Shown here: one piece after another, positions 1 through 52,953 of the stretch | How the letters are laid out: the number at the start of each line of letters is the position of its first letter | Numbering within the stretch: the first letter of the stretch is position 1 | NCBI GenBank assembly: GCA_030916885.1 | Contig: JAUPVT010000036.1 | Coordinates: 1-52,953, forward strand | Direction of reading: 5' to 3' | Length of the DNA stretch: 52,953 bases | Source of the DNA: Chlamydiota bacterium | GTDB lineage: Bacteria; Chlamydiota; Chlamydiia; Chlamydiales; Rhabdochlamydiaceae | Translations under genes and position numbers: made by a program | Notes under the pieces: generated by a model | What the model saw: the letters and a program-made list of their open reading frames with translations, nothing else | What the model was told of the DNA's origin: nothing | Databases searched by the model: none

Positions 1-634
1 CATGAACTTATTTTTCATTTTAGATTGCAAATTTGTGAATAATTGCAAACCTCTATCCATTAACTTTTTTCCTAATTTTCCTGAAATATATCCTTTGTCC
101 CCATATAATTTTCCAGTGACTCCTTCTGACAAAATATCAGCCACAGAAACATCAGACATATTTCCAGGAGTTAGTTGAAAAGCTAGAATTTCTCCTACTT
201 CATTAATGATTAAATGAAGTTTAATTCCAAAGAACCATCGTGCTCCTGTTTTCTCCATTTTTGCAAGATTTGCAAAAACTTTATTTCTTCTAATTCTTTT
301 GTGATGGCAAACTTGCAGCTTGGTCGAATCAATGAAACTAACTCCAGTAATCGTACCTTGATTATGTAGAAGGTAAACAAACCTACTGTAACTAATGAGT
401 GTAGGAAATTCCTTATCGAAGATAAATCATAATGTGATTGGAGTAGAAGTGTTTGAAATTTCTATAATTTGATTGATGAAATAAAATAGATATTGTCATC
501 TATTCAGGAATAGACATTTCTGCTTTAGGACCTCTTGATGATTTACCTTTAGTAATTAAATGTTGTTCTCAATGCTTATTGAAATCCTTCCAAAAATCAT
601 CTATAGAGCAGTATAGTTCAACAAGCCTTTCCAT
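1..634 (-). pseudogene. IS982-family transposase, decayed and truncated by window edge
   Basis: Reading from an ATG at 634, the N-terminal part is MERLVELYCSIDDFWKDFNK, then a TGA, then a second stop (TAG) after the GPKAEMSIPE segment. The typical HQSNYRNFKHFY motif follows. The frame shifts near 425; after the shift it reads DKEFPTLISYSRFVYLLH, then FIDSTKLQVCHHKRI with the first acidic residue of the DDE domain, then LYGDKGYISGKLGKKLM with the second. The final Glu lies beyond position 1. Two stops and a frameshift mean no functional transposase. Family assignment rests on the motif order, which is distinctive for IS982. Confidence 0.85.
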
Positions 635-745
635 TTTTGACCTCTTTTATTGTTGTTTTTTTATCACACGAAACTTGTACAACATTAAGAGGTCTTTTTG
701 CACTACTTCCTATTCTTAACTAATTAAACCTAACATTCGGGTTAA
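1..745 (-). mobile_element. IS982-family element remnant, right end (left end outside window)
   Basis: The stretch encodes a broken IS982-type transposase on the minus strand. Just upstream of it, positions 728-745 read acctaacattcgggttaa, which on the minus strand begins TTAACCCGAATGTTAGGT and looks like the terminal repeat style of IS982 elements. The partner repeat would lie left of position 1, so the element boundary is a guess. A short inverted repeat (gacctctt 639-646, aagaggtc 687-694) lies between the repeat and the reading frame. No intact gene is carried. Confidence 0.6.
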
Positions 746-894
746 TAGTTTAAAAAAATCCCAAGAAGTTAGTGCTAAAAATATTTAATTGATTTTTTAA
801 TAAATTATTTGTTCTTTCAATTATAGATTTTATTGAATATCAACTTTTTTGATTTGGATCAGAGCTTGATCTAAGTAATATATAAGTTTAAACT

Positions 895-2457
895 TTAAGT
901 ATTGCTAGACTCAGCAAGCACAGGTTCTTTAGATAGTTCTTCATCGGGGTCTTTTAGTGTTGCTTGATGAGCAATTAGATTGTCAAATTGATGACCTAAA
1001 GAACGAACTGATACCATCCAAGCACTGATTACTCCTAAGAGAATAATAGCAACATAAGGGGTACTTAAAGCAACGGTTCCAAAGAACATGAGAAGGGTTT
1101 GATGGATTAAAGAACCGCCTGACTTTCCAAGGCGTGATCCTACACCGTCAATAGCTGCTTTTCCTTTTTGTTTACATTCCTTGCTTAAAGGGGTAAAGGC
1201 CATTTCTTTGGTTACGTCGAATAAGGTGTATTTAGAAGCTCTGGCTAAACAATTTTGTAGAGAACCAAAAAACACACAAAGCGCTAGAGGAGTAACCTCT
1301 AGAAAAGCAGAGATAGAAGAAAAGCCTACATCTTTGAAGAAGAAACAGGCAAAGAAAGCAATTCCGGTAAATAAAAGGATGAAAGGAGATGCTAAAGCGC
1401 TAAAGGTCCAGCTAAATCTTCTAATCATCACGCTAGAAATAAAGATGCTGGTTATCGTAGAGACAATACCAATCCATTTGAGTATTTGTCCCATATAGGC
1501 ATTAAAATCAGCAGGGTTGGGATAGAGCTGTTTTACCTGGTCTTTCCATACCACTTCAATCAAGTTAATCGCGATATTATAGGTTATCACAATGATCGCA
1601 ATACAGATAAGGTATGGAGATTTAGCCAGATAGCCAAAGTTTTTGCGCATGCCCATTTTAATTTTTTCACTTCCATTTTGAGCGCAGTAGCTTTCTGAGT
1701 TATACCCCTGTTTCTTTTTATGCATGTAGCGGAAAATCAGCATACATAAAATTCCGTTTACAATCACTAAAGAGGTAAGAAAAAAGACTGCTTGATCCCA
1801 AGCATTGTTACCAAAAGGTAGGAAAGAGTGATAATTTAAGCGAGACATCGATGTAGCAACTTGACCTGCAACAATACCTGATATATTAATCCCAATTCCA
1901 AGTAGACCATAATAGCGTTTAGCATCACCAACAGAGGTCACATCATTGGCAAAGCCCCAGAGCAAGACTGTCATGATAATCGTGCTCCACATCTCTGACA
2001 TAACATAAAATAAGGTAAACGTCCAATTACGAAACAAGGCGATAAAGCCTTGAAAGCCCATAGGTAGGGTCTGTTGAATGCGATCGCTTAAGTGGTGTGG
2101 ATGCAATATATCTTGGAAAGGGTATAGAAAGAATAGGAATATTGTAAAAAATCCTATAAAGATGCTCATCATAGCATAGAAGGTTTTTTCTCTAGAGAAA
2201 CGATTTGAGACTCTAGTAAACAAGAAGGTAAATAAAAAGGCCATGGGAACAATGGCCCAGACCTTAATAAAGGGAAGAGCCTCAGCTCCGGAGGAAGGAG
2301 CAGTTATTACAAGAGCATCTTTTGTAGCTCTTAAGAGACTGTAGTTGAATCCAATAAGAAAAAATAGAATTAAGAGAGGAACAAACTTAAGCAATTCATG
2401 GCGGTGGATTGGCCATATACAAGTGCGTAACTTGCTAAATTTTGCTGCCGCAAACAT
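895..2457 (-). CDS. ntt: ATP/ADP (nucleotide) translocase, NTT family
   Basis: Nucleotide transporter of the TLC/NTT family (Pfam PF03219), found in Chlamydiae, Rickettsiae and plastids, which exchanges host ATP for bacterial ADP or imports nucleotides across the inner membrane. The 520-residue length is normal. About 11-12 hydrophobic segments are visible, starting at residues 24-40. The first-helix segment LLRATKDALVITAPSSGAEA (41-60) with its basic residues and the late GVGSRLGKSGGSL segment (about 440-455) are family signatures. The soluble N-terminus is basic. ATG start at 2457. It follows pgk on the same strand after 102 bp and may be read from its own promoter. Chlamydiae carry several paralogues with different substrates; sequence reading alone does not tell ATP/ADP exchange from broader nucleotide import. 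Confidence 0.93.
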   Translation of the reverse strand: MFAAAKFSKLRTCIWPIHRHELLKFVPLLILFFLIGFNYSLLRATKDALVITAPSSGAEALPFIKVWAIVPMAFLFTFLFTRVSNRFSREKTFYAMMSIFIGFFTIFLFFLYPFQDILHPHHLSDRIQQTLPMGFQGFIALFRNWTFTLFYVMSEMWSTIIMTVLLWGFANDVTSVGDAKRYYGLLGIGINISGIVAGQVATSMSRLNYHSFLPFGNNAWDQAVFFLTSLVIVNGILCMLIFRYMHKKKQGYNSESYCAQNGSEKIKMGMRKNFGYLAKSPYLICIAIIVITYNIAINLIEVVWKDQVKQLYPNPADFNAYMGQILKWIGIVSTITSIFISSVMIRRFSWTFSALASPFILLFTGIAFFACFFFKDVGFSSISAFLEVTPLALCVFFGSLQNCLARASKYTLFDVTKEMAFTPLSKECKQKGKAAIDGVGSRLGKSGGSLIHQTLLMFFGTVALSTPYVAIILLGVISAWMVSVRSLGHQFDNLIAHQATLKDPDEELSKEPVLAESSNT

Positions 2458-2559
2458 ATTTCTGCCTTAAAGTTATCTTAAATTATAACCCTTTTTTACT
2501 TATTTTTCAATAATTAAAAAAAAAAGCGGATAAAAGGCAATTATTTAAAATATTTTTTG

Positions 2560-3759
2560 TTAATTATCTGATAATGCATCTATTCCAGGAAGTACCCCAA
2601 ATTCTAGATATTCTAGAGAAGCTCCACCTCCTGTTGAAACATGCGAAAAGGAGCTAGCGAGATGTAATTGATTGATGGCAGCAACTGAGTCTCCACCACC
2701 TACTACGGAAAGGGCTTTTAAAGAGGCAATGCAGCGAGCAATTGCTTCTGTTCCTTTTGCAAACGCAGGAAATTCAAATACTCCTAGAGGTCCATTCCAA
2801 AATATAGTAGCAGCTTTTGAAAGGACGCTTTTCCAAATAGCAATTGTTTCTGTTCCTATGTCCATTCCTTCCCAGCCATCTGGGATTCCTTGATCAACTT
2901 GAATGTATTTGCTATTTGCATCTTTGAAAAAGTTGTCTGCTATTAGTATATCCACAGGTAACCAAAGCGGAAGTTTTTGATCTTGACAATTTTTGATCAG
3001 TTGCAGAGCCTCTTTTAGTTTATCTTCTTCATAAATGGAGTTTCCAATCTGATAACCTTGAGCTTTTAATACAGTATAGGCCATTCCTCCTGCAATAAAC
3101 AAGCCATCTACTTTTTTTAAGAGAGATTTTAACACTCCTAGTTTGCTTGAAATTTTTGCACCACCAATAATTGCATAAAAAGGACGTGGTGGATTTTGTA
3201 TTAAAGAATTTAAAGAATCGATTTCTTTTTGCATAAGAAACCCCATTGCGGATTTACCAGGAAAATATTTTGTAATGGTAGCGGTAGAAGAGTGTTCTCG
3301 ATGTGCCGTTCCAAAAGCATCATTTACATATACATCTCCAAAGCCAGCTAATTTTTTAGCGAATTCTGGATTGCTTGAAGGATTTTCTTCTGCTGGATCA
3401 AATCGTAGATTTTCCAATAAAAGTATTTGGTTTGATTGTAGATGAGCTACTAGGTTTTGTGCGCTAGTGCCTATACAATCCTTAGCCATTAAAACAGGGC
3501 GTTTTAGTAAAAGGGCAAGGGCTTTAGCGCAAGGTTCTAATGATAGTTTAGGATCGGGTTTCCCTTTTGGCCTACCAAGGTGGCTCATCAATATAATAGA
3601 TCCTTTATGATCTAATATGTACTGGATGGAAGCAAGAGATTCTTTAATTCGCGTATCGTCTGTAATGATTCCCTTTTCATTGATAGGGACGTTTAAATCG
3701 ACACGTAAGAGTACTTTTTTATTCTTTATATCAAGCTGTTTTAATTGGAGTTTGCTCAT
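2560..3759 (-). CDS. pgk: Phosphoglycerate kinase
   Basis: Glycolytic enzyme converting 1,3-bisphosphoglycerate and ADP to 3-phosphoglycerate and ATP in the cytosol. The 399-residue length is standard. Substrate-binding motifs are intact: RVDLNVP at 19-25, MSHLGRPKGKPDPKLSL around 58-73, ENLRFDP, and VNDAFGTAHREHSST. The nucleotide-binding half shows GGAKISSKLGVL, FWNGPLGVFE and VVGGGDSVAA plus the terminal STGGGASLEYLE. ATG at 3759, with no strong ribosome site in front of it. It starts 16 bp after the exonuclease gene and is probably the last gene of the cluster beginning at 6332. Sitting directly before the ATP/ADP translocase gene, it is one of the organism's own ATP sources. Confidence 0.97.
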   Translation of the reverse strand: MSKLQLKQLDIKNKKVLLRVDLNVPINEKGIITDDTRIKESLASIQYILDHKGSIILMSHLGRPKGKPDPKLSLEPCAKALALLLKRPVLMAKDCIGTSAQNLVAHLQSNQILLLENLRFDPAEENPSSNPEFAKKLAGFGDVYVNDAFGTAHREHSSTATITKYFPGKSAMGFLMQKEIDSLNSLIQNPPRPFYAIIGGAKISSKLGVLKSLLKKVDGLFIAGGMAYTVLKAQGYQIGNSIYEEDKLKEALQLIKNCQDQKLPLWLPVDILIADNFFKDANSKYIQVDQGIPDGWEGMDIGTETIAIWKSVLSKAATIFWNGPLGVFEFPAFAKGTEAIARCIASLKALSVVGGGDSVAAINQLHLASSFSHVSTGGGASLEYLEFGVLPGIDALSDN

Positions 3760-3775
3760 GAGAAATGTTTTTTAT

Positions 3776-4525
3776 TTAAAGTGAAGAAAAAGGGTTAGCT
3801 TCTTGGCAAAAGCGTGTTCCTTGTTTGCGTTTTTTTAGTTCGTGGTGGATGGAAAAAAGTAAATCTTGATCAAAATTTTGACGTGCAGCCCAACGTAGAT
3901 ATTCAAGAGGTATTTCGGAGAATTTACGTCTTTTATGTTTTCCAAGAGGCATGGTTTTTAATAAAATAGGTCTTTTTAAACGCTCGAGGATTTGTGTAAC
4001 TGTTTTGTAGCGTTTAGCAAGAAATTTAAATACTTGAATGTTTACTACCACATCATTCATAGCTCGATGAGCTCCTTCTTCTGCAATATTAAAATGCTTA
4101 CGTAACATTTCTAATGAGTTGGTAGGGCTTTCTCCATATAAACGAGCTAGTCGCAGGGTATCTAAATAGCAAACAGTGGAAAGGTTATTTGGAATTGCAT
4201 ATTTTTTAGCAGAAGCGTTTAAGAAAGAAATATCATTGGTAATACCATGACCAACAATAATATAATTGTTAATAAGTTCAAAAACACGGGGTAAAATCTC
4301 TTGAATTTTTGGCTTCCCCTTTACCATTTGATCTGTAATATGGTGAATAGCTGTTGACTCTTCTGATATAGGGAAAGAGGGTTCAATTAATGTTTCAAAA
4401 GAATCTATAATGGTATCGAAATTAAAGCGCGCAATAGCAAACTCAATAATTTCATCCTTGTCTGGGTCTAGTCCCGTTGTTTCGCAGTCTAGGCAAACAA
4501 ACACGTCTTTGTGAATTAAGGTCAT
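3776..4525 (-). CDS. dnaQ: DnaQ-like 3'-5' exonuclease (DEDDh)
   Basis: Exonuclease of the DnaQ/RNase T superfamily, acting either as proofreading epsilon subunit of DNA polymerase III or as a stand-alone nuclease. Catalytic residues of the DEDDh type are visible: D13 and E15 in LDCETTG, D98 in GHGITNDISFL, H153 and D158 in HRAMND. At 249 residues it has about 80 residues beyond the nuclease domain, including a basic segment around KHKRRKF, and no obvious clamp-binding motif that I can point to. The ATG overlaps the stop of engB by 4 bp (translational coupling). I recall C. trachomatis having two dnaQ genes, one of them (CT536) next to tsaE as here; which of the two is the true polymerase subunit is unclear. 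Confidence 0.85.
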   Translation of the reverse strand: MTLIHKDVFVCLDCETTGLDPDKDEIIEFAIARFNFDTIIDSFETLIEPSFPISEESTAIHHITDQMVKGKPKIQEILPRVFELINNYIIVGHGITNDISFLNASAKKYAIPNNLSTVCYLDTLRLARLYGESPTNSLEMLRKHFNIAEEGAHRAMNDVVVNIQVFKFLAKRYKTVTQILERLKRPILLKTMPLGKHKRRKFSEIPLEYLRWAARQNFDQDLLFSIHHELKKRKQGTRFCQEANPFSSL

Positions 4526-5154
4526 GATTTTTCTTGGAGTAATAATTTGATCTTTTCGGTAAGAGCTATTCTGTTTTGTGGCTCCTTAATAGAGCAAGTT
4601 AAAAATTCAAAAGACTGCATAGGGAAAGCAGAAGAGAGTGTTTTGGAAGCAGAGTGGATTTGTTTTTTAATTTCCTGAATTTTCAGTTTATCACTTTTAG
4701 TAAAGATAATTAACAAGTTTTTGCGATAAAAATGAGCCCATTTGATGAAATTCAGGTCATCTTCAGTAAAAGATCTTCGGATATCTACTAGAAATAAAAT
4801 TAAGCAAAGGCTCGAGCGGGTTTTTAAATAGAGATCAATTAATTTACTCCATTTTTCTTTAGTCTTTTTGTCCACTCTTGCATAACCATAACCAGGAAGA
4901 TCTACCAGAAGAAATTGCTGATCAACAGTAAAAAAATTAATAGTCTGTGTTTTCCCTGGTTTTGAAGATGTTTTAGCAACAGTAGAATTGTTAAGAAGGT
5001 AGTTGATGAGAGAGGATTTGCCTACATTAGATTTGCCTACAATAGCAAATTCTCTAAGAGGTTTCTTTTGAGGATTGTTAATAGTGGGAAAGTCAGAGCT
5101 GCAAACAGCGGCTGTGATAAATTGCGCATTGTAAAAGAAAGGTTTTTTAGACAT
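4522..5154 (-). CDS. engB: Ribosome biogenesis GTPase EngB/YsxC
   Basis: Small GTPase needed for late assembly of the large ribosomal subunit. 210 residues is typical. G motifs: G1 GKSNVGKSS at 40-48, G2 region KPGKTQTINFF, G3 DLPGYGYA from 85, G4 TKSD at 152-155. The conserved FYNA..F opening of the family is present. The ATG at 5154 overlaps the end of tsaE by 8 bp and the stop overlaps the following exonuclease gene, so the three are coupled. I do not recall engB at this place in C. trachomatis, so it may be a lineage-specific position. Confidence 0.94.
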   Translation of the reverse strand: MSKKPFFYNAQFITAAVCSSDFPTINNPQKKPLREFAIVGKSNVGKSSLINYLLNNSTVAKTSSKPGKTQTINFFTVDQQFLLVDLPGYGYARVDKKTKEKWSKLIDLYLKTRSSLCLILFLVDIRRSFTEDDLNFIKWAHFYRKNLLIIFTKSDKLKIQEIKKQIHSASKTLSSAFPMQSFEFLTCSIKEPQNRIALTEKIKLLLQEKS

Positions 5155-5584
5155 GCAACCCCATTACTACAATTTGCCTTTGTGTTTCATAAAGATGGTT
5201 AATGTAGATGCGAATGGTTTCTTTAGGTAATAAAGGATCAATTTTTTCAGCCCATTCCAAACAACATAGACCTTTTAGGTAAAAGAAATCATCAAATCCA
5301 GCGGATATAAACTGGGTTGCATCAAGAAGGCGATAGAGGTCAAAATGATACACAGAAAAGAGTTTCCCTTGATAAATATTGAGATAATTAAATGTAGGAC
5401 TACAAATATCTTGAAAATCAATCCCTGCAGCCCCATGGATAATTCCTTTTAGCAGTGTTGTTTTACCTGCTCCAAGATCTCCAAACAATCCAATTATCGG
5501 ATTTAAACAAGCAAGCAATGACCCGATTTTCTGTCCGATGCAGAGTGTGTCTTGAGTTGACCTACTAATAAAACTCTGCTTCAT
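5147..5584 (-). CDS. tsaE: tRNA threonylcarbamoyladenosine biosynthesis ATPase TsaE
   Basis: ATPase partner of TsaB/TsaD in making the t6A37 modification on ANN-reading tRNAs. It has Walker A GDLGAGKTT at 35-43, the SPTFNYLNIY segment, the HFDLYRL segment and the CLEWAEK motif, all in family order, and 145 residues. The open frame extends to a TTG at 5587 directly before ATG 5584; I prefer the ATG, with an AAGAGA sequence just upstream. It begins 14 bp after the preceding gene (stop at 5598). Pairing with that gene and with dnaQ agrees with the CT536-CT538 order I remember. Confidence 0.93.
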   Translation of the reverse strand: MKQSFISRSTQDTLCIGQKIGSLLACLNPIIGLFGDLGAGKTTLLKGIIHGAAGIDFQDICSPTFNYLNIYQGKLFSVYHFDLYRLLDATQFISAGFDDFFYLKGLCCLEWAEKIDPLLPKETIRIYINHLYETQRQIVVMGLHV

Positions 5585-5597
5585 CAAAAATCTCTTT

Positions 5598-6332
5598 TTA
5601 AGTCTCTTCCTTTTCTTCTTCTAGCCATAAATCAACAAAGGCAGAAAACTCATCATAGTTAGCAAGGGTTTCTACAAAAGCATTGATTTTTCCCTCTTCT
5701 AAATGAGTCTGTATAAAAGACATAAAGTGCTCTTCAATCTGATAACGATTTTGGCTGGGTACTTCTTCTAAAGGGATATCTTTTAGCTGGTTTTGAACAA
5801 AGTCCTGAATTACCGCTTGTTTGCTATTAAATAACTTACCAGTAACAGCAGAGGAAAAGACTATTTTTTTAATAGGTTCTTTGCGTTTGATAATATAGTT
5901 TTTTATTACTTCAAGGTCTTCTGAAACCAGAAATCTTTTTGCTTTCAACCCACCAACCCGTTCTGTATTTTCAGGGCATTTGGAAACCCAGTCATAGATG
6001 GCATCTTGTGGATTCGGATGGGTATTATCAGCAAAAACCTTTCCCGTAAATGGACATATGTAAATTTTTTTACTCTGTTCATTAACGCTTTGCTGTCCAT
6101 ATTGAATTTTAATTTCTGTTTCACGCCAGAGCTTACCTGCTTCTTCTAATCTATGGATAAGGTCTTCTCTGCTCTGATAGATCACTTTATCTCGTATGAA
6201 AAGCACGGGCTTTAAGTTAAACTTCTTTTCTAAAAAAAAGAGATAAGTTGTAATTAAGTCTGCTTTTTTGTTCTTTTTTAAGAACCTAAGCATTTCGCTT
6301 TTAATAGTTTCTGGAATTACAATAACCGACAT
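5598..6332 (-). CDS. Conserved chlamydial hypothetical protein (CT538-like, probably DUF2709)
   Basis: Function unknown. Position before tsaE and overall look match CT538 of C. trachomatis, a Chlamydiae-restricted family that I believe is DUF2709. The frame runs up to a TTG at 6350, but AGAGGGG lies four bases before ATG 6332, so I call 244 residues from MSVIVIPET. It is soluble and charged, with no signal peptide or membrane segment. Two segments resemble each other: residues 90-116 (YICPFTGKVF ... IYDWV) and 157-179 (VFSSAVTGKLF ... IQDFV), suggesting an internal duplication. The N-terminal 50 residues have the look of a small alpha/beta unit. Acidic C-terminus (LEEEKEET). It likely heads the tsaE-engB-dnaQ-pgk cluster. 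Confidence 0.75.
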   Translation of the reverse strand: MSVIVIPETIKSEMLRFLKKNKKADLITTYLFFLEKKFNLKPVLFIRDKVIYQSREDLIHRLEEAGKLWRETEIKIQYGQQSVNEQSKKIYICPFTGKVFADNTHPNPQDAIYDWVSKCPENTERVGGLKAKRFLVSEDLEVIKNYIIKRKEPIKKIVFSSAVTGKLFNSKQAVIQDFVQNQLKDIPLEEVPSQNRYQIEEHFMSFIQTHLEEGKINAFVETLANYDEFSAFVDLWLEEEKEET

Positions 6333-6635
6333 TTTCCCCTCTACAGTCAAATCATTAAATTTGTAGAAAAGAAAAGAGTATCTTAGGATCTATTTAATAT
6401 TCAAGTTAATGTTCGAGAAGGATTGGACCTCTAAACGTAATTGTATTTTTAAGTGCTAAGGTGATTAACAGATAAATAATTTGTAGATAATCATTTCTGT
6501 TTGTGTTATCCTGTTGTGAAAAATCTTTATTTTAGAAGAAATTGTATAGACATTTTGTAAAAGAAAAAATTCTTTTTAATGCTTAGTGTTACTAAGGTGT
6601 AAAAGATCTCTGTTAGCTATTTTAGGAGGCATCTA
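6333..6635. other. Divergent intergenic region, no gene seen
   Basis: 303 bp separate two divergently transcribed genes, so promoters for both must lie here. I see no convincing -35/-10 pair. CTTAGT (6582-6587) and ACTAAG (6591-6596) form a small inverted repeat in the leader of the leucine dehydrogenase gene. AGGAGG at about 6624-6629 is its ribosome binding site. Confidence 0.5.
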
Positions 6636-7748
6636 ATGGCCCAAGCCTGTGAAAAAACGCTTACTTTAGAAGAAATTTCGGTTCCTGGTTATGAGAAAAT
6701 AATCAGAGTGTTAAATATGGAAGTGGGGTTGCATGCAATTATTTGTATACATTCTACCGTTATAGGTCCTGCTTTAGGTGGTATACGTATCTATCCTTAT
6801 CCCAACGAAGAAATGGCTTTAAAGGATGTCATGCGCCTTGCAAAAGCCATGACTTATAAGTCTCTTCTATCTGAGTGCTCTTGGGGAGGGGGCAAAGCGG
6901 TTATTATAGCAGATCCTAAAGAGGATAAGAAAAAAGAACTGCTTTCTGCTTTTGCAGAAGCAGTAGATCAACTCAAAGGAGAATACATTTGTGCAGAAGA
7001 TGTAGGTTGTTCTCCTGAAGATGTTTTGATTATTAGTAAAACCACCCCTTATGTAGTAGGTTTGCCTCATAAAAAAAGCAGTGGAAACCCAGCTGTTTTT
7101 ACAGCTTGGGGGACTTTTAGAGGAATCCAATCCGCTTTAAAGAAAATATATGATTCGTCTGATTTAGAAGGTCGAAAGATAGCAATTCAAGGTATAGGTG
7201 CAGTGGGTTTTGAATTAGCTAAGTTGCTCTTTTGGGCTGGAGCGCATCTCATAATCAGCGATCTGGATCAAAAAAAATGTTTAGAACTTCAACAGCTTAC
7301 TGGTGCTGTGATTCTTTCTACAGAGGAAATCTTAAAAACAAAATGTGATGTGTTAGCACCTTGTGCTATGGGTGGGGTATTAAACTCTTGCACCATTCCT
7401 CTTTTACGCTGTTTAGCTGTTGCTGGTTGTGCTAATAACCAACTACTTAATGATAGCGATGCTGACGAGCTAGCTAGTCGTGGTATTTTGTATTCTCCTG
7501 ATTTTATTATCAATGCAGGAGGGTTGATCAATGTTTCGTTAGAGCTAGAAGCTGAAGGATATTGTCCTATTCGAGCTCGTAATCGAGTCAACCGCATTTA
7601 TGACCAGCTGATGGTTATTTATGATATTGCTGAGCAAAATCGCTTCTCCACTCATAAAGCAGCGCTCTCTCTTGGCGATTATCGTCTAAAGTATCAAATT
7701 GGCAAACGTATAGAACCCCCTTATTTTCATCATGCATCCTTGAGTTAA
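6636..7748 (+). CDS. ldh: Leucine dehydrogenase (Glu/Leu/Phe/Val dehydrogenase family)
   Basis: NAD-dependent enzyme interconverting branched-chain amino acids and their 2-oxo acids, releasing ammonia. 370 residues, as for bacterial leucine dehydrogenases. The glycine-rich GPALGGIRIYPY segment (44-55), K75 in TYKSLL, catalytic K87 in WGGGKAV, and EDVGC at 121-125 form the substrate site. The Rossmann fold starts with QGIGAVG (185-191), ending in Asp209, which favours NAD over NADP. ATG at 6636 with a perfect AGGAGG. C. trachomatis also annotates an ldh (CT773), elsewhere on its chromosome. argS follows after 3 bp. Substrate preference among leucine, valine and phenylalanine cannot be read here. 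Confidence 0.88.
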   Translation: MAQACEKTLTLEEISVPGYEKIIRVLNMEVGLHAIICIHSTVIGPALGGIRIYPYPNEEMALKDVMRLAKAMTYKSLLSECSWGGGKAVIIADPKEDKKKELLSAFAEAVDQLKGEYICAEDVGCSPEDVLIISKTTPYVVGLPHKKSSGNPAVFTAWGTFRGIQSALKKIYDSSDLEGRKIAIQGIGAVGFELAKLLFWAGAHLIISDLDQKKCLELQQLTGAVILSTEEILKTKCDVLAPCAMGGVLNSCTIPLLRCLAVAGCANNQLLNDSDADELASRGILYSPDFIINAGGLINVSLELEAEGYCPIRARNRVNRIYDQLMVIYDIAEQNRFSTHKAALSLGDYRLKYQIGKRIEPPYFHHASLS

Positions 7749-7751
7749 TGG

Positions 7752-9497
7752 ATGACTCACTTAATTAGCTTAATAAGGGAAAAAACAACGCAGGCAATTA
7801 CCCGTCAGTTTTCTGCTGAAATTGCAGACCCCATGCTTTTGGAAGCAGAAATTACAGAAAGCACGCAGCCTCAATTTGGGCATTACCAATGTAATAGTGC
7901 TTTAAAAATTGCTAAAATATTAAAGGTTAATCCTAGACAAATTGCAAAGAAGGTTGCCGATGTAGTAGATCTTTATGACCAAGAAGGTCGTAGAATGATT
8001 GAAAAAATAGAGATTGCAGGCGCTGGTTTTATCAATATTTTTTTATGTTCAGATTTTTTAGCTAAGCGCATTGAATCTATGCTTTCAGATGAACGCTTAG
8101 GAGTTCCTTTAGTAAACAAAGAAAAAATCATTGTAGAATTTTCTTCTCCTAATATTGCAAAAGAGTTGCATGTGGGACATTTGCGATCGACAATTATTGG
8201 TGATGCTCTAGCTAGGTTATTTGAATTTTTAGGTTATGACGTATTACGCTTAAATCATATAGGGGACTTTGGGACACAGTTTGGCATGTTAATTGCTTAT
8301 ATTCAAAAATATGAATCGGTTGCTTTTCAAAATACGATCGATCTTTCTACTTTAATGAGTTGGTATAAAAAAGCAAAACACCAGTTTGATCAAGATCCAG
8401 AATTTAAAAAATTATCACAGTTAGAAGTAGTAAAATTACAACAAGGGAATAAAAATTCTGTACAGATTTGGAAGAGGATTTGTGAGGTTTCTAGAGCTGC
8501 TTTTCAGGAAATTTATCATCTCTTAGATGTTCAACTCATAGAAAGAGGGGAGTCTTTTTATAGTCCTTATCTTGCGCAAATAGTTACGGATTTAGAACAA
8601 AAGAAACTAGTCACGATATCTAACAGAGCAAAATGTATTTTTTTAGATGGCTTTATAGGCAGAGATAATACTCCTTTGCCTATGATCGTGCAAAAGTCAG
8701 ATGGCGGTTATAATTATGAAACCACAGATATGGCAGCGCTTTATCATCGGGTGCAAAAGGAAAAAGCTACTCGAATTATTATTGTAACCGATGCAGGACA
8801 GAGCTTACATTTTGCGATGATTTTTAAAGCTGCTGAAAAAGCCCAATATTTTGATCCAAAACAAGTGCAATTAGATCATGTCCTTTTTGGTGTTGTATTA
8901 GGTCCTGATGGGAAAAAGTTTAAAACTAGATCTGGTGAAACGGAAAAACTCATCGATCTATTAATGGGGGCTATTCAAAGAGCTAAACAAATCCTAAAGT
9001 CCAGACTTCCCCTCTTATCAGAAGAAGAGTTAGAAAAGAGCGCTAAAATTTTAGGTATAGACTCCGTAAAATATGCAGATCTTTGTTGCCATAGGGTCAA
9101 AGATTATGTTTTTAGCTATGATCGGATGTTAAAATTTGAAGGTAATACGGCTGCATTTTTATTGTATGCTTATGTACGTATTCAAGGAATTAAGCGTAAG
9201 GTAGGAAAAGAAGCTGTAAAAGGACCTATTATTCTTTCTCATCTTTCAGAAGCGGCGCTGGCTTTTCATTTATGTCTCTTTCCAGAAACACTACAAATGA
9301 TGTCGCAAGATCTTCTACCTAATCGCTTATGTGATTATCTGTACGTCTTGGCAGAAAAGTTCCATGCTTTTTTCCGCGATTGTAGGGTAGAAGGTAGTAG
9401 TGAAGAAAATAGTCGTTTATTGCTATCAGAGGTAGCAGCTCAGGTTCTAAAAAAGGGGCTATCTATTTTAGGTTTACAAACATTGGAAAGAATGTAG
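7752..9497 (+). CDS. argS: Arginyl-tRNA synthetase
   Basis: Class I synthetase charging tRNA-Arg. The 581 residues carry the N-terminal Add-1 domain (1-115), signature HVGH at 140-143 inside SSPNIAKELHVGHLRST, the GDFGTQFGMLIAY segment, a degenerate KMSKS loop (KKFKTRSGE) and a C-terminal DALR anticodon-binding domain ending in LGLQTLERM. Start at ATG 7752, 3 bp after ldh, in a different frame, so the two are probably co-transcribed. Its 3' end overlaps the convergent epmB gene by 24 bp. In C. trachomatis argS follows plsC and precedes murA; here it has moved about 25 kb from plsC but still lies close to murA. Confidence 0.97.
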   Translation: MTHLISLIREKTTQAITRQFSAEIADPMLLEAEITESTQPQFGHYQCNSALKIAKILKVNPRQIAKKVADVVDLYDQEGRRMIEKIEIAGAGFINIFLCSDFLAKRIESMLSDERLGVPLVNKEKIIVEFSSPNIAKELHVGHLRSTIIGDALARLFEFLGYDVLRLNHIGDFGTQFGMLIAYIQKYESVAFQNTIDLSTLMSWYKKAKHQFDQDPEFKKLSQLEVVKLQQGNKNSVQIWKRICEVSRAAFQEIYHLLDVQLIERGESFYSPYLAQIVTDLEQKKLVTISNRAKCIFLDGFIGRDNTPLPMIVQKSDGGYNYETTDMAALYHRVQKEKATRIIIVTDAGQSLHFAMIFKAAEKAQYFDPKQVQLDHVLFGVVLGPDGKKFKTRSGETEKLIDLLMGAIQRAKQILKSRLPLLSEEELEKSAKILGIDSVKYADLCCHRVKDYVFSYDRMLKFEGNTAAFLLYAYVRIQGIKRKVGKEAVKGPIILSHLSEAALAFHLCLFPETLQMMSQDLLPNRLCDYLYVLAEKFHAFFRDCRVEGSSEENSRLLLSEVAAQVLKKGLSILGLQTLERM

Positions 9498-10472
9498 ATC
9501 AATAGAAGTTTTACTTGGTTGGTTAGGAATCTCTTGTACATACTTTGGGACACAGTATCCGGGAAGTCTAGCAGAGAGTTGTTTGATTAATTCTTGTCCT
9601 TTTTCTATAGGTGTTTCAAAGTGTTGTGTGCCTTTTACACGATCGAGCTGATGTAAGTAGTAAGGTAGGATGCCTTGATTACTAAGCATAGTAAATAAAT
9701 CAGTTAATATTTCTATATTGTCATTGATTTGATGCAATAAAACTGTTTGGCAAAGTAGGGGAATCCCCAGTTTTTGTATTTGCTTTAATGCGGTAAAAAT
9801 ATCATTATCTAATTCTTTTGGATGATTGGAATGTATGACAAAAATTACTTGTTTATCCAAACAAGAAAGCATAGAAATCAATTCAGCATCGATTCTCTCA
9901 GGAATTCCGATCGGAAAACGCGTGTGAAAGCGAATTTTCTGAATATGGGGAATTTGATTTAATTTTTGTAAGAGATAATGAAGTTTTACATTACTTAGGG
10001 AAAGAGGATCTCCTCCACTTAAGATAATCTCCGTTAAGCTTGGATCTTGTGCTAATTCTTCAAGTTCTTTTCTAAAATCAAGGATTTCTTTTTCATAAGC
10101 AAAATTTTGTCTAAAACAATATCTACAATGCATAGCGCAAGCGCTTGTACATAGAAGTAAAGCTCTTCTTGTATACTTATGCAGAAGTTTGGAGGTTCTG
10201 GTAAAAGAGCTATCTAAAACAGGATCAGATACGAATAAGGGATGATGCTTGAGTTCTTGTTTAAGGGGAAGAAACTGTAACAGAAGAGGATCTTTCCAAT
10301 CACCCTTTTTCATTTTTTTGGCTAATCGGAAAGGAAGATTGAGTACAAAATTAGGTGACGGGAGTACTTGTTTTTCCGCTTCTTGTAAAGGAAGTTCTAA
10401 ATAGGAAAGCAAAGCCCTCCAATTAGTAAAACTCTTTTTTTGTATAGCTCTCCAACAAGGTATTTTTGACAT
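9474..10472 (-). CDS. epmB: EF-P (R)-beta-lysylation protein EpmB (lysine 2,3-aminomutase family)
   Basis: Radical SAM/PLP enzyme. In the EF-P pathway EpmB turns L-alpha-lysine into (R)-beta-lysine, which EpmA attaches to elongation factor P. The iron-sulfur motif CxxxCxxC is at C112, C116 and C119, followed by the SAM-binding segment LSGGDPLSL. The N-terminus (PFRLAKKMKKGDWKDPLLLQ) and the C-terminal QPSKTSIDL with the candidate PLP lysine K321, 11 residues from the end, match EpmB rather than the longer KamA. 332 residues is the EpmB size. ATG at 10472. No epmA or efp is in the window. A free lysine aminomutase role is less likely given the missing KamA C-terminal extension. Confidence 0.85.
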   Translation of the reverse strand: MSKIPCWRAIQKKSFTNWRALLSYLELPLQEAEKQVLPSPNFVLNLPFRLAKKMKKGDWKDPLLLQFLPLKQELKHHPLFVSDPVLDSSFTRTSKLLHKYTRRALLLCTSACAMHCRYCFRQNFAYEKEILDFRKELEELAQDPSLTEIILSGGDPLSLSNVKLHYLLQKLNQIPHIQKIRFHTRFPIGIPERIDAELISMLSCLDKQVIFVIHSNHPKELDNDIFTALKQIQKLGIPLLCQTVLLHQINDNIEILTDLFTMLSNQGILPYYLHQLDRVKGTQHFETPIEKGQELIKQLSARLPGYCVPKYVQEIPNQPSKTSIDLHSFQCL

Positions 10473-10615
10473 GAGCTGCCATTTTATCGATTTACCGATT
10501 TAGAATCAATTTATTAATATAAAAACTAGATTTAAGATTTTTAAAATGCTATGCAATAAAACAGTTTAATCCTAAAATTAAAACCTTCTTTCGAAAAGAT
10601 ATAATAAAGGTTTTT

Positions 10616-11674
10616 ATGTCAAAGTCTCTTACTCGAGCGCTCATTATCTCTATTTGGGTTTTTTTATTAGCGTGTTTTTTATATGGACCTAGATTTTCAT
10701 CAGTTTCTAAAGACTCTATTAATGTCTTTACATGGGGTGGTATTTTAAATGAGGAGATCATTCAAAGTTTCGAGAGAAAAACAGGCATTAGAGTGAATAT
10801 TAATAACTATTCCTCTAATGAAGAATTAATTATGAAGCTAAAAACAACAGAAGGGCAAGGCTATGATCTAGTCATACCTTCTGATTATGCAGTAAGTATT
10901 TTGGTTAAAAATCAATTAATTAAAGAGTTGGATCGAAAGCAACTTTCCTTCTTTCATCAGCTTCTTCCTGGATTGTTAGGGCGCTTTTTTGATCCGGAAA
11001 ATCGTTATTCTATTCCACTTTCTTGGGAGGTTTATGGTTTAGGAATTGATAGAGATTTTTTTACCAAACCTTTCACACCCTCTTGGAGCATGATTTTTGA
11101 TCCAAAAGTGGTAGACTATCGCATTGTTATGGTGAATGATCCTATTGAAGCTATTAAAATAGCTGGATTTTACCTATATGGTTCCACTTCCTCTCTCTCG
11201 AAGATCCAAGCCGAAAAAGTAAAAGATCTCTTGATACAACAAAAACCATGGGTAGCAGCCTATGCAAGCTCGCGAGCAGATTACTTTCTAGCTACTAAAA
11301 ATTCCCCGCTAGCAGTAGCTTCCAGCTCCTATATTTTTCGCTCAAAACGCAATTTTAGTTTTGTTGATTTTGTTGTTCCTAAAGAAGGATCTTTTATTTC
11401 TATTGAAAATCTCTGTATTCCTAAAACGTGTGATAAAGACTCTTTGGTCTATCAATTTATCAATCATCTCTACCAGAGAGAATCCATTCGAGTATACTGG
11501 GATTCCTTTAGACTTTTTCCCTCCGTAGATGATAAGCAGGATCTAAATTTTGATCCTCAAGCACAGGAAATTTTTTATGGCTTAGCAGAAGACTTTAAAA
11601 AGTATCATTTTTTTAAAAGCCTTCTTCCTCAACAGAAAATACGAGATATTTGGGTAGAGGTTAAAGTTAATTAA
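10616..11674 (+). CDS. potD: Spermidine/putrescine-type ABC transporter substrate-binding protein
   Basis: Extracytoplasmic binding protein of the PotD family (SBP class 1/8). After a basic, hydrophobic leader with lipobox LLAC at 17-20, it reads INVFTWGGILNEEIIQSFE, then GYDLVIPSDYAVSILVKNQL, which are PotD signatures, and ISIENLCIPK for the C-terminal hinge. 352 residues is normal. AAAGG lies 5-9 bp before ATG 10616. No potA, potB or potC is next to it, which is unusual because the binding protein gene normally ends that operon. Polyamine binding would fit the speD-speE pair at 50651-51920, with putrescine as the imported precursor; that link is inference. Other small cations or amino acids are possible ligands. 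Confidence 0.82.
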   Translation: MSKSLTRALIISIWVFLLACFLYGPRFSSVSKDSINVFTWGGILNEEIIQSFERKTGIRVNINNYSSNEELIMKLKTTEGQGYDLVIPSDYAVSILVKNQLIKELDRKQLSFFHQLLPGLLGRFFDPENRYSIPLSWEVYGLGIDRDFFTKPFTPSWSMIFDPKVVDYRIVMVNDPIEAIKIAGFYLYGSTSSLSKIQAEKVKDLLIQQKPWVAAYASSRADYFLATKNSPLAVASSSYIFRSKRNFSFVDFVVPKEGSFISIENLCIPKTCDKDSLVYQFINHLYQRESIRVYWDSFRLFPSVDDKQDLNFDPQAQEIFYGLAEDFKKYHFFKSLLPQQKIRDIWVEVKVN

Positions 11675-11996
11675 TTTTTTTATAAATGAAGTAGTTCAAT
11701 AATTTGATCAGTTTTTTTAAGACCTTTGTAAGAGAAATCAGCCTAAAATTATTGAGTTCTAACAATCTCTTCCCTAAAAAAACTGTTTTTTTTGGTGGGT
11801 TTTGGTATAATACACTTTCAACTTTATTCTATTTATAGATTTTATTATATAGTTATTTAAATGTGTTTTTTTCTGTACTAAATATTTTTGAAATTGCCAT
11901 TTTTACTTCTTATAATTAAATTACGCACCTTACTAATCCCAACCCTTTATCTTTTCAGCGCCTTGTGCTAGTTGAATAGAAGATAAAATACACAAC
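11675..11996. other. Intergenic region between convergent genes, no gene seen
   Basis: 322 bp between the ends of the potD-like gene and murA. No open frame or tRNA is apparent. A run aaaaaaac-t-gtttttttt at about 11776-11793 can fold into an A/T hairpin and may end potD transcription. TGG-TATAAT at 11803-11811 looks like an extended -10 box on the plus strand but has no gene in front of it. Confidence 0.5.
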
Positions 11997-13391
11997 TTAT
12001 TTGGCTGCGTTTACTTGAGAGAGTTGAGCAATGGTATCTACGCATTCCGATAGGGGAAGAGGAATGCTTTTTTGCGATGCATATTCAATGTGTGCTCCGA
12101 TAGAGGAGAGTTTTTCGACAATTTTCTCATACCCTCGTTTCAGATAGTGAACGCCACTAAGCAGGCTAGTTTCAGGAGCAAGTAGTGCTGCTAAGACATA
12201 GGCGAATCCTGCACGTAGATCAGGGATGCAAATCTCTTCTGCATGAAGAGACGTTGGACCTTGAATCACAATACTATGTTGGTAATTTTGTGCAGCAAAA
12301 CGACACAAGCGACCTCCTAAACACTGGGTGAACAGTTGGATGTCCGCTCCCATGGTTTTTAATATTTTTATATATCCAAAGCGATTTTCATAAACGGTTT
12401 CATGTACAACAGAGGCTCCATGTGCTTGAGTTAATAATACGACAAAGGGTTGTTGCCAATCGGTTAGAAACCCTGGATGCACATCCGTTTCTAAATGAAT
12501 GCCACCGCGTAGAGGGCCATTGTAGAAGAATTCAATACCATTTTTTTTCACCTCAAAGCCTCCATTTACCTCGCGTAGTCTATTTAAGAAAGAAATCATC
12601 GGTTGGTGTTGGGCTCCTTCTACTAGAACTCTTCCCTTTGTACTAATAGCCGCTAGAGCAAAAGAAGCGGCCTCTGTGCGATCTGGAACAACTGTATGTT
12701 CTACTTCATAAAAAACCTTAGTCTGTTGGATGCGAATTGTACGGTCTACATCCATTTCAATGGTTACCCCTAACTTTTGTAAAAAGAGCATTAAATCAAC
12801 GATTTCTGGTTCTATGGCTGCATTTTTAATAACGGTTGTGCCTTTTGCACTAACAGCGGATAGAATGGTGTTTTCTGTAGCCCCTACAGAAGGGTAAGGT
12901 AGAGTAATGATATTTCCTACTAGGCCATGATGTGCTCTTGCAAAATATGCCCCTTCTTTTTTCATGCGGCGATATTCAATCTGCGCGCCTAGTTTCTCTA
13001 ATGCGTGAATATGAAAATCAATAGGTCTTTTACCAATATTACATCCACCAGCTGTTGGAACGATAATATCTTCATCAGTGCGGCCTAAAAGAGCTCCAAT
13101 CATTAAAATAGGGATTCGGTTAGAACCAGAAAAGCGTTGAGGAATATAACAGCTTTTGAGCTCTGGTGTGATAATTTCAATAATTCCTCTTGAGCGATCC
13201 CAGGCGATTTGAGATCCAATTTCTTGACAAAGCGCAACCGTTATTTCTACTTCAGAAATATCTGGTACATTATGAAAAATACATTTTTTATTGGATAAAA
13301 GAGAGGCTACTAAAAGTTTAGTGATCGAATTTTTTGCGCCTGCTACTTTTACTTGACCTTTGAGGGGGTGATTCCCTGTGATTTTTAGCAT
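11997..13391 (-). CDS. murA: UDP-N-acetylglucosamine 1-carboxyvinyltransferase MurA
   Basis: First committed step of peptidoglycan synthesis: transfers enolpyruvate from PEP to UDP-GlcNAc. Family motifs: GAKNSITKLLVASLL near the N-terminus, AGGCNIGKRPIDFHI with the catalytic cysteine, SVGATENTILSA, PDRTEAASFALAA, and the late AEEICIPDLRAGFAYVLAAL. The open frame extends to a TTG at 13418, but starting at ATG 13391 gives 464 residues and puts the cysteine at residue 117, close to Cys115 of E. coli. AAAGG lies 9 bp before that ATG. The last 30-40 residues extend past the usual C-terminus. The cysteine is notable because C. trachomatis MurA has Asp there and resists fosfomycin. Divergent from ddl. 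Confidence 0.95.
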   Translation of the reverse strand: MLKITGNHPLKGQVKVAGAKNSITKLLVASLLSNKKCIFHNVPDISEVEITVALCQEIGSQIAWDRSRGIIEIITPELKSCYIPQRFSGSNRIPILMIGALLGRTDEDIIVPTAGGCNIGKRPIDFHIHALEKLGAQIEYRRMKKEGAYFARAHHGLVGNIITLPYPSVGATENTILSAVSAKGTTVIKNAAIEPEIVDLMLFLQKLGVTIEMDVDRTIRIQQTKVFYEVEHTVVPDRTEAASFALAAISTKGRVLVEGAQHQPMISFLNRLREVNGGFEVKKNGIEFFYNGPLRGGIHLETDVHPGFLTDWQQPFVVLLTQAHGASVVHETVYENRFGYIKILKTMGADIQLFTQCLGGRLCRFAAQNYQHSIVIQGPTSLHAEEICIPDLRAGFAYVLAALLAPETSLLSGVHYLKRGYEKIVEKLSSIGAHIEYASQKSIPLPLSECVDTIAQLSQVNAAK

Positions 13392-13550
13392 ATCTATAAG
13401 CCTTTGAGTAAACTTCAAGAATAGGAGGAATAGATCGTTTTGTCAAATGTTTGTCCTTAATTGTAAGATTTTATCAAAGTTGATAGCGTAAAATAGCTAT
13501 TGAGAAATAAAGATCTCTCATAGCATAACAGTTGTAATTAAGGTAAAATT

Positions 13551-14651
13551 ATGAAAAAGAAAGTCAGAGTAGGTCTTCTTTTTGGAGGCAAGTCAACAGA
13601 ACACGAGATTTCTTTAATTTCAGCAAAAAATATCCTTGAAGCACTAGATCTAGAAAAATATGAGCCGATTTTAATAAGTATTAATAAACGAGGGCAGTGG
13701 CATCTAGAAACGCAGGAAACTTTAAGGAAGATGGTTTTTTCTAATGCAATATTAGAGAATTTCACAGAGAAATTAGCTATTGTCCCTCTGGAAGAATGTA
13801 AACAGATTGTGAGTTACAAAGATTCTAAGTTACAAAAAAGTTTAGATTTGGATGTGATTTTCCCTATTTTACATGGAGCATATGGAGAAGATGGAACGAT
13901 ACAAGGATTATTGCAATTAGCAAATATTCCCTTTGTAGGAGCTGGTGTGCTTGGGTCTGCTATTGGTATGGATAAAGATGTTATGAAACGTCTTTTGCAA
14001 CAAGCTGGTATCCCTGTAGCCCCTTTTATTTGTCTACATGATTACCAAGAGATTCCTGCTTTTGAAGAAGTTATTCTTCGATTAGGTTGTCCTTTCTTTG
14101 TAAAACCTGCCAATACAGGATCTTCTGTGGGAATAACTAAGGTGAGAGATCAAGGAACCTATTTCTTAGCCATCAAAAAAGCCTTTTTATATGATCGCAA
14201 AATTTTGCTAGAAAAGTACATTCAAGGAAGAGAAATCGAATGTGCTGTTTTAGGAAATGAAGATCTGCTGGCCTCTTTGCCAGGAGAAATAGAGCCTTTA
14301 CATGAGTTTTATTCCTACGAAGCAAAATATCTAGATGCCAAAGGAGCTAAATTACACATTCCAGCTTCTCTTTCTCAAGAGCAGATTGCACATGTTCAAA
14401 CAATGGCAATGACCGTTTTTAGAACCCTATGTTGTGCGGGCATGGCAAGAGTGGACTTCTTTTTAACAAAAAATCAAGAGCTCTTAGTCAATGAGATCAA
14501 TACTATTCCTGGATTTACGCGAGTTAGTATATATCCTAAATTATGGGAGATCAGTGGGCTTTCCTATTCTCAACTCATCGATCAACTAATTCAGCTAGCT
14601 ATTACACGACATGAAAAAGGGAAAAAAATACAAACTATAATTGGAGGATAA
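13551..14651 (+). CDS. ddl: D-alanine--D-alanine ligase
   Basis: ATP-grasp enzyme making the D-Ala-D-Ala dipeptide for peptidoglycan precursors. 366 residues. Motifs: GGKSTEHEISLISA at the N-terminus, HGAYGEDGTIQGLL, GMDKDVMKRLL, the ATP-binding FVKPANTGSSVGI, and the metal-binding RVDFF ... LVNEINTIPGFT. AAGG lies 8 bp before ATG 13551. In Chlamydiaceae this domain is fused to the C-terminus of MurC; here it is free-standing with no murC in the window. ispF starts 2 bp after its stop, so the two share a transcript. murA is divergent upstream, so two cell-wall genes share a 159-bp control region. Confidence 0.96.
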   Translation: MKKKVRVGLLFGGKSTEHEISLISAKNILEALDLEKYEPILISINKRGQWHLETQETLRKMVFSNAILENFTEKLAIVPLEECKQIVSYKDSKLQKSLDLDVIFPILHGAYGEDGTIQGLLQLANIPFVGAGVLGSAIGMDKDVMKRLLQQAGIPVAPFICLHDYQEIPAFEEVILRLGCPFFVKPANTGSSVGITKVRDQGTYFLAIKKAFLYDRKILLEKYIQGREIECAVLGNEDLLASLPGEIEPLHEFYSYEAKYLDAKGAKLHIPASLSQEQIAHVQTMAMTVFRTLCCAGMARVDFFLTKNQELLVNEINTIPGFTRVSIYPKLWEISGLSYSQLIDQLIQLAITRHEKGKKIQTIIGG

Positions 14652-14653
14652 AA

Positions 14654-15139
14654 ATGTCTTGTATACGTGTAGGGATTGGTCAAGATAGTCATCGATTTTT
14701 AGATTCAGAGGCTATCAAGCCCTGTATCATTGGAGGATTAATTTTTCCAGAAGTTCCTGGTTTAGATGCAGATTCAGATGGAGATGTAGTATTTCATGCT
14801 ATTTGTAACGCGATTACTTCTATTACAGGTGTTGCGGTTTTAGGGGATATTGCTGTTAAACTCTGTCATCAAGAAGGAGTGACCGATTCCCAGATCTATC
14901 TGGAACATGCCTTAGAAACACTAGGAAAACAAAAAATACAACACGTAGCTCTTGCCATTGAAGGCAAAAGGCCAAGGCTACAAAACCGCATTGATGAGAT
15001 GCGTCAGTCTATTGGAAGAGTGATGCAACTAAAAACCAATCAGGTAGGGATTACAGTAACTTCTGGTGATGGGTTAACAGATTTTGGATGTGGTGATGGT
15101 CTACAGTGTTTTTGCACTCTTACAACGATGGAATGTTAA
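14654..15139 (+). CDS. ispF: 2-C-methyl-D-erythritol 2,4-cyclodiphosphate synthase
   Basis: Fifth enzyme of the MEP isoprenoid pathway; forms the cyclic diphosphate with release of CMP. 161 residues is normal. Zinc ligands D11 and H13 in GIGQDSHRF and H48 in DSDGDVVFHAI are intact, as is the C-terminal TSGDGLTDFGCGDG. GGAGG lies 6 bp before ATG 14654. It is coupled to ddl upstream and its stop overlaps the stop of the convergent cysJ-like gene by 3 bp. I recall ispF and cysJ as neighbours in C. trachomatis too (CT434, CT435). Isoprenoid products feed the undecaprenyl phosphate pathway (uppS at 30274). Confidence 0.95.
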   Translation: MSCIRVGIGQDSHRFLDSEAIKPCIIGGLIFPEVPGLDADSDGDVVFHAICNAITSITGVAVLGDIAVKLCHQEGVTDSQIYLEHALETLGKQKIQHVALAIEGKRPRLQNRIDEMRQSIGRVMQLKTNQVGITVTSGDGLTDFGCGDGLQCFCTLTTMEC

Positions 15140-16311
15140 TACACTTCTTTCACATAGCGTTTTTGCTGTTTAAGGGTTTTGATATACATCAAGGATTCTT
15201 CTTGGCACAATCTTCCTTGGTTACAAATAATTTGTTCTAAAGCCTTCTCTACATCTTTAGACATCTGTTTTGCATCCCCACAGATATAGAAGTAGGCACC
15301 TTCTTTAAGCCAATGCCAGATCTCTGGAGCTTGCATAAGAAGTTTATGTTGCACATAGACTTTATCTTCTTGATCACGAGAAAAAGCTAGATCGAGATTA
15401 AGCTTTTTTGTTGCAACTAGACTTTCCCAAAAATCTTGATAAAAGAAATCGTGCTTTCGATTTCTTTCCCCAAAAAATAACCAGTTTTTCCCTGTGTGTT
15501 CTTTAATAAGCCTTTCCTGAATAAAGCCTCTAAAAGGAGCTACTCCAGTTCCTGATCCTACCATAATTACGGGAGCTGTAGGATCTTCTGGAATAGTAAA
15601 GTCTGTAGCAGGTTGTATGTAAACAGCTAGCTTAGTCTCTTTTAACTTGGCTAAGTTACATAAAAAATGACTGCCTGTCCCATATTGAATACGATTATTT
15701 TTTTTTATTTCCACTAAAACAATGGTTAGTTCTAAGCGATCTGAATGAGCTAGTTGAGAAGAGGCAATGGAATAAAATCTTGGTAATAATGGGGAGAGGT
15801 TTTCACAAAATTTTTCGAGAGGAGTATTTGTGATATCATATATTTTTAAAAAATCTATTAAATCAGTTTGGGTTAAATACTGGACTAACTGCTCTTTGGA
15901 TTGAGGATGTAATAGTTCTTCCAACCATTTTTTTTGGGGAGAGTTTTGTGTATAGAAACAAAATGTTTTTAACATGTTAGAGGTCAAGCGAGATATGTTT
16001 TTCTCTTTAACTAAGAGATCATATAAAGAAAGGGTTTTATTAGTCCGAGCATAGTATACTTGTTGCTTTAGATCTTGTTTTAGGAATTCGGAGACTTCTA
16101 ATGCTATAAGGGGATCATTTTCAGGATAAATGGCAATAGCATCGCCTGGTTTAAAGGTAATAGCGGTATTTCGGATATCTAGGACAAGATGAAATGTCTT
16201 TTTTGTTGACTCAGGTTTTGTTAAGAGTATACGCTCTGAAATAGAGATAAATGCTGGATTTTTTTGAGAGTATAGCTGGTTGCAAACGGAAGAATCTTTG
16301 GGAATAGGCAT
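15136..16311 (-). CDS. cysJ: CysJ-like NADPH-dependent flavin reductase (flavodoxin domain absent)
   Basis: Homologous to the FAD/NADPH half of sulfite reductase flavoprotein. It has a FAD-binding domain with RFYSIASS, then a NADPH-binding domain with MVGSGTGVAPFRGFIQER, FFGERNRKHDFFYQDF and the C-terminal YICGDAKQMSKDVEKAL. The N-terminal flavodoxin domain of true CysJ is missing and no hemoprotein subunit is nearby, so sulfite reduction is doubtful; the electron acceptor is unknown. The open frame runs to 16410, but the extra 33 residues are the antisense of a probable lipoprotein gene (16330-16461). ATG 16311 gives 391 residues beginning MPIPKDSSV. Corresponds by position to CT435. Confidence 0.85.
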   Translation of the reverse strand: MPIPKDSSVCNQLYSQKNPAFISISERILLTKPESTKKTFHLVLDIRNTAITFKPGDAIAIYPENDPLIALEVSEFLKQDLKQQVYYARTNKTLSLYDLLVKEKNISRLTSNMLKTFCFYTQNSPQKKWLEELLHPQSKEQLVQYLTQTDLIDFLKIYDITNTPLEKFCENLSPLLPRFYSIASSQLAHSDRLELTIVLVEIKKNNRIQYGTGSHFLCNLAKLKETKLAVYIQPATDFTIPEDPTAPVIMVGSGTGVAPFRGFIQERLIKEHTGKNWLFFGERNRKHDFFYQDFWESLVATKKLNLDLAFSRDQEDKVYVQHKLLMQAPEIWHWLKEGAYFYICGDAKQMSKDVEKALEQIICNQGRLCQEESLMYIKTLKQQKRYVKEVY

Positions 16312-16329
16312 AAAAATCAAAAGGTTGTT

Positions 16330-16461
16330 ATGAAAATACAGTATTTTATTTTGGGAATATCCTTGGGGCTTCTTTGTGGATGTACAGGAGATAGTGGCTA
16401 TCAACGCCATTATATTATCTCAGATACATCTGAACAATCCTCTTATGAAAGCGCTCATTAA
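16330..16461 (+). CDS. Small predicted lipoprotein, 43 residues
   Basis: Reads MKIQYFILGISLGLLCGCTG then a short polar tail rich in Ser, Tyr and acidic residues, ending SSYESAH. The leader has a charged start, a hydrophobic core and a textbook lipobox LCGC with cysteine 18. AAGG sits 5 bp before ATG 16330. The TAA at 16459-16461 directly abuts the stop of gltX on the other strand. The gene start lies only 18 bp from the divergent cysJ-like start. In C. trachomatis the small cysteine-rich lipoprotein OmcA is encoded next to gltX; this protein has only two cysteines, both in the leader, so it is at best a positional analogue. No homologue recognised. Confidence 0.6.
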   Translation: MKIQYFILGISLGLLCGCTGDSGYQRHYIISDTSEQSSYESAH

Positions 16462-17952
16462 TTATAAAGACCTATAATCTTTTGTATACCATGCTTTTCT
16501 CAAGAGATCTGATTTTTTTTTAGAAAGCCCACCTAAGTATTGGATAGCATTTAGCAATCTAGCGCGCACTCTATCTTTACCTAGAATTTCTACAGAGTCA
16601 AACAAAGGCAGTCCATGGCGCTTTCCTGTAATGGCTCCATACAATAAGGGAATGATCATTTTTTTATGATGGATGTCAAATTTCTCAGAAACCTCATGAG
16701 AAGCTTTTTCAATCCCTGGGCGTTTCCAATTTTCCTGTGCATCCATACTCCAAATCATTGTCTGTAAAAGAGAGGCGCTTTTTTCTTTTGTCAACTGATT
16801 AGGACAGAGCAATTCATCTGTATAGACAAGGTGATTAAGGAAAAAGAAGTCGCAAAGCTGCATGAAATCACCAAAGGTTTTCATGCGTGTATGACAAAGA
16901 GGCATCAGTTTTTGCATAAAAGCGTCATTGAATGACCACTCCTTGATCCGTTCCCATAGAGCAACCTCAGGGACGGTATTAATCAAGTATTGCTGGTTAA
17001 GCCAATCTAACTTTTGAATATCAAAATAGGCCCCAGAAGTACCAATACGAGAGGGTTCAAACTCACGGATAATTTCTTCTAAACTATAGATTTCTTTGTC
17101 GTTTAGCATACTATAGCACATTAGGCTAAAGAAATAGATAAAAGATTCCTGTAGATATCCGCTATCTCGATAGTAGAAGATAGAGGTCGGGTTTTTTCTT
17201 TTTGATAGTTTTTTACCATCTTTGCCTAAAAGCAAAGGCATATGCATAAACACAGGAGGAGTCCACCCAAAGCTTTCATAGAGAAAGATATGTTTAGGTG
17301 TTGAGCTCATCCATTCATCTCCTCTGATTACATGAGAAATGTTCATGAGATGATCATCAACTACATTTGCTAAATGATAGGTAGGAAACCCATCAGATTT
17401 GAGCAAAATCTGATCATCTATATCAGCCCAAGGACAGCTGATTCGCCCTTTAACCGCATCTTCAAAGACACATTCACCAGATAAAGGGATTTTAAGGCGA
17501 ACTACATAAGACTGTCCTTCCTTCTCTCGTATAGCAATCTCTTCAGCGCTTAAGTTACGATATCTACGATCATAACCTAGCCGTTTTCCTGCTATTTCCC
17601 TCATTTCAGAGAGTTCTTGGGGTGTAGCAAAACATTTATAGGCTTTTTTTTGTTCTATTAATAGTTGGCAATATTTGCGATAGATACCAGTACGCTCTGA
17701 CTGGCGGTAAGGCCCAAAAGATCCTCCAATATCGGGTCCTTCGTTCCATTTAATACCTATCCATTGAAGAGCTTCATAAATATTTTTTTCATAGTCTAGT
17801 CTAGAGCGGGTTTGGTCTGTATCTTCAATTCTTAAAATAAATTCCCCATCGAAATGATGAGAGAAAATATAATTGAAAAGGGCCATATATGCAGTGCCTA
17901 CATGAGGATCTCCTGTAGGAGATGGCGCAATGCGAACGCGTACTTTTTTCAT
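16462..17952 (-). CDS. gltX: Glutamyl-tRNA synthetase
   Basis: Class I synthetase. [18 protein letters not shown] near residues 9-26 carries the HIGH equivalent HVGT, followed by [11 protein letters not shown]; the second signature is KKLSKRKNP. The C-terminal anticodon-binding helical domain is complete; 496 residues total. Chlamydiae lack GlnRS and make Gln-tRNA by GatCAB, so this enzyme probably also charges tRNA-Gln; that is family knowledge, not visible here. ATG at 17952; weak ribosome site. Lies between tsp and the small lipoprotein gene, close to euo, as in C. trachomatis (CT441-CT446). Confidence 0.97.
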
Positions 17953-18036
17953 TTTTTACTTAAATAAAAGAGGTTTAGAAAGAATAATTTTTCACTATTA
18001 ATAAATAGAAGGCAAGCATTTTCTAACTAAAGCTTT

Positions 18037-19992
18037 TTAAGCTGCTGGAGCTACAAAGATTTTTTCTTTTTCTGTTAATAAAATATAATCTTTCATTACT
18101 TTAATTGTTTCTTCTAATTGCAAATCATTTAAACCAAAGAATAAAGTAGGCTCTCCCAATTCATCTTTCTTTGCTAGTTCTTTTAAGAAATTTTGATAGT
18201 TTTTGTTAGTACCAACTCGCAGCTCTGCATTTTTTTTCAAAAGATTTAAGTTTTTAATAGGTAGAACAGACTGCCTATCTTCTTGGTAAAGTTTGCTAAT
18301 CCTTTGCTTATGGATAAAAGGAATATCAGCAAGGTTGTCTTCAAAATGAGATTCAATATGATCTGTTTCTACAGGAAACTTGGAATATTTTTCGCCAATT
18401 TCTAATTCAGATAATACTCCAGGAAGCACAATATCACTTGCCACTCCAACAAGCTGAGGGCTTTTCCCTGAGGCTGTATAATATCTCCCTCTAGTTACTT
18501 TATACTCTCCCTTAGGGTTTACCTTACCAAAATTATTGCATTCTAGAGTGAAAGTTTGAAAAGTTCCTTTTCCAAATGTTTCAGGATCACCTATAATAAT
18601 GGCCCTTCCATAGTCTTTAAGAGTTTGTGCTACGATTTCCGAAGAGGAAGCGCTCATACGATTAGTGAGGACAATTAATGGACCATCCCACTCTTTTTTA
18701 TTTTCTAAGTTGCGTAAGTGAAAAACTTTATCTTGATTATCCTTAATAGAAACAACAATCCCTTTTGAAAGAAATAAACCACTCACGGCCACAGCCTCAG
18801 TTAACAGGCCTCCTGCATTATTACGCAGATCGAGAATGACGCCTTTTAAAAGATGGTTCTTCTTAATCTCCTCTATGGCTTTAGCTAAATCAGTTGCAGA
18901 ACTGCTGTGATTGTCTTGATAAAAGCAAAATAGATGTAAGATGGCAATTACACCATTACCATAAGGCTCTATCTGTGTTTCTAATCTGGATTCTTTTAAA
19001 ACAATCTCTCCGCGAATAAGCTCAATTTCTAGCTTATTTTCTTTAAGGTTTTCTCCCTCTTTTACCTCGCGTAGCACTGTTAAAATTACAGAAGATCCTT
19101 GAGGACCTCGAATAAGTTCTACAGCTTCTATGATTTCCAAACCTATAATTGGTTCGTTGTTGACAGCGACAATCCGATCTCCAATTTTTAGTTTATCAGG
19201 AAGGCTAGCTGGGCTTTTCTCTAGAATATGCACTACTGTAAGCCCATTAAGATCATCTCTTAATTGCGCTCCAATTCCAAATAACCGTTGTTGCACTTGA
19301 ATCATAAATTGGCTGGCTTCAGCAGGAGTAAAATAGATGGTTTGAGAATCTAAAGCTGAGCTTATGGATTTAAGAACATAGGATAGAATAATGCGTTGTT
19401 TTTCTTGATCTGTTTTTCCTTTTAAATCGTTCTCCCGACAGAGTCTTCTTTTTATTAATCTTTGCATAAACCGATCGCGAATATCTGGGTCTATTTTTGT
19501 TGCGGTACGAAGTTGCAATGATTTAATTCGCAATAGGCGATCTTTTAATGCTTCTACATTTTTTGCCCATGTAACATCTTTAAATTCTAAGTGAGAAACA
19601 TCTTCAGGAAGGGGGGTATCTTCCAGATGCTTTTCTAGAGAATTTCTTCTATCAATAGCTAGTAGCATTTGCTGGTGTATTTCTTCAAAAACAGTAAATT
19701 TTTCTAACGCGTATTCCTCTAATGCTGTTCTAAGGAGTTTCTCTGAAGGATCTATCCACTTAACTATTTCGCAATCAAGGAAATAAGTTTTTAGAGGATC
19801 TAGCTCTTCTAAGTAGTTTTTAAGGGCCCTTTTAATGAGTTCAGGACTCAACTGTTGATAAGAAACATGAGCTTTTAAAATTTCTTCTGTTTTTAACTTT
19901 GTTTCTTTAGCTGTTAATTTAGGGGGTTCTACTGCTTCTAAGCCTATTAGTTTAACAATTAATGCGCATATAAGTAGAAAGCGAAGCATCAT
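18037..19992 (-). CDS. tsp: Tail-specific S41 protease (Tsp/Prc, CT441-like)
   Basis: Periplasmic C-terminal processing protease. N-terminal signal peptide (first 20 or so residues, MMLRFLLICALIVKLIGLEA), a helical N-terminal region, a PDZ domain around 225-310 (GIGAQLRDDLNGLTVVHILE, GDRIVAVNNEPI), and a peptidase S41 domain with LDLRNNAGGLLTEAV. By alignment with E. coli Prc, S449 in MSASSSEI and K475 in ETFGKGT form the catalytic dyad. A C-terminal tail of about 130 residues follows. 651 residues matches CT441, which has been linked to cleavage of host proteins. Start is 19992 or the adjacent ATG 19989. Confidence 0.94.
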   Translation of the reverse strand: MMLRFLLICALIVKLIGLEAVEPPKLTAKETKLKTEEILKAHVSYQQLSPELIKRALKNYLEELDPLKTYFLDCEIVKWIDPSEKLLRTALEEYALEKFTVFEEIHQQMLLAIDRRNSLEKHLEDTPLPEDVSHLEFKDVTWAKNVEALKDRLLRIKSLQLRTATKIDPDIRDRFMQRLIKRRLCRENDLKGKTDQEKQRIILSYVLKSISSALDSQTIYFTPAEASQFMIQVQQRLFGIGAQLRDDLNGLTVVHILEKSPASLPDKLKIGDRIVAVNNEPIIGLEIIEAVELIRGPQGSSVILTVLREVKEGENLKENKLEIELIRGEIVLKESRLETQIEPYGNGVIAILHLFCFYQDNHSSSATDLAKAIEEIKKNHLLKGVILDLRNNAGGLLTEAVAVSGLFLSKGIVVSIKDNQDKVFHLRNLENKKEWDGPLIVLTNRMSASSSEIVAQTLKDYGRAIIIGDPETFGKGTFQTFTLECNNFGKVNPKGEYKVTRGRYYTASGKSPQLVGVASDIVLPGVLSELEIGEKYSKFPVETDHIESHFEDNLADIPFIHKQRISKLYQEDRQSVLPIKNLNLLKKNAELRVGTNKNYQNFLKELAKKDELGEPTLFFGLNDLQLEETIKVMKDYILLTEKEKIFVAPAA

Positions 19993-20309
19993 TTAAGTCT
20001 TTGATTTTAAGTATAATAAAAACATTTATTTAATATTCTATAATTTTAGCTTATGACAAAGTTAAAGTTTATGGCTAGAAAAAACAATTGTCTATTTCTG
20101 TTTTTCTAATAGCTATTCTAATTAAAAAAATTAATATATGCTTGATTTCAATTCATTTATATGCCATAATAATTGTTCGAAGTGACAAATAAAATAGTTT
20201 AATTACTAGTTTTAATCAAATAGCGCCTCTAATTTATTAGTTATTGGTTTTTGCAGTTGATGAGTGCTTCAGTTTGATAAAAGATATCTTGATTTTTTGG
20301 AGGATATAA
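19993..20309. other. Divergent tsp/euo control region
   Basis: 317 bp, AT-rich, no gene. It must hold promoters for tsp (leftward) and the first EUO gene (rightward). A weak rightward candidate is TTGCAG 20251-20256 with TTGATA 20274-20279, 17 bp apart. GGAGG at 20299-20303 is the EUO ribosome site. Confidence 0.5.
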
Positions 20310-20759
20310 ATGGAAAGAAAAGAAATCCAAAGCGGATTAGAGGAATTAAATTCTTCAAGTAAGAAGATTGTGTCGATTACAGAGGCGGCTAAGATCAACA
20401 ATGTAACACGACAAGCAATCTATGTAGCGATTAAGCAAAAAAAGCTTAAAGCTAAAAAAGACGCGACAAGATGGACAATTGATCTTGCAGATCTTGAGCT
20501 GTATCGTAATGGAAAGTATTCCCGTACGAAATCGATGTATAACGGAGAGCTTTTATTTGATAACCATAAAGGGTTTTACTCCGTTAATCAAGTTGCTCAA
20601 CTATTAAATGTGCCTGCTCAAAAAGTATACTATGCAACGCGCGTAGGACTCATGAAAGCACATCGCAGAGGAGCTGCTTGGGTAGTTCACGTAGATGATA
20701 TTAAAGAATATCGAGAAAACTATCTGAATAAAAAAGTACATCGTTTCGAAGCTGTATAA
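20310..20759 (+). CDS. euo: EUO-family developmental transcription regulator, copy 1
   Basis: DNA-binding repressor. In Chlamydia EUO is an early protein that represses late genes until reticulate bodies turn into elementary bodies. This 149-residue protein holds two similar helix-turn-helix units: 21-67 (ITEAAKINNVTRQAIYVAIK ... DLELY) and about 90-135 (YSVNQVAQLLNVPAQKVYYA ... DIKEY), each followed by a short wing. Basic surface, no membrane segment. It is shorter than C. trachomatis EUO (about 183 residues by memory). GGAGG lies 6 bp before ATG 20310, and a strong terminator follows at 20807. Placement between tsp/gltX and recJ matches CT446. A close paralogue lies 1 kb downstream. Confidence 0.9.
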   Translation: MERKEIQSGLEELNSSSKKIVSITEAAKINNVTRQAIYVAIKQKKLKAKKDATRWTIDLADLELYRNGKYSRTKSMYNGELLFDNHKGFYSVNQVAQLLNVPAQKVYYATRVGLMKAHRRGAAWVVHVDDIKEYRENYLNKKVHRFEAV

Positions 20760-20806
20760 ACTTAAATCTGAATCTCATGATTCGAGAGTTCCTATGAAGT
20801 TTTTAT

Positions 20807-20840
20807 AAAAACCACTAAGTGCTTAAACTTAGTGGTTTTT
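20807..20840 (+). terminator. Rho-independent terminator after euo copy 1
   Basis: Perfect 14-bp stem aaaaaccactaagt / acttagtggttttt with a six-base loop gcttaa, followed by atttttttta. It lies 47 bp after the euo stop and ends that gene as a single-gene transcript. Confidence 0.93.
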
Positions 20841-20906
20841 ATTTTTTTTACTAGAAAGTTACGGAACTAAGATCAGCTATTTAATCTATTATATTCCGAG
20901 AATTTA

Positions 20907-21202
20907 TCACAAAGCAGCGTGTATAATATCTGGGCTATTCTTAAATTTTTTATGAAAGACGAATAATCGAGATAAACTGTTTTTTTGCACAGCAGCAAGA
21001 GCAAGGTCTTTATTGTTCTTCAGCTCTTCACAAGCGTATGATAATGATCAAGGATCCAGTTCTATAGCCTTAAGTATAAATTTATGGTTGTTTCTTAGTT
21101 TTATAGATTCATTATCTTTTAAGTCTGCGGGAGCAAATTCTAGATTCCAAGAGTTTTGTTGTGTATGAAAGTAATTATTTAAAATAGAAAGCAAAGCTTT
21201 GT
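20907..21202 (-). pseudogene. Fragment of a DUF4116-like repeat protein
   Basis: The minus strand from about 21200 reads KALLSILNNYFHTQQNSWNL, then LKDNESIKLRNNHKFILKAI, ELDP, a TGA stop, SLSYACEELKNNKDLALAAV, QKNSLSRLFVFHKKFKNSP and a final TGA at 20907-20909. The SLSYACEELKNNKDLALAAV piece is the characteristic DUF4116 repeat (x-L-x-Y-A-x-x-x-L-x-x-D), in which Trp or a similar residue is expected where TGA now stands. There is no start codon: a TAA precedes the fragment in frame. DUF4116 repeats are common in large secreted or Dot/T3-type effectors of amoeba-associated bacteria. Remnant identified by motif only. Confidence 0.6.
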
Positions 21203-21740
21203 ATTATAGTTATGTTAGTAATAAAATAATTATAAGTAATTTTATCTGTTTAAAATTATTAAACCGTCTATTTTTAAATAAATTTTTTATTTTATATTAA
21301 ATATCTTTGAATGATTCATTCATAAAAAAACATTGTTTGTTTTTATTCCATTTTGAACTATCAGGTATCTAGGGTTTTTTAGCGATTATTTATTATAAAA
21401 GTTTATGTTTTAAATTTAATTATATATATTTATTTGGTTTAATTGATACTGTTTTTATTAAAATTTAATTTTTTATATACATATAATTTATGACTCTGTT
21501 AAAAAACAAAAATTTGTTGAAATAAATAAGATTGTTTTTGCTATGGACTAAAAAACGCTTAAGATACACTTAGGAGCTACTAAATTGATTTGCTTTCAAA
21601 AGATTTAAATTTTTATTTAATCATGATTTTTTTGTTTTTCTAAAAAATAGAATATATAAAGATAAAATGTTAATTATCTTTTTATAATATTCACTGTTTA
21701 GTTTAAAATTAAAGTATCAGTAAAGATAATTTTTTTACTT
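21203..21740. other. Long AT-rich spacer upstream of euo copy 2
   Basis: About 540 bp, extremely AT-rich with few C/G bases, no open frame and no strong hairpin. Possibly residual decayed sequence or a large control region of the second EUO gene. Nothing else can be supported. Confidence 0.5.
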
Positions 21741-21769
21741 TTAACAAAATAATATGTGCTTTTTATAAT
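21741..21769 (+). promoter_or_regulatory. Sigma-66/70 type promoter of euo copy 2
   Basis: TTAACA at 21741-21746 and TATAAT at 21764-21769 separated by exactly 17 bp. Transcription would begin near 21776, leaving a leader of about 24 nt with AGAGGTG as ribosome site before ATG 21800. One of the best consensus promoters in the window. Confidence 0.75.
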
Positions 21770-21799
21770 TAATTATAACTATAAATTAGAGGTGTCTTT

Positions 21800-22234
21800 A
21801 TGAACTCAACCGAATGTGCAGAAGAAAAAAAAATTTTTGTAACGCTGTCAGAAGCGGCAAAAATTAATAAAGTGACACGTCAAGCTATTTATGTGGCGAT
21901 TAAACAAAAAAAGTTAAAAGCTTATAAGAATCCAACTCGTTGGATTATCGACATAGAAGATTTAGACCAATATAAAAAAATGAAATATTCTCGTTCTAAA
22001 TCTATGCATAATGGGGAGCTGCTATTTGATAATAAAAAAGGATATTATTCCATTCAACAGGCAGCTAAGTTATTAAAAGTGCCTTACCAAAAAATTTACT
22101 ATGCAACGCGTATCGGCCTATTAAAAGCCTGTCGTAAAGGATCTGCATGGATTGTACATATTGATAATATTAAGCAATATCAAAGTTGTTATCTGAATAA
22201 AATGATTTCTAATATAGATGAGAACGCTTCCTGA
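21800..22234 (+). CDS. EUO-family regulator, copy 2
   Basis: Paralogue of the protein at 20310-20759: by hand count about 82 of 119 aligned residues are identical, including VTRQAIYVAIKQKKLKA and KSMxNGELLFDN. It has the same two helix-turn-helix units (LSEAAKINKVTRQAIYVAIK and YSIQQAAKLLKVPYQKIYYA). The N-terminus is shorter and the C-terminus (NIDENAS) differs. 144 residues. Own consensus promoter and own terminator, so it is expressed independently. Conservative substitutions and an intact frame indicate an active gene, not a decaying copy. Target divergence or a stage-specific role is inference. Confidence 0.9.
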   Translation: MNSTECAEEKKIFVTLSEAAKINKVTRQAIYVAIKQKKLKAYKNPTRWIIDIEDLDQYKKMKYSRSKSMHNGELLFDNKKGYYSIQQAAKLLKVPYQKIYYATRIGLLKACRKGSAWIVHIDNIKQYQSCYLNKMISNIDENAS

Positions 22235-22252
22235 CTTATTAGAAAATTCAAA

Positions 22253-22284
22253 ACAAACGCATCAATATCATGAGATGCGTTTGT
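22253..22284. terminator. Bidirectional terminator between euo copy 2 and recJ
   Basis: Perfect 11-bp stem acaaacgcatc / gatgcgtttgt with a ten-base loop. Followed by attttt on the plus strand and by TTTTGAATTTTC on the minus strand. It lies 18 bp after the EUO stop and 4 bp beyond the recJ stop, so it can serve both convergent genes. Confidence 0.9.
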
Positions 22285-22288
22285 ATTT

Positions 22289-24028
22289 TTAAGGAAAGTT
22301 AGCAAGTTGAAAATCGCGAATTTGTAACTGGATACTTGACTTGTTTAAGAAGTTATTAATATGAGGGGTGAATGCAATATGTAACATTAATTTTTTCTTA
22401 AGTAGACGTTGTCTCTTGTCTGCCATTCCAAAAGCAATACCTTCTAGCATGCGATCTTGTTGTTCAAGATAGAGTTTAAGGTGGGTTTTGCCAACGATTT
22501 TTGGAGGCCAAATCTGTTTTGCATCGCAATAGAGAATCGGGGCAGGGTTTTCGTTTCCAAAAGGCTCAAGCAAATTAAAGGACTCCATAAAATCAAAGGT
22601 TAAATCTCCAAATTGGATATTTGCATTTAAATAGATTTTAGCAATGATATCCTGATCTTTAAGGTAAAGATTAGCAGCTTTTATAAATTGCTCTTTAAAA
22701 GTAGAAATATTTTCTTCCTTAATAGTAAGGCCTGCTGCAAAATCATGGCCGCCAAAGTTTTCTAAGAGATCACTGTTTTCACGTAAATGTTGTAAAAGAG
22801 GAAATTCAGGGATTGTTCTTATAGAGCCCTTTCCTAATCCTTGATCAATAGAAATAACTACAGTTGGTCTATTATATTGTTTAGCAATGCGAGCAGTAAT
22901 AATGGGAATGATTCCGGGGTGCCATTTGTTAGAAGAAATGACAATGGCTTTTTGGTGAAGTATTTGAGGGTTGCGTAAAATATATTGTTCTACATCTTCA
23001 GAATCACGTCTTTCAATTTTTTGTCTTTCAATATTATTTAAGTCTAACTCTTTTGCTAAGGATTCTGCTGCATTAGCATCTCTAATCAATAAAAGCTCTA
23101 CACCTTTGAGAGGATCTGCGATTCTTCCCAAACTGTTGAGGCGGGGAGCTACTTTAGAAGCAATATCAATAGGAGTAATCTCTCCTAGCTTAAGACTACA
23201 AATAGAAAATAGTTTGGCTAGGCCAATTCTTCTGGTTTTTCGCATTTGACGTAGGCCATAACGCACAAGAATTCTATTTTCTCCCAGAAGAGAACCCATA
23301 TCAGCAATTGTACCTAGAGCAACTAAATCTAAATAGCGTTTCAGATCGATTTTTGTAGGACTAATAGAACCATTTGCAATCAGAGTATTTGTGATAGCAT
23401 GAGCTAATTTGAAAGCAACTCCTACACCAGTAAGATTTCGATTGGGATAAGTGCTATTAAATAATTTGGGATTTAACGTAGCAATACAGTGAGGTAATTT
23501 TGCCGTGGGTTCATGGTGATCTGTTACAATTACATCGATTTTTTTTTTAACAGCTTCTTCAATTTCATTAGCAGAAGTAATACCGCAGTCTACTGTAATA
23601 ATTAACTTACATTCTTTTTGTAGAGCAAAGTCAATAGCATCAAGAATTAAACTTTGTTTAAGTGAATTGCGGTTAGGTATGTAGAAAAAAACATTTCCAC
23701 CAATAAATCTTAAAAATTCTGTTAAAAGAGCTGCTGCTGTAATTCCATCGACATCATTATCTCCATAGATGAGAATATTTTCTTTCTCAGAAAGAGCTTG
23801 CAGTACTCGATGTACTGCTTTATCCATATCAGGGAAAAGATCAGGATCAAACAAATGGGGGAGTTTAGCATATAAAAAATCATGTATTTCTTCTAAAGTT
23901 TTAAAATTTCTAGAAGCTAGAACATAGGCTGTAACAGGATGAATGCTAAACTCTTTAATAATTGTTTTATGCCATTCTGGATCAACTTTGGGGTAAACCC
24001 ATATAGGATCGCAGTAGTTTAATATCAT
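22289..24028 (-). CDS. recJ: Single-stranded-DNA exonuclease RecJ
   Basis: 5'-3' exonuclease for recombination and mismatch or base-excision repair. DHH domain: YGDNDVDGITAAALL (88-102) and VTDHHEPTAKLP, with KVAPRLNSLGRI after it; DHHA1 domain with ENFGGHDFAAGL; and a C-terminal OB-like domain. 579 residues is normal. ATG at 24028, 9 bp after the secDF stop, so the two are likely co-transcribed. Order euo-recJ-secDF matches CT446-CT448. Confidence 0.95.
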   Translation of the reverse strand: MILNYCDPIWVYPKVDPEWHKTIIKEFSIHPVTAYVLASRNFKTLEEIHDFLYAKLPHLFDPDLFPDMDKAVHRVLQALSEKENILIYGDNDVDGITAAALLTEFLRFIGGNVFFYIPNRNSLKQSLILDAIDFALQKECKLIITVDCGITSANEIEEAVKKKIDVIVTDHHEPTAKLPHCIATLNPKLFNSTYPNRNLTGVGVAFKLAHAITNTLIANGSISPTKIDLKRYLDLVALGTIADMGSLLGENRILVRYGLRQMRKTRRIGLAKLFSICSLKLGEITPIDIASKVAPRLNSLGRIADPLKGVELLLIRDANAAESLAKELDLNNIERQKIERRDSEDVEQYILRNPQILHQKAIVISSNKWHPGIIPIITARIAKQYNRPTVVISIDQGLGKGSIRTIPEFPLLQHLRENSDLLENFGGHDFAAGLTIKEENISTFKEQFIKAANLYLKDQDIIAKIYLNANIQFGDLTFDFMESFNLLEPFGNENPAPILYCDAKQIWPPKIVGKTHLKLYLEQQDRMLEGIAFGMADKRQRLLKKKLMLHIAFTPHINNFLNKSSIQLQIRDFQLANFP

Positions 24029-24037
24029 GCATGTATC

Positions 24038-27000
24038 CTATCGCTCATTTAATTTCATTTTGCTTAACTTCTGTAATTCCCATTCGTAAAAAAACTTCAT
24101 CAGAGGAGCTGCAATGAACAATGATGATAGAGTTCCAAAAATAACGCCAATAACCATAACTAAAGAAAAACCAAACAAAGTAGATCCTCCTAGGAATAAC
24201 AGAGGAACTAGTACAAGCAAGGTAGTTCCTGATGTCATGAGGGTTCTACTCAAAGTTACATTCAAAGAGTGATTCATGATGTCAATTAAGCTCATTTTAC
24301 GCATAAATTGCATGTCTTCTCGAATTCTGTCGAAAACGATAATTGTATCATTCAAAGAATATCCAATTATGGTCATAAGAGCTGCAATTGTATTTAGATC
24401 AATTTGAATGGGAATATGTAATTTATGTAAGATGGCAATAGCTGATAAAGTAAATAATAGATCATGGGCTAAACATAGAATAGCACTAATTGCATAGTTA
24501 AACTCAAATCGGATAGTAATGTATATAAGAATACATAGCATAGCAATACTAATTCCAATCAATGCATTGTTACGCATTGTATCGGAGAGCTGTCCGCTTA
24601 CCTCTGTCCATTGCTTATTTAAAGTTTGCAGGCTAGAGGGTGTTAATGAAATTCCTGATTTTTCTAATGATTGCACAACCCACACAATTTTCGGGTTGGT
24701 TTGATAAGGGTAATTAGATTCTTTTAAAGGATATTCAAGAGGCAGATTTACAAAAGGATGGCCCTCTTCCTGTAAACTCCTACTTAAAAAGATACGAACC
24801 TGATTATGGGGAGTAAGCTCTCGTATTTGCACTTCATTGTTTGCAGCGCCAGCATATGTAAGAGCTTTTTCTACAGATTGTCTGTAGTTGTTTTCTGTAT
24901 TGGGAGTTAGTTCAACGGTAAGCGCATAACCTCCTCTAAAATCCATACCAAAAATAGTATTTCTTTGAGCAATTAGCATAAAAGAGCCAATAAGAATCAC
25001 GAAAAAAGAAAGAAATAATGCGAGTTTTGCATATTTAAAGAAATTAAAATCTTTTGTTTTAAACCAATTTAACATGTTCAGTTGTTTATGATTGGGATTC
25101 TCTATCCATTTAGAGAAGAAAAAACGTGTCATGAAAAGTGCGGTGAACATAGAAGAGAGGATTCCAATAATCATGGTAACAGCAAAAGCTTTAATAGGCC
25201 CTGAATCAAAATTCAGCAGAACTAAAGCTGCAATAATTGTAGTGACGTTAGAGTCTAGGATTGCAGAAAAAGCTTTACGATAGCCCGCATGAATAGCCAT
25301 AGCAATACGACCTGTTGCCTGAAACTCTTCACGAATTCTTTCAAAGACTAAAACATTTGCATCAACTGCCATACCAACTGTTAAAATAATCCCTGCAATT
25401 CCAGCTAAACTCAAAGTAGCTTGTAGGTTTTGCAATGTAGCCCATAGAATCAATAGGTTAAAAATGACAGCGATTGAAGCAATCATTCCACCAAAGCGAT
25501 AGTAACTTACCATAGCTGATATAACAAGAGATAAGGCAATCATGGTTGCGATAATGCCTTGTATTCTCTCTTTAACTCCTAGCTCTGGAGATACATTTTT
25601 CTCAGCAAGAATATGGGGAGTAAAGCTTAAAGAACCCGCTTTAAGATCAGCTTCTAATTGGCTAATTTCTCTTTGAGTAAAGCTTCCAGTGATCATCCCA
25701 CTGTCTTTTAGTTCTGAATCTAAAGTAGGAGAACTAATTACAGAGCCATTGAGAATAACAGCCATGCGCCAGCCTCTTCCTGCAGAAAAAGCTTCTTTAG
25801 AGGTGCTTTGAATTTTTTCTTTAGAGAACTGAGAGGTCCAAGCTAGTAGATTGTCTCGGGGAGATTCCCTATTTCCTGATTTGTCGATGAAGGAGCCTTT
25901 AACGGAAAATGCAAGGAAGTTTCCTTTCGAAGGATCATAAGAGGCATGAATATCTTCTAAATTAGAACCTTCTAAAGCAAAGTTGCGAAATACAATAAGT
26001 AAAGGATGAGTTTGTCCATTCCAGCTGGTAAAGTCACTTCCCCTAAGCATGGCAATTTTAGAATAAGTCTCATTAAAACTGCTATTTATAGAACTATTAA
26101 GAGAAAAACGCAAACCATTTGCATAAAGTGTTTTAGCAGATTCAGAACGAGGCTGTACCAATTCTGAATCCAGAGAATCACCATATAAATGTTTGCTTGC
26201 AATGAGATGAATATCTTCAATATCTTTGCAGTTAGTAACTACAGCTTCATTCCAAATTTCTTGTAAAAATTTTTGTGTAGCATCAGCTAACTCTGAATTA
26301 TTCGAACTGAATTTTTCATTAACTATTTGAAAATACATCGTAGAGGATTTTACGAGATCACTAGCTGATAACCCTTGTGCACCCGGAAAATCTATTGCAA
26401 TAGTGTTGCCTTCTTGACGAATATTTACCTCTGATACGCCCATTTTGTTTATACGAGCATATAATTCATTGATTCCCTGTTTAACATCTATCGGGTCTAC
26501 TACTGTTTTTCCATTATGATCAACGAGCTTTAGCTGAACGGTTTTACCTCCGGAGAGATCTAATCCCCAATGCAAAATCTTACGATCATCTCCTCTAAAA
26601 TATTTTTTTAAGCTTAAACAGAAATTATTCCAATAAATGTTATAAATAGGCTTTGGTACATCGTATTTAGTAAAGCCTCTAGCCTGATTTTGGGCAGCAA
26701 AGTAATCATCTCGCCATTTAAGTAGGTCTTCATGCATTTGATTGAGAATTTTATTTTCAGTAAGTAGCCTTTGTTCAAGATTAGTAAACTCTAATATGGC
26801 AAAACGTTTTGTTCCAGAAACTTTAAAATTTTCTCTTGTTGATTTTAGCAGGGTTTGATAGTAATTCTCCTGTTCAAAAATCAGATCCTGACTAAATTCA
26901 GGGTCAAAGGCATAACCTGCTGTAGAATAATCTACAAAACCGCTCTTTTGTAAAATTTCACGGAGCTGATTAAAATCTTGAATAAATTGATTAGTCTGAG

Positions 27001-28555
27001 TGGATTGACCTTCATTCTGTAATCGTGATAAAATTTTATCCATTCCCTTAGCGACTACATAAATAGAGTGAGCACGAAATCCTGGTACAGGGTCTGTATC
27101 ATAACTAGCTGGTGCATAGACAACTAGAGCTAGTTTTTGTTCTGCAGGTGGAAGATTTTTGTAAGTATCGTAGTCGTAAATAGGCAACACATTGCGTTGT
27201 AGATCAGGATGAATGGGGTGCCAGAAGCGTAAGAGCGTTTCTTTAATTTGGAAAGACATTTTATGTGCAACTTGGCCTAAATTCATAGCAAGAAAACTTT
27301 TGCTATCAGCTAATTGATTTAATTTGATTTCAAAGCGGCCTTGGAAAGGGGAAATTATCTCATCTGATGACCTTGAGATGAAAGCGATTTCATTGTACAT
27401 CAACTGATCTGCTTGATCTACTAGATAAGAAGGTTGTAGGCTTTTTTCTCTGATTGTTTCTATATCTTCATAAAGATCTAAAAAGATTTTTTCCTGACTC
27501 CAATCAATAGAAATGCTTTTAATAAAAGGGTTATAGCCTTCTAGAGCAATTGTTTGGGTATTATGATAGGTTAAATCTTTTCGCAAAGCTTCATAAGACA
27601 AAGGATTTTTAGCTGCAACAAATAGATCTACATGTTTTTTGATAATTTGGGTAGCTTGCTTGAGAGCTTGGGTTTTATCATTTAAGGATTCGAGTCTTTG
27701 CTGTTCTACAGTAGTTAAAAATATAGCTGTTTTTTCCGATTGTGCTCCTTTATTTTGCAGCTGCTCTCTTTCTTTTAAGAGTTTTGTTTGTAGAGAATCT
27801 AGGCTGTGAATCCAGCTTTGCATAAAACTATAGCGATCGTCTAGATTACATTGAGTAAAGCTAGCAAAGTAGCGCTTAGTGATTAAAGAACTCTCCTCAT
27901 ATACATTGGTAAAACTAAGAATATTTTTAGCAATTTGTACAAACTGATCTTCTTGAACCATGTCTGTTTGCTTTAAAGCATTTTGCAGGTAAAGAGCATT
28001 TTGTGTGGATCCGGCAATAGAAGAGGCTACTTGTAGAGCACGATCTTGAACAATTTTCTCATAAAAGGGAGTTGGTTTCCCTAGGGAGTCCAACTTATCA
28101 GAGAATTGATAATCGGTTTGGGTATTAAAATGGATAGGAATGCGTCTTTGTACAACAACCGTTCTGCTATTTGTATCGGTATCTTCATGTAAAAATAACT
28201 GAGCAGGTAGAAAAGGGATCAGTTGACCAGCTCTAGGCAAATAAGTGCGAAATAGGTTAGCTTCTTCTGTGTTTTTAAAAGAAACTGTAATGAGTTGAGG
28301 TTGCCTAGAATCAAGAGTTAATGCTTGTGGTTTTACCTTGATCAGATTGCAAAAGGAATACAGCCATTGTTCTGCTTCTTCCTCAAGTTGATTGACTCTT
28401 TCAGAGATAGAGACGGCAATTTGATCTGCTCTTTTCTCTTCGATAGGTTGATTTAAAGGTTTAGTATAATAAAAAACAGTAGGCAATATATTGTATACGG
28501 TAAGAGCAATAACAACAAAGATTAGATATAGCTGCCATTTTTTTTGCTTTTTCAT
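24038..28555 (-). CDS. secDF: SecD-SecF fusion protein-export membrane protein
   Basis: Proton-driven accessory subunit of the Sec translocon that helps pull proteins across the inner membrane. One polypeptide of about 1505 residues: TM1 (12-30), a very long periplasmic region (about 30-1010, including the P1 base DLSGGKTVQLKL and the GSFTQREISQLEADLKAGSL segment), SecD helices with GMAVDANVLVFERIREE, then SecF with FRGGYALTVE and a second GYSLNDTIIVFDRIREDM. The fused form and enlarged periplasmic domain are chlamydial traits (CT448). The frame opens at a TTG at 28567; ATG 28555, preceded by GGGA, fits better (MKKQKKWQLYL). Confidence 0.96.
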   Translation of the reverse strand: MKKQKKWQLYLIFVVIALTVYNILPTVFYYTKPLNQPIEEKRADQIAVSISERVNQLEEEAEQWLYSFCNLIKVKPQALTLDSRQPQLITVSFKNTEEANLFRTYLPRAGQLIPFLPAQLFLHEDTDTNSRTVVVQRRIPIHFNTQTDYQFSDKLDSLGKPTPFYEKIVQDRALQVASSIAGSTQNALYLQNALKQTDMVQEDQFVQIAKNILSFTNVYEESSLITKRYFASFTQCNLDDRYSFMQSWIHSLDSLQTKLLKEREQLQNKGAQSEKTAIFLTTVEQQRLESLNDKTQALKQATQIIKKHVDLFVAAKNPLSYEALRKDLTYHNTQTIALEGYNPFIKSISIDWSQEKIFLDLYEDIETIREKSLQPSYLVDQADQLMYNEIAFISRSSDEIISPFQGRFEIKLNQLADSKSFLAMNLGQVAHKMSFQIKETLLRFWHPIHPDLQRNVLPIYDYDTYKNLPPAEQKLALVVYAPASYDTDPVPGFRAHSIYVVAKGMDKILSRLQNEGQSTQTNQFIQDFNQLREILQKSGFVDYSTAGYAFDPEFSQDLIFEQENYYQTLLKSTRENFKVSGTKRFAILEFTNLEQRLLTENKILNQMHEDLLKWRDDYFAAQNQARGFTKYDVPKPIYNIYWNNFCLSLKKYFRGDDRKILHWGLDLSGGKTVQLKLVDHNGKTVVDPIDVKQGINELYARINKMGVSEVNIRQEGNTIAIDFPGAQGLSASDLVKSSTMYFQIVNEKFSSNNSELADATQKFLQEIWNEAVVTNCKDIEDIHLIASKHLYGDSLDSELVQPRSESAKTLYANGLRFSLNSSINSSFNETYSKIAMLRGSDFTSWNGQTHPLLIVFRNFALEGSNLEDIHASYDPSKGNFLAFSVKGSFIDKSGNRESPRDNLLAWTSQFSKEKIQSTSKEAFSAGRGWRMAVILNGSVISSPTLDSELKDSGMITGSFTQREISQLEADLKAGSLSFTPHILAEKNVSPELGVKERIQGIIATMIALSLVISAMVSYYRFGGMIASIAVIFNLLILWATLQNLQATLSLAGIAGIILTVGMAVDANVLVFERIREEFQATGRIAMAIHAGYRKAFSAILDSNVTTIIAALVLLNFDSGPIKAFAVTMIIGILSSMFTALFMTRFFFSKWIENPNHKQLNMLNWFKTKDFNFFKYAKLALFLSFFVILIGSFMLIAQRNTIFGMDFRGGYALTVELTPNTENNYRQSVEKALTYAGAANNEVQIRELTPHNQVRIFLSRSLQEEGHPFVNLPLEYPLKESNYPYQTNPKIVWVVQSLEKSGISLTPSSLQTLNKQWTEVSGQLSDTMRNNALIGISIAMLCILIYITIRFEFNYAISAILCLAHDLLFTLSAIAILHKLHIPIQIDLNTIAALMTIIGYSLNDTIIVFDRIREDMQFMRKMSLIDIMNHSLNVTLSRTLMTSGTTLLVLVPLLFLGGSTLFGFSLVMVIGVIFGTLSSLFIAAPLMKFFYEWELQKLSKMKLNER

Positions 28556-28971
28556 GTAAATTCCCAATTGAGATCTAAAAGATTTTAACAGATTTAGAAT
28601 ACGGATAGTGCTCGATTCTGTCTATTAAAGAATTTTTTATGATATCTAAAGTTTAAAAATGCATGCAAATGATTTATTTTAAAGATAGACGCTTTTTAAG
28701 TATTTTTTTTATTCAAGAGTCATCTGCAGTTATTTATAATGTGAATTTAAAAAACATTCATTACGTATGTGCTTGTAATTGCTATAAACCTTGATTCATA
28801 CTTAAAAATGGCTGCTAAAAAATACCATTTTTGAGAAATAGATCTGTTTCTACCAGTCTGTTTAAGACGAGTCATGTTTTTACAGAAAAATTATCAATTC
28901 AAATCAAGCATTTGCTACACTCTTCTTTTTTATTAAAAATACACAATTGCGACTTGGAAAGGTTTTGAAAT
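28556..28971. other. Divergent secDF/purA control region
   Basis: 416 bp with no gene. An 8-bp inverted repeat aaaaatgg (28804-28811) / ccattttt (28825-28832) is present mid-region; it could be an operator or the relic of a terminator of a lost gene. C. trachomatis has a small hypothetical gene (CT449) at this place, which I do not find. GGAAAGG precedes purA. Confidence 0.5.
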
Positions 28972-30267
28972 ATGTCTAGCATTATTGTTGTGGGGGCTCA
29001 GTGGGGAGATGAGGGGAAAGGAAAAATTACTGATATATTGGCAAAGTCAGCGGACTTTGTCGTTAGAGCTCAAGGGGGGAACAATGCAGGGCATACTATT
29101 TTAAGAGATTCTCAAGAGATTCGGTTTCATTTAATTCCATCAGGTATTTTACATCCTAATACACAGTGTTTGATTACAGGGGGCACTGTGATTGATCCAG
29201 GTTCTTTTTTAGAAGAAGTAGATTGTTTAAAAAAAGAAGGGATTGATTTTACAGGTAGGTTGTGGCTGTCTAATTATGCTCATGTGATTTTCCCCTATCA
29301 TAAACTACTAGATAAGTTGTATGAAAAGCAAAAGAAAGATCAATTTATTGGAACCACAGGAAAAGGGATTGGGCCTTGTTATGCGGATCGAATTAGCCGA
29401 ACAGGGATTCGATTAGCAGAATTTGTGAGACCAGATATTTTAAAGCAAAGACTAAAAACCACTCTTTTTTCAAAAAACCAAGAATTACAGAACATTTTCC
29501 AACAAGAACCGATGCTATTGGATTCTTTATTAGAAGAGTGTTATCAGCTATCAGCTAAGTTAAAACCTTTTATAGCTCCTGTTGAAGAATGGGTTGCTGA
29601 AGCTCTCAAAATGAGAAAAAAAGTATTATTTGAAGGAGCTCAGGGTGCTCTTTTAGATAATAATTTTGGTTCTTATCCTTATGTAACTTCCTCTAATACG
29701 ATTGCATCTGGTGTTGCTACAGGGGCTGGAATTGGCCCAACAAAGATAGATCATGTTCTTGGTGTGGTAAAAGCATACACAACGCGTGTAGGGGAAGGGC
29801 CTTTGCCGACTGTTTTTACGGAAGAAGAGCAGAAAATGTTTGTTGTGTCTAAAGCACGTGAAATAGGAACAACAACAGGAAGAACAAGGCGTATGGGTTG
29901 GTTTGATGCTTGTCTAGTTCGTTATTCTGCAGGGTTAAATGGGTTTGACTCAATGGCTTTAACCAAATTGGATATTTTAGATACATTAGATGAGATTAAA
30001 ATTTGTACTCACTATCGCTTAGATGGGGTTATTTTAGAATCTCCTCCTCCTTTAATTGAAGATTTAGCAAGAGTTGAGCCTATATATGAAGTGCTAGAAG
30101 GATGGAGAAAAGAAACGTCTCAGATTTCGTCTTATGAGGAATTTCCAGAAAAAGCTGTTTATTATCTTAACCGGATTTCAGAATTAATAGATGTCCCCAT
30201 TAGCATGATCTCAGTGGGCCCTGATCGAAAGAGCACTCTTTTTTTACAGCAATTCTTTAAAAAATAA
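28972..30267 (+). CDS. purA: Adenylosuccinate synthetase
   Basis: GTP-dependent conversion of IMP and aspartate to adenylosuccinate, first step from IMP to AMP. 431 residues. Motifs: GAQWGDEGKGKITD (8-21) with catalytic D13, QGGNNAGHTI with the catalytic His, TTGKGIGPCYADRISRTGIR, FEGAQGALLDNNFGSYPYVT, TTTGRTRRMGWFD, and a C-terminal TKLDILD nucleotide site. GGAAAGG before ATG 28972. Chlamydiaceae of the trachomatis type lack it. purB is not in this window, so AMP synthesis is unproven. It heads a run of five tightly packed genes; inserted just where CT449 lies in C. trachomatis. Confidence 0.96.
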   Translation: MSSIIVVGAQWGDEGKGKITDILAKSADFVVRAQGGNNAGHTILRDSQEIRFHLIPSGILHPNTQCLITGGTVIDPGSFLEEVDCLKKEGIDFTGRLWLSNYAHVIFPYHKLLDKLYEKQKKDQFIGTTGKGIGPCYADRISRTGIRLAEFVRPDILKQRLKTTLFSKNQELQNIFQQEPMLLDSLLEECYQLSAKLKPFIAPVEEWVAEALKMRKKVLFEGAQGALLDNNFGSYPYVTSSNTIASGVATGAGIGPTKIDHVLGVVKAYTTRVGEGPLPTVFTEEEQKMFVVSKAREIGTTTGRTRRMGWFDACLVRYSAGLNGFDSMALTKLDILDTLDEIKICTHYRLDGVILESPPPLIEDLARVEPIYEVLEGWRKETSQISSYEEFPEKAVYYLNRISELIDVPISMISVGPDRKSTLFLQQFFKK

Positions 30268-30273
30268 TTTTAT

Positions 30274-31026
30274 ATGCAGACGTTAAATGCTCCAAGCGTT
30301 TTGGAAGATCTTTTAGTTATAGATAAAAACATGCTTCCAAGCCATGTTGCAATCATCATGGATGGGAATAGGAGATGGGCTAAAAAAAATGGCTTGCCTG
30401 CTATGATGGGGCATTGGCAAGGTGCAAAAACAATCATTGATATTGTAACCGTTGCAATTAAATGGAATATAAAAGTATTAACGGTTTATGCTTTTTCTAC
30501 AGAAAATTGGCAAAGATCTCAGCAAGAAGTAGATAGTTTAATGTATCTGTTTAAAATTTATTTGCGTAGATTTTGTTTTAAAATGATTAAAGAACAAGTT
30601 CGGTTGCAGACAATTGGAGATCTTACTAAAATACCTAAAGATGTTTATCAAACTATATGCGATGTAAAGCAAGCAACTAAAAATTGTAATCGAATTGATT
30701 TAGTACTAGCAATCAATTATGGTGGTAGAGATGACATTAAAAGAGCTCTTGTTAATATCGTAGAGGATGTTCAAAGTGGACGTTTAAGCAAGTCTGAAAT
30801 TAATGAGCAACTAATTGGTCAATATTTAGATACTTCTTACTGGCCTGATCCAGATCTTCTCATTCGTACAAGCGGAGAAAAAAGACAGAGCAATTTTTTG
30901 CTTTGGCAGCTTTCTTATAGTGAATTTTATCACACAGAAATCTTATGGCCAGATTTTTCTGAGAAAGAGCTAATAAAAGCTTTATATCAATTTCAACAAC
31001 GTCAAAGGCGATTTGGAGGCCTATGA
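30274..31026 (+). CDS. uppS: Undecaprenyl diphosphate synthase
   Basis: cis-Prenyltransferase making the C55 lipid carrier for peptidoglycan and other glycans from FPP and IPP. 250 residues. Conserved AIIMDGNRRWAKKNG with catalytic D30, GHWQGAKT, YAFSTENWQRS, and the IPP-binding DLLIRTSGEKRQSNFLLWQ. ATG 30274 follows purA by 6 bp without a clear ribosome site, so translation may be coupled. The end overlaps cdsA by 4 bp. Synteny with CT450. Confidence 0.95.
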   Translation: MQTLNAPSVLEDLLVIDKNMLPSHVAIIMDGNRRWAKKNGLPAMMGHWQGAKTIIDIVTVAIKWNIKVLTVYAFSTENWQRSQQEVDSLMYLFKIYLRRFCFKMIKEQVRLQTIGDLTKIPKDVYQTICDVKQATKNCNRIDLVLAINYGGRDDIKRALVNIVEDVQSGRLSKSEINEQLIGQYLDTSYWPDPDLLIRTSGEKRQSNFLLWQLSYSEFYHTEILWPDFSEKELIKALYQFQQRQRRFGGL

Positions 31027-31892
31027 CCATAAAGAGAATGGCAGATTTAAGCTCTAGGTTAATGACCTCTATTTCATTAGGGCTTTGTGTTGCAACATTA
31101 ATTGTTTTTTCCCCTTTGCCTTTTGTTAGTCTTTTATTAATGTTTTTTGTAGCGGGAATTTCTGCTATTGGGATTTGGGAATATGCGCAGCTGGCTATTG
31201 CTAAAAAACGACATCCAGCTAAGAGGTTAATGATAGCTATAGCTATTTTGGAGGTAATTGCTTTATATATATCGCTCGTTTTTGTCGATCTTCCTCAACT
31301 GCCGATTTTAGTTGTAGCGTTAGGCGTTATTGCTTTTTTTATACATCGCTTTAAAAGAGTGACAGGGGCTTTGAATGAGATTGCTATCGAATTTTTTGGG
31401 ATTATTTATGTAGCGGTTCCTTTAAGTTTAATCTTAGGAGTCCTTTATCCTAATCCCCATCAGGGATTTCCTCAGGAAGGACGTTGGTGGCTTTTATATT
31501 TGATTGTTGTTACAAAAATTACTGATGTAGGTGCTTATTTTGTAGGAAGGTTGTGGGGAAAAAATAAATTGTGTCCTTCTTTAAGCCCTCAGAAAACAGT
31601 AGAGGGAGCAATTGCTGGATTTATTGGCGCTGTTTGTGCAAGCATAGCTATTCATAAACTAGCTGTTTACATGCAAGCAGAGTGGTTTCATCTTTCTTTT
31701 TCAGAGGCAGTATGGCTTGGGATGTTAATTGGAATATTAGGGCAAATAGGAGATTTAGCGGAATCTCTTTTAAAAAGAGATGCTGCTGTAAAAGATAGCA
31801 ATGCTCTGCCTGGACTGGGGGGTGTTTTAGATATGGTAGACTCTTTACTATTTACTACACCTATTGTATATTTCTTTTTGCGGATGCATTAA
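31023..31892 (+). CDS. cdsA: Phosphatidate cytidylyltransferase
   Basis: Integral membrane enzyme making CDP-diacylglycerol from phosphatidic acid and CTP. 289 residues, about eight hydrophobic segments. Signatures: SPQKTVEGAIAGF and, near the C-terminus, KRDAAVKDSNALPGLGGVLD-MVDS with the metal-binding acidic residues. Start overlaps the uppS stop (ATGA arrangement). Synteny with CT451. Together with plsC two genes downstream it forms the core of phospholipid synthesis. Confidence 0.94.
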   Translation: MTIKRMADLSSRLMTSISLGLCVATLIVFSPLPFVSLLLMFFVAGISAIGIWEYAQLAIAKKRHPAKRLMIAIAILEVIALYISLVFVDLPQLPILVVALGVIAFFIHRFKRVTGALNEIAIEFFGIIYVAVPLSLILGVLYPNPHQGFPQEGRWWLLYLIVVTKITDVGAYFVGRLWGKNKLCPSLSPQKTVEGAIAGFIGAVCASIAIHKLAVYMQAEWFHLSFSEAVWLGMLIGILGQIGDLAESLLKRDAAVKDSNALPGLGGVLDMVDSLLFTTPIVYFFLRMH

Positions 31893-31895
31893 ATT

Positions 31896-32582
31896 ATGAT
31901 TATTACTATCGATGGCCCTGCAGCAACAGGCAAAACAAGCGTGTCAAGACAAGTAGCTGAAAGATTGCATTTTACTTATTTTGATACGGGCGCTATGTAT
32001 CGAGCATTTACTTGGTTTTTTCTTAAATCTCAAGTTGCAGTTGAACAAATAGAAGAGCTTAAAAAACTAGTTGATCAGTTCTCTTTTAGAATAGAAACAA
32101 AAGGGCACAGTAAAAAGTATTTTGTCGAAGATAAAGATGTAACAGAAGAGATTCGATCTTATCTTGTTACTTCTCATGTATCAGAAGTATCTGCTATAGA
32201 TTGTGTTCGTTCTAAATTATTGGATATTCAAAGACAATATGCTATTGAAGGAGATTTTGTTTTTGAAGGTAGAGATTTGGGAACTGTTGTTTTTCCTCAA
32301 GCTGAAATTAAAATTTTTTTAACAGCTGATCCGTGTGTCCGAGCAGAAAGACGTCTCGCTGAATTATTAGCCCAGTATCCTAAAGAAGAAATAGAATTAG
32401 CTAGACAATCTATGCTAGCAGATTTATTAAAGAGAGATCATTGCGACTCTAATCGATTGAATGCTCCCTTAAAATGTCCGCCAGATGCCTATAGAATTGA
32501 TACCTCTACATTGACTTTAAATGAAGTGGTTGAACAAATTATTCAATTTACCGTAGAAAAATATCCTGAAAAAATCCCATGA
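31896..32582 (+). CDS. cmk: Cytidylate kinase
   Basis: Phosphorylates CMP and dCMP. 228 residues. P-loop GPAATGKTS near residue 6, FDTGAMYRAF, EGRDLGTVVFPQAEIKIFLTA, and the lid segment RRLAELLAQYP with following LKRDHCDSNR. ATG 31896 is 3 bp after cdsA and its end overlaps plsC by 4 bp. CMP is released by CDP-DAG-using enzymes and by IspF, so recycling it fits this operon. Synteny with CT452. Confidence 0.95.
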   Translation: MIITIDGPAATGKTSVSRQVAERLHFTYFDTGAMYRAFTWFFLKSQVAVEQIEELKKLVDQFSFRIETKGHSKKYFVEDKDVTEEIRSYLVTSHVSEVSAIDCVRSKLLDIQRQYAIEGDFVFEGRDLGTVVFPQAEIKIFLTADPCVRAERRLAELLAQYPKEEIELARQSMLADLLKRDHCDSNRLNAPLKCPPDAYRIDTSTLTLNEVVEQIIQFTVEKYPEKIP

Positions 32583-33253
32583 TAAAACCTAGTTGGGCAT
32601 CTAATAATTCTCTTTCTTTTCTGTATCGCATAGTAGTATTTTTCACATGGGTATTTTTTAAATTTCTTTATCGACATAAGGTGTATGGACTAAATCACGT
32701 GTATAAAGAAGCTGCGATTATTGCAGCTAATCATACATCGTTTTACGATCCCCCTATTTTAGCCATTTCTTGGCCGCAAGAAGTGCATTTTTTAGCAAAA
32801 GAGAGCTTGTTTAAATATGCTCTATTTGGCTCTTTGATTCGAAAATTGAACTCTCATCCAGTGCAAGGAGATACAAGTAACATTAGAGCCTTTAAAGCTA
32901 TACAGGAGCTTTTAGCCTCTGGAAAAAAAGTGAGTCTTTTCCCAGAGGGAACAAGAGCTTATGAAGATCGATTAGGAGAATTAAAATCTGGAGTTGCTTT
33001 TTTAGTTCTTCGTTCTCAAACAGCTGTAATTCCTGCATATATTCACGGAACGTTTTCTATTTGGAATCGAGAAAGAAAGCTTCCTAAATTGTGGGGAAAA
33101 ACCGCTTGCGTATTTGGCAGTCCGATTTCTTATGAAGAATTTCAAGGCCTTGATAGAAAACAAGCGCAAAAAACTCTTACAGAGCGTCTAGCTGAGTCTA
33201 TACAAAATTTACGTACCTGGTATGAGGAAGGCGCTAAAGGAGAGCCTCCTTAA
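32579..33253 (+). CDS. plsC: 1-acyl-sn-glycerol-3-phosphate acyltransferase
   Basis: Acylates lysophosphatidic acid at sn-2 to give phosphatidic acid, the CdsA substrate. 224 residues. A hydrophobic N-terminal anchor (about 12-32), catalytic NHTSFYDPP (HX4D), and the substrate-binding LFPEGTRAYE are visible. Translation is coupled to cmk by a 4-bp overlap. Synteny with CT453. Last gene of the purA-plsC operon; no strong terminator hairpin follows. Confidence 0.94.
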   Translation: MIKPSWASNNSLSFLYRIVVFFTWVFFKFLYRHKVYGLNHVYKEAAIIAANHTSFYDPPILAISWPQEVHFLAKESLFKYALFGSLIRKLNSHPVQGDTSNIRAFKAIQELLASGKKVSLFPEGTRAYEDRLGELKSGVAFLVLRSQTAVIPAYIHGTFSIWNRERKLPKLWGKTACVFGSPISYEEFQGLDRKQAQKTLTERLAESIQNLRTWYEEGAKGEPP

Positions 33254-33264
33254 AAGTTGAATTT

Positions 33265-34034
33265 TTATGCAGTTGTGATGTTTTTACTATGACTCTGTAG
33301 TGAAAAGGTAGAAAGAGCATGGTAAGCATAAACATAGGATTTTTGTTCCGGTAAAAGATCTATTCCAAGAATTCGATTACAATGCATATGCATAAGGCTT
33401 TGTAAAATATCCTCTATATAGTTACTCTTTTGAAGAGTAACAGCATAAACGTTTTGTTGGGTTTCTCTTTTCCTAAAAATCTCGGAAAAAAGATTTGATT
33501 CTCTACTTAAATCAGGATGCTTGTGATTTAAATCGAAAATAGCAGAAGTCAGTTTAGACTTCCATTCCCTGAAACCTTCTAAAAGTTCTTTTTTTAGGTT
33601 CATCTGATTTAATAATGCTTTTTGTTATTCCATTGATAAACCAAAGCCTTTAAGAAGATAAATAAGACTCAAAGAAGTCACAATGTAATCAGGAAATTGC
33701 GTCTTTTTTGATACAAGAATATTTAAGAGAGAGAAAGCATACTCTCAATCAATTTGGAAAAAAGTTTCGTCTAAATCAATTAAACTTTTTCCTCTATTTC
33801 TCTATCGTAAGTAGCAAATTGAACTTCTCTAATCCATTTTTTTTGCATAAGATCTTCTGCCCAATTATGGAATATTTTGAGTAGACAGCTAAGATTTTTT
33901 AAATCTTTTATTTTATATCTAAAGTGAATGTGGGATCCATCTGCTTCCTTATATCGAATAAAAAACCATTTTTCTATTATATTTATTATGTTTTGGATAA
34001 GAAGATTAAGATAAGATGTCAGAAGAAAATTCGT
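33265..34034 (-). pseudogene. Lantibiotic dehydratase C-terminal (thiopeptide-type bacteriocin biosynthesis) domain remnant
   Basis: Minus-strand pieces read TNFLLTSYLNLLIQNIINII, EKWFFIRYKEADGSHIHFRY, then REVQFATYDREIEEKV and a stop. After a frameshift near 33790 the reading continues LIDLDETFFQID, TGA, EYAFSLLNILVSKKTQFPDY, then GLSME, TAA, QKALLNQ, and finally the 112-codon frame 33265-33603 containing MHMHCNRILGIDLLPEQ. WFFIRY, TYDREIE and LxHMHCNRxxGID in that order are the hallmark of the SpaB_C/PF14028 domain. One frameshift and two stops make it dead; everything upstream of the C-terminal domain is gone. The 112-codon frame alone should not be counted as a gene. Confidence 0.78.
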
Positions 34035-34087
34035 GTTCTGGTTGTCTAAAAAAAAGTAGCAAGATTATCCTTATTCAAGAAATTTTT

Positions 34088-34171
34088 TGTTGTCAAGATG
34101 ACTCGAACATCTACCAGGTTGCCCTGACTAGAACCTGAATCTAGCGCGTCTACCAATTCCGCCATGACCGC
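34088..34171 (-). tRNA. tRNA-Leu (anticodon CAG), acceptor stem mismatched
   Basis: 84-nt class II tRNA. D arm GGCGGAATTGGTAGACGCG; anticodon stem CTAGA/TCTAG with loop TTCAGGT, anticodon CAG; long variable arm CAGG-GCAA-CCTG; T arm AGATG-TTCGAGT-CATCT; discriminator A73; CCA not encoded. The 5' acceptor strand GCGGTCA pairs poorly with the 3' strand TGACAAC: positions 2-71 (C-A) and 3-70 (G-A) do not pair, the other five do. A plausible promoter lies just upstream. Either a tolerated variant or an early pseudogene. Confidence 0.85.
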
Positions 34172-34182
34172 ATAAGATAGAC

Positions 34183-34211
34183 ATTATATCGAAAAGAGAT
34201 TTTTAGTTTAA
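34183..34211 (-). promoter_or_regulatory. Promoter of tRNA-Leu
   Basis: On the minus strand TATAAT (34188-34183) with TTAAAC (34211-34206) 17 bp upstream. Transcription would start about 34176, five bases before the mature tRNA end. The -10 box is perfect, the -35 weak. Confidence 0.6.
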
Positions 34212-34275
34212 GCTAGATTAAAAACCCAAGTGCGATTTAACCTGATAGATTCCATATCATAAGGAGATAAATAAG

Positions 34276-34593
34276 ATGAGTGAATTTATAAAAGAAATAT
34301 TAGAAAACGACTTTGAGAAAGAAACAAGTCAAGGGACTGTGTTGATTGATTTTTTTGCTGATTGGTGTGGCCCTTGTCGACAATTAACTCCTATTCTAGA
34401 AGAAGTTGCTAGAGAAATAAAAGAGGTGAATTTTATCAAGATAAATATTGATGCTGCTCAAAACGTAGCAGCTCGTTTAGAGATTACTTCTATTCCTACA
34501 TTAGTTTTATTTCATAAGGGGAAAAAAATAGATCAAGTTACTGGTCTAATAGAAGCAGATGCTCTAAAAATATTTCTTACAAAAGTAAAATAG
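34276..34593 (+). CDS. trxA: Thioredoxin
   Basis: Cytosolic dithiol oxidoreductase, 105 residues. Active site ADWCGPCRQLTPI with C31 and C34, the cis-proline loop ITSIPTLVLF, and the GLIEADALKIFL C-terminal helix. AAGGAG at 34261-34266 before ATG 34276. Corresponds to CT539 and resumes the CT536-551 gene series interrupted after 6332. Confidence 0.96.
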   Translation: MSEFIKEILENDFEKETSQGTVLIDFFADWCGPCRQLTPILEEVAREIKEVNFIKINIDAAQNVAARLEITSIPTLVLFHKGKKIDQVTGLIEADALKIFLTKVK

Positions 34594-34605
34594 ATCTTAT
34601 TTTTA

Positions 34606-34628
34606 AAGGCAAGTATTTTACTTGCCTT
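34606..34628. terminator. Terminator hairpin between trxA and the symporter fusion gene
   Basis: Perfect 10-bp stem aaggcaagta / tacttgcctt with a 3-base loop, 12 bp after the trxA stop and 2 bp beyond the stop of the opposite gene. A T-rich tract (TTTAAAAATAAG) follows it on the minus strand; the plus side lacks a long T run, so it works better for the leftward gene. Confidence 0.75.
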
Positions 34629-34630
34629 AG

Positions 34631-36784
34631 CTACTTAATCCAATGTAATACATCTCGAACAATAGACCAGCGCTTTTCTTGAGAAGCTGCAATTTCTGTT
34701 TTGCCTTTCACCCAAAGATCATATTGCTTTTCTGTAAATCCTTGGTTGTTTTTTAACTCTAACCATTGATTAAGGTAGTTGAGAAACTTAGGACTATCTG
34801 TATTAATGGCATAACCTAAAGTATCTATTCCAACTGCAGGACTTGGAATTACAATACGATAATTTCGATGTTTTAAAATCCATGCAAGAGCTTGCTGTTC
34901 TTCCCATAGTAAAGCTGTCTGTTTTCCTTTTACAGTAAACTCTTCAAAGTGGTCCAAGTAAATAATCCTGTCGGTAGGGAAGCTCTCATGAGCTACTTGT
35001 TCATAAGAAGATCCTTTAAGCACGGCAATTTTTAAATCTGGATTATTAAGGATTTTTTCCATAGAAGAAAATCTTTTTCGCATTTTTTCTTCTGTAACCA
35101 AAATTAATCTTGCATCTAGATAAGATTTAGCAAAAGACAAGTTTCTTAGTCTCTTTTCATTCATGCTTAACGCAGACATAGCAATATCATATTTCTTTCC
35201 TTCTATATCCGAAATGACATTATTATAAGAGAGAGGCACTAATTCTAATTTACAGCCAAGATCGTAAGCTAATTCATAAGCAAAGGCCATATCATATCCG
35301 ACTAAATGATTGTTCACATTATAAAAGCAAAAGGGGGCTGCATTAGGATAATAACCCACTCTTAAGGTTTTAGTAGCTAATATATGATCAAAAGCATCTC
35401 CTTTAAAAGGAATTGATGGAGGGATCGTTTTATAGATCTTTACAGGAATGGTAGAGGTAATTGTTAATTCATAGACGCTTTTAGCATCGTTTTTAATAGT
35501 TGGTAGTGGATTAAAAGATTTAAGAATAAAGAATAGGATAGCCATAGGAAGTAGGGTGAAAAAAGTTTTACTAATGATTCTATTCCATCTAAAAAGCAGC
35601 ATATTACGACAAGAAAGGGTGATAAATAAAGAAAGTGAAGTAATTTGCATAGCAGACAACATGGACTGAAATCCAGAGGTAAAGGGGAGAGTGGTCAAGT
35701 ACAAGTTAATCGCATTAATCGGCAGGCCTAAGGAATCTAGAATGAAGGTTAAACTATTAATCCAAGAGCCTAGTCCAACTGATCCTAAATTCGTCAAAAA
35801 GGTAGTTGCAAATAATTCAATTTGGGAAGAAAAGCCCAGAGGCAAACCATAGAAAATAGATAAGAAAAATACAAATAAGGTAATGAAAAGAGCTCCTAGG
35901 GGTAAATTAAAGACAACAGATACAGTTCCTTGTATTTGTGTTTGAGCTTTCTCATCTGTAGGATCAATAATGGCTGTTTCTTTTTTGAGCAGTTCAATGA
36001 TATAGGGCAAGCAAACAATGACTACATTTGTCGTATAAGCCAGTACTAAGATAGGCAGCGTTTGTTGTAGCCATTTATAAGCAGGGATAGAAGTTAACAT
36101 GCTTGTAAGTCTAGGGAAAATCCAAAATATAATTGAACAGGTTCCTAAAAGATATAAGATTACATAGGTACTGACTTGTTTAACGGTAGAAAGTTGAATG
36201 GTACCTACTTGGTTAGCTATAATTAAAAAGGTTCCAATTGGTGTAATACGAGCAATCCAAGCTGTAATTCGTGTTAATGCGCTTACTAAATTTTGTAAAC
36301 CATTCATAATTACATCTTTCTCTTTGAGATGGATCAATGCAATTCCAATCAGGAGAGAAAAAATTACGATCGCAGGAACAATGTTATTAGTTAGATCGTA
36401 AAAAATATTATCGGGAATGAGCAGCTCTGCAAAGTTCAAATGAGGCGTATCACTAGAGATATAACCAGATATTTGAGGGCTACTCGAACGAGGAAATAAA
36501 TGAGAAACCGTATAAACCATTAAAATATTAATAGTCCAAGCTAAACTAATAAAAAAGGCACCGCGTTTTACAATTAATTTACCTTGAGAAGAACTTAGCT
36601 GTCCTACTCCATGGATGATAGCTCCAATTAAATAAGGGATAGCTGTAACTTTGAGGAGTTTGATATATGCAGATGCGTAAGAGGCAAAAACATCGCATAA
36701 ATCGCCCAGGAATAGGCCAAAAAGAATCCCAAACACTGTGGCGATTGCCATTTGGAAAGCTAAAGAAATCTTAAATAAACGCAT
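34631..36784 (-). CDS. Dicarboxylate/amino-acid:cation symporter fused to a solute-binding protein domain
   Basis: 717 residues in two parts. Residues 1 to about 425 resemble the sodium:dicarboxylate symporter (GltP/GltT, SDF) family with about eight membrane segments; the usual serine-rich and NMDGT motifs appear only in degenerate form (AYTTNVVIVCLP, QGTVSVVFNLPLGALF). After a last hydrophobic segment (LLPMAILFFILKSF) comes an extracytoplasmic SBP family 3 domain, about 465-717: TLRVGYYPNAAPFCFYNVN, GYDMAFAYELAYDLG, KYDIAMSALSMNEKR, AVLKGSSYEQVAHE. The binding domain would sit in the periplasm attached to the carrier. Likely an amino-acid importer; substrate unknown. ATG 36784. Uninterrupted frame, so not a sequencing fusion by appearance. 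Confidence 0.85.
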   Translation of the reverse strand: MRLFKISLAFQMAIATVFGILFGLFLGDLCDVFASYASAYIKLLKVTAIPYLIGAIIHGVGQLSSSQGKLIVKRGAFFISLAWTINILMVYTVSHLFPRSSSPQISGYISSDTPHLNFAELLIPDNIFYDLTNNIVPAIVIFSLLIGIALIHLKEKDVIMNGLQNLVSALTRITAWIARITPIGTFLIIANQVGTIQLSTVKQVSTYVILYLLGTCSIIFWIFPRLTSMLTSIPAYKWLQQTLPILVLAYTTNVVIVCLPYIIELLKKETAIIDPTDEKAQTQIQGTVSVVFNLPLGALFITLFVFFLSIFYGLPLGFSSQIELFATTFLTNLGSVGLGSWINSLTFILDSLGLPINAINLYLTTLPFTSGFQSMLSAMQITSLSLFITLSCRNMLLFRWNRIISKTFFTLLPMAILFFILKSFNPLPTIKNDAKSVYELTITSTIPVKIYKTIPPSIPFKGDAFDHILATKTLRVGYYPNAAPFCFYNVNNHLVGYDMAFAYELAYDLGCKLELVPLSYNNVISDIEGKKYDIAMSALSMNEKRLRNLSFAKSYLDARLILVTEEKMRKRFSSMEKILNNPDLKIAVLKGSSYEQVAHESFPTDRIIYLDHFEEFTVKGKQTALLWEEQQALAWILKHRNYRIVIPSPAVGIDTLGYAINTDSPKFLNYLNQWLELKNNQGFTEKQYDLWVKGKTEIAASQEKRWSIVRDVLHWIK

Positions 36785-36888
36785 AAAATCTATGGGAGTA
36801 TCTAGTCATGGATCGTTATTGTATATCAGAGCAGTATGGGTAGATTTATGCAATTGGATTTTAGAATTTTTTTATAAAAACTAATAAC

Positions 36889-37650
36889 CTAACGTATATC
36901 TGTTTTGGGCTCAGCGATTTCCATAGGGTATATATTTTCTTTTGAAGAAAGAGAATTGTAAGAAGCATTTGCTTGAACCACTTCTATTTCAAAAGTCAAA
37001 AGAGAGTTAGGAGGAAGATTATGATGCATCTTATAAGCAAAATCGGGATGAATATAGATAGTGCGTTTTTCTCCTTCTTTCATACCGATTAAACCTAAGC
37101 GCAATCCTGTAATAATTTCATCGAGAAAAAGCACTTCTTTATTAGAGTCACTGAAAATAGAACCATCTAGAAAGTGTCCTTTATATTGTACCAAAGGAGA
37201 AAAATGTGATTGTATTGCTTCACCAGTGCCTATTTTCTCTATACGATACTGAACCTTGCCATTTTCTATACATACGACTTCTGTATCTGCTGCATTTTTT
37301 TTAAGGAAGGTTTCGGCTTTTTCTAAATTCTCTTTGGACTCTTGCTCAAACGCTAATTCTTTGGCAGCAACAATTGCTTCTACACACTCATTTTCTGTCA
37401 TAGGGGATTCTTTCCCATCCGCAGCCTCTTGTAGTCCTTTGATAACCTGTGCCAGATCAAGCTTGACCTTACCATTTTTTTCTAAGTCTTGTTGAATCAA
37501 ATTTTTCCCAATCAAATGCCCAAAAGCCCGGGAAAGCTTTTCAACTTCATCGTGATGAATAACTGATTCACAAGTAGGGCTTTCTTGACAAAGCGCAGCT
37601 TGTGACATAAATAGAGCACAGGCTAATAAGAGACATTTTTTTGACTTCAT
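36889..37650 (-). CDS. mip: Mip-like FKBP-type peptidyl-prolyl isomerase
   Basis: Periplasmic or surface prolyl isomerase. Signal peptide MKSKKCLLLACALFMSQAA followed by LCQESP; a FKBP_N dimerisation domain (about 35-125) and the FKBP domain (about 140-232) with VQYKGHFLDGSIFSDS, GLRLGLIGMKEGEKRTIYIHP and LLTFEIEVVQ. Several aromatic residues of the canonical catalytic pocket are replaced (IFSDS instead of VFDSS), as in other chlamydial Mip. 253 residues. GAGG before ATG 37650. Synteny with CT541; follows aspS after 51 bp. Confidence 0.92.
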   Translation of the reverse strand: MKSKKCLLLACALFMSQAALCQESPTCESVIHHDEVEKLSRAFGHLIGKNLIQQDLEKNGKVKLDLAQVIKGLQEAADGKESPMTENECVEAIVAAKELAFEQESKENLEKAETFLKKNAADTEVVCIENGKVQYRIEKIGTGEAIQSHFSPLVQYKGHFLDGSIFSDSNKEVLFLDEIITGLRLGLIGMKEGEKRTIYIHPDFAYKMHHNLPPNSLLTFEIEVVQANASYNSLSSKENIYPMEIAEPKTDIR

Positions 37651-37701
37651 GGGCTGCTACCTCGGAGCATAAATGAGTGTATTTGCTGCTAATCTTAAAT
37701 C

Positions 37702-39492
37702 TTATGTCCAAATGATTTCAATAGGTTCTATTTGAACTTTTAATTCATTTAGTTGTTTTTTTTCTACTTTTGCGGGAGCTTGCATCATTAAATCACTAGC
37801 TTTTTGTGTCTTGGGAAAAGCAATCACATCTCTAATATTTTCTGTTTTGGCTAATATCATTAATATGCGATCCAACCCAAAAGCAAATCCCAGGTGAGGA
37901 GGGGTTCCATATTCCAAAGCTTCTACAAAAAAACCAAATTTTTCTTGAATAGCATTTTTAGATAAACAGAGAATTTCAAAAATTTTATTTTGTAATTCTC
38001 TGTTATGAATTCTCTGGGACCCTCCTCCAATTTCATAACCATTTAGGACAAGGTCATAAGCTAGAGCACGGACCTTTAACGGGTCTATATTTAACATTTC
38101 CAAATCCTCAGAATAAGGAGCAGTAAAAGGGTGATGCTCGCTTTCTATGCGTTTTTCATCTGCATTCCAGCGAAGAAGTGGAAAGTCGGTTACCCAAACA
38201 AAATGCATAGAAGAGGAATCTATTAAATTTCTTTCTTTTGCAATTTTTCTGCGGAGATGGTCTAAACCTTGATTAATTCTTGCCTCTTCTCCCCCTGCTA
38301 TTAAAACCAGATCGCCTATCTCGCATTGCATGCGATTTGTTAGATCTGTTAATAGATCAGAAGAAAAGAACTTAGTAATATTCGAGCTTAAACCTTCAGA
38401 TTGACACTTCATCCAAGCTAAACCACTAACGCCAAATAAAGAAACAAACTGTGCATAGGCCTCTATTTCACGGCGTGATAGATCGGCTCCATTTTTTACC
38501 AAGAGAGCTTTGATGCAACCTTTTTGCATCAACTGCTCGCGTAGAATAGTAAATTCGCTCTTCTCTATGATATCATCAAGACGCACAAGAGGCATTTTAA
38601 AGCGTAGGTCAGGATGATCAGTTCCATAATTTTCTAAGCAATCTTTATAACTCATTTTAGGAAAAGAAAGCGGTGGAATATCAGGAGAAACGGTTTGAAT
38701 GACCCTAGTCATTAAATCCTTAATAATACCCATAATATCTTCTGGTGTCCCAAAACTCATTTCAAGATCGATTTGTGTAAATTCAGGTTGTCTGTCAGCA
38801 CGGAGATCTTCATCGCGAAAACAAGGAGCGATTTGAAAATAGCGATCCATACCGGAGATCATCAATAGTTGTTTAAATATCTGAGGTGATTGAGGTAATG
38901 CATAAAAGTTACCTGGATAGGTTCTAGAAGGTACAAGATAATCACGGGCTCCTTCTGGGGTAGACTTTCCTAGAATCGGTGTTGAAATTTCGATAAATCC
39001 TTGTTCACTCATAAAATTGCGAGTGATTAACATAACTTGATGTCGCAGTAATAAATTATCGGCAACTAATCCTCTTCTGATATCTAGATAACGGTATTTA
39101 AGTCGAAGCTCTTCATTCACCTCGATATCCTCATCACAAATAGAAAAAGGAGGGGTCTTTGCAGAAGATAAGATTTCTAGTTCTTTTACATAGATCTCTA
39201 GCTCTCCTGTAGGTAGCTTATGGTTAATCATTTTTTCAGTGCGAGCGATTACTTGGCCTTTAACAGAAATAACCCATTCGCTACGTAAACGAGATGCCTG
39301 ATGAAAAAGCTCTTCTGAAATGGTTTTAGGATCAAAAACGAGCTGAGTTAAACCAAAGAGGTCTCTTAGATCAATGAAGATAATTCCTCCATGATCACGC
39401 CTGCGATGTACCCATCCAGATAAGGTGACGATTTTACCGATATGAGAGGATCTTAATTCTCCACAAGTATGTGTTCTGCGATAGTCAAACAT
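37702..39492 (-). CDS. aspS: Aspartyl-tRNA synthetase (bacterial type)
   Basis: Class II synthetase, 596 residues. N-terminal OB anticodon-binding domain (GWVHRRRDHGGIIFIDLRD), class II motif 2 FRDEDLRADRQPEFTQIDLEMS, the bacterial GAD insertion (about 285-415), and motif 3 GFAFGLDRILMIL. Chlamydiae lack AsnRS, so it probably mischarges tRNA-Asn for GatCAB; family inference. Start ATG 39492 overlaps the end of hisS by 8 bp. Synteny with CT542. Confidence 0.97.
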   Translation of the reverse strand: MFDYRRTHTCGELRSSHIGKIVTLSGWVHRRRDHGGIIFIDLRDLFGLTQLVFDPKTISEELFHQASRLRSEWVISVKGQVIARTEKMINHKLPTGELEIYVKELEILSSAKTPPFSICDEDIEVNEELRLKYRYLDIRRGLVADNLLLRHQVMLITRNFMSEQGFIEISTPILGKSTPEGARDYLVPSRTYPGNFYALPQSPQIFKQLLMISGMDRYFQIAPCFRDEDLRADRQPEFTQIDLEMSFGTPEDIMGIIKDLMTRVIQTVSPDIPPLSFPKMSYKDCLENYGTDHPDLRFKMPLVRLDDIIEKSEFTILREQLMQKGCIKALLVKNGADLSRREIEAYAQFVSLFGVSGLAWMKCQSEGLSSNITKFFSSDLLTDLTNRMQCEIGDLVLIAGGEEARINQGLDHLRRKIAKERNLIDSSSMHFVWVTDFPLLRWNADEKRIESEHHPFTAPYSEDLEMLNIDPLKVRALAYDLVLNGYEIGGGSQRIHNRELQNKIFEILCLSKNAIQEKFGFFVEALEYGTPPHLGFAFGLDRILMILAKTENIRDVIAFPKTQKASDLMMQAPAKVEKKQLNELKVQIEPIEIIWT

Positions 39493-40777
39493 TAAGCCAG
39501 CCTTTAAGATTATCGATTAAATGTTGAATTGAAAAAGTGTGAGATTCACGCGTTGCTAATTTCTTACAAGTGATTTTTCCTGAACTAATTTCATCATCGC
39601 CAATCACTGCAACAGCTGTTGCTTGGATGAGGTTTGCAAGTTGCAAACCGTATTGAATTTTTTTGCCGCTTAAATCCATTTGTGCAGCCATATTTTTATG
39701 TCTAAGTTGCGTTATCAGTTTAAAGGCTAATTGAGTAGCCTGGCTGTTCATGGGAATCAAAAAAAGATCAGGCTTTAAAGAACTAGGAAAGTGAGCGTTT
39801 TGTTTTAACATTGTTTGTAGTAAGCGATCTATTCCTATAGCAAATCCTGTAGCTGGTAAATCAAGACCGCCTAAATCAGCTACCAATCCATCATAGCGTC
39901 CACCAGCTCCAATAGCATTTTGGGTGCGTAGCTGTCCTGAAGTGACTTCAAATACAGTATTGGTATAGTAATCTAATCCACGAACAAGTTTTGGTTCTAC
40001 TTGATAAGGAATTTTTAGTTGATCTAACTCATATAATACTAATTGAAAATGCTCTTTTGCTTCTTTACTTAAATATTCGCTAATTAAAGGCGCATTTTTC
40101 AAGATCTTCTGATCTTGATCTACTTTAGAATCCAGAATGCGCAAGACATTTTTATTAAGCCTTATCTGGCTATCTTCTGATAATTGATCTTTATAAGGTG
40201 TAAGATATGATAACAAAGCTGCTTGATAAGCTGTGCGAGATAAGCTGTCGCCGACAGAATTAATAGAAATAGATAAATTTTTTAAACCTAATCTCTGATA
40301 AATTTGATATATTAGGTCTATTAACTCTACATCTTGATAAGGATGGACTGTACCGATCGCTTCTACTCCAAATTGATGTAGCTCTCGATAGCGACCTGCT
40401 TGCGGTCTTTCATATCGGAACATAGATCCAATGTAAAAAAACTTATAAATACCAGGTCCTTGATATAGATGATTGCTAATAAAGGCGCGTACTACAGGAG
40501 CTGTTCCTTCGGGTCTTAAGCTTAAGGAGCGTCCTTTGCGATCTAAAAAAGTGTACATCTCCTTTGAAACGATATCAGAGGAGTCTCCAACACCTCTCTC
40601 AAATAGCTCGGTGTACTCAAAAATTGGAGTGCGAATTTCCCTGAAACCATATTTTATAGCTTCTTCACGTAAAATCTGCTCTATGTAAGTCCAACGATGA
40701 GATTCTTTCCAGAGGTTTTCTTGTTTTGCCTCTTGTGGAAGAATATCGAAAGTCCCTTTTACTATCGGGTATTTCAT
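39485..40777 (-). CDS. hisS: Histidyl-tRNA synthetase
   Basis: Class II synthetase, about 430 residues. KGTFDILPQ, motif 1 GFREIRTPIFEYTELFERGVG, motif 2 FRYERPQAGRYRELHQFGVE, histidine motifs RGLDYYTNTVFE and GAGGRYDGL, and motif 3 GFAIGIDRL; HGTP anticodon domain at the C-terminus. The frame opens with GTG 40786; ATG 40777 (MKYPIVKGTFD), with AGGAAAG upstream, is preferred. Coupled to aspS. Synteny with CT543. Confidence 0.96.
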   Translation of the reverse strand: MKYPIVKGTFDILPQEAKQENLWKESHRWTYIEQILREEAIKYGFREIRTPIFEYTELFERGVGDSSDIVSKEMYTFLDRKGRSLSLRPEGTAPVVRAFISNHLYQGPGIYKFFYIGSMFRYERPQAGRYRELHQFGVEAIGTVHPYQDVELIDLIYQIYQRLGLKNLSISINSVGDSLSRTAYQAALLSYLTPYKDQLSEDSQIRLNKNVLRILDSKVDQDQKILKNAPLISEYLSKEAKEHFQLVLYELDQLKIPYQVEPKLVRGLDYYTNTVFEVTSGQLRTQNAIGAGGRYDGLVADLGGLDLPATGFAIGIDRLLQTMLKQNAHFPSSLKPDLFLIPMNSQATQLAFKLITQLRHKNMAAQMDLSGKKIQYGLQLANLIQATAVAVIGDDEISSGKITCKKLATRESHTFSIQHLIDNLKGWLNV

Positions 40778-40880
40778 ATAAAACACTTTCCTGAAGTTTT
40801 TACGTATTGATAGGAGAATTGTAAACTGTGGATTGTTAAAGAGTAAAGTGATTTTAAATACTTCTATACTAAAAAGAAGC

Positions 40881-41663
40881 TTAAGAAGCTTTCTTTTCTA
40901 ATATAAAAAAATGATTTTGAGAAAATTTTTTCAAAGGGATAGAAACAATTTTTTCTAACACATTAAATAAGCGGATTGCGTATATATTGTTTCCTATTAC
41001 TGCTGGGCACTCTCTTAATATGTTTCTTGGAAAAAGATTGTAATATCCTTGTTCTAATAGAGAAAACCCAGCTAAAGACACTAACTCTTCTACTTGTTTT
41101 TTTCTGTAGATAAAATTATGGGTGTATTTTTTAAAAAGCTTCATTTTAACGCAGACTCTATTTGCCATTTCGATCCAAGAGTTTTGATTAGGAAGATGGA
41201 AAATAAAAACTTTACCCCCGGGCTTTAATATGCGATGTATCTCTTTAAGGGAAGCTAATTCATTGCCATGGTATTCTTGAACGTGCTCTAAAACCCCCAT
41301 AGAAAAAACTACATCGAATGTTTTATTCTGATAGGGAAGTAAAATAGGTTCCTTTGACTCACAGTGATGAAAGTTAAATCTTTTAAAACCTTCTAGCAAT
41401 GAAGATATCTTGCCGATCCTTTCAAAGGAGTATGCTGAAACAGTAAATCCTAATTGCAATAGAAAAAAAGAAAAATGACCATCTCCACAACCCCAGTCAA
41501 GTACATGGGCATCTGAAGATGAAGATAGATATCTAATAACCGTTTTACAGGGGAGTAAATATTGGCTAGCAATCAACCCATTCTTCCATTGAGGACAGTA
41601 TTCTCTTAACTGCTTCGAATAAGACTGCAAAAGTGTTGGATCTGCTATTTTTGCCATATTCAT
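40881..41663 (-). CDS. Class I SAM-dependent methyltransferase
   Basis: 260 residues of the Methyltransf_11 type. SAM motif I VLDWGCGDGHFSFFLLQLG at about 53-71, motif II FDVVFSMGVLEHVQEYHG, and post-motif ILKPGGKVFIFHLPNQNSW. The C-terminal half is basic and hydrophobic, as in enzymes acting on lipids, quinones or sugars, but the substrate cannot be read. ATG 41663 or 41657. It sits between hisS and uhpC, which are neighbours in C. trachomatis, so it is an insertion relative to that order. Lies next to mobile-element debris. Confidence 0.8.
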   Translation of the reverse strand: MNMAKIADPTLLQSYSKQLREYCPQWKNGLIASQYLLPCKTVIRYLSSSSDAHVLDWGCGDGHFSFFLLQLGFTVSAYSFERIGKISSLLEGFKRFNFHHCESKEPILLPYQNKTFDVVFSMGVLEHVQEYHGNELASLKEIHRILKPGGKVFIFHLPNQNSWIEMANRVCVKMKLFKKYTHNFIYRKKQVEELVSLAGFSLLEQGYYNLFPRNILRECPAVIGNNIYAIRLFNVLEKIVSIPLKKFSQNHFFILEKKAS

Positions 41664-41873
41664 AAAAGATTAATTTTTTTAGTTAAGTAAAAAAGTGTAT
41701 TTTTTACTGTTTTAAGTTACAGCTTTTTCCAGATTAACATGTTAACAAAGGTCGTGTGCAAAATATAGTTATTTCTAATAAAAGAGCTTTCTTCTCTAAC
41801 ATATGATTTTAAAAAAGATCTTTAAAGAAATAGAAAAAAATACCCTATCAGATATAGATTTTTTCTATTTTTT

Positions 41874-42069
41874 TCAAAATTCCAGGATTTTTTTGCCTAT
41901 TGGCGTTTTTATTTTCTTTTCTTCAGACAATAAAGTAATGTAGGGCATTTCATCAATAAAAATTTTTCTAAGGTAAGCAATCGTTTGTCTTCTTGTTCAT
42001 AGAAAGAACCATCAAGTAGTTCAATATATTCTTGATTTTTCCAATTAGATAAATTTATAGATAGGCCCA
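41874..42069 (-). pseudogene. C-terminal fragment of an OppA-like peptide-binding protein
   Basis: Minus-strand reading from 42068: GLSINLSNWKNQEYIELLDG, SFYEQEDKRLLTLEK, then a one-base shift and KIFIDEMPYITLLSEEKKIK, TPIGKKILEF and TGA at 41874-41876. The pattern N-W-x-N-x-E-Y-I-x-L-L-D, a charged linker, then E-K-x-F-x-D-E-M-P-x-I-x-L is that of the C-terminal end of SBP family 5 (OppA/DppA). The 5' side is cut exactly at the inverted repeat of the neighbouring IS30 element. No matching N-terminal part is seen beyond the element, so insertion was followed by deletion, or the fragment was already short. Confidence 0.5.
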
Positions 42070-43127
42070 TTCAAGTGCGAAGTGCATAAAAAAGAGTATG
42101 TAAATTTTTGAAAAAACATCTATTGTGCACCTGAGGATAGCATTTTTTTAGATAATCTGCTAAATGCTTCTAGTGGCGTTTCAAAGTTAAGAGCTTTTCT
42201 AGGTCTGTTATTCGAGAAGTGTTTCTACTTCTTTAACATCCTTGGAAGTATATGCTCGTTCAGACCTCTTTCCCAAGAATAGTAGGGCGTCGCAAAATAG
42301 AAGTCCGTTTCTAACTCAAAACTAACCTTTTGGTGATGGGCAAATTCTTTTCCGTTATCTGGTGTTAATGTATGTACAAAAGCCTTGATAGGCTTAAATT
42401 GTTCAATTAATGCTTGACCTACCTTCTCTGCTTTTTTATGAGAAACTTTGGCTAGCTTGGTTAGCTTGGAAGTTCTTTCTACTATTGATACAATTACACC
42501 TTTATGTCCTACTCATATGATTGTATCTAAATTCCCAATCTCCTAGACGAGTCTTTTTTCTACAATAGAAGGGCGTTGTTTAATATCTATACGACCGGAA
42601 ATGCTTCCTCTTCCAGAAGTTCCCTTTCTTTCTTTGTTATATTTTTTCCCCTGATGACGGAGCTCTTTATAAAGCTGCCCTACCTGTCGTTTATCTTTCC
42701 AGATGTGATTGTAGATGGTTTCATCGCTAACATGTTCTTTTCCATGTCTTTTAAGCCAACCTGATATCTGTGTAGGGCTCCATTGCAATTTTAATTTTTC
42801 TTCAACATTGGCAACTATTTGAGGACTCATTTTTTCTAAAAAATGCTTTTTCTTGAGCTTGCTGATGACGATATCCTCGTTGTCCTTTATTTCTCCTAAG
42901 CTCTCTACCAATAGTGCTATGATGAACATTTAGAACTTTTGCTATTGTGCTAGATCTATCTCCCCTATCTTTTAAAATATAAATCTGACATCTTTGGTCA
43001 TAGGTTAGGTGATGATAGCCCTAAGGCATGGTGTCTCCTTGTGTTTATTTGTTCAAAATCACAATAGAGATCTTTTAATCACCTGCGTATTCTTTTTTTT
43101 AATTATTCTGTGCACTTCAAACTTGAA
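42070..43127 (-). mobile_element. IS30-family insertion sequence, decayed, both inverted repeats visible
   Basis: Left end ttcaagtgcgaagtgcata (42070-42088); right end, read on the minus strand, TTCAAGTTTGAAGTGCACA (43127-43109). Sixteen of nineteen bases agree. Both ends continue with an A-rich run and GA(A/G)TA(T/C)G. Length about 1058 bp fits the family. The transposase inside is broken. I could not define a target duplication. Confidence 0.75.
42120..43029 (-). pseudogene. IS30-family transposase, frameshifted
   Basis: From ATG 43029 (AAGGAG upstream): MP, TAG, GYHHLTYDQRCQIYILKDRG, then SSTIAKVLNVHHSTIGRELR (helix-turn-helix). A shift near 42835 leads to MSPQIVANVEEKLKLQWSPT ... HVSDETIYNHIWKDKRQ ... 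GSISGRIDIKQRPSIVEKRL, then shifts and stops around 42480-42545 where GDWE-DTII belongs. The DDE part continues with HTLTPDNGKEFAHHQKVSFE, YFATPYYSWERGLNEH, a small deletion, a stop, NNRPRKALNFETPLEAFSRL and TAG at 42120. Order and motifs are clearly IS30; at least four lesions. Confidence 0.88.
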
Positions 43128-43280
43128 AAGCCATATATTTTATGTTTAATTTTTTTTTCTAAAAGGAGATTTGTCATTTTCAATTCATAATCTTTTTAAA
43201 GGTTAGTTTAAAAATATCTTTTAATTGGTGTTTGAAGGTAATTCGTCTATTATTAAAGATAAAATTTTAATCCAGTCTGC

Positions 43281-43817
43281 TTAGTAACTCTTATTCTGTA
43301 TTTTTTGATATTTTGTATGTAACTCTTTTATAAGTTCCATATAAGGGAAAGGGACCCATTTTTGGCCTACATGCTCTTGGAGATAATAGCCTAAAGAATG
43401 ATCTTCCTTGGCAGGAAAGTGATTAATTATTTGAATAAAGTCTGCTATTTTTTTTAGAAAACCAGAGCCGTTTGATAGAGAAAGAGAGATAGGGTTGCAA
43501 TCTTCAATGATTTTATGCCATAATAGCGAAAGCTTTTGTATGAACTCTAATTGATGACTAAGATCTTCGATAGAAAGTGAAATAAAAAGTTGTTTTAGTT
43601 CTAACAGATCTTGCTTTAAAACTTTAGTGGATATCTTGTTTTTAAAAGAGAAGTGCATGGTAAACTTCTTAAAAAAGCAAACAAGTACGGACTCTGGGTT
43701 AGGATACGTTAAATCGGCGGGAAATTGACTGAACGAATTATCTGATTTTTTGTTTTGTTCTACTCGATTCACAATGATTTTTTTATAGGGTTCTGAATTG
43801 CTGGGCGGAATACTCAT
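43281..43817 (-). CDS. Hypothetical protein, 178 residues
   Basis: Not recognised. Polar, proline- and serine-containing N-terminus (MSIPPSNSEPYKK), then a region of predicted helices with regular hydrophobic spacing (LLELKQLFISLSIEDLSHQL, FIQKLSLLWHKIIED) and an aromatic C-terminal part (GYYLQEHVGQKWVPFPYMEL). No signal peptide or membrane segment. AAAGG precedes ATG 43817. The codon usage looks like its neighbours. Size, soluble helical character and disordered N-terminus would suit a small secreted or chaperone-type protein, but there is no direct evidence. Divergent from uhpC; next to IS30. Confidence 0.6.
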   Translation of the reverse strand: MSIPPSNSEPYKKIIVNRVEQNKKSDNSFSQFPADLTYPNPESVLVCFFKKFTMHFSFKNKISTKVLKQDLLELKQLFISLSIEDLSHQLEFIQKLSLLWHKIIEDCNPISLSLSNGSGFLKKIADFIQIINHFPAKEDHSLGYYLQEHVGQKWVPFPYMELIKELHTKYQKIQNKSY

Positions 43818-43967
43818 GATAAACCTTTAAAGAAAAGCATATACTAAGCTTTTTCTTTTAATGAGGAATATAAAAAAATAAATCAAGAAAGAAGTCTGAA
43901 AAAAATAATAGGTTCATTTTCTTAAGACGCTTTTTGTTTTATAAACTTTAATAGGAGAAAGTTGTAT

Positions 43968-45311
43968 ATGAGCGTACTTAACATTTTAAGACCAGCTCCT
44001 TATGCTCCTGAAATTCAAGATCCCAATGAGGTTAAAGAACGCTATAAGTATTGGCGTTTTCGTATTTTTTACGGAATGTATATAGGTTATATATTTTACT
44101 ATTTTACCCGTAAGAGCCTTACATTTGCTATGCCAGCTATGATGCAACAATTAGGGTTGCAGATTAGCGATTTGGGTATTTTAACTAGTGTTTTGTCTAT
44201 TACCTATGGAATTAGTAAGTTCTTAAGTGGCGTTCTCGCCGATCGTTCTAATCCTAGATTTTTTATGGCTATCGGCTTGATTCTAACTGGTGTATTTAAT
44301 GTGTTATTTGGTCTTTCTTCATCTGTGTGGCTATTTGCTCTGCTTTGGGGATGTAATGGTTGGTTTCAAGGCTGGGGTTGGCCTCCTTGCGCTCGCTTAC
44401 TTACGCATTGGTATTCTCAAAAAGAGAGGGGAACTTGGTGGGGACTATGGAATACTTCGCATAGTGTAGGGGGAGCTCTTATTCCTCTTATTGCGGCTTT
44501 TTGTGCACAAAAGTGGGGTTGGCGTTATGCAATGTATGTGCCCGGGTTTACATGTATTGGAATTGGTTTGTTTTTAATTAATCGCTTAAGAGACACCCCT
44601 CAATCTTTAGGACTACCTGCTATTGAAAAATATAAAAATGATTACCCTTCTGCAAAATATCAAGAAGAAAGAGAGTTCTCTTCTAAGGAAATTTTACTGA
44701 AGTATGTGCTGAACAATAAGTATATTTGGGTTCTTGCCATTTCTTACTTTTTTGTTTATGTGATTCGTCAAGCTGTTAATGATTTTGGTGCGCTTTTTCT
44801 GATGAAAGCAAAAGGCTATTCTATGCTTAGCGCAAGTGGTAGCGTGTTTTGGTTTGAGGCTGGAGGGATTTTTGGTAGCTTAGTTGCTGGTTGGGCTTCC
44901 GATAAAGTCTTTCAGGGACGTCGTGGACCCATTAATGTACTATTTAGTCTAGCGGTGGTTTTAGCAATTGTAGGTTTGTATTGGGTTCCTCATGGTATGC
45001 TCTTTTTAGATTATTGGTTGATGTTTACCATTGGATTTTTAATTTTTGGTCCCCAAATGTTAATTGGGATGTCCGCTGCTGAATTGTCTCATAAAAAAGC
45101 CGCAGGAACCGCAACAGGGTTTGCTGGCTGGTGGGCCTATTTAGGAGCAGCCGCAGCAGGTTATCCAATTACCAAGGTAGTGGAAATTTGGGGTTGGCAG
45201 GGCTTTTTTGTTGTGCTAGGTTCTTGTGGTGTGATTGCTGCTATTTTGCTAGCTCCTTTATGGGGTATGAAAAGCACTCCTCATCCAGCTGTACAAGCTA
45301 CTGAAAAATAG
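43968..45311 (+). CDS. uhpC: Hexose phosphate antiporter UhpC-like (MFS, organophosphate:Pi)
   Basis: Inner-membrane antiporter bringing host glucose-6-phosphate in against phosphate. About 447 residues with 12 membrane segments. Family features: RFRIFYGMYIGYIFYYFTRK in the first helix, YGISKFLSGVLADRSNPR, WGCNGWFQGWGWPPCARLL, and the second-half FFVYVIRQAVNDFGALFLM. The frame opens at TTG 43962; ATG 43968 with AGGAG ten bases upstream is preferred. Synteny with CT544, which has been shown to carry glucose-6-phosphate. Feeds glycolysis, where pgk (2560-3759) acts. Confidence 0.95.
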   Translation: MSVLNILRPAPYAPEIQDPNEVKERYKYWRFRIFYGMYIGYIFYYFTRKSLTFAMPAMMQQLGLQISDLGILTSVLSITYGISKFLSGVLADRSNPRFFMAIGLILTGVFNVLFGLSSSVWLFALLWGCNGWFQGWGWPPCARLLTHWYSQKERGTWWGLWNTSHSVGGALIPLIAAFCAQKWGWRYAMYVPGFTCIGIGLFLINRLRDTPQSLGLPAIEKYKNDYPSAKYQEEREFSSKEILLKYVLNNKYIWVLAISYFFVYVIRQAVNDFGALFLMKAKGYSMLSASGSVFWFEAGGIFGSLVAGWASDKVFQGRRGPINVLFSLAVVLAIVGLYWVPHGMLFLDYWLMFTIGFLIFGPQMLIGMSAAELSHKKAAGTATGFAGWWAYLGAAAAGYPITKVVEIWGWQGFFVVLGSCGVIAAILLAPLWGMKSTPHPAVQATEK

Positions 45312-45325
45312 CCGAAAAAGGAGTT

Positions 45326-45347
45326 TAAGCCAACTTGCATTGGCTTA
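45326..45347 (+). terminator. Hairpin between uhpC and dnaE
   Basis: 8-bp perfect stem taagccaa / ttggctta with loop cttgca, 14 bp after the uhpC stop and 12 bp before dnaE. The following caaaatttt is a weak T tract. Could be an attenuating terminator, or a structure limiting dnaE translation since it covers the ribosome-site region. Confidence 0.45.
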
Positions 45348-45359
45348 CAAAATTTTAAG

Positions 45360-48300
45360 ATGAACTGGAACTCTCTTCATACGCATTCTCAATACTCTAT
45401 TTTAAATGCAACTGCTTCTATAGAAAGCTTAGTAGCAAAAGCTTCTGAAAATAAAATGGCAGCTTTAGCTTTGACTGACCAGAGTAATATGTACGGAGCT
45501 GTTGAATTCTTCAAAACATGCGTAAAAGAGAAGATCAAACCAATTATTGGCTGTGAGCTTTATGTAGCTCCTGAATCTCGTTTCGATAAAAAACGGTACC
45601 CAGGATTGCCTCACGGTTTTCCTATTATATTACTAGTTAAGGATAGTCAAGGGTATCAAAACCTTTGCAAATTAAGTTCTCTAGCTCATTTAGAAGGATT
45701 TTACTACACTCCTAGAATAGACCGAGATTTATTAGCAGAATGTGCTAAGGGCTTGATTTGTCTTTCTGGTCCGTCAAATGGGATTTTAGGTCACTATATT
45801 ATCCAAAAAGACGAAGAGAAAATCCATCAGGAAATTGCTTGGTTTCATAAAGTATTTGGTTCTGATTATTATTTTGAATTACAACGCCATCAAATGCGAG
45901 AGGAAGACATTCGCTCTGATGGCTTTGAAAAAGAAGGCTGGCTTCGTCAATTATATCTGGATAGCATAAATAAACAAAATACAGTTAACCAGAAATTGAT
46001 CACGCTTTCTTCTACACTACAAATTCCTTTAGTTGCTACCAATGACATTCATTATATTCATCGCGATGATTGGAATGCACATGAGATTTTAATGAATGTG
46101 CAGTCAGGGGAGCCGTGTGAAATCTGGGAAAAAGACTCATTTGGTACTTTTAAACAACGAGTCAAAAATCCAAAGAGGCAAGTAAAATATACACATGAGC
46201 TATATTTTAAAAGTGCAGGTCTTATGTGTTCTCTTTTCTCTGATATTCCTTCTGCTATAGAGGAAACACATAAGATCGCTGATAAATGCCATTTCTCCTT
46301 TGACTTCAAACTCAAGTATTATCCTGTTTTTACCCCTCCTCAGTTGGAAGGCTCTTCTTATACAGAAGAGATAAGACAAGAGAGCGTAGCAGTATTTTTG
46401 CGTCAATTGTGTAAGGAAGGCATTGTAAAAAGATATACGGACTCAAGACTAGCAAAGGTTTCTGAAAAATACCCAGGACGTGATCCCATAGAGGTGGTTA
46501 AAGAGCGCTTAGAGTATGAATTAAATATTATCCTATCTAAAGGGATGGCTGATTATCTTTTAATTGTTTGGGACTTTATTTCTTGGGCAAAGAAAAAATA
46601 CATTCCCGTAGGACCAGGGAGAGGTTCTGGAGCAGGATCGATTATTTTGTATTTAATTGAAGTTACTGATATCGAACCTCTAAGATTTGATTTGTTTTTT
46701 GAAAGATTTATTAATCCAGAGCGAGTTTCTTACCCTGATATTGATGTAGATATTTGCATGGATAGGCGCTCAGAGGTAATTGATTACACAGTTGGTAAAT
46801 ACGGAAAGGATAAAGTAGCACAAATTATCACTTTTGGCACAATGAAAGCTAAGATGGCTATTAAAGATGTCGGAAGAGTTTTAAGTATTCCTCTTACTAG
46901 AGTCAATGAGATTGCTAAGTTAATTCCTGAAGATCTAAATATGACTTTAAGTAAGGCTTTAGAAATAGATCCTGAGCTACGTAGAATTTATCAGGACGAT
47001 AAAGAAATCAAACAACTCATTGATATTGCCAAAACACTCGAAGGATCTGTGCGCAATACAGGGGTGCATGCGGCTGGAATCATTATTAGCGCAGATCCTC
47101 TTATGCAAAGAATTCCCTTATGTAGCGCTAAAGATTCTACCATGGCAATTACGCAATTTTCCATGAAACCTGTTGAGCAAGTAGGTATGCTTAAAATTGA
47201 TTTTCTTGGATTAAAGACGTTGACTTCTATTCAACATGCTGTTGATGCAATTAAACAAAAAGAACAAAAAAAAATTGATTGGGTAAACTTAAATTTAGAA
47301 AACGAAAAAACTTTTGCATTACTTAACCAAGGAAAAACAACTGGAATATTTCAATTAGAATCAGCTGGCATGCAAGATCTAGCACGTCAATTGCATATTG
47401 ATAAATTTGAAGAGATTATAGCAGTGGGCGCTTTATATCGCCCAGGACCTATGGAGATGATTCCTTCTTTCATTAACCGTAAGCATGGAAGAGAAAGCAT
47501 TGAAATAGATCATCTTTGGATGGAAGATATTCTTTCTGAAACCTATGGTATCATGGTTTATCAAGAGCAGGTTATGCAAATTGCCAGTCGTCTTGCTGGA
47601 TACTCATTAGGAGAAGGAGATGTTTTAAGGCGTGCAATGGGAAAAAAAGATAAAGAGGAGATGTTTAACCAACGAGAAAAGTTTCGTTTAGGAGCAATTA
47701 AAAATAGCTTAAGTGAAGAAATTGCTATGCGGGTTTTTGATAAAATTGAAAAATTTGCTTCCTATGGGTTTAATAAATCTCATGCAGCTGCCTATGGTTA
47801 TTTAAGTTATGTAACAGCATATCTTAAAGCAAATTATCCTGGTGAATGGATGGCAGCACTCATGACATCTGATTCCGATGATCTCTCTAAAGTGACTAAA
47901 CATATACGAGAATCGCAAAAGATGAGCATTGCTATCCTGCCACCTGATATTAATGAATCAGGTAAACAATTCTTATCTACCGAAAAAGGAATCCGTTTTG
48001 CTATGGGAGCCATTAAAGGTGTAGGAGAAGGAGTTGTCGATGTTGTTTTACAAGAGAGGTCAAAAGGCAATTACAAGTCTTTATTCGATTTTATTCAGCG
48101 TATTGATACAGGTAAAGTTGGTAAAAAAGTGATGGAGAGCTTAGTTGAAGCTGGTTGTTTTGATTTTACAAAATTCAATAGAGCCGCTTTGCTAGCAAGC
48201 GTTGATCCTATGTTTAACGCTGCTTCCAAAGGGCAGAAAGAAGCGGCAAAGGGGATTATGAGCCTTTTTGATCTTCTAGATGACTCTTCTCTTGATTTCA

Positions 48301-49070
48301 CACAAGTATCACAAGGAGTAGAAGAGTTGCCTCGGCAAGTGATTTTACGAAGAGAATATGAACTTTTAGGTGTTTATTTACATGAGCATCCTTTAGATGA
48401 ATATCGTGCTCTATTACCAAAGCTTTCCTGTATTTCTCTAGCTGAATTAGCAGAGCTTTCTAAAGATGGACCTTGTCGAATTGCCTGTATTATAGAAGGG
48501 GTTGTTATTAAGATCTCTGCAAAAAACCAGCGCAAATTTGCTATTCTTAAAATTAGTGATAATGAAGAGCGTTTTGAATTGCCTATTTGGTCAGATCTTT
48601 ATGAGAAAAAAGCTGCTCTTATGGTAGAAAATCAGTTATTGTATGCCATTGTTCATAAAGAAACCACAGAAGGGCAAATTCGTTTACAGTGTCGCTGGCT
48701 AGATGATTTAACACTTGTGGATGAAGCAATGATTCAAGCATGTGATTTAGCTTATGCGCAAGCAAAACAATTTAAACCTTTAAAATTTCGCGAAAAAAAC
48801 AAGAATTCTTCTGCAGAAAAGAAACAAAAAACTATGAAAAAATTAAAAATTTTTATCGATTCTAATCGAGCTCATTTAAGTCATATCTTGTCTCTTAAAA
48901 TCGCTTTTCGCTCTCATTCAGGTAATAGTCCTATCGAAATTTTATTTACAAAAGAGAGTAAATATCTGGGGGTATTATTGATAGAGCAAAATTGGGGGGT
49001 AGAGCAATGCTTAGATTTAGAAAATAAAATCCGTTCTATCAACTGTATTGATCAAATAAAATGGGAATAA
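45360..49070 (+). CDS. dnaE: DNA polymerase III alpha subunit
   Basis: Replicative polymerase catalytic subunit, 1236 residues. N-terminal PHP domain (SLHTHSQYS with H7 and H9), polymerase palm with GPGRGSGAGS and the catalytic PDIDVDICMDRR, NTGVHAAGIII, the ALYRPGPMEMIPSFINRKHG fingers region, ASYGFNKSHAAAYGYLSY, a helix-hairpin-helix segment, and a C-terminal OB domain (RIACIIEGVVIKIS). No intein or frameshift. ATG 45360. Synteny with CT545. The dnaQ-like gene at 3776 may provide its proofreading activity. Confidence 0.97.
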   Translation: MNWNSLHTHSQYSILNATASIESLVAKASENKMAALALTDQSNMYGAVEFFKTCVKEKIKPIIGCELYVAPESRFDKKRYPGLPHGFPIILLVKDSQGYQNLCKLSSLAHLEGFYYTPRIDRDLLAECAKGLICLSGPSNGILGHYIIQKDEEKIHQEIAWFHKVFGSDYYFELQRHQMREEDIRSDGFEKEGWLRQLYLDSINKQNTVNQKLITLSSTLQIPLVATNDIHYIHRDDWNAHEILMNVQSGEPCEIWEKDSFGTFKQRVKNPKRQVKYTHELYFKSAGLMCSLFSDIPSAIEETHKIADKCHFSFDFKLKYYPVFTPPQLEGSSYTEEIRQESVAVFLRQLCKEGIVKRYTDSRLAKVSEKYPGRDPIEVVKERLEYELNIILSKGMADYLLIVWDFISWAKKKYIPVGPGRGSGAGSIILYLIEVTDIEPLRFDLFFERFINPERVSYPDIDVDICMDRRSEVIDYTVGKYGKDKVAQIITFGTMKAKMAIKDVGRVLSIPLTRVNEIAKLIPEDLNMTLSKALEIDPELRRIYQDDKEIKQLIDIAKTLEGSVRNTGVHAAGIIISADPLMQRIPLCSAKDSTMAITQFSMKPVEQVGMLKIDFLGLKTLTSIQHAVDAIKQKEQKKIDWVNLNLENEKTFALLNQGKTTGIFQLESAGMQDLARQLHIDKFEEIIAVGALYRPGPMEMIPSFINRKHGRESIEIDHLWMEDILSETYGIMVYQEQVMQIASRLAGYSLGEGDVLRRAMGKKDKEEMFNQREKFRLGAIKNSLSEEIAMRVFDKIEKFASYGFNKSHAAAYGYLSYVTAYLKANYPGEWMAALMTSDSDDLSKVTKHIRESQKMSIAILPPDINESGKQFLSTEKGIRFAMGAIKGVGEGVVDVVLQERSKGNYKSLFDFIQRIDTGKVGKKVMESLVEAGCFDFTKFNRAALLASVDPMFNAASKGQKEAAKGIMSLFDLLDDSSLDFTQVSQGVEELPRQVILRREYELLGVYLHEHPLDEYRALLPKLSCISLAELAELSKDGPCRIACIIEGVVIKISAKNQRKFAILKISDNEERFELPIWSDLYEKKAALMVENQLLYAIVHKETTEGQIRLQCRWLDDLTLVDEAMIQACDLAYAQAKQFKPLKFREKNKNSSAEKKQKTMKKLKIFIDSNRAHLSHILSLKIAFRSHSGNSPIEILFTKESKYLGVLLIEQNWGVEQCLDLENKIRSINCIDQIKWE

Positions 49071-49139
49071 GACAATTGCTTTGAAACTCTATCATCGATT
49101 AAGATTTAGATCAGAATTTTCAAAATTTACGGAATATCC

Positions 49140-50078
49140 ATGAAAAAAATCTATTACCTGCTTTTTCCTGTTTGTTTACTATCATCACTCTATGCCCGAG
49201 AAAATACTCGTTTTGAGCAGCATCAAAGAGAGATCCTATCTGTTCAAGAGTGTTATAGTTTAGTGTTAGAAAGCTATCAAAATAAAAATTGGAATAAAGT
49301 CATAGAACAAGCTTTCCTGCTTCTTGAAGAATATCCTACAACAGCCTTTGCACAAGATGTGCTTTTTTATCTAGCTGTTAGCTATTTTGAATTAGAGGAA
49401 TATGAAAAAGCTAATGAGTATTTTTCTAGTTATTTAAAAAAACAAATGACTCCTAAGTTCTTTGAAGAAGCTTTCATGTATAAATTTAAAATCGCAGAAA
49501 AATACCGGACAGGTACAAAAAAAGCAATATTTGGATTAAAATGGGTACCAGCAAGGCAAGAAGCTTTAGGTATTTATGAAGAGTTAATTTCTACTCTTCC
49601 TAATCATGAACTTACCGCACAATCTCTATTTGCAAAGGCAGAATTGCTTGCTAGAGGAAAAGAATATGAGGAAAGCATTGAAACCTATCAAAGGTTAATA
49701 CAACAGTTCCCTAAGCATTTTTTAGCTATTAGAAGCTATGTAGAAATTGGACGAGTCTATCTTATCCAGTCGCAAAAAGAGTATGCAAATCAAGATTTTT
49801 TAGAATTAGCTACCATTAACCTACATAGAATTTCTGCTAGTTTTCCAAGTGATGAAGCCATTCATGAGGTAGAAGATATGCTTTTGAGTATGCAAGAGGT
49901 ATATGCTAAAGATCTTTATGAGATTGCTCTTTTCTATCATCGTAAAAACAAGCCCAATGCTGCCTATTTGTATTATAAGCGCATTTTAACGACTTATCCA
50001 GCTACGCTTATAGCAAAAAAAGCAGAAAAAAAGATGGCTGATTTACATCTAAGTTCAGAAGAAGAGAACCATGCATAA
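49140..50078 (+). CDS. BamD-like TPR outer membrane assembly protein
   Basis: 312 residues. Signal peptide (MKKIYYLLFPVCLLSSLYA), then tetratricopeptide-like repeats: residues 45-95 (NWNKVIEQAFLLLEEYPTTA, DVLFYLAVSYFELEEYEKAN), 150-200 (IYEELISTLPNHELTAQSLF, YEESIETYQRLIQQFPKHFL) and 265-300 (YYKRILTTYPATLIAKKAEK). The LLEEYPxxxxAxDxLFYLAxSY pattern is that of BamD/YfiO, the outer-membrane beta-barrel assembly lipoprotein, but no lipobox is visible, unlike classical BamD. It overlaps the LptE-like gene by 8 bp. By position it matches CT546/CT547 of C. trachomatis. Role inferred from repeats and partner. Confidence 0.7.
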   Translation: MKKIYYLLFPVCLLSSLYARENTRFEQHQREILSVQECYSLVLESYQNKNWNKVIEQAFLLLEEYPTTAFAQDVLFYLAVSYFELEEYEKANEYFSSYLKKQMTPKFFEEAFMYKFKIAEKYRTGTKKAIFGLKWVPARQEALGIYEELISTLPNHELTAQSLFAKAELLARGKEYEESIETYQRLIQQFPKHFLAIRSYVEIGRVYLIQSQKEYANQDFLELATINLHRISASFPSDEAIHEVEDMLLSMQEVYAKDLYEIALFYHRKNKPNAAYLYYKRILTTYPATLIAKKAEKKMADLHLSSEEENHA

Positions 50079-50664
50079 ACTCTATTTCTTTTTGCTTTTA
50101 TGCTTAGGATGTAAATATCAATTTGAAACAGCTTCTGATGATCAAATTTTAGTCTGTGTTCCTTATATTAAAGGAGATATACAATGTCAGTTAAATCGAG
50201 CTCTTATACGTGAGATCAGTACCTGTGATGGGTTTAATTATTGTTATGATTCTTCCTATTTATTACATGTTACTATTCTCGCAGATAAAGATGAGCCCAT
50301 TGGATATCGGTATGATCGAAATCCCAATAACCAAACTCTGCGAAAAAACATTGTTAGTGTAGAGAACCGTAGACTTATTACAGCAGAGGTAGAACTTATT
50401 GACAAAGAGTCAAATTGTGTAATAATTGGTCCTTTTCGAGTAAAAGCAAATGCTGATTTTGATTGCATTAATTCTGATTCTCTTAGAGATGTAGCCGTTG
50501 TCCTTCCCTTTCAAAAGCCACAGCGAATGATTGACTTTTCTCTAGGACAGCTCGATTCTGTAGAAGGAGCTCATGGTGATAGTGCTTCAGTGGTGTATCA
50601 AGCATTAGCCAGAAAAATTGTGGAAGGATTACTTACTCAAAAATGGCAGATTAGGGAGATGTGA
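50071..50664 (+). CDS. LptE-like outer membrane lipoprotein
   Basis: 197 residues. Lipoprotein leader LLLCLGCKYQFE with cysteine 14 as likely lipidated residue. The rest has alternating strands and helices: VPYIKGDIQCQLNRALIREI, YLLHVTILADKDEPIGYRYD, NRRLITAEVELIDKESNCVI and a C-terminal helix ARKIVEGLLTQKW, the layout of LptE, the plug of the LptD lipopolysaccharide export barrel (compare the R-x-L-x-x-x-x-x-x-L-x-x-x, E-x-x-L/A-x-x-x-L patterns). Identification is by architecture and by matching CT548's place. Co-translated with the BamD-like gene; both would work in the outer membrane. Its end overlaps convergent speE by 14 bp. Confidence 0.6.
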   Translation: MHKLYFFLLLCLGCKYQFETASDDQILVCVPYIKGDIQCQLNRALIREISTCDGFNYCYDSSYLLHVTILADKDEPIGYRYDRNPNNQTLRKNIVSVENRRLITAEVELIDKESNCVIIGPFRVKANADFDCINSDSLRDVAVVLPFQKPQRMIDFSLGQLDSVEGAHGDSASVVYQALARKIVEGLLTQKWQIREM

Positions 50665-51523
50665 TATTTTGTAGAGAGTCTAAGATTTCTTGCATGGCTT
50701 TAGGTAAAATAAAAGATGCTTTATGCATACTTGGATGGTAATAAAAAGTGTGTATGGGGGTTTGAGCAAAACGTTGATTAAGCGTATCTAGAGTAAGGTT
50801 GCGATATTCTATATCAGAGGCAAACCCTAATGTCATATAACTTCCAATGTACGTTGGAACATTGGCTAAGTAAAAAGACACATCGCGAAAGAGAAGTTGT
50901 AGATGGGAAAATGTTGTTTGGTATTCTTTAGGTTGCATAAAGAAGTCTCCATTTTGCACTACAAGAATCCCTTTTTTTCTTAAGAGTTTTTTACAATATC
51001 CATAGTAAGTTTCTGTAAATAAGACTTTCGATGGTCCAATAGGATCATTGGAATCTGTAATAATTACATCATAAGCTTCTTGGCTATTTTTAACAAAATT
51101 TTCGCCATCATCGATAATCAGATGTAGTTTGGGATGTTCAAATACTCCTTGTGGAATTTCAGGAACATATTTTTTTGTTAGATCAATAGTAAAGGAGTCA
51201 ATTTCGACAAGGGTTACGGAGCGAATATTAGGATGTTTAAGCACTTCTCGTGCAACTCCTCCATCACCACCCCCAATAATAAGAACATCTTGTACATTTC
51301 CATGAGCAAATAAAGGGACATGTGTAATCATTTCATGATAAATAAATTCATCTTTAGTAGTAAATTGTACTGCTCCGTCAAGAGCCATTACTTTTCCAAA
51401 TTCTTTATTTTCAAAGATAAAGACATCTTGATAGGAGGATTTTCCTTTCCATAAAACCGTTTCAACCTTAAAACTTTGGCAATAAGTTGGATACAAAGTT
51501 TCATGAAACCATTGTTTAGTCAT
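50651..51523 (-). CDS. speE: Spermidine synthase
   Basis: Transfers the aminopropyl group of decarboxylated SAM to putrescine. 290 residues from ATG 51523 (MTKQWFHETLYPTY), which matches the usual start; an upstream ATG at 51547 would add eight residues inside speD. SAM-like site GGGDGGVAREVLKHP, VEIDSFTIDLTKKYVPE, catalytic DSNDPIGPSKVLFTETYY, QNGDFF, and IPTYIGS-type VPTYIGSYMTLGFAS. Overlaps the end of speD by 8 bp, so coupled. Not present in Chlamydiaceae as far as I recall. Confidence 0.94.
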   Translation of the reverse strand: MTKQWFHETLYPTYCQSFKVETVLWKGKSSYQDVFIFENKEFGKVMALDGAVQFTTKDEFIYHEMITHVPLFAHGNVQDVLIIGGGDGGVAREVLKHPNIRSVTLVEIDSFTIDLTKKYVPEIPQGVFEHPKLHLIIDDGENFVKNSQEAYDVIITDSNDPIGPSKVLFTETYYGYCKKLLRKKGILVVQNGDFFMQPKEYQTTFSHLQLLFRDVSFYLANVPTYIGSYMTLGFASDIEYRNLTLDTLNQRFAQTPIHTFYYHPSMHKASFILPKAMQEILDSLQNITSP

Positions 51524-51920
51524 TAAGAATACCCCGTATTTGTTCATTAAGTAAAATGTATTTAGGTTGAAAAATCCTCTTCAGAATAGGAAGACTTAAG
51601 AAAGGTTGACTATTACCACACATGAAAAGATCAATAGCTGCATATTTTTTCTCAGGCCAAGAATGAATACTCATATGTGATTCTGCTAAAATAGCAATGC
51701 CGCTAATGCCGCCACTTGGTTCAAATCGGTGTAGGTGTAAATCTAAAAGAGTAGCCGCACAAGCAGCAACACACTCATGTAAAGCATTTTTTATGATTTC
51801 AAGGTTATCTAGATGTACTGCTTCCCAAAGATCGATAATTAGATGGACTCCTGCATAACACATGCCATTTTTTTCAATAAAGTGATCTTTATTTAATGAA
51901 GATGATTCCTGAAAAGACAT
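51516..51920 (-). CDS. speD: S-adenosylmethionine decarboxylase proenzyme (SpeH/prokaryotic class)
   Basis: Makes decarboxylated SAM. 134 residues, the short prokaryotic form that cleaves itself to create a pyruvoyl group. Cleavage site in LAESHMSIHSWPEKKYA: the serine after HM is the expected pyruvoyl precursor and H-S-W-P-E follows as in the family. CAATLLDLHLHRFEPSGGIS precedes, and AAIDLFMCGN closes the active site. AAGGA seven bases before ATG 51920. First gene of the speD-speE operon. No speA/speB/speC here, so putrescine must come from elsewhere, possibly through the potD-like protein at 10616. Confidence 0.93.
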   Translation of the reverse strand: MSFQESSSLNKDHFIEKNGMCYAGVHLIIDLWEAVHLDNLEIIKNALHECVAACAATLLDLHLHRFEPSGGISGIAILAESHMSIHSWPEKKYAAIDLFMCGNSQPFLSLPILKRIFQPKYILLNEQIRGILND

Positions 51921-51978
51921 TCATAAATCCTTATAGGTTAAAAAAAAGCTAAAAAGTAAATTTTCTTTTAAATAAAAT

Positions 51979-51984
51979 ATTATA
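51979..51984 (-). promoter_or_regulatory. Extended -10 box of speD-speE
   Basis: TGCTATAAT on the minus strand (TATAAT 51984-51979), 58 bp before the speD start. No good -35 hexamer at 17 bp; GACTTT at 52007-52002 takes that place and lies within the palindrome. Confidence 0.6.
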
Positions 51985-52000
51985 GCAACTATATTTTTTC

Positions 52001-52018
52001 TAAAGTCTCAAGACTTTA
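52001..52018. promoter_or_regulatory. Palindrome over the -35 region of speD
   Basis: TAAAGTCTCAAGACTTTA: two perfect 8-bp arms with a 2-bp centre. It lies 16-34 bp upstream of the -10 box, where a repressor would block polymerase or an activator would replace the poor -35. Too short a loop and no T run for a terminator. Confidence 0.5.
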
Positions 52019-52074
52019 ATAGGAATAAGGGTAAGTGTTTGGAATTAGCTGCAACAAAAAGATTCAAAAAATAA

Positions 52075-52098
52075 CAAGAGGTGGGTTAACACCTCTTG
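52075..52098 (-). terminator. Rho-independent terminator of the gene at 52103
   Basis: 9-bp stem caagaggtg / cacctcttg with a six-base loop, 4 bp beyond the stop codon, followed on the minus strand by TTATTTTTTG. Typical intrinsic terminator for the leftward gene. Confidence 0.88.
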
Positions 52099-52102
52099 AT
52101 TT

Positions 52103-52537
52103 TTAAGATTTTTTGCCAATAGAAGAGATAACAGCTTCTGTATCTTGTACTTCTGTTAAAAAATGCTGTAGAATTTTTAAAATATATTTAGGTGTATTAT
52201 ACACGCCAGATGTAGTATATACTATCTCTAAGTGTGGTTTATTATGAGGTAGAAGGGCTATAAATGTTGTTGTAGTAGGAATTTCATTTACAATTTGTGG
52301 AACAATCCAAATGGCAAATTGCTCGTTAAATAACGTTACTTTATCAGGAGTTTCAATGATATGAAAATATTGATCAAGCTCGGCATCTTCATATGTATGA
52401 TCTAAATCATTGTGATTAAGCAGTCCAAGAGTATTTAATAGCTTAAGGTCTACATGGATAATTCCATCAGGGAGCCATTTAGGCAAATTTCTAATAAATT
52501 CCTCATAGGCTTCTTCTAGCGATAGCGGGTCAATCAT
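52103..52537 (-). CDS. Hypothetical acidic protein, 144 residues
   Basis: Not recognised. Acidic N-terminal half (SLEEAYEEFIRNLPKWLPDG, DLDHTYEDAELDQYFHI), then a strand-rich middle (DKVTLFNEQFAIWIVPQI, TTTTFIALLPHNKPHLEIVY) and a C-terminal helix (ILKILQHFLTEVQDTEAV). Size, acidity and alpha-beta-alpha order recall small type III secretion chaperones, but no motif proves it. AAGGAG lies 5 bp before ATG 52537, and it has its own promoter and terminator, so it is a single-gene unit. By position before the dacF-like gene it could be the CT550 counterpart; memory-based and unverified. Confidence 0.7.
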   Translation of the reverse strand: MIDPLSLEEAYEEFIRNLPKWLPDGIIHVDLKLLNTLGLLNHNDLDHTYEDAELDQYFHIIETPDKVTLFNEQFAIWIVPQIVNEIPTTTTFIALLPHNKPHLEIVYTTSGVYNTPKYILKILQHFLTEVQDTEAVISSIGKKS

Positions 52538-52559
52538 ACCTTCTCCTTACCGTCACCTT

Positions 52560-52589
52560 AGCTTAGCGTTAAAACTAGCCTTGTGTCAA
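52560..52589 (-). promoter_or_regulatory. Candidate promoter of the gene at 52103
   Basis: Perfect -35 TTGACA on the minus strand (52589-52584) with CTAAGC or TAAGCT 17-18 bp downstream, a poor -10. A poor -10 beside a perfect -35 may point to regulation. Confidence 0.45.
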
Positions 52590-52839
52590 GTTTTTATTTT
52601 TATACTTATTAGTTATATTATCTCATGGTAGAGCTGTATTTATGAGGGTGTCATAAAATCCTCATCTTGCGTAGTTGGCTACTTTTTTTAAAGAGATTGC
52701 GAAGATTTTTTTGTGACTTATTTGAATTTAGCAAGACAAAATGCTATGTAAATATTAGTGAAACTAATTGACTTTCAATTAGATCAAGCTAAAATATAAG
52801 AGATAATCTGAAGTAAAAAAAGAGAAATAATATTTTTAT
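52590..52839. other. Divergent intergenic region, two hairpin-like motifs
   Basis: Together with 52538-52589 this makes a 302-bp gap without a gene. ATGAGG ... CCTCAT (about 52646-52671) is a 6-bp inverted repeat, closely followed by gtagttggctac and a run of seven T. It resembles the terminator of a lost plus-strand gene. The dacF promoter lies at the right end. Confidence 0.45.
52768..52795 (+). promoter_or_regulatory. Promoter of the dacF-like gene
   Basis: TTGACT (52768-52773) and TAAAAT (52790-52795) with 16 bp between; five of six consensus bases in each. Predicted start near 52802, leader about 38 nt. Confidence 0.6.
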
Positions 52840-52953
52840 ATGATGCGATTTGTATTTCTTTTTATATTAATGGTAATCAGCCGGTTGGCTAATACTGCAC
52901 TGCAAGTTGATATTTCTGCAAAAGCTGCTGTTTTAATGAATGCAGAAACAGGA
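52840..52953 (+). CDS. dacF: D-alanyl-D-alanine carboxypeptidase (DacF-like), 5' end only
   Basis: First 38 codons, cut by the window end. A signal peptide MMRFVFLFILMVISRLANTA is followed by LQVDISAKAAVLMNAETG, the conserved opening of S11 penicillin-binding proteins (usually continuing toward a lysine-rich SxxK site). Start at ATG 52840 or the next codon 52843. C. trachomatis has dacF (CT551) shortly after the CT546-548 genes, which agrees. Would trim the D-Ala-D-Ala ends made with ddl (13551). The catalytic residues are outside the window. Confidence 0.75.
   Translation, partial: MMRFVFLFILMVISRLANTALQVDISAKAAVLMNAETG

Follow-up and report, generated by a model that had tools for sequence, protein, structure and literature searches.

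Secondary transport that depends on a substrate-binding protein (SBP) was known earlier from the TRAP and TTT systems, and in 2025 SBP-dependent secondary transport of the elevator type, single-chain fusions included, was described for TAXI-GltS (PMC12344293). That study ended on the question of whether something inherent in elevators permits partnership with an SBP, and further SBP-dependent classes would serve as the test (PMC12344293). In the SDF family of elevator carriers the critical residues have been defined (GltPh numbering): N310, M/S311, D/E312 and D/E405 for Na+ coupling, L311 and N405 for H+ coupling, and T314, D394, R397 and N401 for aspartate binding (PMC12668577). The first-pass annotation of the gene described here treated a binder tethered to a secondary carrier as mechanistically unusual, but elevator carriers that work with binding proteins have precedents: TRAP is one such case and TAXI-GltS, with its fusions, is another (PMC12344293).

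The gene is located within a window of 52,953 nucleotides (the whole stretch of DNA analyzed) from a Chlamydiota bacterium. The open reading frame is on the minus strand, starts with ATG, has no internal stop and encodes 717 amino acids (Table 1). A Pfam search matched residues 8-378 to PF00375 (SDF; E=4.6e-42, 144.9 bits against a gathering score of 27.9) and residues 474-692 to PF00497 (SBP_bac_3; E=1.1e-20, 74.1 bits, far above the cut-off). Six additional divergent fusions produced both matches again, so that seven members in all are above the cut-offs. The initial description of an SDF-like carrier followed in one frame by a complete SBP family 3 domain was thus confirmed by the domain search that had been proposed as its check, and the minus strand was added to it. 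A search of NCBIfam returned several binding proteins for amino acids alongside GltP and DctA, all below threshold, and therefore a specific name for the protein is unjustified; the annotation of a Pseudoalteromonas relative is the generic NCBI name "cation:dicarboxylase symporter family transporter". Prediction of the whole chain with AF2, modeled as a single chain with 74 relatives in the alignment, gave a pLDDT of 84.4 and a pTM of 0.75, and a model of an alphaproteobacterial relative (45 sequences; pLDDT 83.6, pTM 0.77) contained the identical set of elements. In both models the SDF helices with two hairpins are followed by an extra transmembrane helix, TM9, and then by the SBP. An assembly or read error fusing two genes, a possibility that would have undone the initial description, is hardly conceivable: nothing was found in its favor, each of the six genomes that represent the genus has the identical 717-amino-acid frame with the same start, and dozens of assemblies made independently, from two phyla, show the frame uninterrupted.

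Table 1. Features of the fusion gene and of its neighbors. Plain positions refer to the window; residue numbers refer to the 717-amino-acid protein; locus counts of neighbors include some genomes fetched twice.
Feature	Position	Strand	Basis
Fusion gene: SDF carrier, TM9, SBP_bac_3 and tail (717 aa)	34631..36784	-	
SDF domain, residues 8-378, formed by eight TM helices, re-entrant hairpins HP1 and HP2, and a broken TM7	35651..36763	-	Pfam, AF2, Foldseek
HP1 tip, residues 252-256 TNVVI, at the site of the serine motif of unfused SDFs	36017..36031	-	Alignments
TM7 break, residues 292-297 FNLPLG replacing N-M-D-G-T	35894..35911	-	Alignments
TM8 face, residues 366-381: D394->G370, R397->Q373, N401->S377, D405->I381	35642..35689	-	Alignments
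Extra TM9, residues 400-424, bringing the C-terminus outside	35513..35587	-	Alignment, AF2
Extracytoplasmic linker (predicted), residues 425-463	35396..35512	-	AF2, alignment
SBP_bac_3 domain, residues 464-692, two-lobed fold	34709..35395	-	Pfam, AF2, Foldseek
R545, at the position of the arginine that binds the ligand carboxylate in amino-acid SBPs	35150..35152	-	Alignment to 5t0w
C-terminal tail, residues 693-717, conserved RWSIxRNVLHW motif	34634..34708	-	Alignments
FKBP-type isomerase (Mip-like), upstream neighbor	36889..37650	-, same strand as fusion	Adjacency conserved, 72 loci
Thioredoxin-like trxA, convergent downstream neighbor	34276..34593	+	Conserved in 59 loci
BshA-like genes beside the fusion	L221:3696-4907, L216:3806-4960, L215:3749-4909, L223:349-1449, others		

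The carrier part of the protein has the whole SDF fold. In addition to the Pfam match, the AF2 model includes helical TM1-TM6, HP1 (residues 235-273), a broken TM7 (279-292/297-311), HP2 (318-352) and TM8 (358-392). Foldseek comparisons with SDF structures gave TM-scores of 0.6-0.73 of target length overall, including 0.71 for 9bgz and 0.73 for ASCT2 (8qrs). The signature positions were compared in 76 fusions and 37 unfused SDFs, the latter mostly from the same bacteria. The two serines of HP1, present in all 37 unfused proteins, were found in 0/76 fusions; N401 was retained in 1/76 versus 37/37, R397 in 2/76 versus 20/37, and an acidic residue at position 405 in 0/76 versus 30/37, while an acid at position 394 was present in 4/76 fusions. 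The full Na+ coupling set was found in 0/76 fusions and 6/37 unfused SDFs, and the full H+ set (L311 and N405; position 92 was unscored) in 0/76 and 3/37; because just 6 and 3 of the unfused SDFs qualify, these two counts alone are weak discriminators, and the contrast between the groups is carried by HP1, N401 and position 405. The N-M/L-x-G motif of TM7 was absent from all fusions examined. A pairwise alignment can pair N293 of the 717-amino-acid protein with N310 and the multiple alignment does not, but D312 and D405 are lost whichever TM7 alignment is used. The residues expected of an acidic amino acid or dicarboxylate carrier (HP1 serines, D394, R397 and N401) are therefore not those of the fusions, and the early remark that the carrier core lacked clear substrate motifs proved correct for the whole family. 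Near the carrier site Q285, T369, Q373 and S377 are kept family-wide; since other polar residues are conserved in place of the signatures, the site has been rewritten and has not simply decayed.

These comparisons leave the term "symporter", as the carrier was first called, unsupported. An ordinary Na+/H+ symporter of acidic amino acids, with the SBP raising its affinity as proposed for TAXI-GltS, could be expected from the fold and the Pfam family that the fusions share with SDF symporters, and TAXI-GltS provides a precedent (PMC12344293). Nonetheless, this explanation is distinctly unlikely in view of the counts for both coupling sets, R397, N401 and the HP1 serines, and of the loss of D312 and D405; it is all these residues that define coupling and aspartate binding in the family (PMC12668577). 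The source genome includes three more SDF carriers, all unfused, and for this reason the fusion supplements the ordinary SDF carriers and does not replace them. A very divergent unfused SDF from the same genome (G000:C53:574-1674, locus L004) forms the longest branch of the SDF tree. When all SDF copies of ten fusion-bearing genomes were collected, the unfused frames were of 394-462 amino acids (one of 642) and scored 228-449 bits, the fusion frames were of 704-956 amino acids and scored 96-171 bits, and no third kind was found.

The C-terminal part has the two-lobed fold of SBP_bac_3, and its Foldseek match to AncCDT-1 (5t0w) reached a TM-score of 0.92 with an rmsd of 1.9 Å. R545 is at the position of the arginine that holds the ligand carboxylate in LAO/HisJ-type amino-acid SBPs. 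It is an arginine in 60/74 fusions and in 38/41 of the closest ones, and this alignment makes it likely that the ligand of the 717-amino-acid protein bears a carboxylate. The arginine is lost in the Simkania-like clade and in 5/6 of the gammaproteobacterial-type rows of the alignment (from genomes whose copies group with those of Pseudoalteromonas and Halioglobus in the SDF tree), so either the ligands of these proteins are different or their binding is weakened. The position of the amino-group aspartate (D161 in LAO) is occupied by E628 and is variable across the family. The ligand is probably an amino acid or a related organic acid. The best solved relatives of the domain include cyclohexadienyl dehydratases, which raises the alternative that it is an enzyme of the cyclohexadienyl or arogenate dehydratase type, or else a vestigial SBP. 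However, AncCDT-1, which gave the highest TM-score, is no enzyme but an ancestral binding protein for amino acids; at the position of its ligand aspartate the fusions have E, S, G, T or A, a variability unlike that of a catalytic residue; and purifying selection acts on the domain, which argues against a vestige. We consider both versions of this alternative very improbable.

SBP_bac_3 proteins normally partner polar amino-acid ABC importers; the statement in the first-pass annotation that they also serve TRAP systems was mistaken, as TRAP binding proteins are of the DctP and TAXI types, not SBP_bac_3. The tethered SBP could then serve a separate system such as an ABC permease. The draft source genome (94% complete), which has one free SBP_bac_3, includes only four BPD_transp_1 permeases, arranged in two pairs of 270-313-amino-acid frames that look like peptide-type or similar pairs, not like GlnP. 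Moreover, SBP and SDF have remained in one chain and have diverged together, and service to another system is thus highly improbable.

Two features went unmentioned in the initial description, the TM9 helix between the domains and the RWSIxRNVLHW tail. TM9 is present in every aligned fusion and missing from the unfused SDFs in the same alignment. Lying between the domains, it makes an outside position of the SBP possible. On average, a sequence has 2.43 K/R but 0.12 D/E in the loop between TM8 and TM9, and a net acidic charge in the segment that follows TM9; by the positive-inside rule the SBP domain is predicted to be placed outside the inner membrane by TM9. The tail shares 46% identity with that of the 717-amino-acid protein over all members, which equals the value for the carrier and is higher than that for the linker. 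This motif lies beyond the SBP fold and is shared by Chlamydiota generally and, in part, by proteobacteria; a docking or membrane-surface helix is a possible role for it.

The fusion is not a chlamydial oddity. It was found, either whole or truncated where a contig stops, in 53/61 genomes of the source family and in 18/173 other Chlamydiota; in one chlamydial family (f4), with small, near-complete genomes of 1.0-1.4 Mb, all matches were weak and to unfused proteins. A scan of named genomes identified further carriers among Rhabdochlamydiaceae, Simkaniaceae and Parachlamydiales MAGs, and in the alphaproteobacteria Reyranella and Rhodospirillales URHD0017; gammaproteobacteria are represented as well, with plasmid records of Halioglobus and Pseudoalteromonas. 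Within Pseudomonadota the fusion was detected in at least 6 of 398 genomes of a spread sample, one of them a deliberately chosen center, and in at least 21 of 296 genomes of one order, both counts being lower bounds with few candidates scored per genome. In the SDF-domain tree all 76 fusions were on one side of a branch and the 37 unfused SDFs on the other (SH-aLRT 99), and in the SBP-domain tree the 74 fused domains were separated in the same way from 14 free SBPs (SH-aLRT 99); both are unrooted trees from quick searches, with some long branches, and their fused rows were recruited with a fused query, so that fusions keeping canonical motifs could exist elsewhere. SDF and SBP distances were correlated (r = 0.88; no permutation above 0.23). 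The placement on a single side in both trees, together with this correlation, is consistent with a single ancient fusion followed by common descent. A phage origin was rejected because phage matches cover single domains only, and so was a plasmid origin, the two full-length matches to plasmid records being gammaproteobacterial. Tandem or paired copies of the fusion were observed in several genomes (L114, L119, L118, L043 and L245), which suggests paralogues with different ligands. Within the genus, dN/dS (simple NG86) was 0.04-0.07 for the whole gene, 0.05-0.08 for the SBP and 0.014-0.05 for the carrier part, the most strictly conserved portion; the fusion is under purifying selection (dN/dS of about 0.05), as are both of its domains.

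In the source family the fusion gene is flanked by the Mip-like FKBP gene and trxA (Table 1) and is also near aspS/hisS. An FKBP gene adjoins even the most divergent chlamydial copy (L055). The conserved FKBP/trxA setting marks vertical inheritance. Metabolic neighbors provided no clue to the substrate in the loci compared. In Simkania-like genomes the fusion is between a SnoaL/ketosteroid-isomerase-like secreted protein gene and an alpha/beta hydrolase gene (10 loci; L046:2440-2997, L053:5111-5998), with the SnoaL-like gene 4 bp upstream of the fusion and the hydrolase gene overlapping it downstream. In eight gammaproteobacterial-type genomes, genes for BshA-equivalog glycosyltransferases are directly beside the fusion. 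Bacillithiol was dropped as a substrate clue from this linkage after a search of twelve genomes, including eight in which bshA is the neighbor, found no BshC. The panP gene beside one fusion copy was rejected as a clue because it adjoins panBC there and belongs to the pan locus. On the Halioglobus plasmid pRR3-57 a gene for a TAXI-TRAP-binding-protein-like product (L125:3254-4528) adjoins the fusion but is on the other strand.

The reading that we prefer, with a probability of roughly 0.6, is that the SBP catches a carboxylate ligand outside and hands it over to a rewired elevator carrier. The tethered SBP would close on the ligand outside the inner membrane and dock on the outward-facing SDF carrier, the ligand would be released to the rewritten site lined by TM7, HP2 and TM8 (where the conserved polar residues lie: Q285, T369, Q373 and S377), and the elevator movement of the SDF fold would carry it inward. 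We infer the ligand class, the hand-over and the direction of transport. The SBP would provide affinity and kinetic direction, and the earlier suggestion that the binding domain took over recognition, at least its first step, fits this reading. As the fusions lack the residues known to couple Na+ or H+, facilitated uptake, or coupling through residues so far unrecognized, appears more likely than ordinary Na+ symport. An uncoupled SBP cannot itself drive accumulation, and downhill import is plausible where an obligately intracellular bacterium lives in a host rich in nutrients, an argument that does not extend to free-living relatives. The same losses could be read in another way. As every canonical coupling and substrate residue of the carrier is gone, and SBP_bac_3 domains have sensor roles in other proteins, where they are joined to kinases or the MltF transglycosylase (distant matches here), the protein might be a ligand-gated sensor or regulator in which the SBP senses an external amino acid and the SDF part is a gated pore or signaling module without net transport. 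This is unlikely, however: the modeled carrier keeps both hairpins and the broken TM7, its strict conservation is that expected of a working transport core, and there is neither a signaling domain in the protein nor a conserved regulator among the neighbors.

If uptake by SBP hand-over is correct, the glutamate-transporter fold can do without the sodium and substrate residues that are its signature, and chlamydial endosymbionts have an extra route of nutrient uptake. Whether the fusions form a further, SDF/SLC1-based class of binding-protein-dependent elevator transporter, with the canonical substrate and ion sites dismantled when the SBP joined, first recognition provided by the SBP and coupling absent or novel, is in our judgment evenly balanced. 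No published description of SDF-SBP fusions was found in the open-access literature; annotated records display the architecture, but as far as can be told it is unstudied.

The closest known proteins are those of the SDF/DAACS family (GltPh, GltTk, DctA, GltP and SLC1; TC 2.A.23, PF00375), with which the fusions share the whole fold of TM1-8, HP1, HP2 and broken TM7. They differ by the addition of TM9 and the SBP, by forming a separate clade, by the absence of the Na+/H+ coupling sets, and by replacement of the HP1 serines and N401. Extant members of the uncoupled glutamate-transporter clade ExtInt/AncInt likewise do not have complete coupling signatures (PMC12668577; 9bgz, 9bh0), and the AncInt-clade structures 9bgz and 9bh0 were the best SDF match in the PDB in both sequence and fold. 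AncInt, however, keeps the aspartate and sodium sites, both of which are gone from the fusions. Similarity to an ancestor may reflect only its consensus-like sequence, and the identity of the best PDB carrier match as an "ancestral uncoupled aspartate transporter" was not accepted as evidence of mechanism. ABC importers with permease-fused SBPs, such as GlnPQ and OpuA, share the covalently tethered SBP, but the fusion has neither an ATPase nor the ABC permease fold. TRAP and TTT systems resemble it in combining an SBP that gives affinity and direction with an elevator carrier driven by an ion gradient; they differ in that their membrane and SBP families are unrelated to those of the fusion and are usually separate subunits. 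TAXI-GltS likewise unites a binding protein with an elevator-type secondary carrier, in some cases within one chain (PMC12344293), but consists of GltS (ESS family) with an N-terminal TAXI SBP, whereas here an SDF carrier has a C-terminal SBP_bac_3 behind an added TM helix. Neither a DctM, TctA or GltS membrane part nor an SBP of the DctP, TAXI or TctC type was recognized in the protein, which matched only SDF and SBP_bac_3. SDF carriers are among the best-studied elevators, and one with a covalently fixed SBP would directly test the question raised for TAXI-GltS (PMC12344293). The permanent joining of the two parts, together with the loss of the usual sodium and substrate residues, suggests a separate mode of pairing a binding protein with an elevator carrier, present in many amoeba-type chlamydiae and in some proteobacteria.
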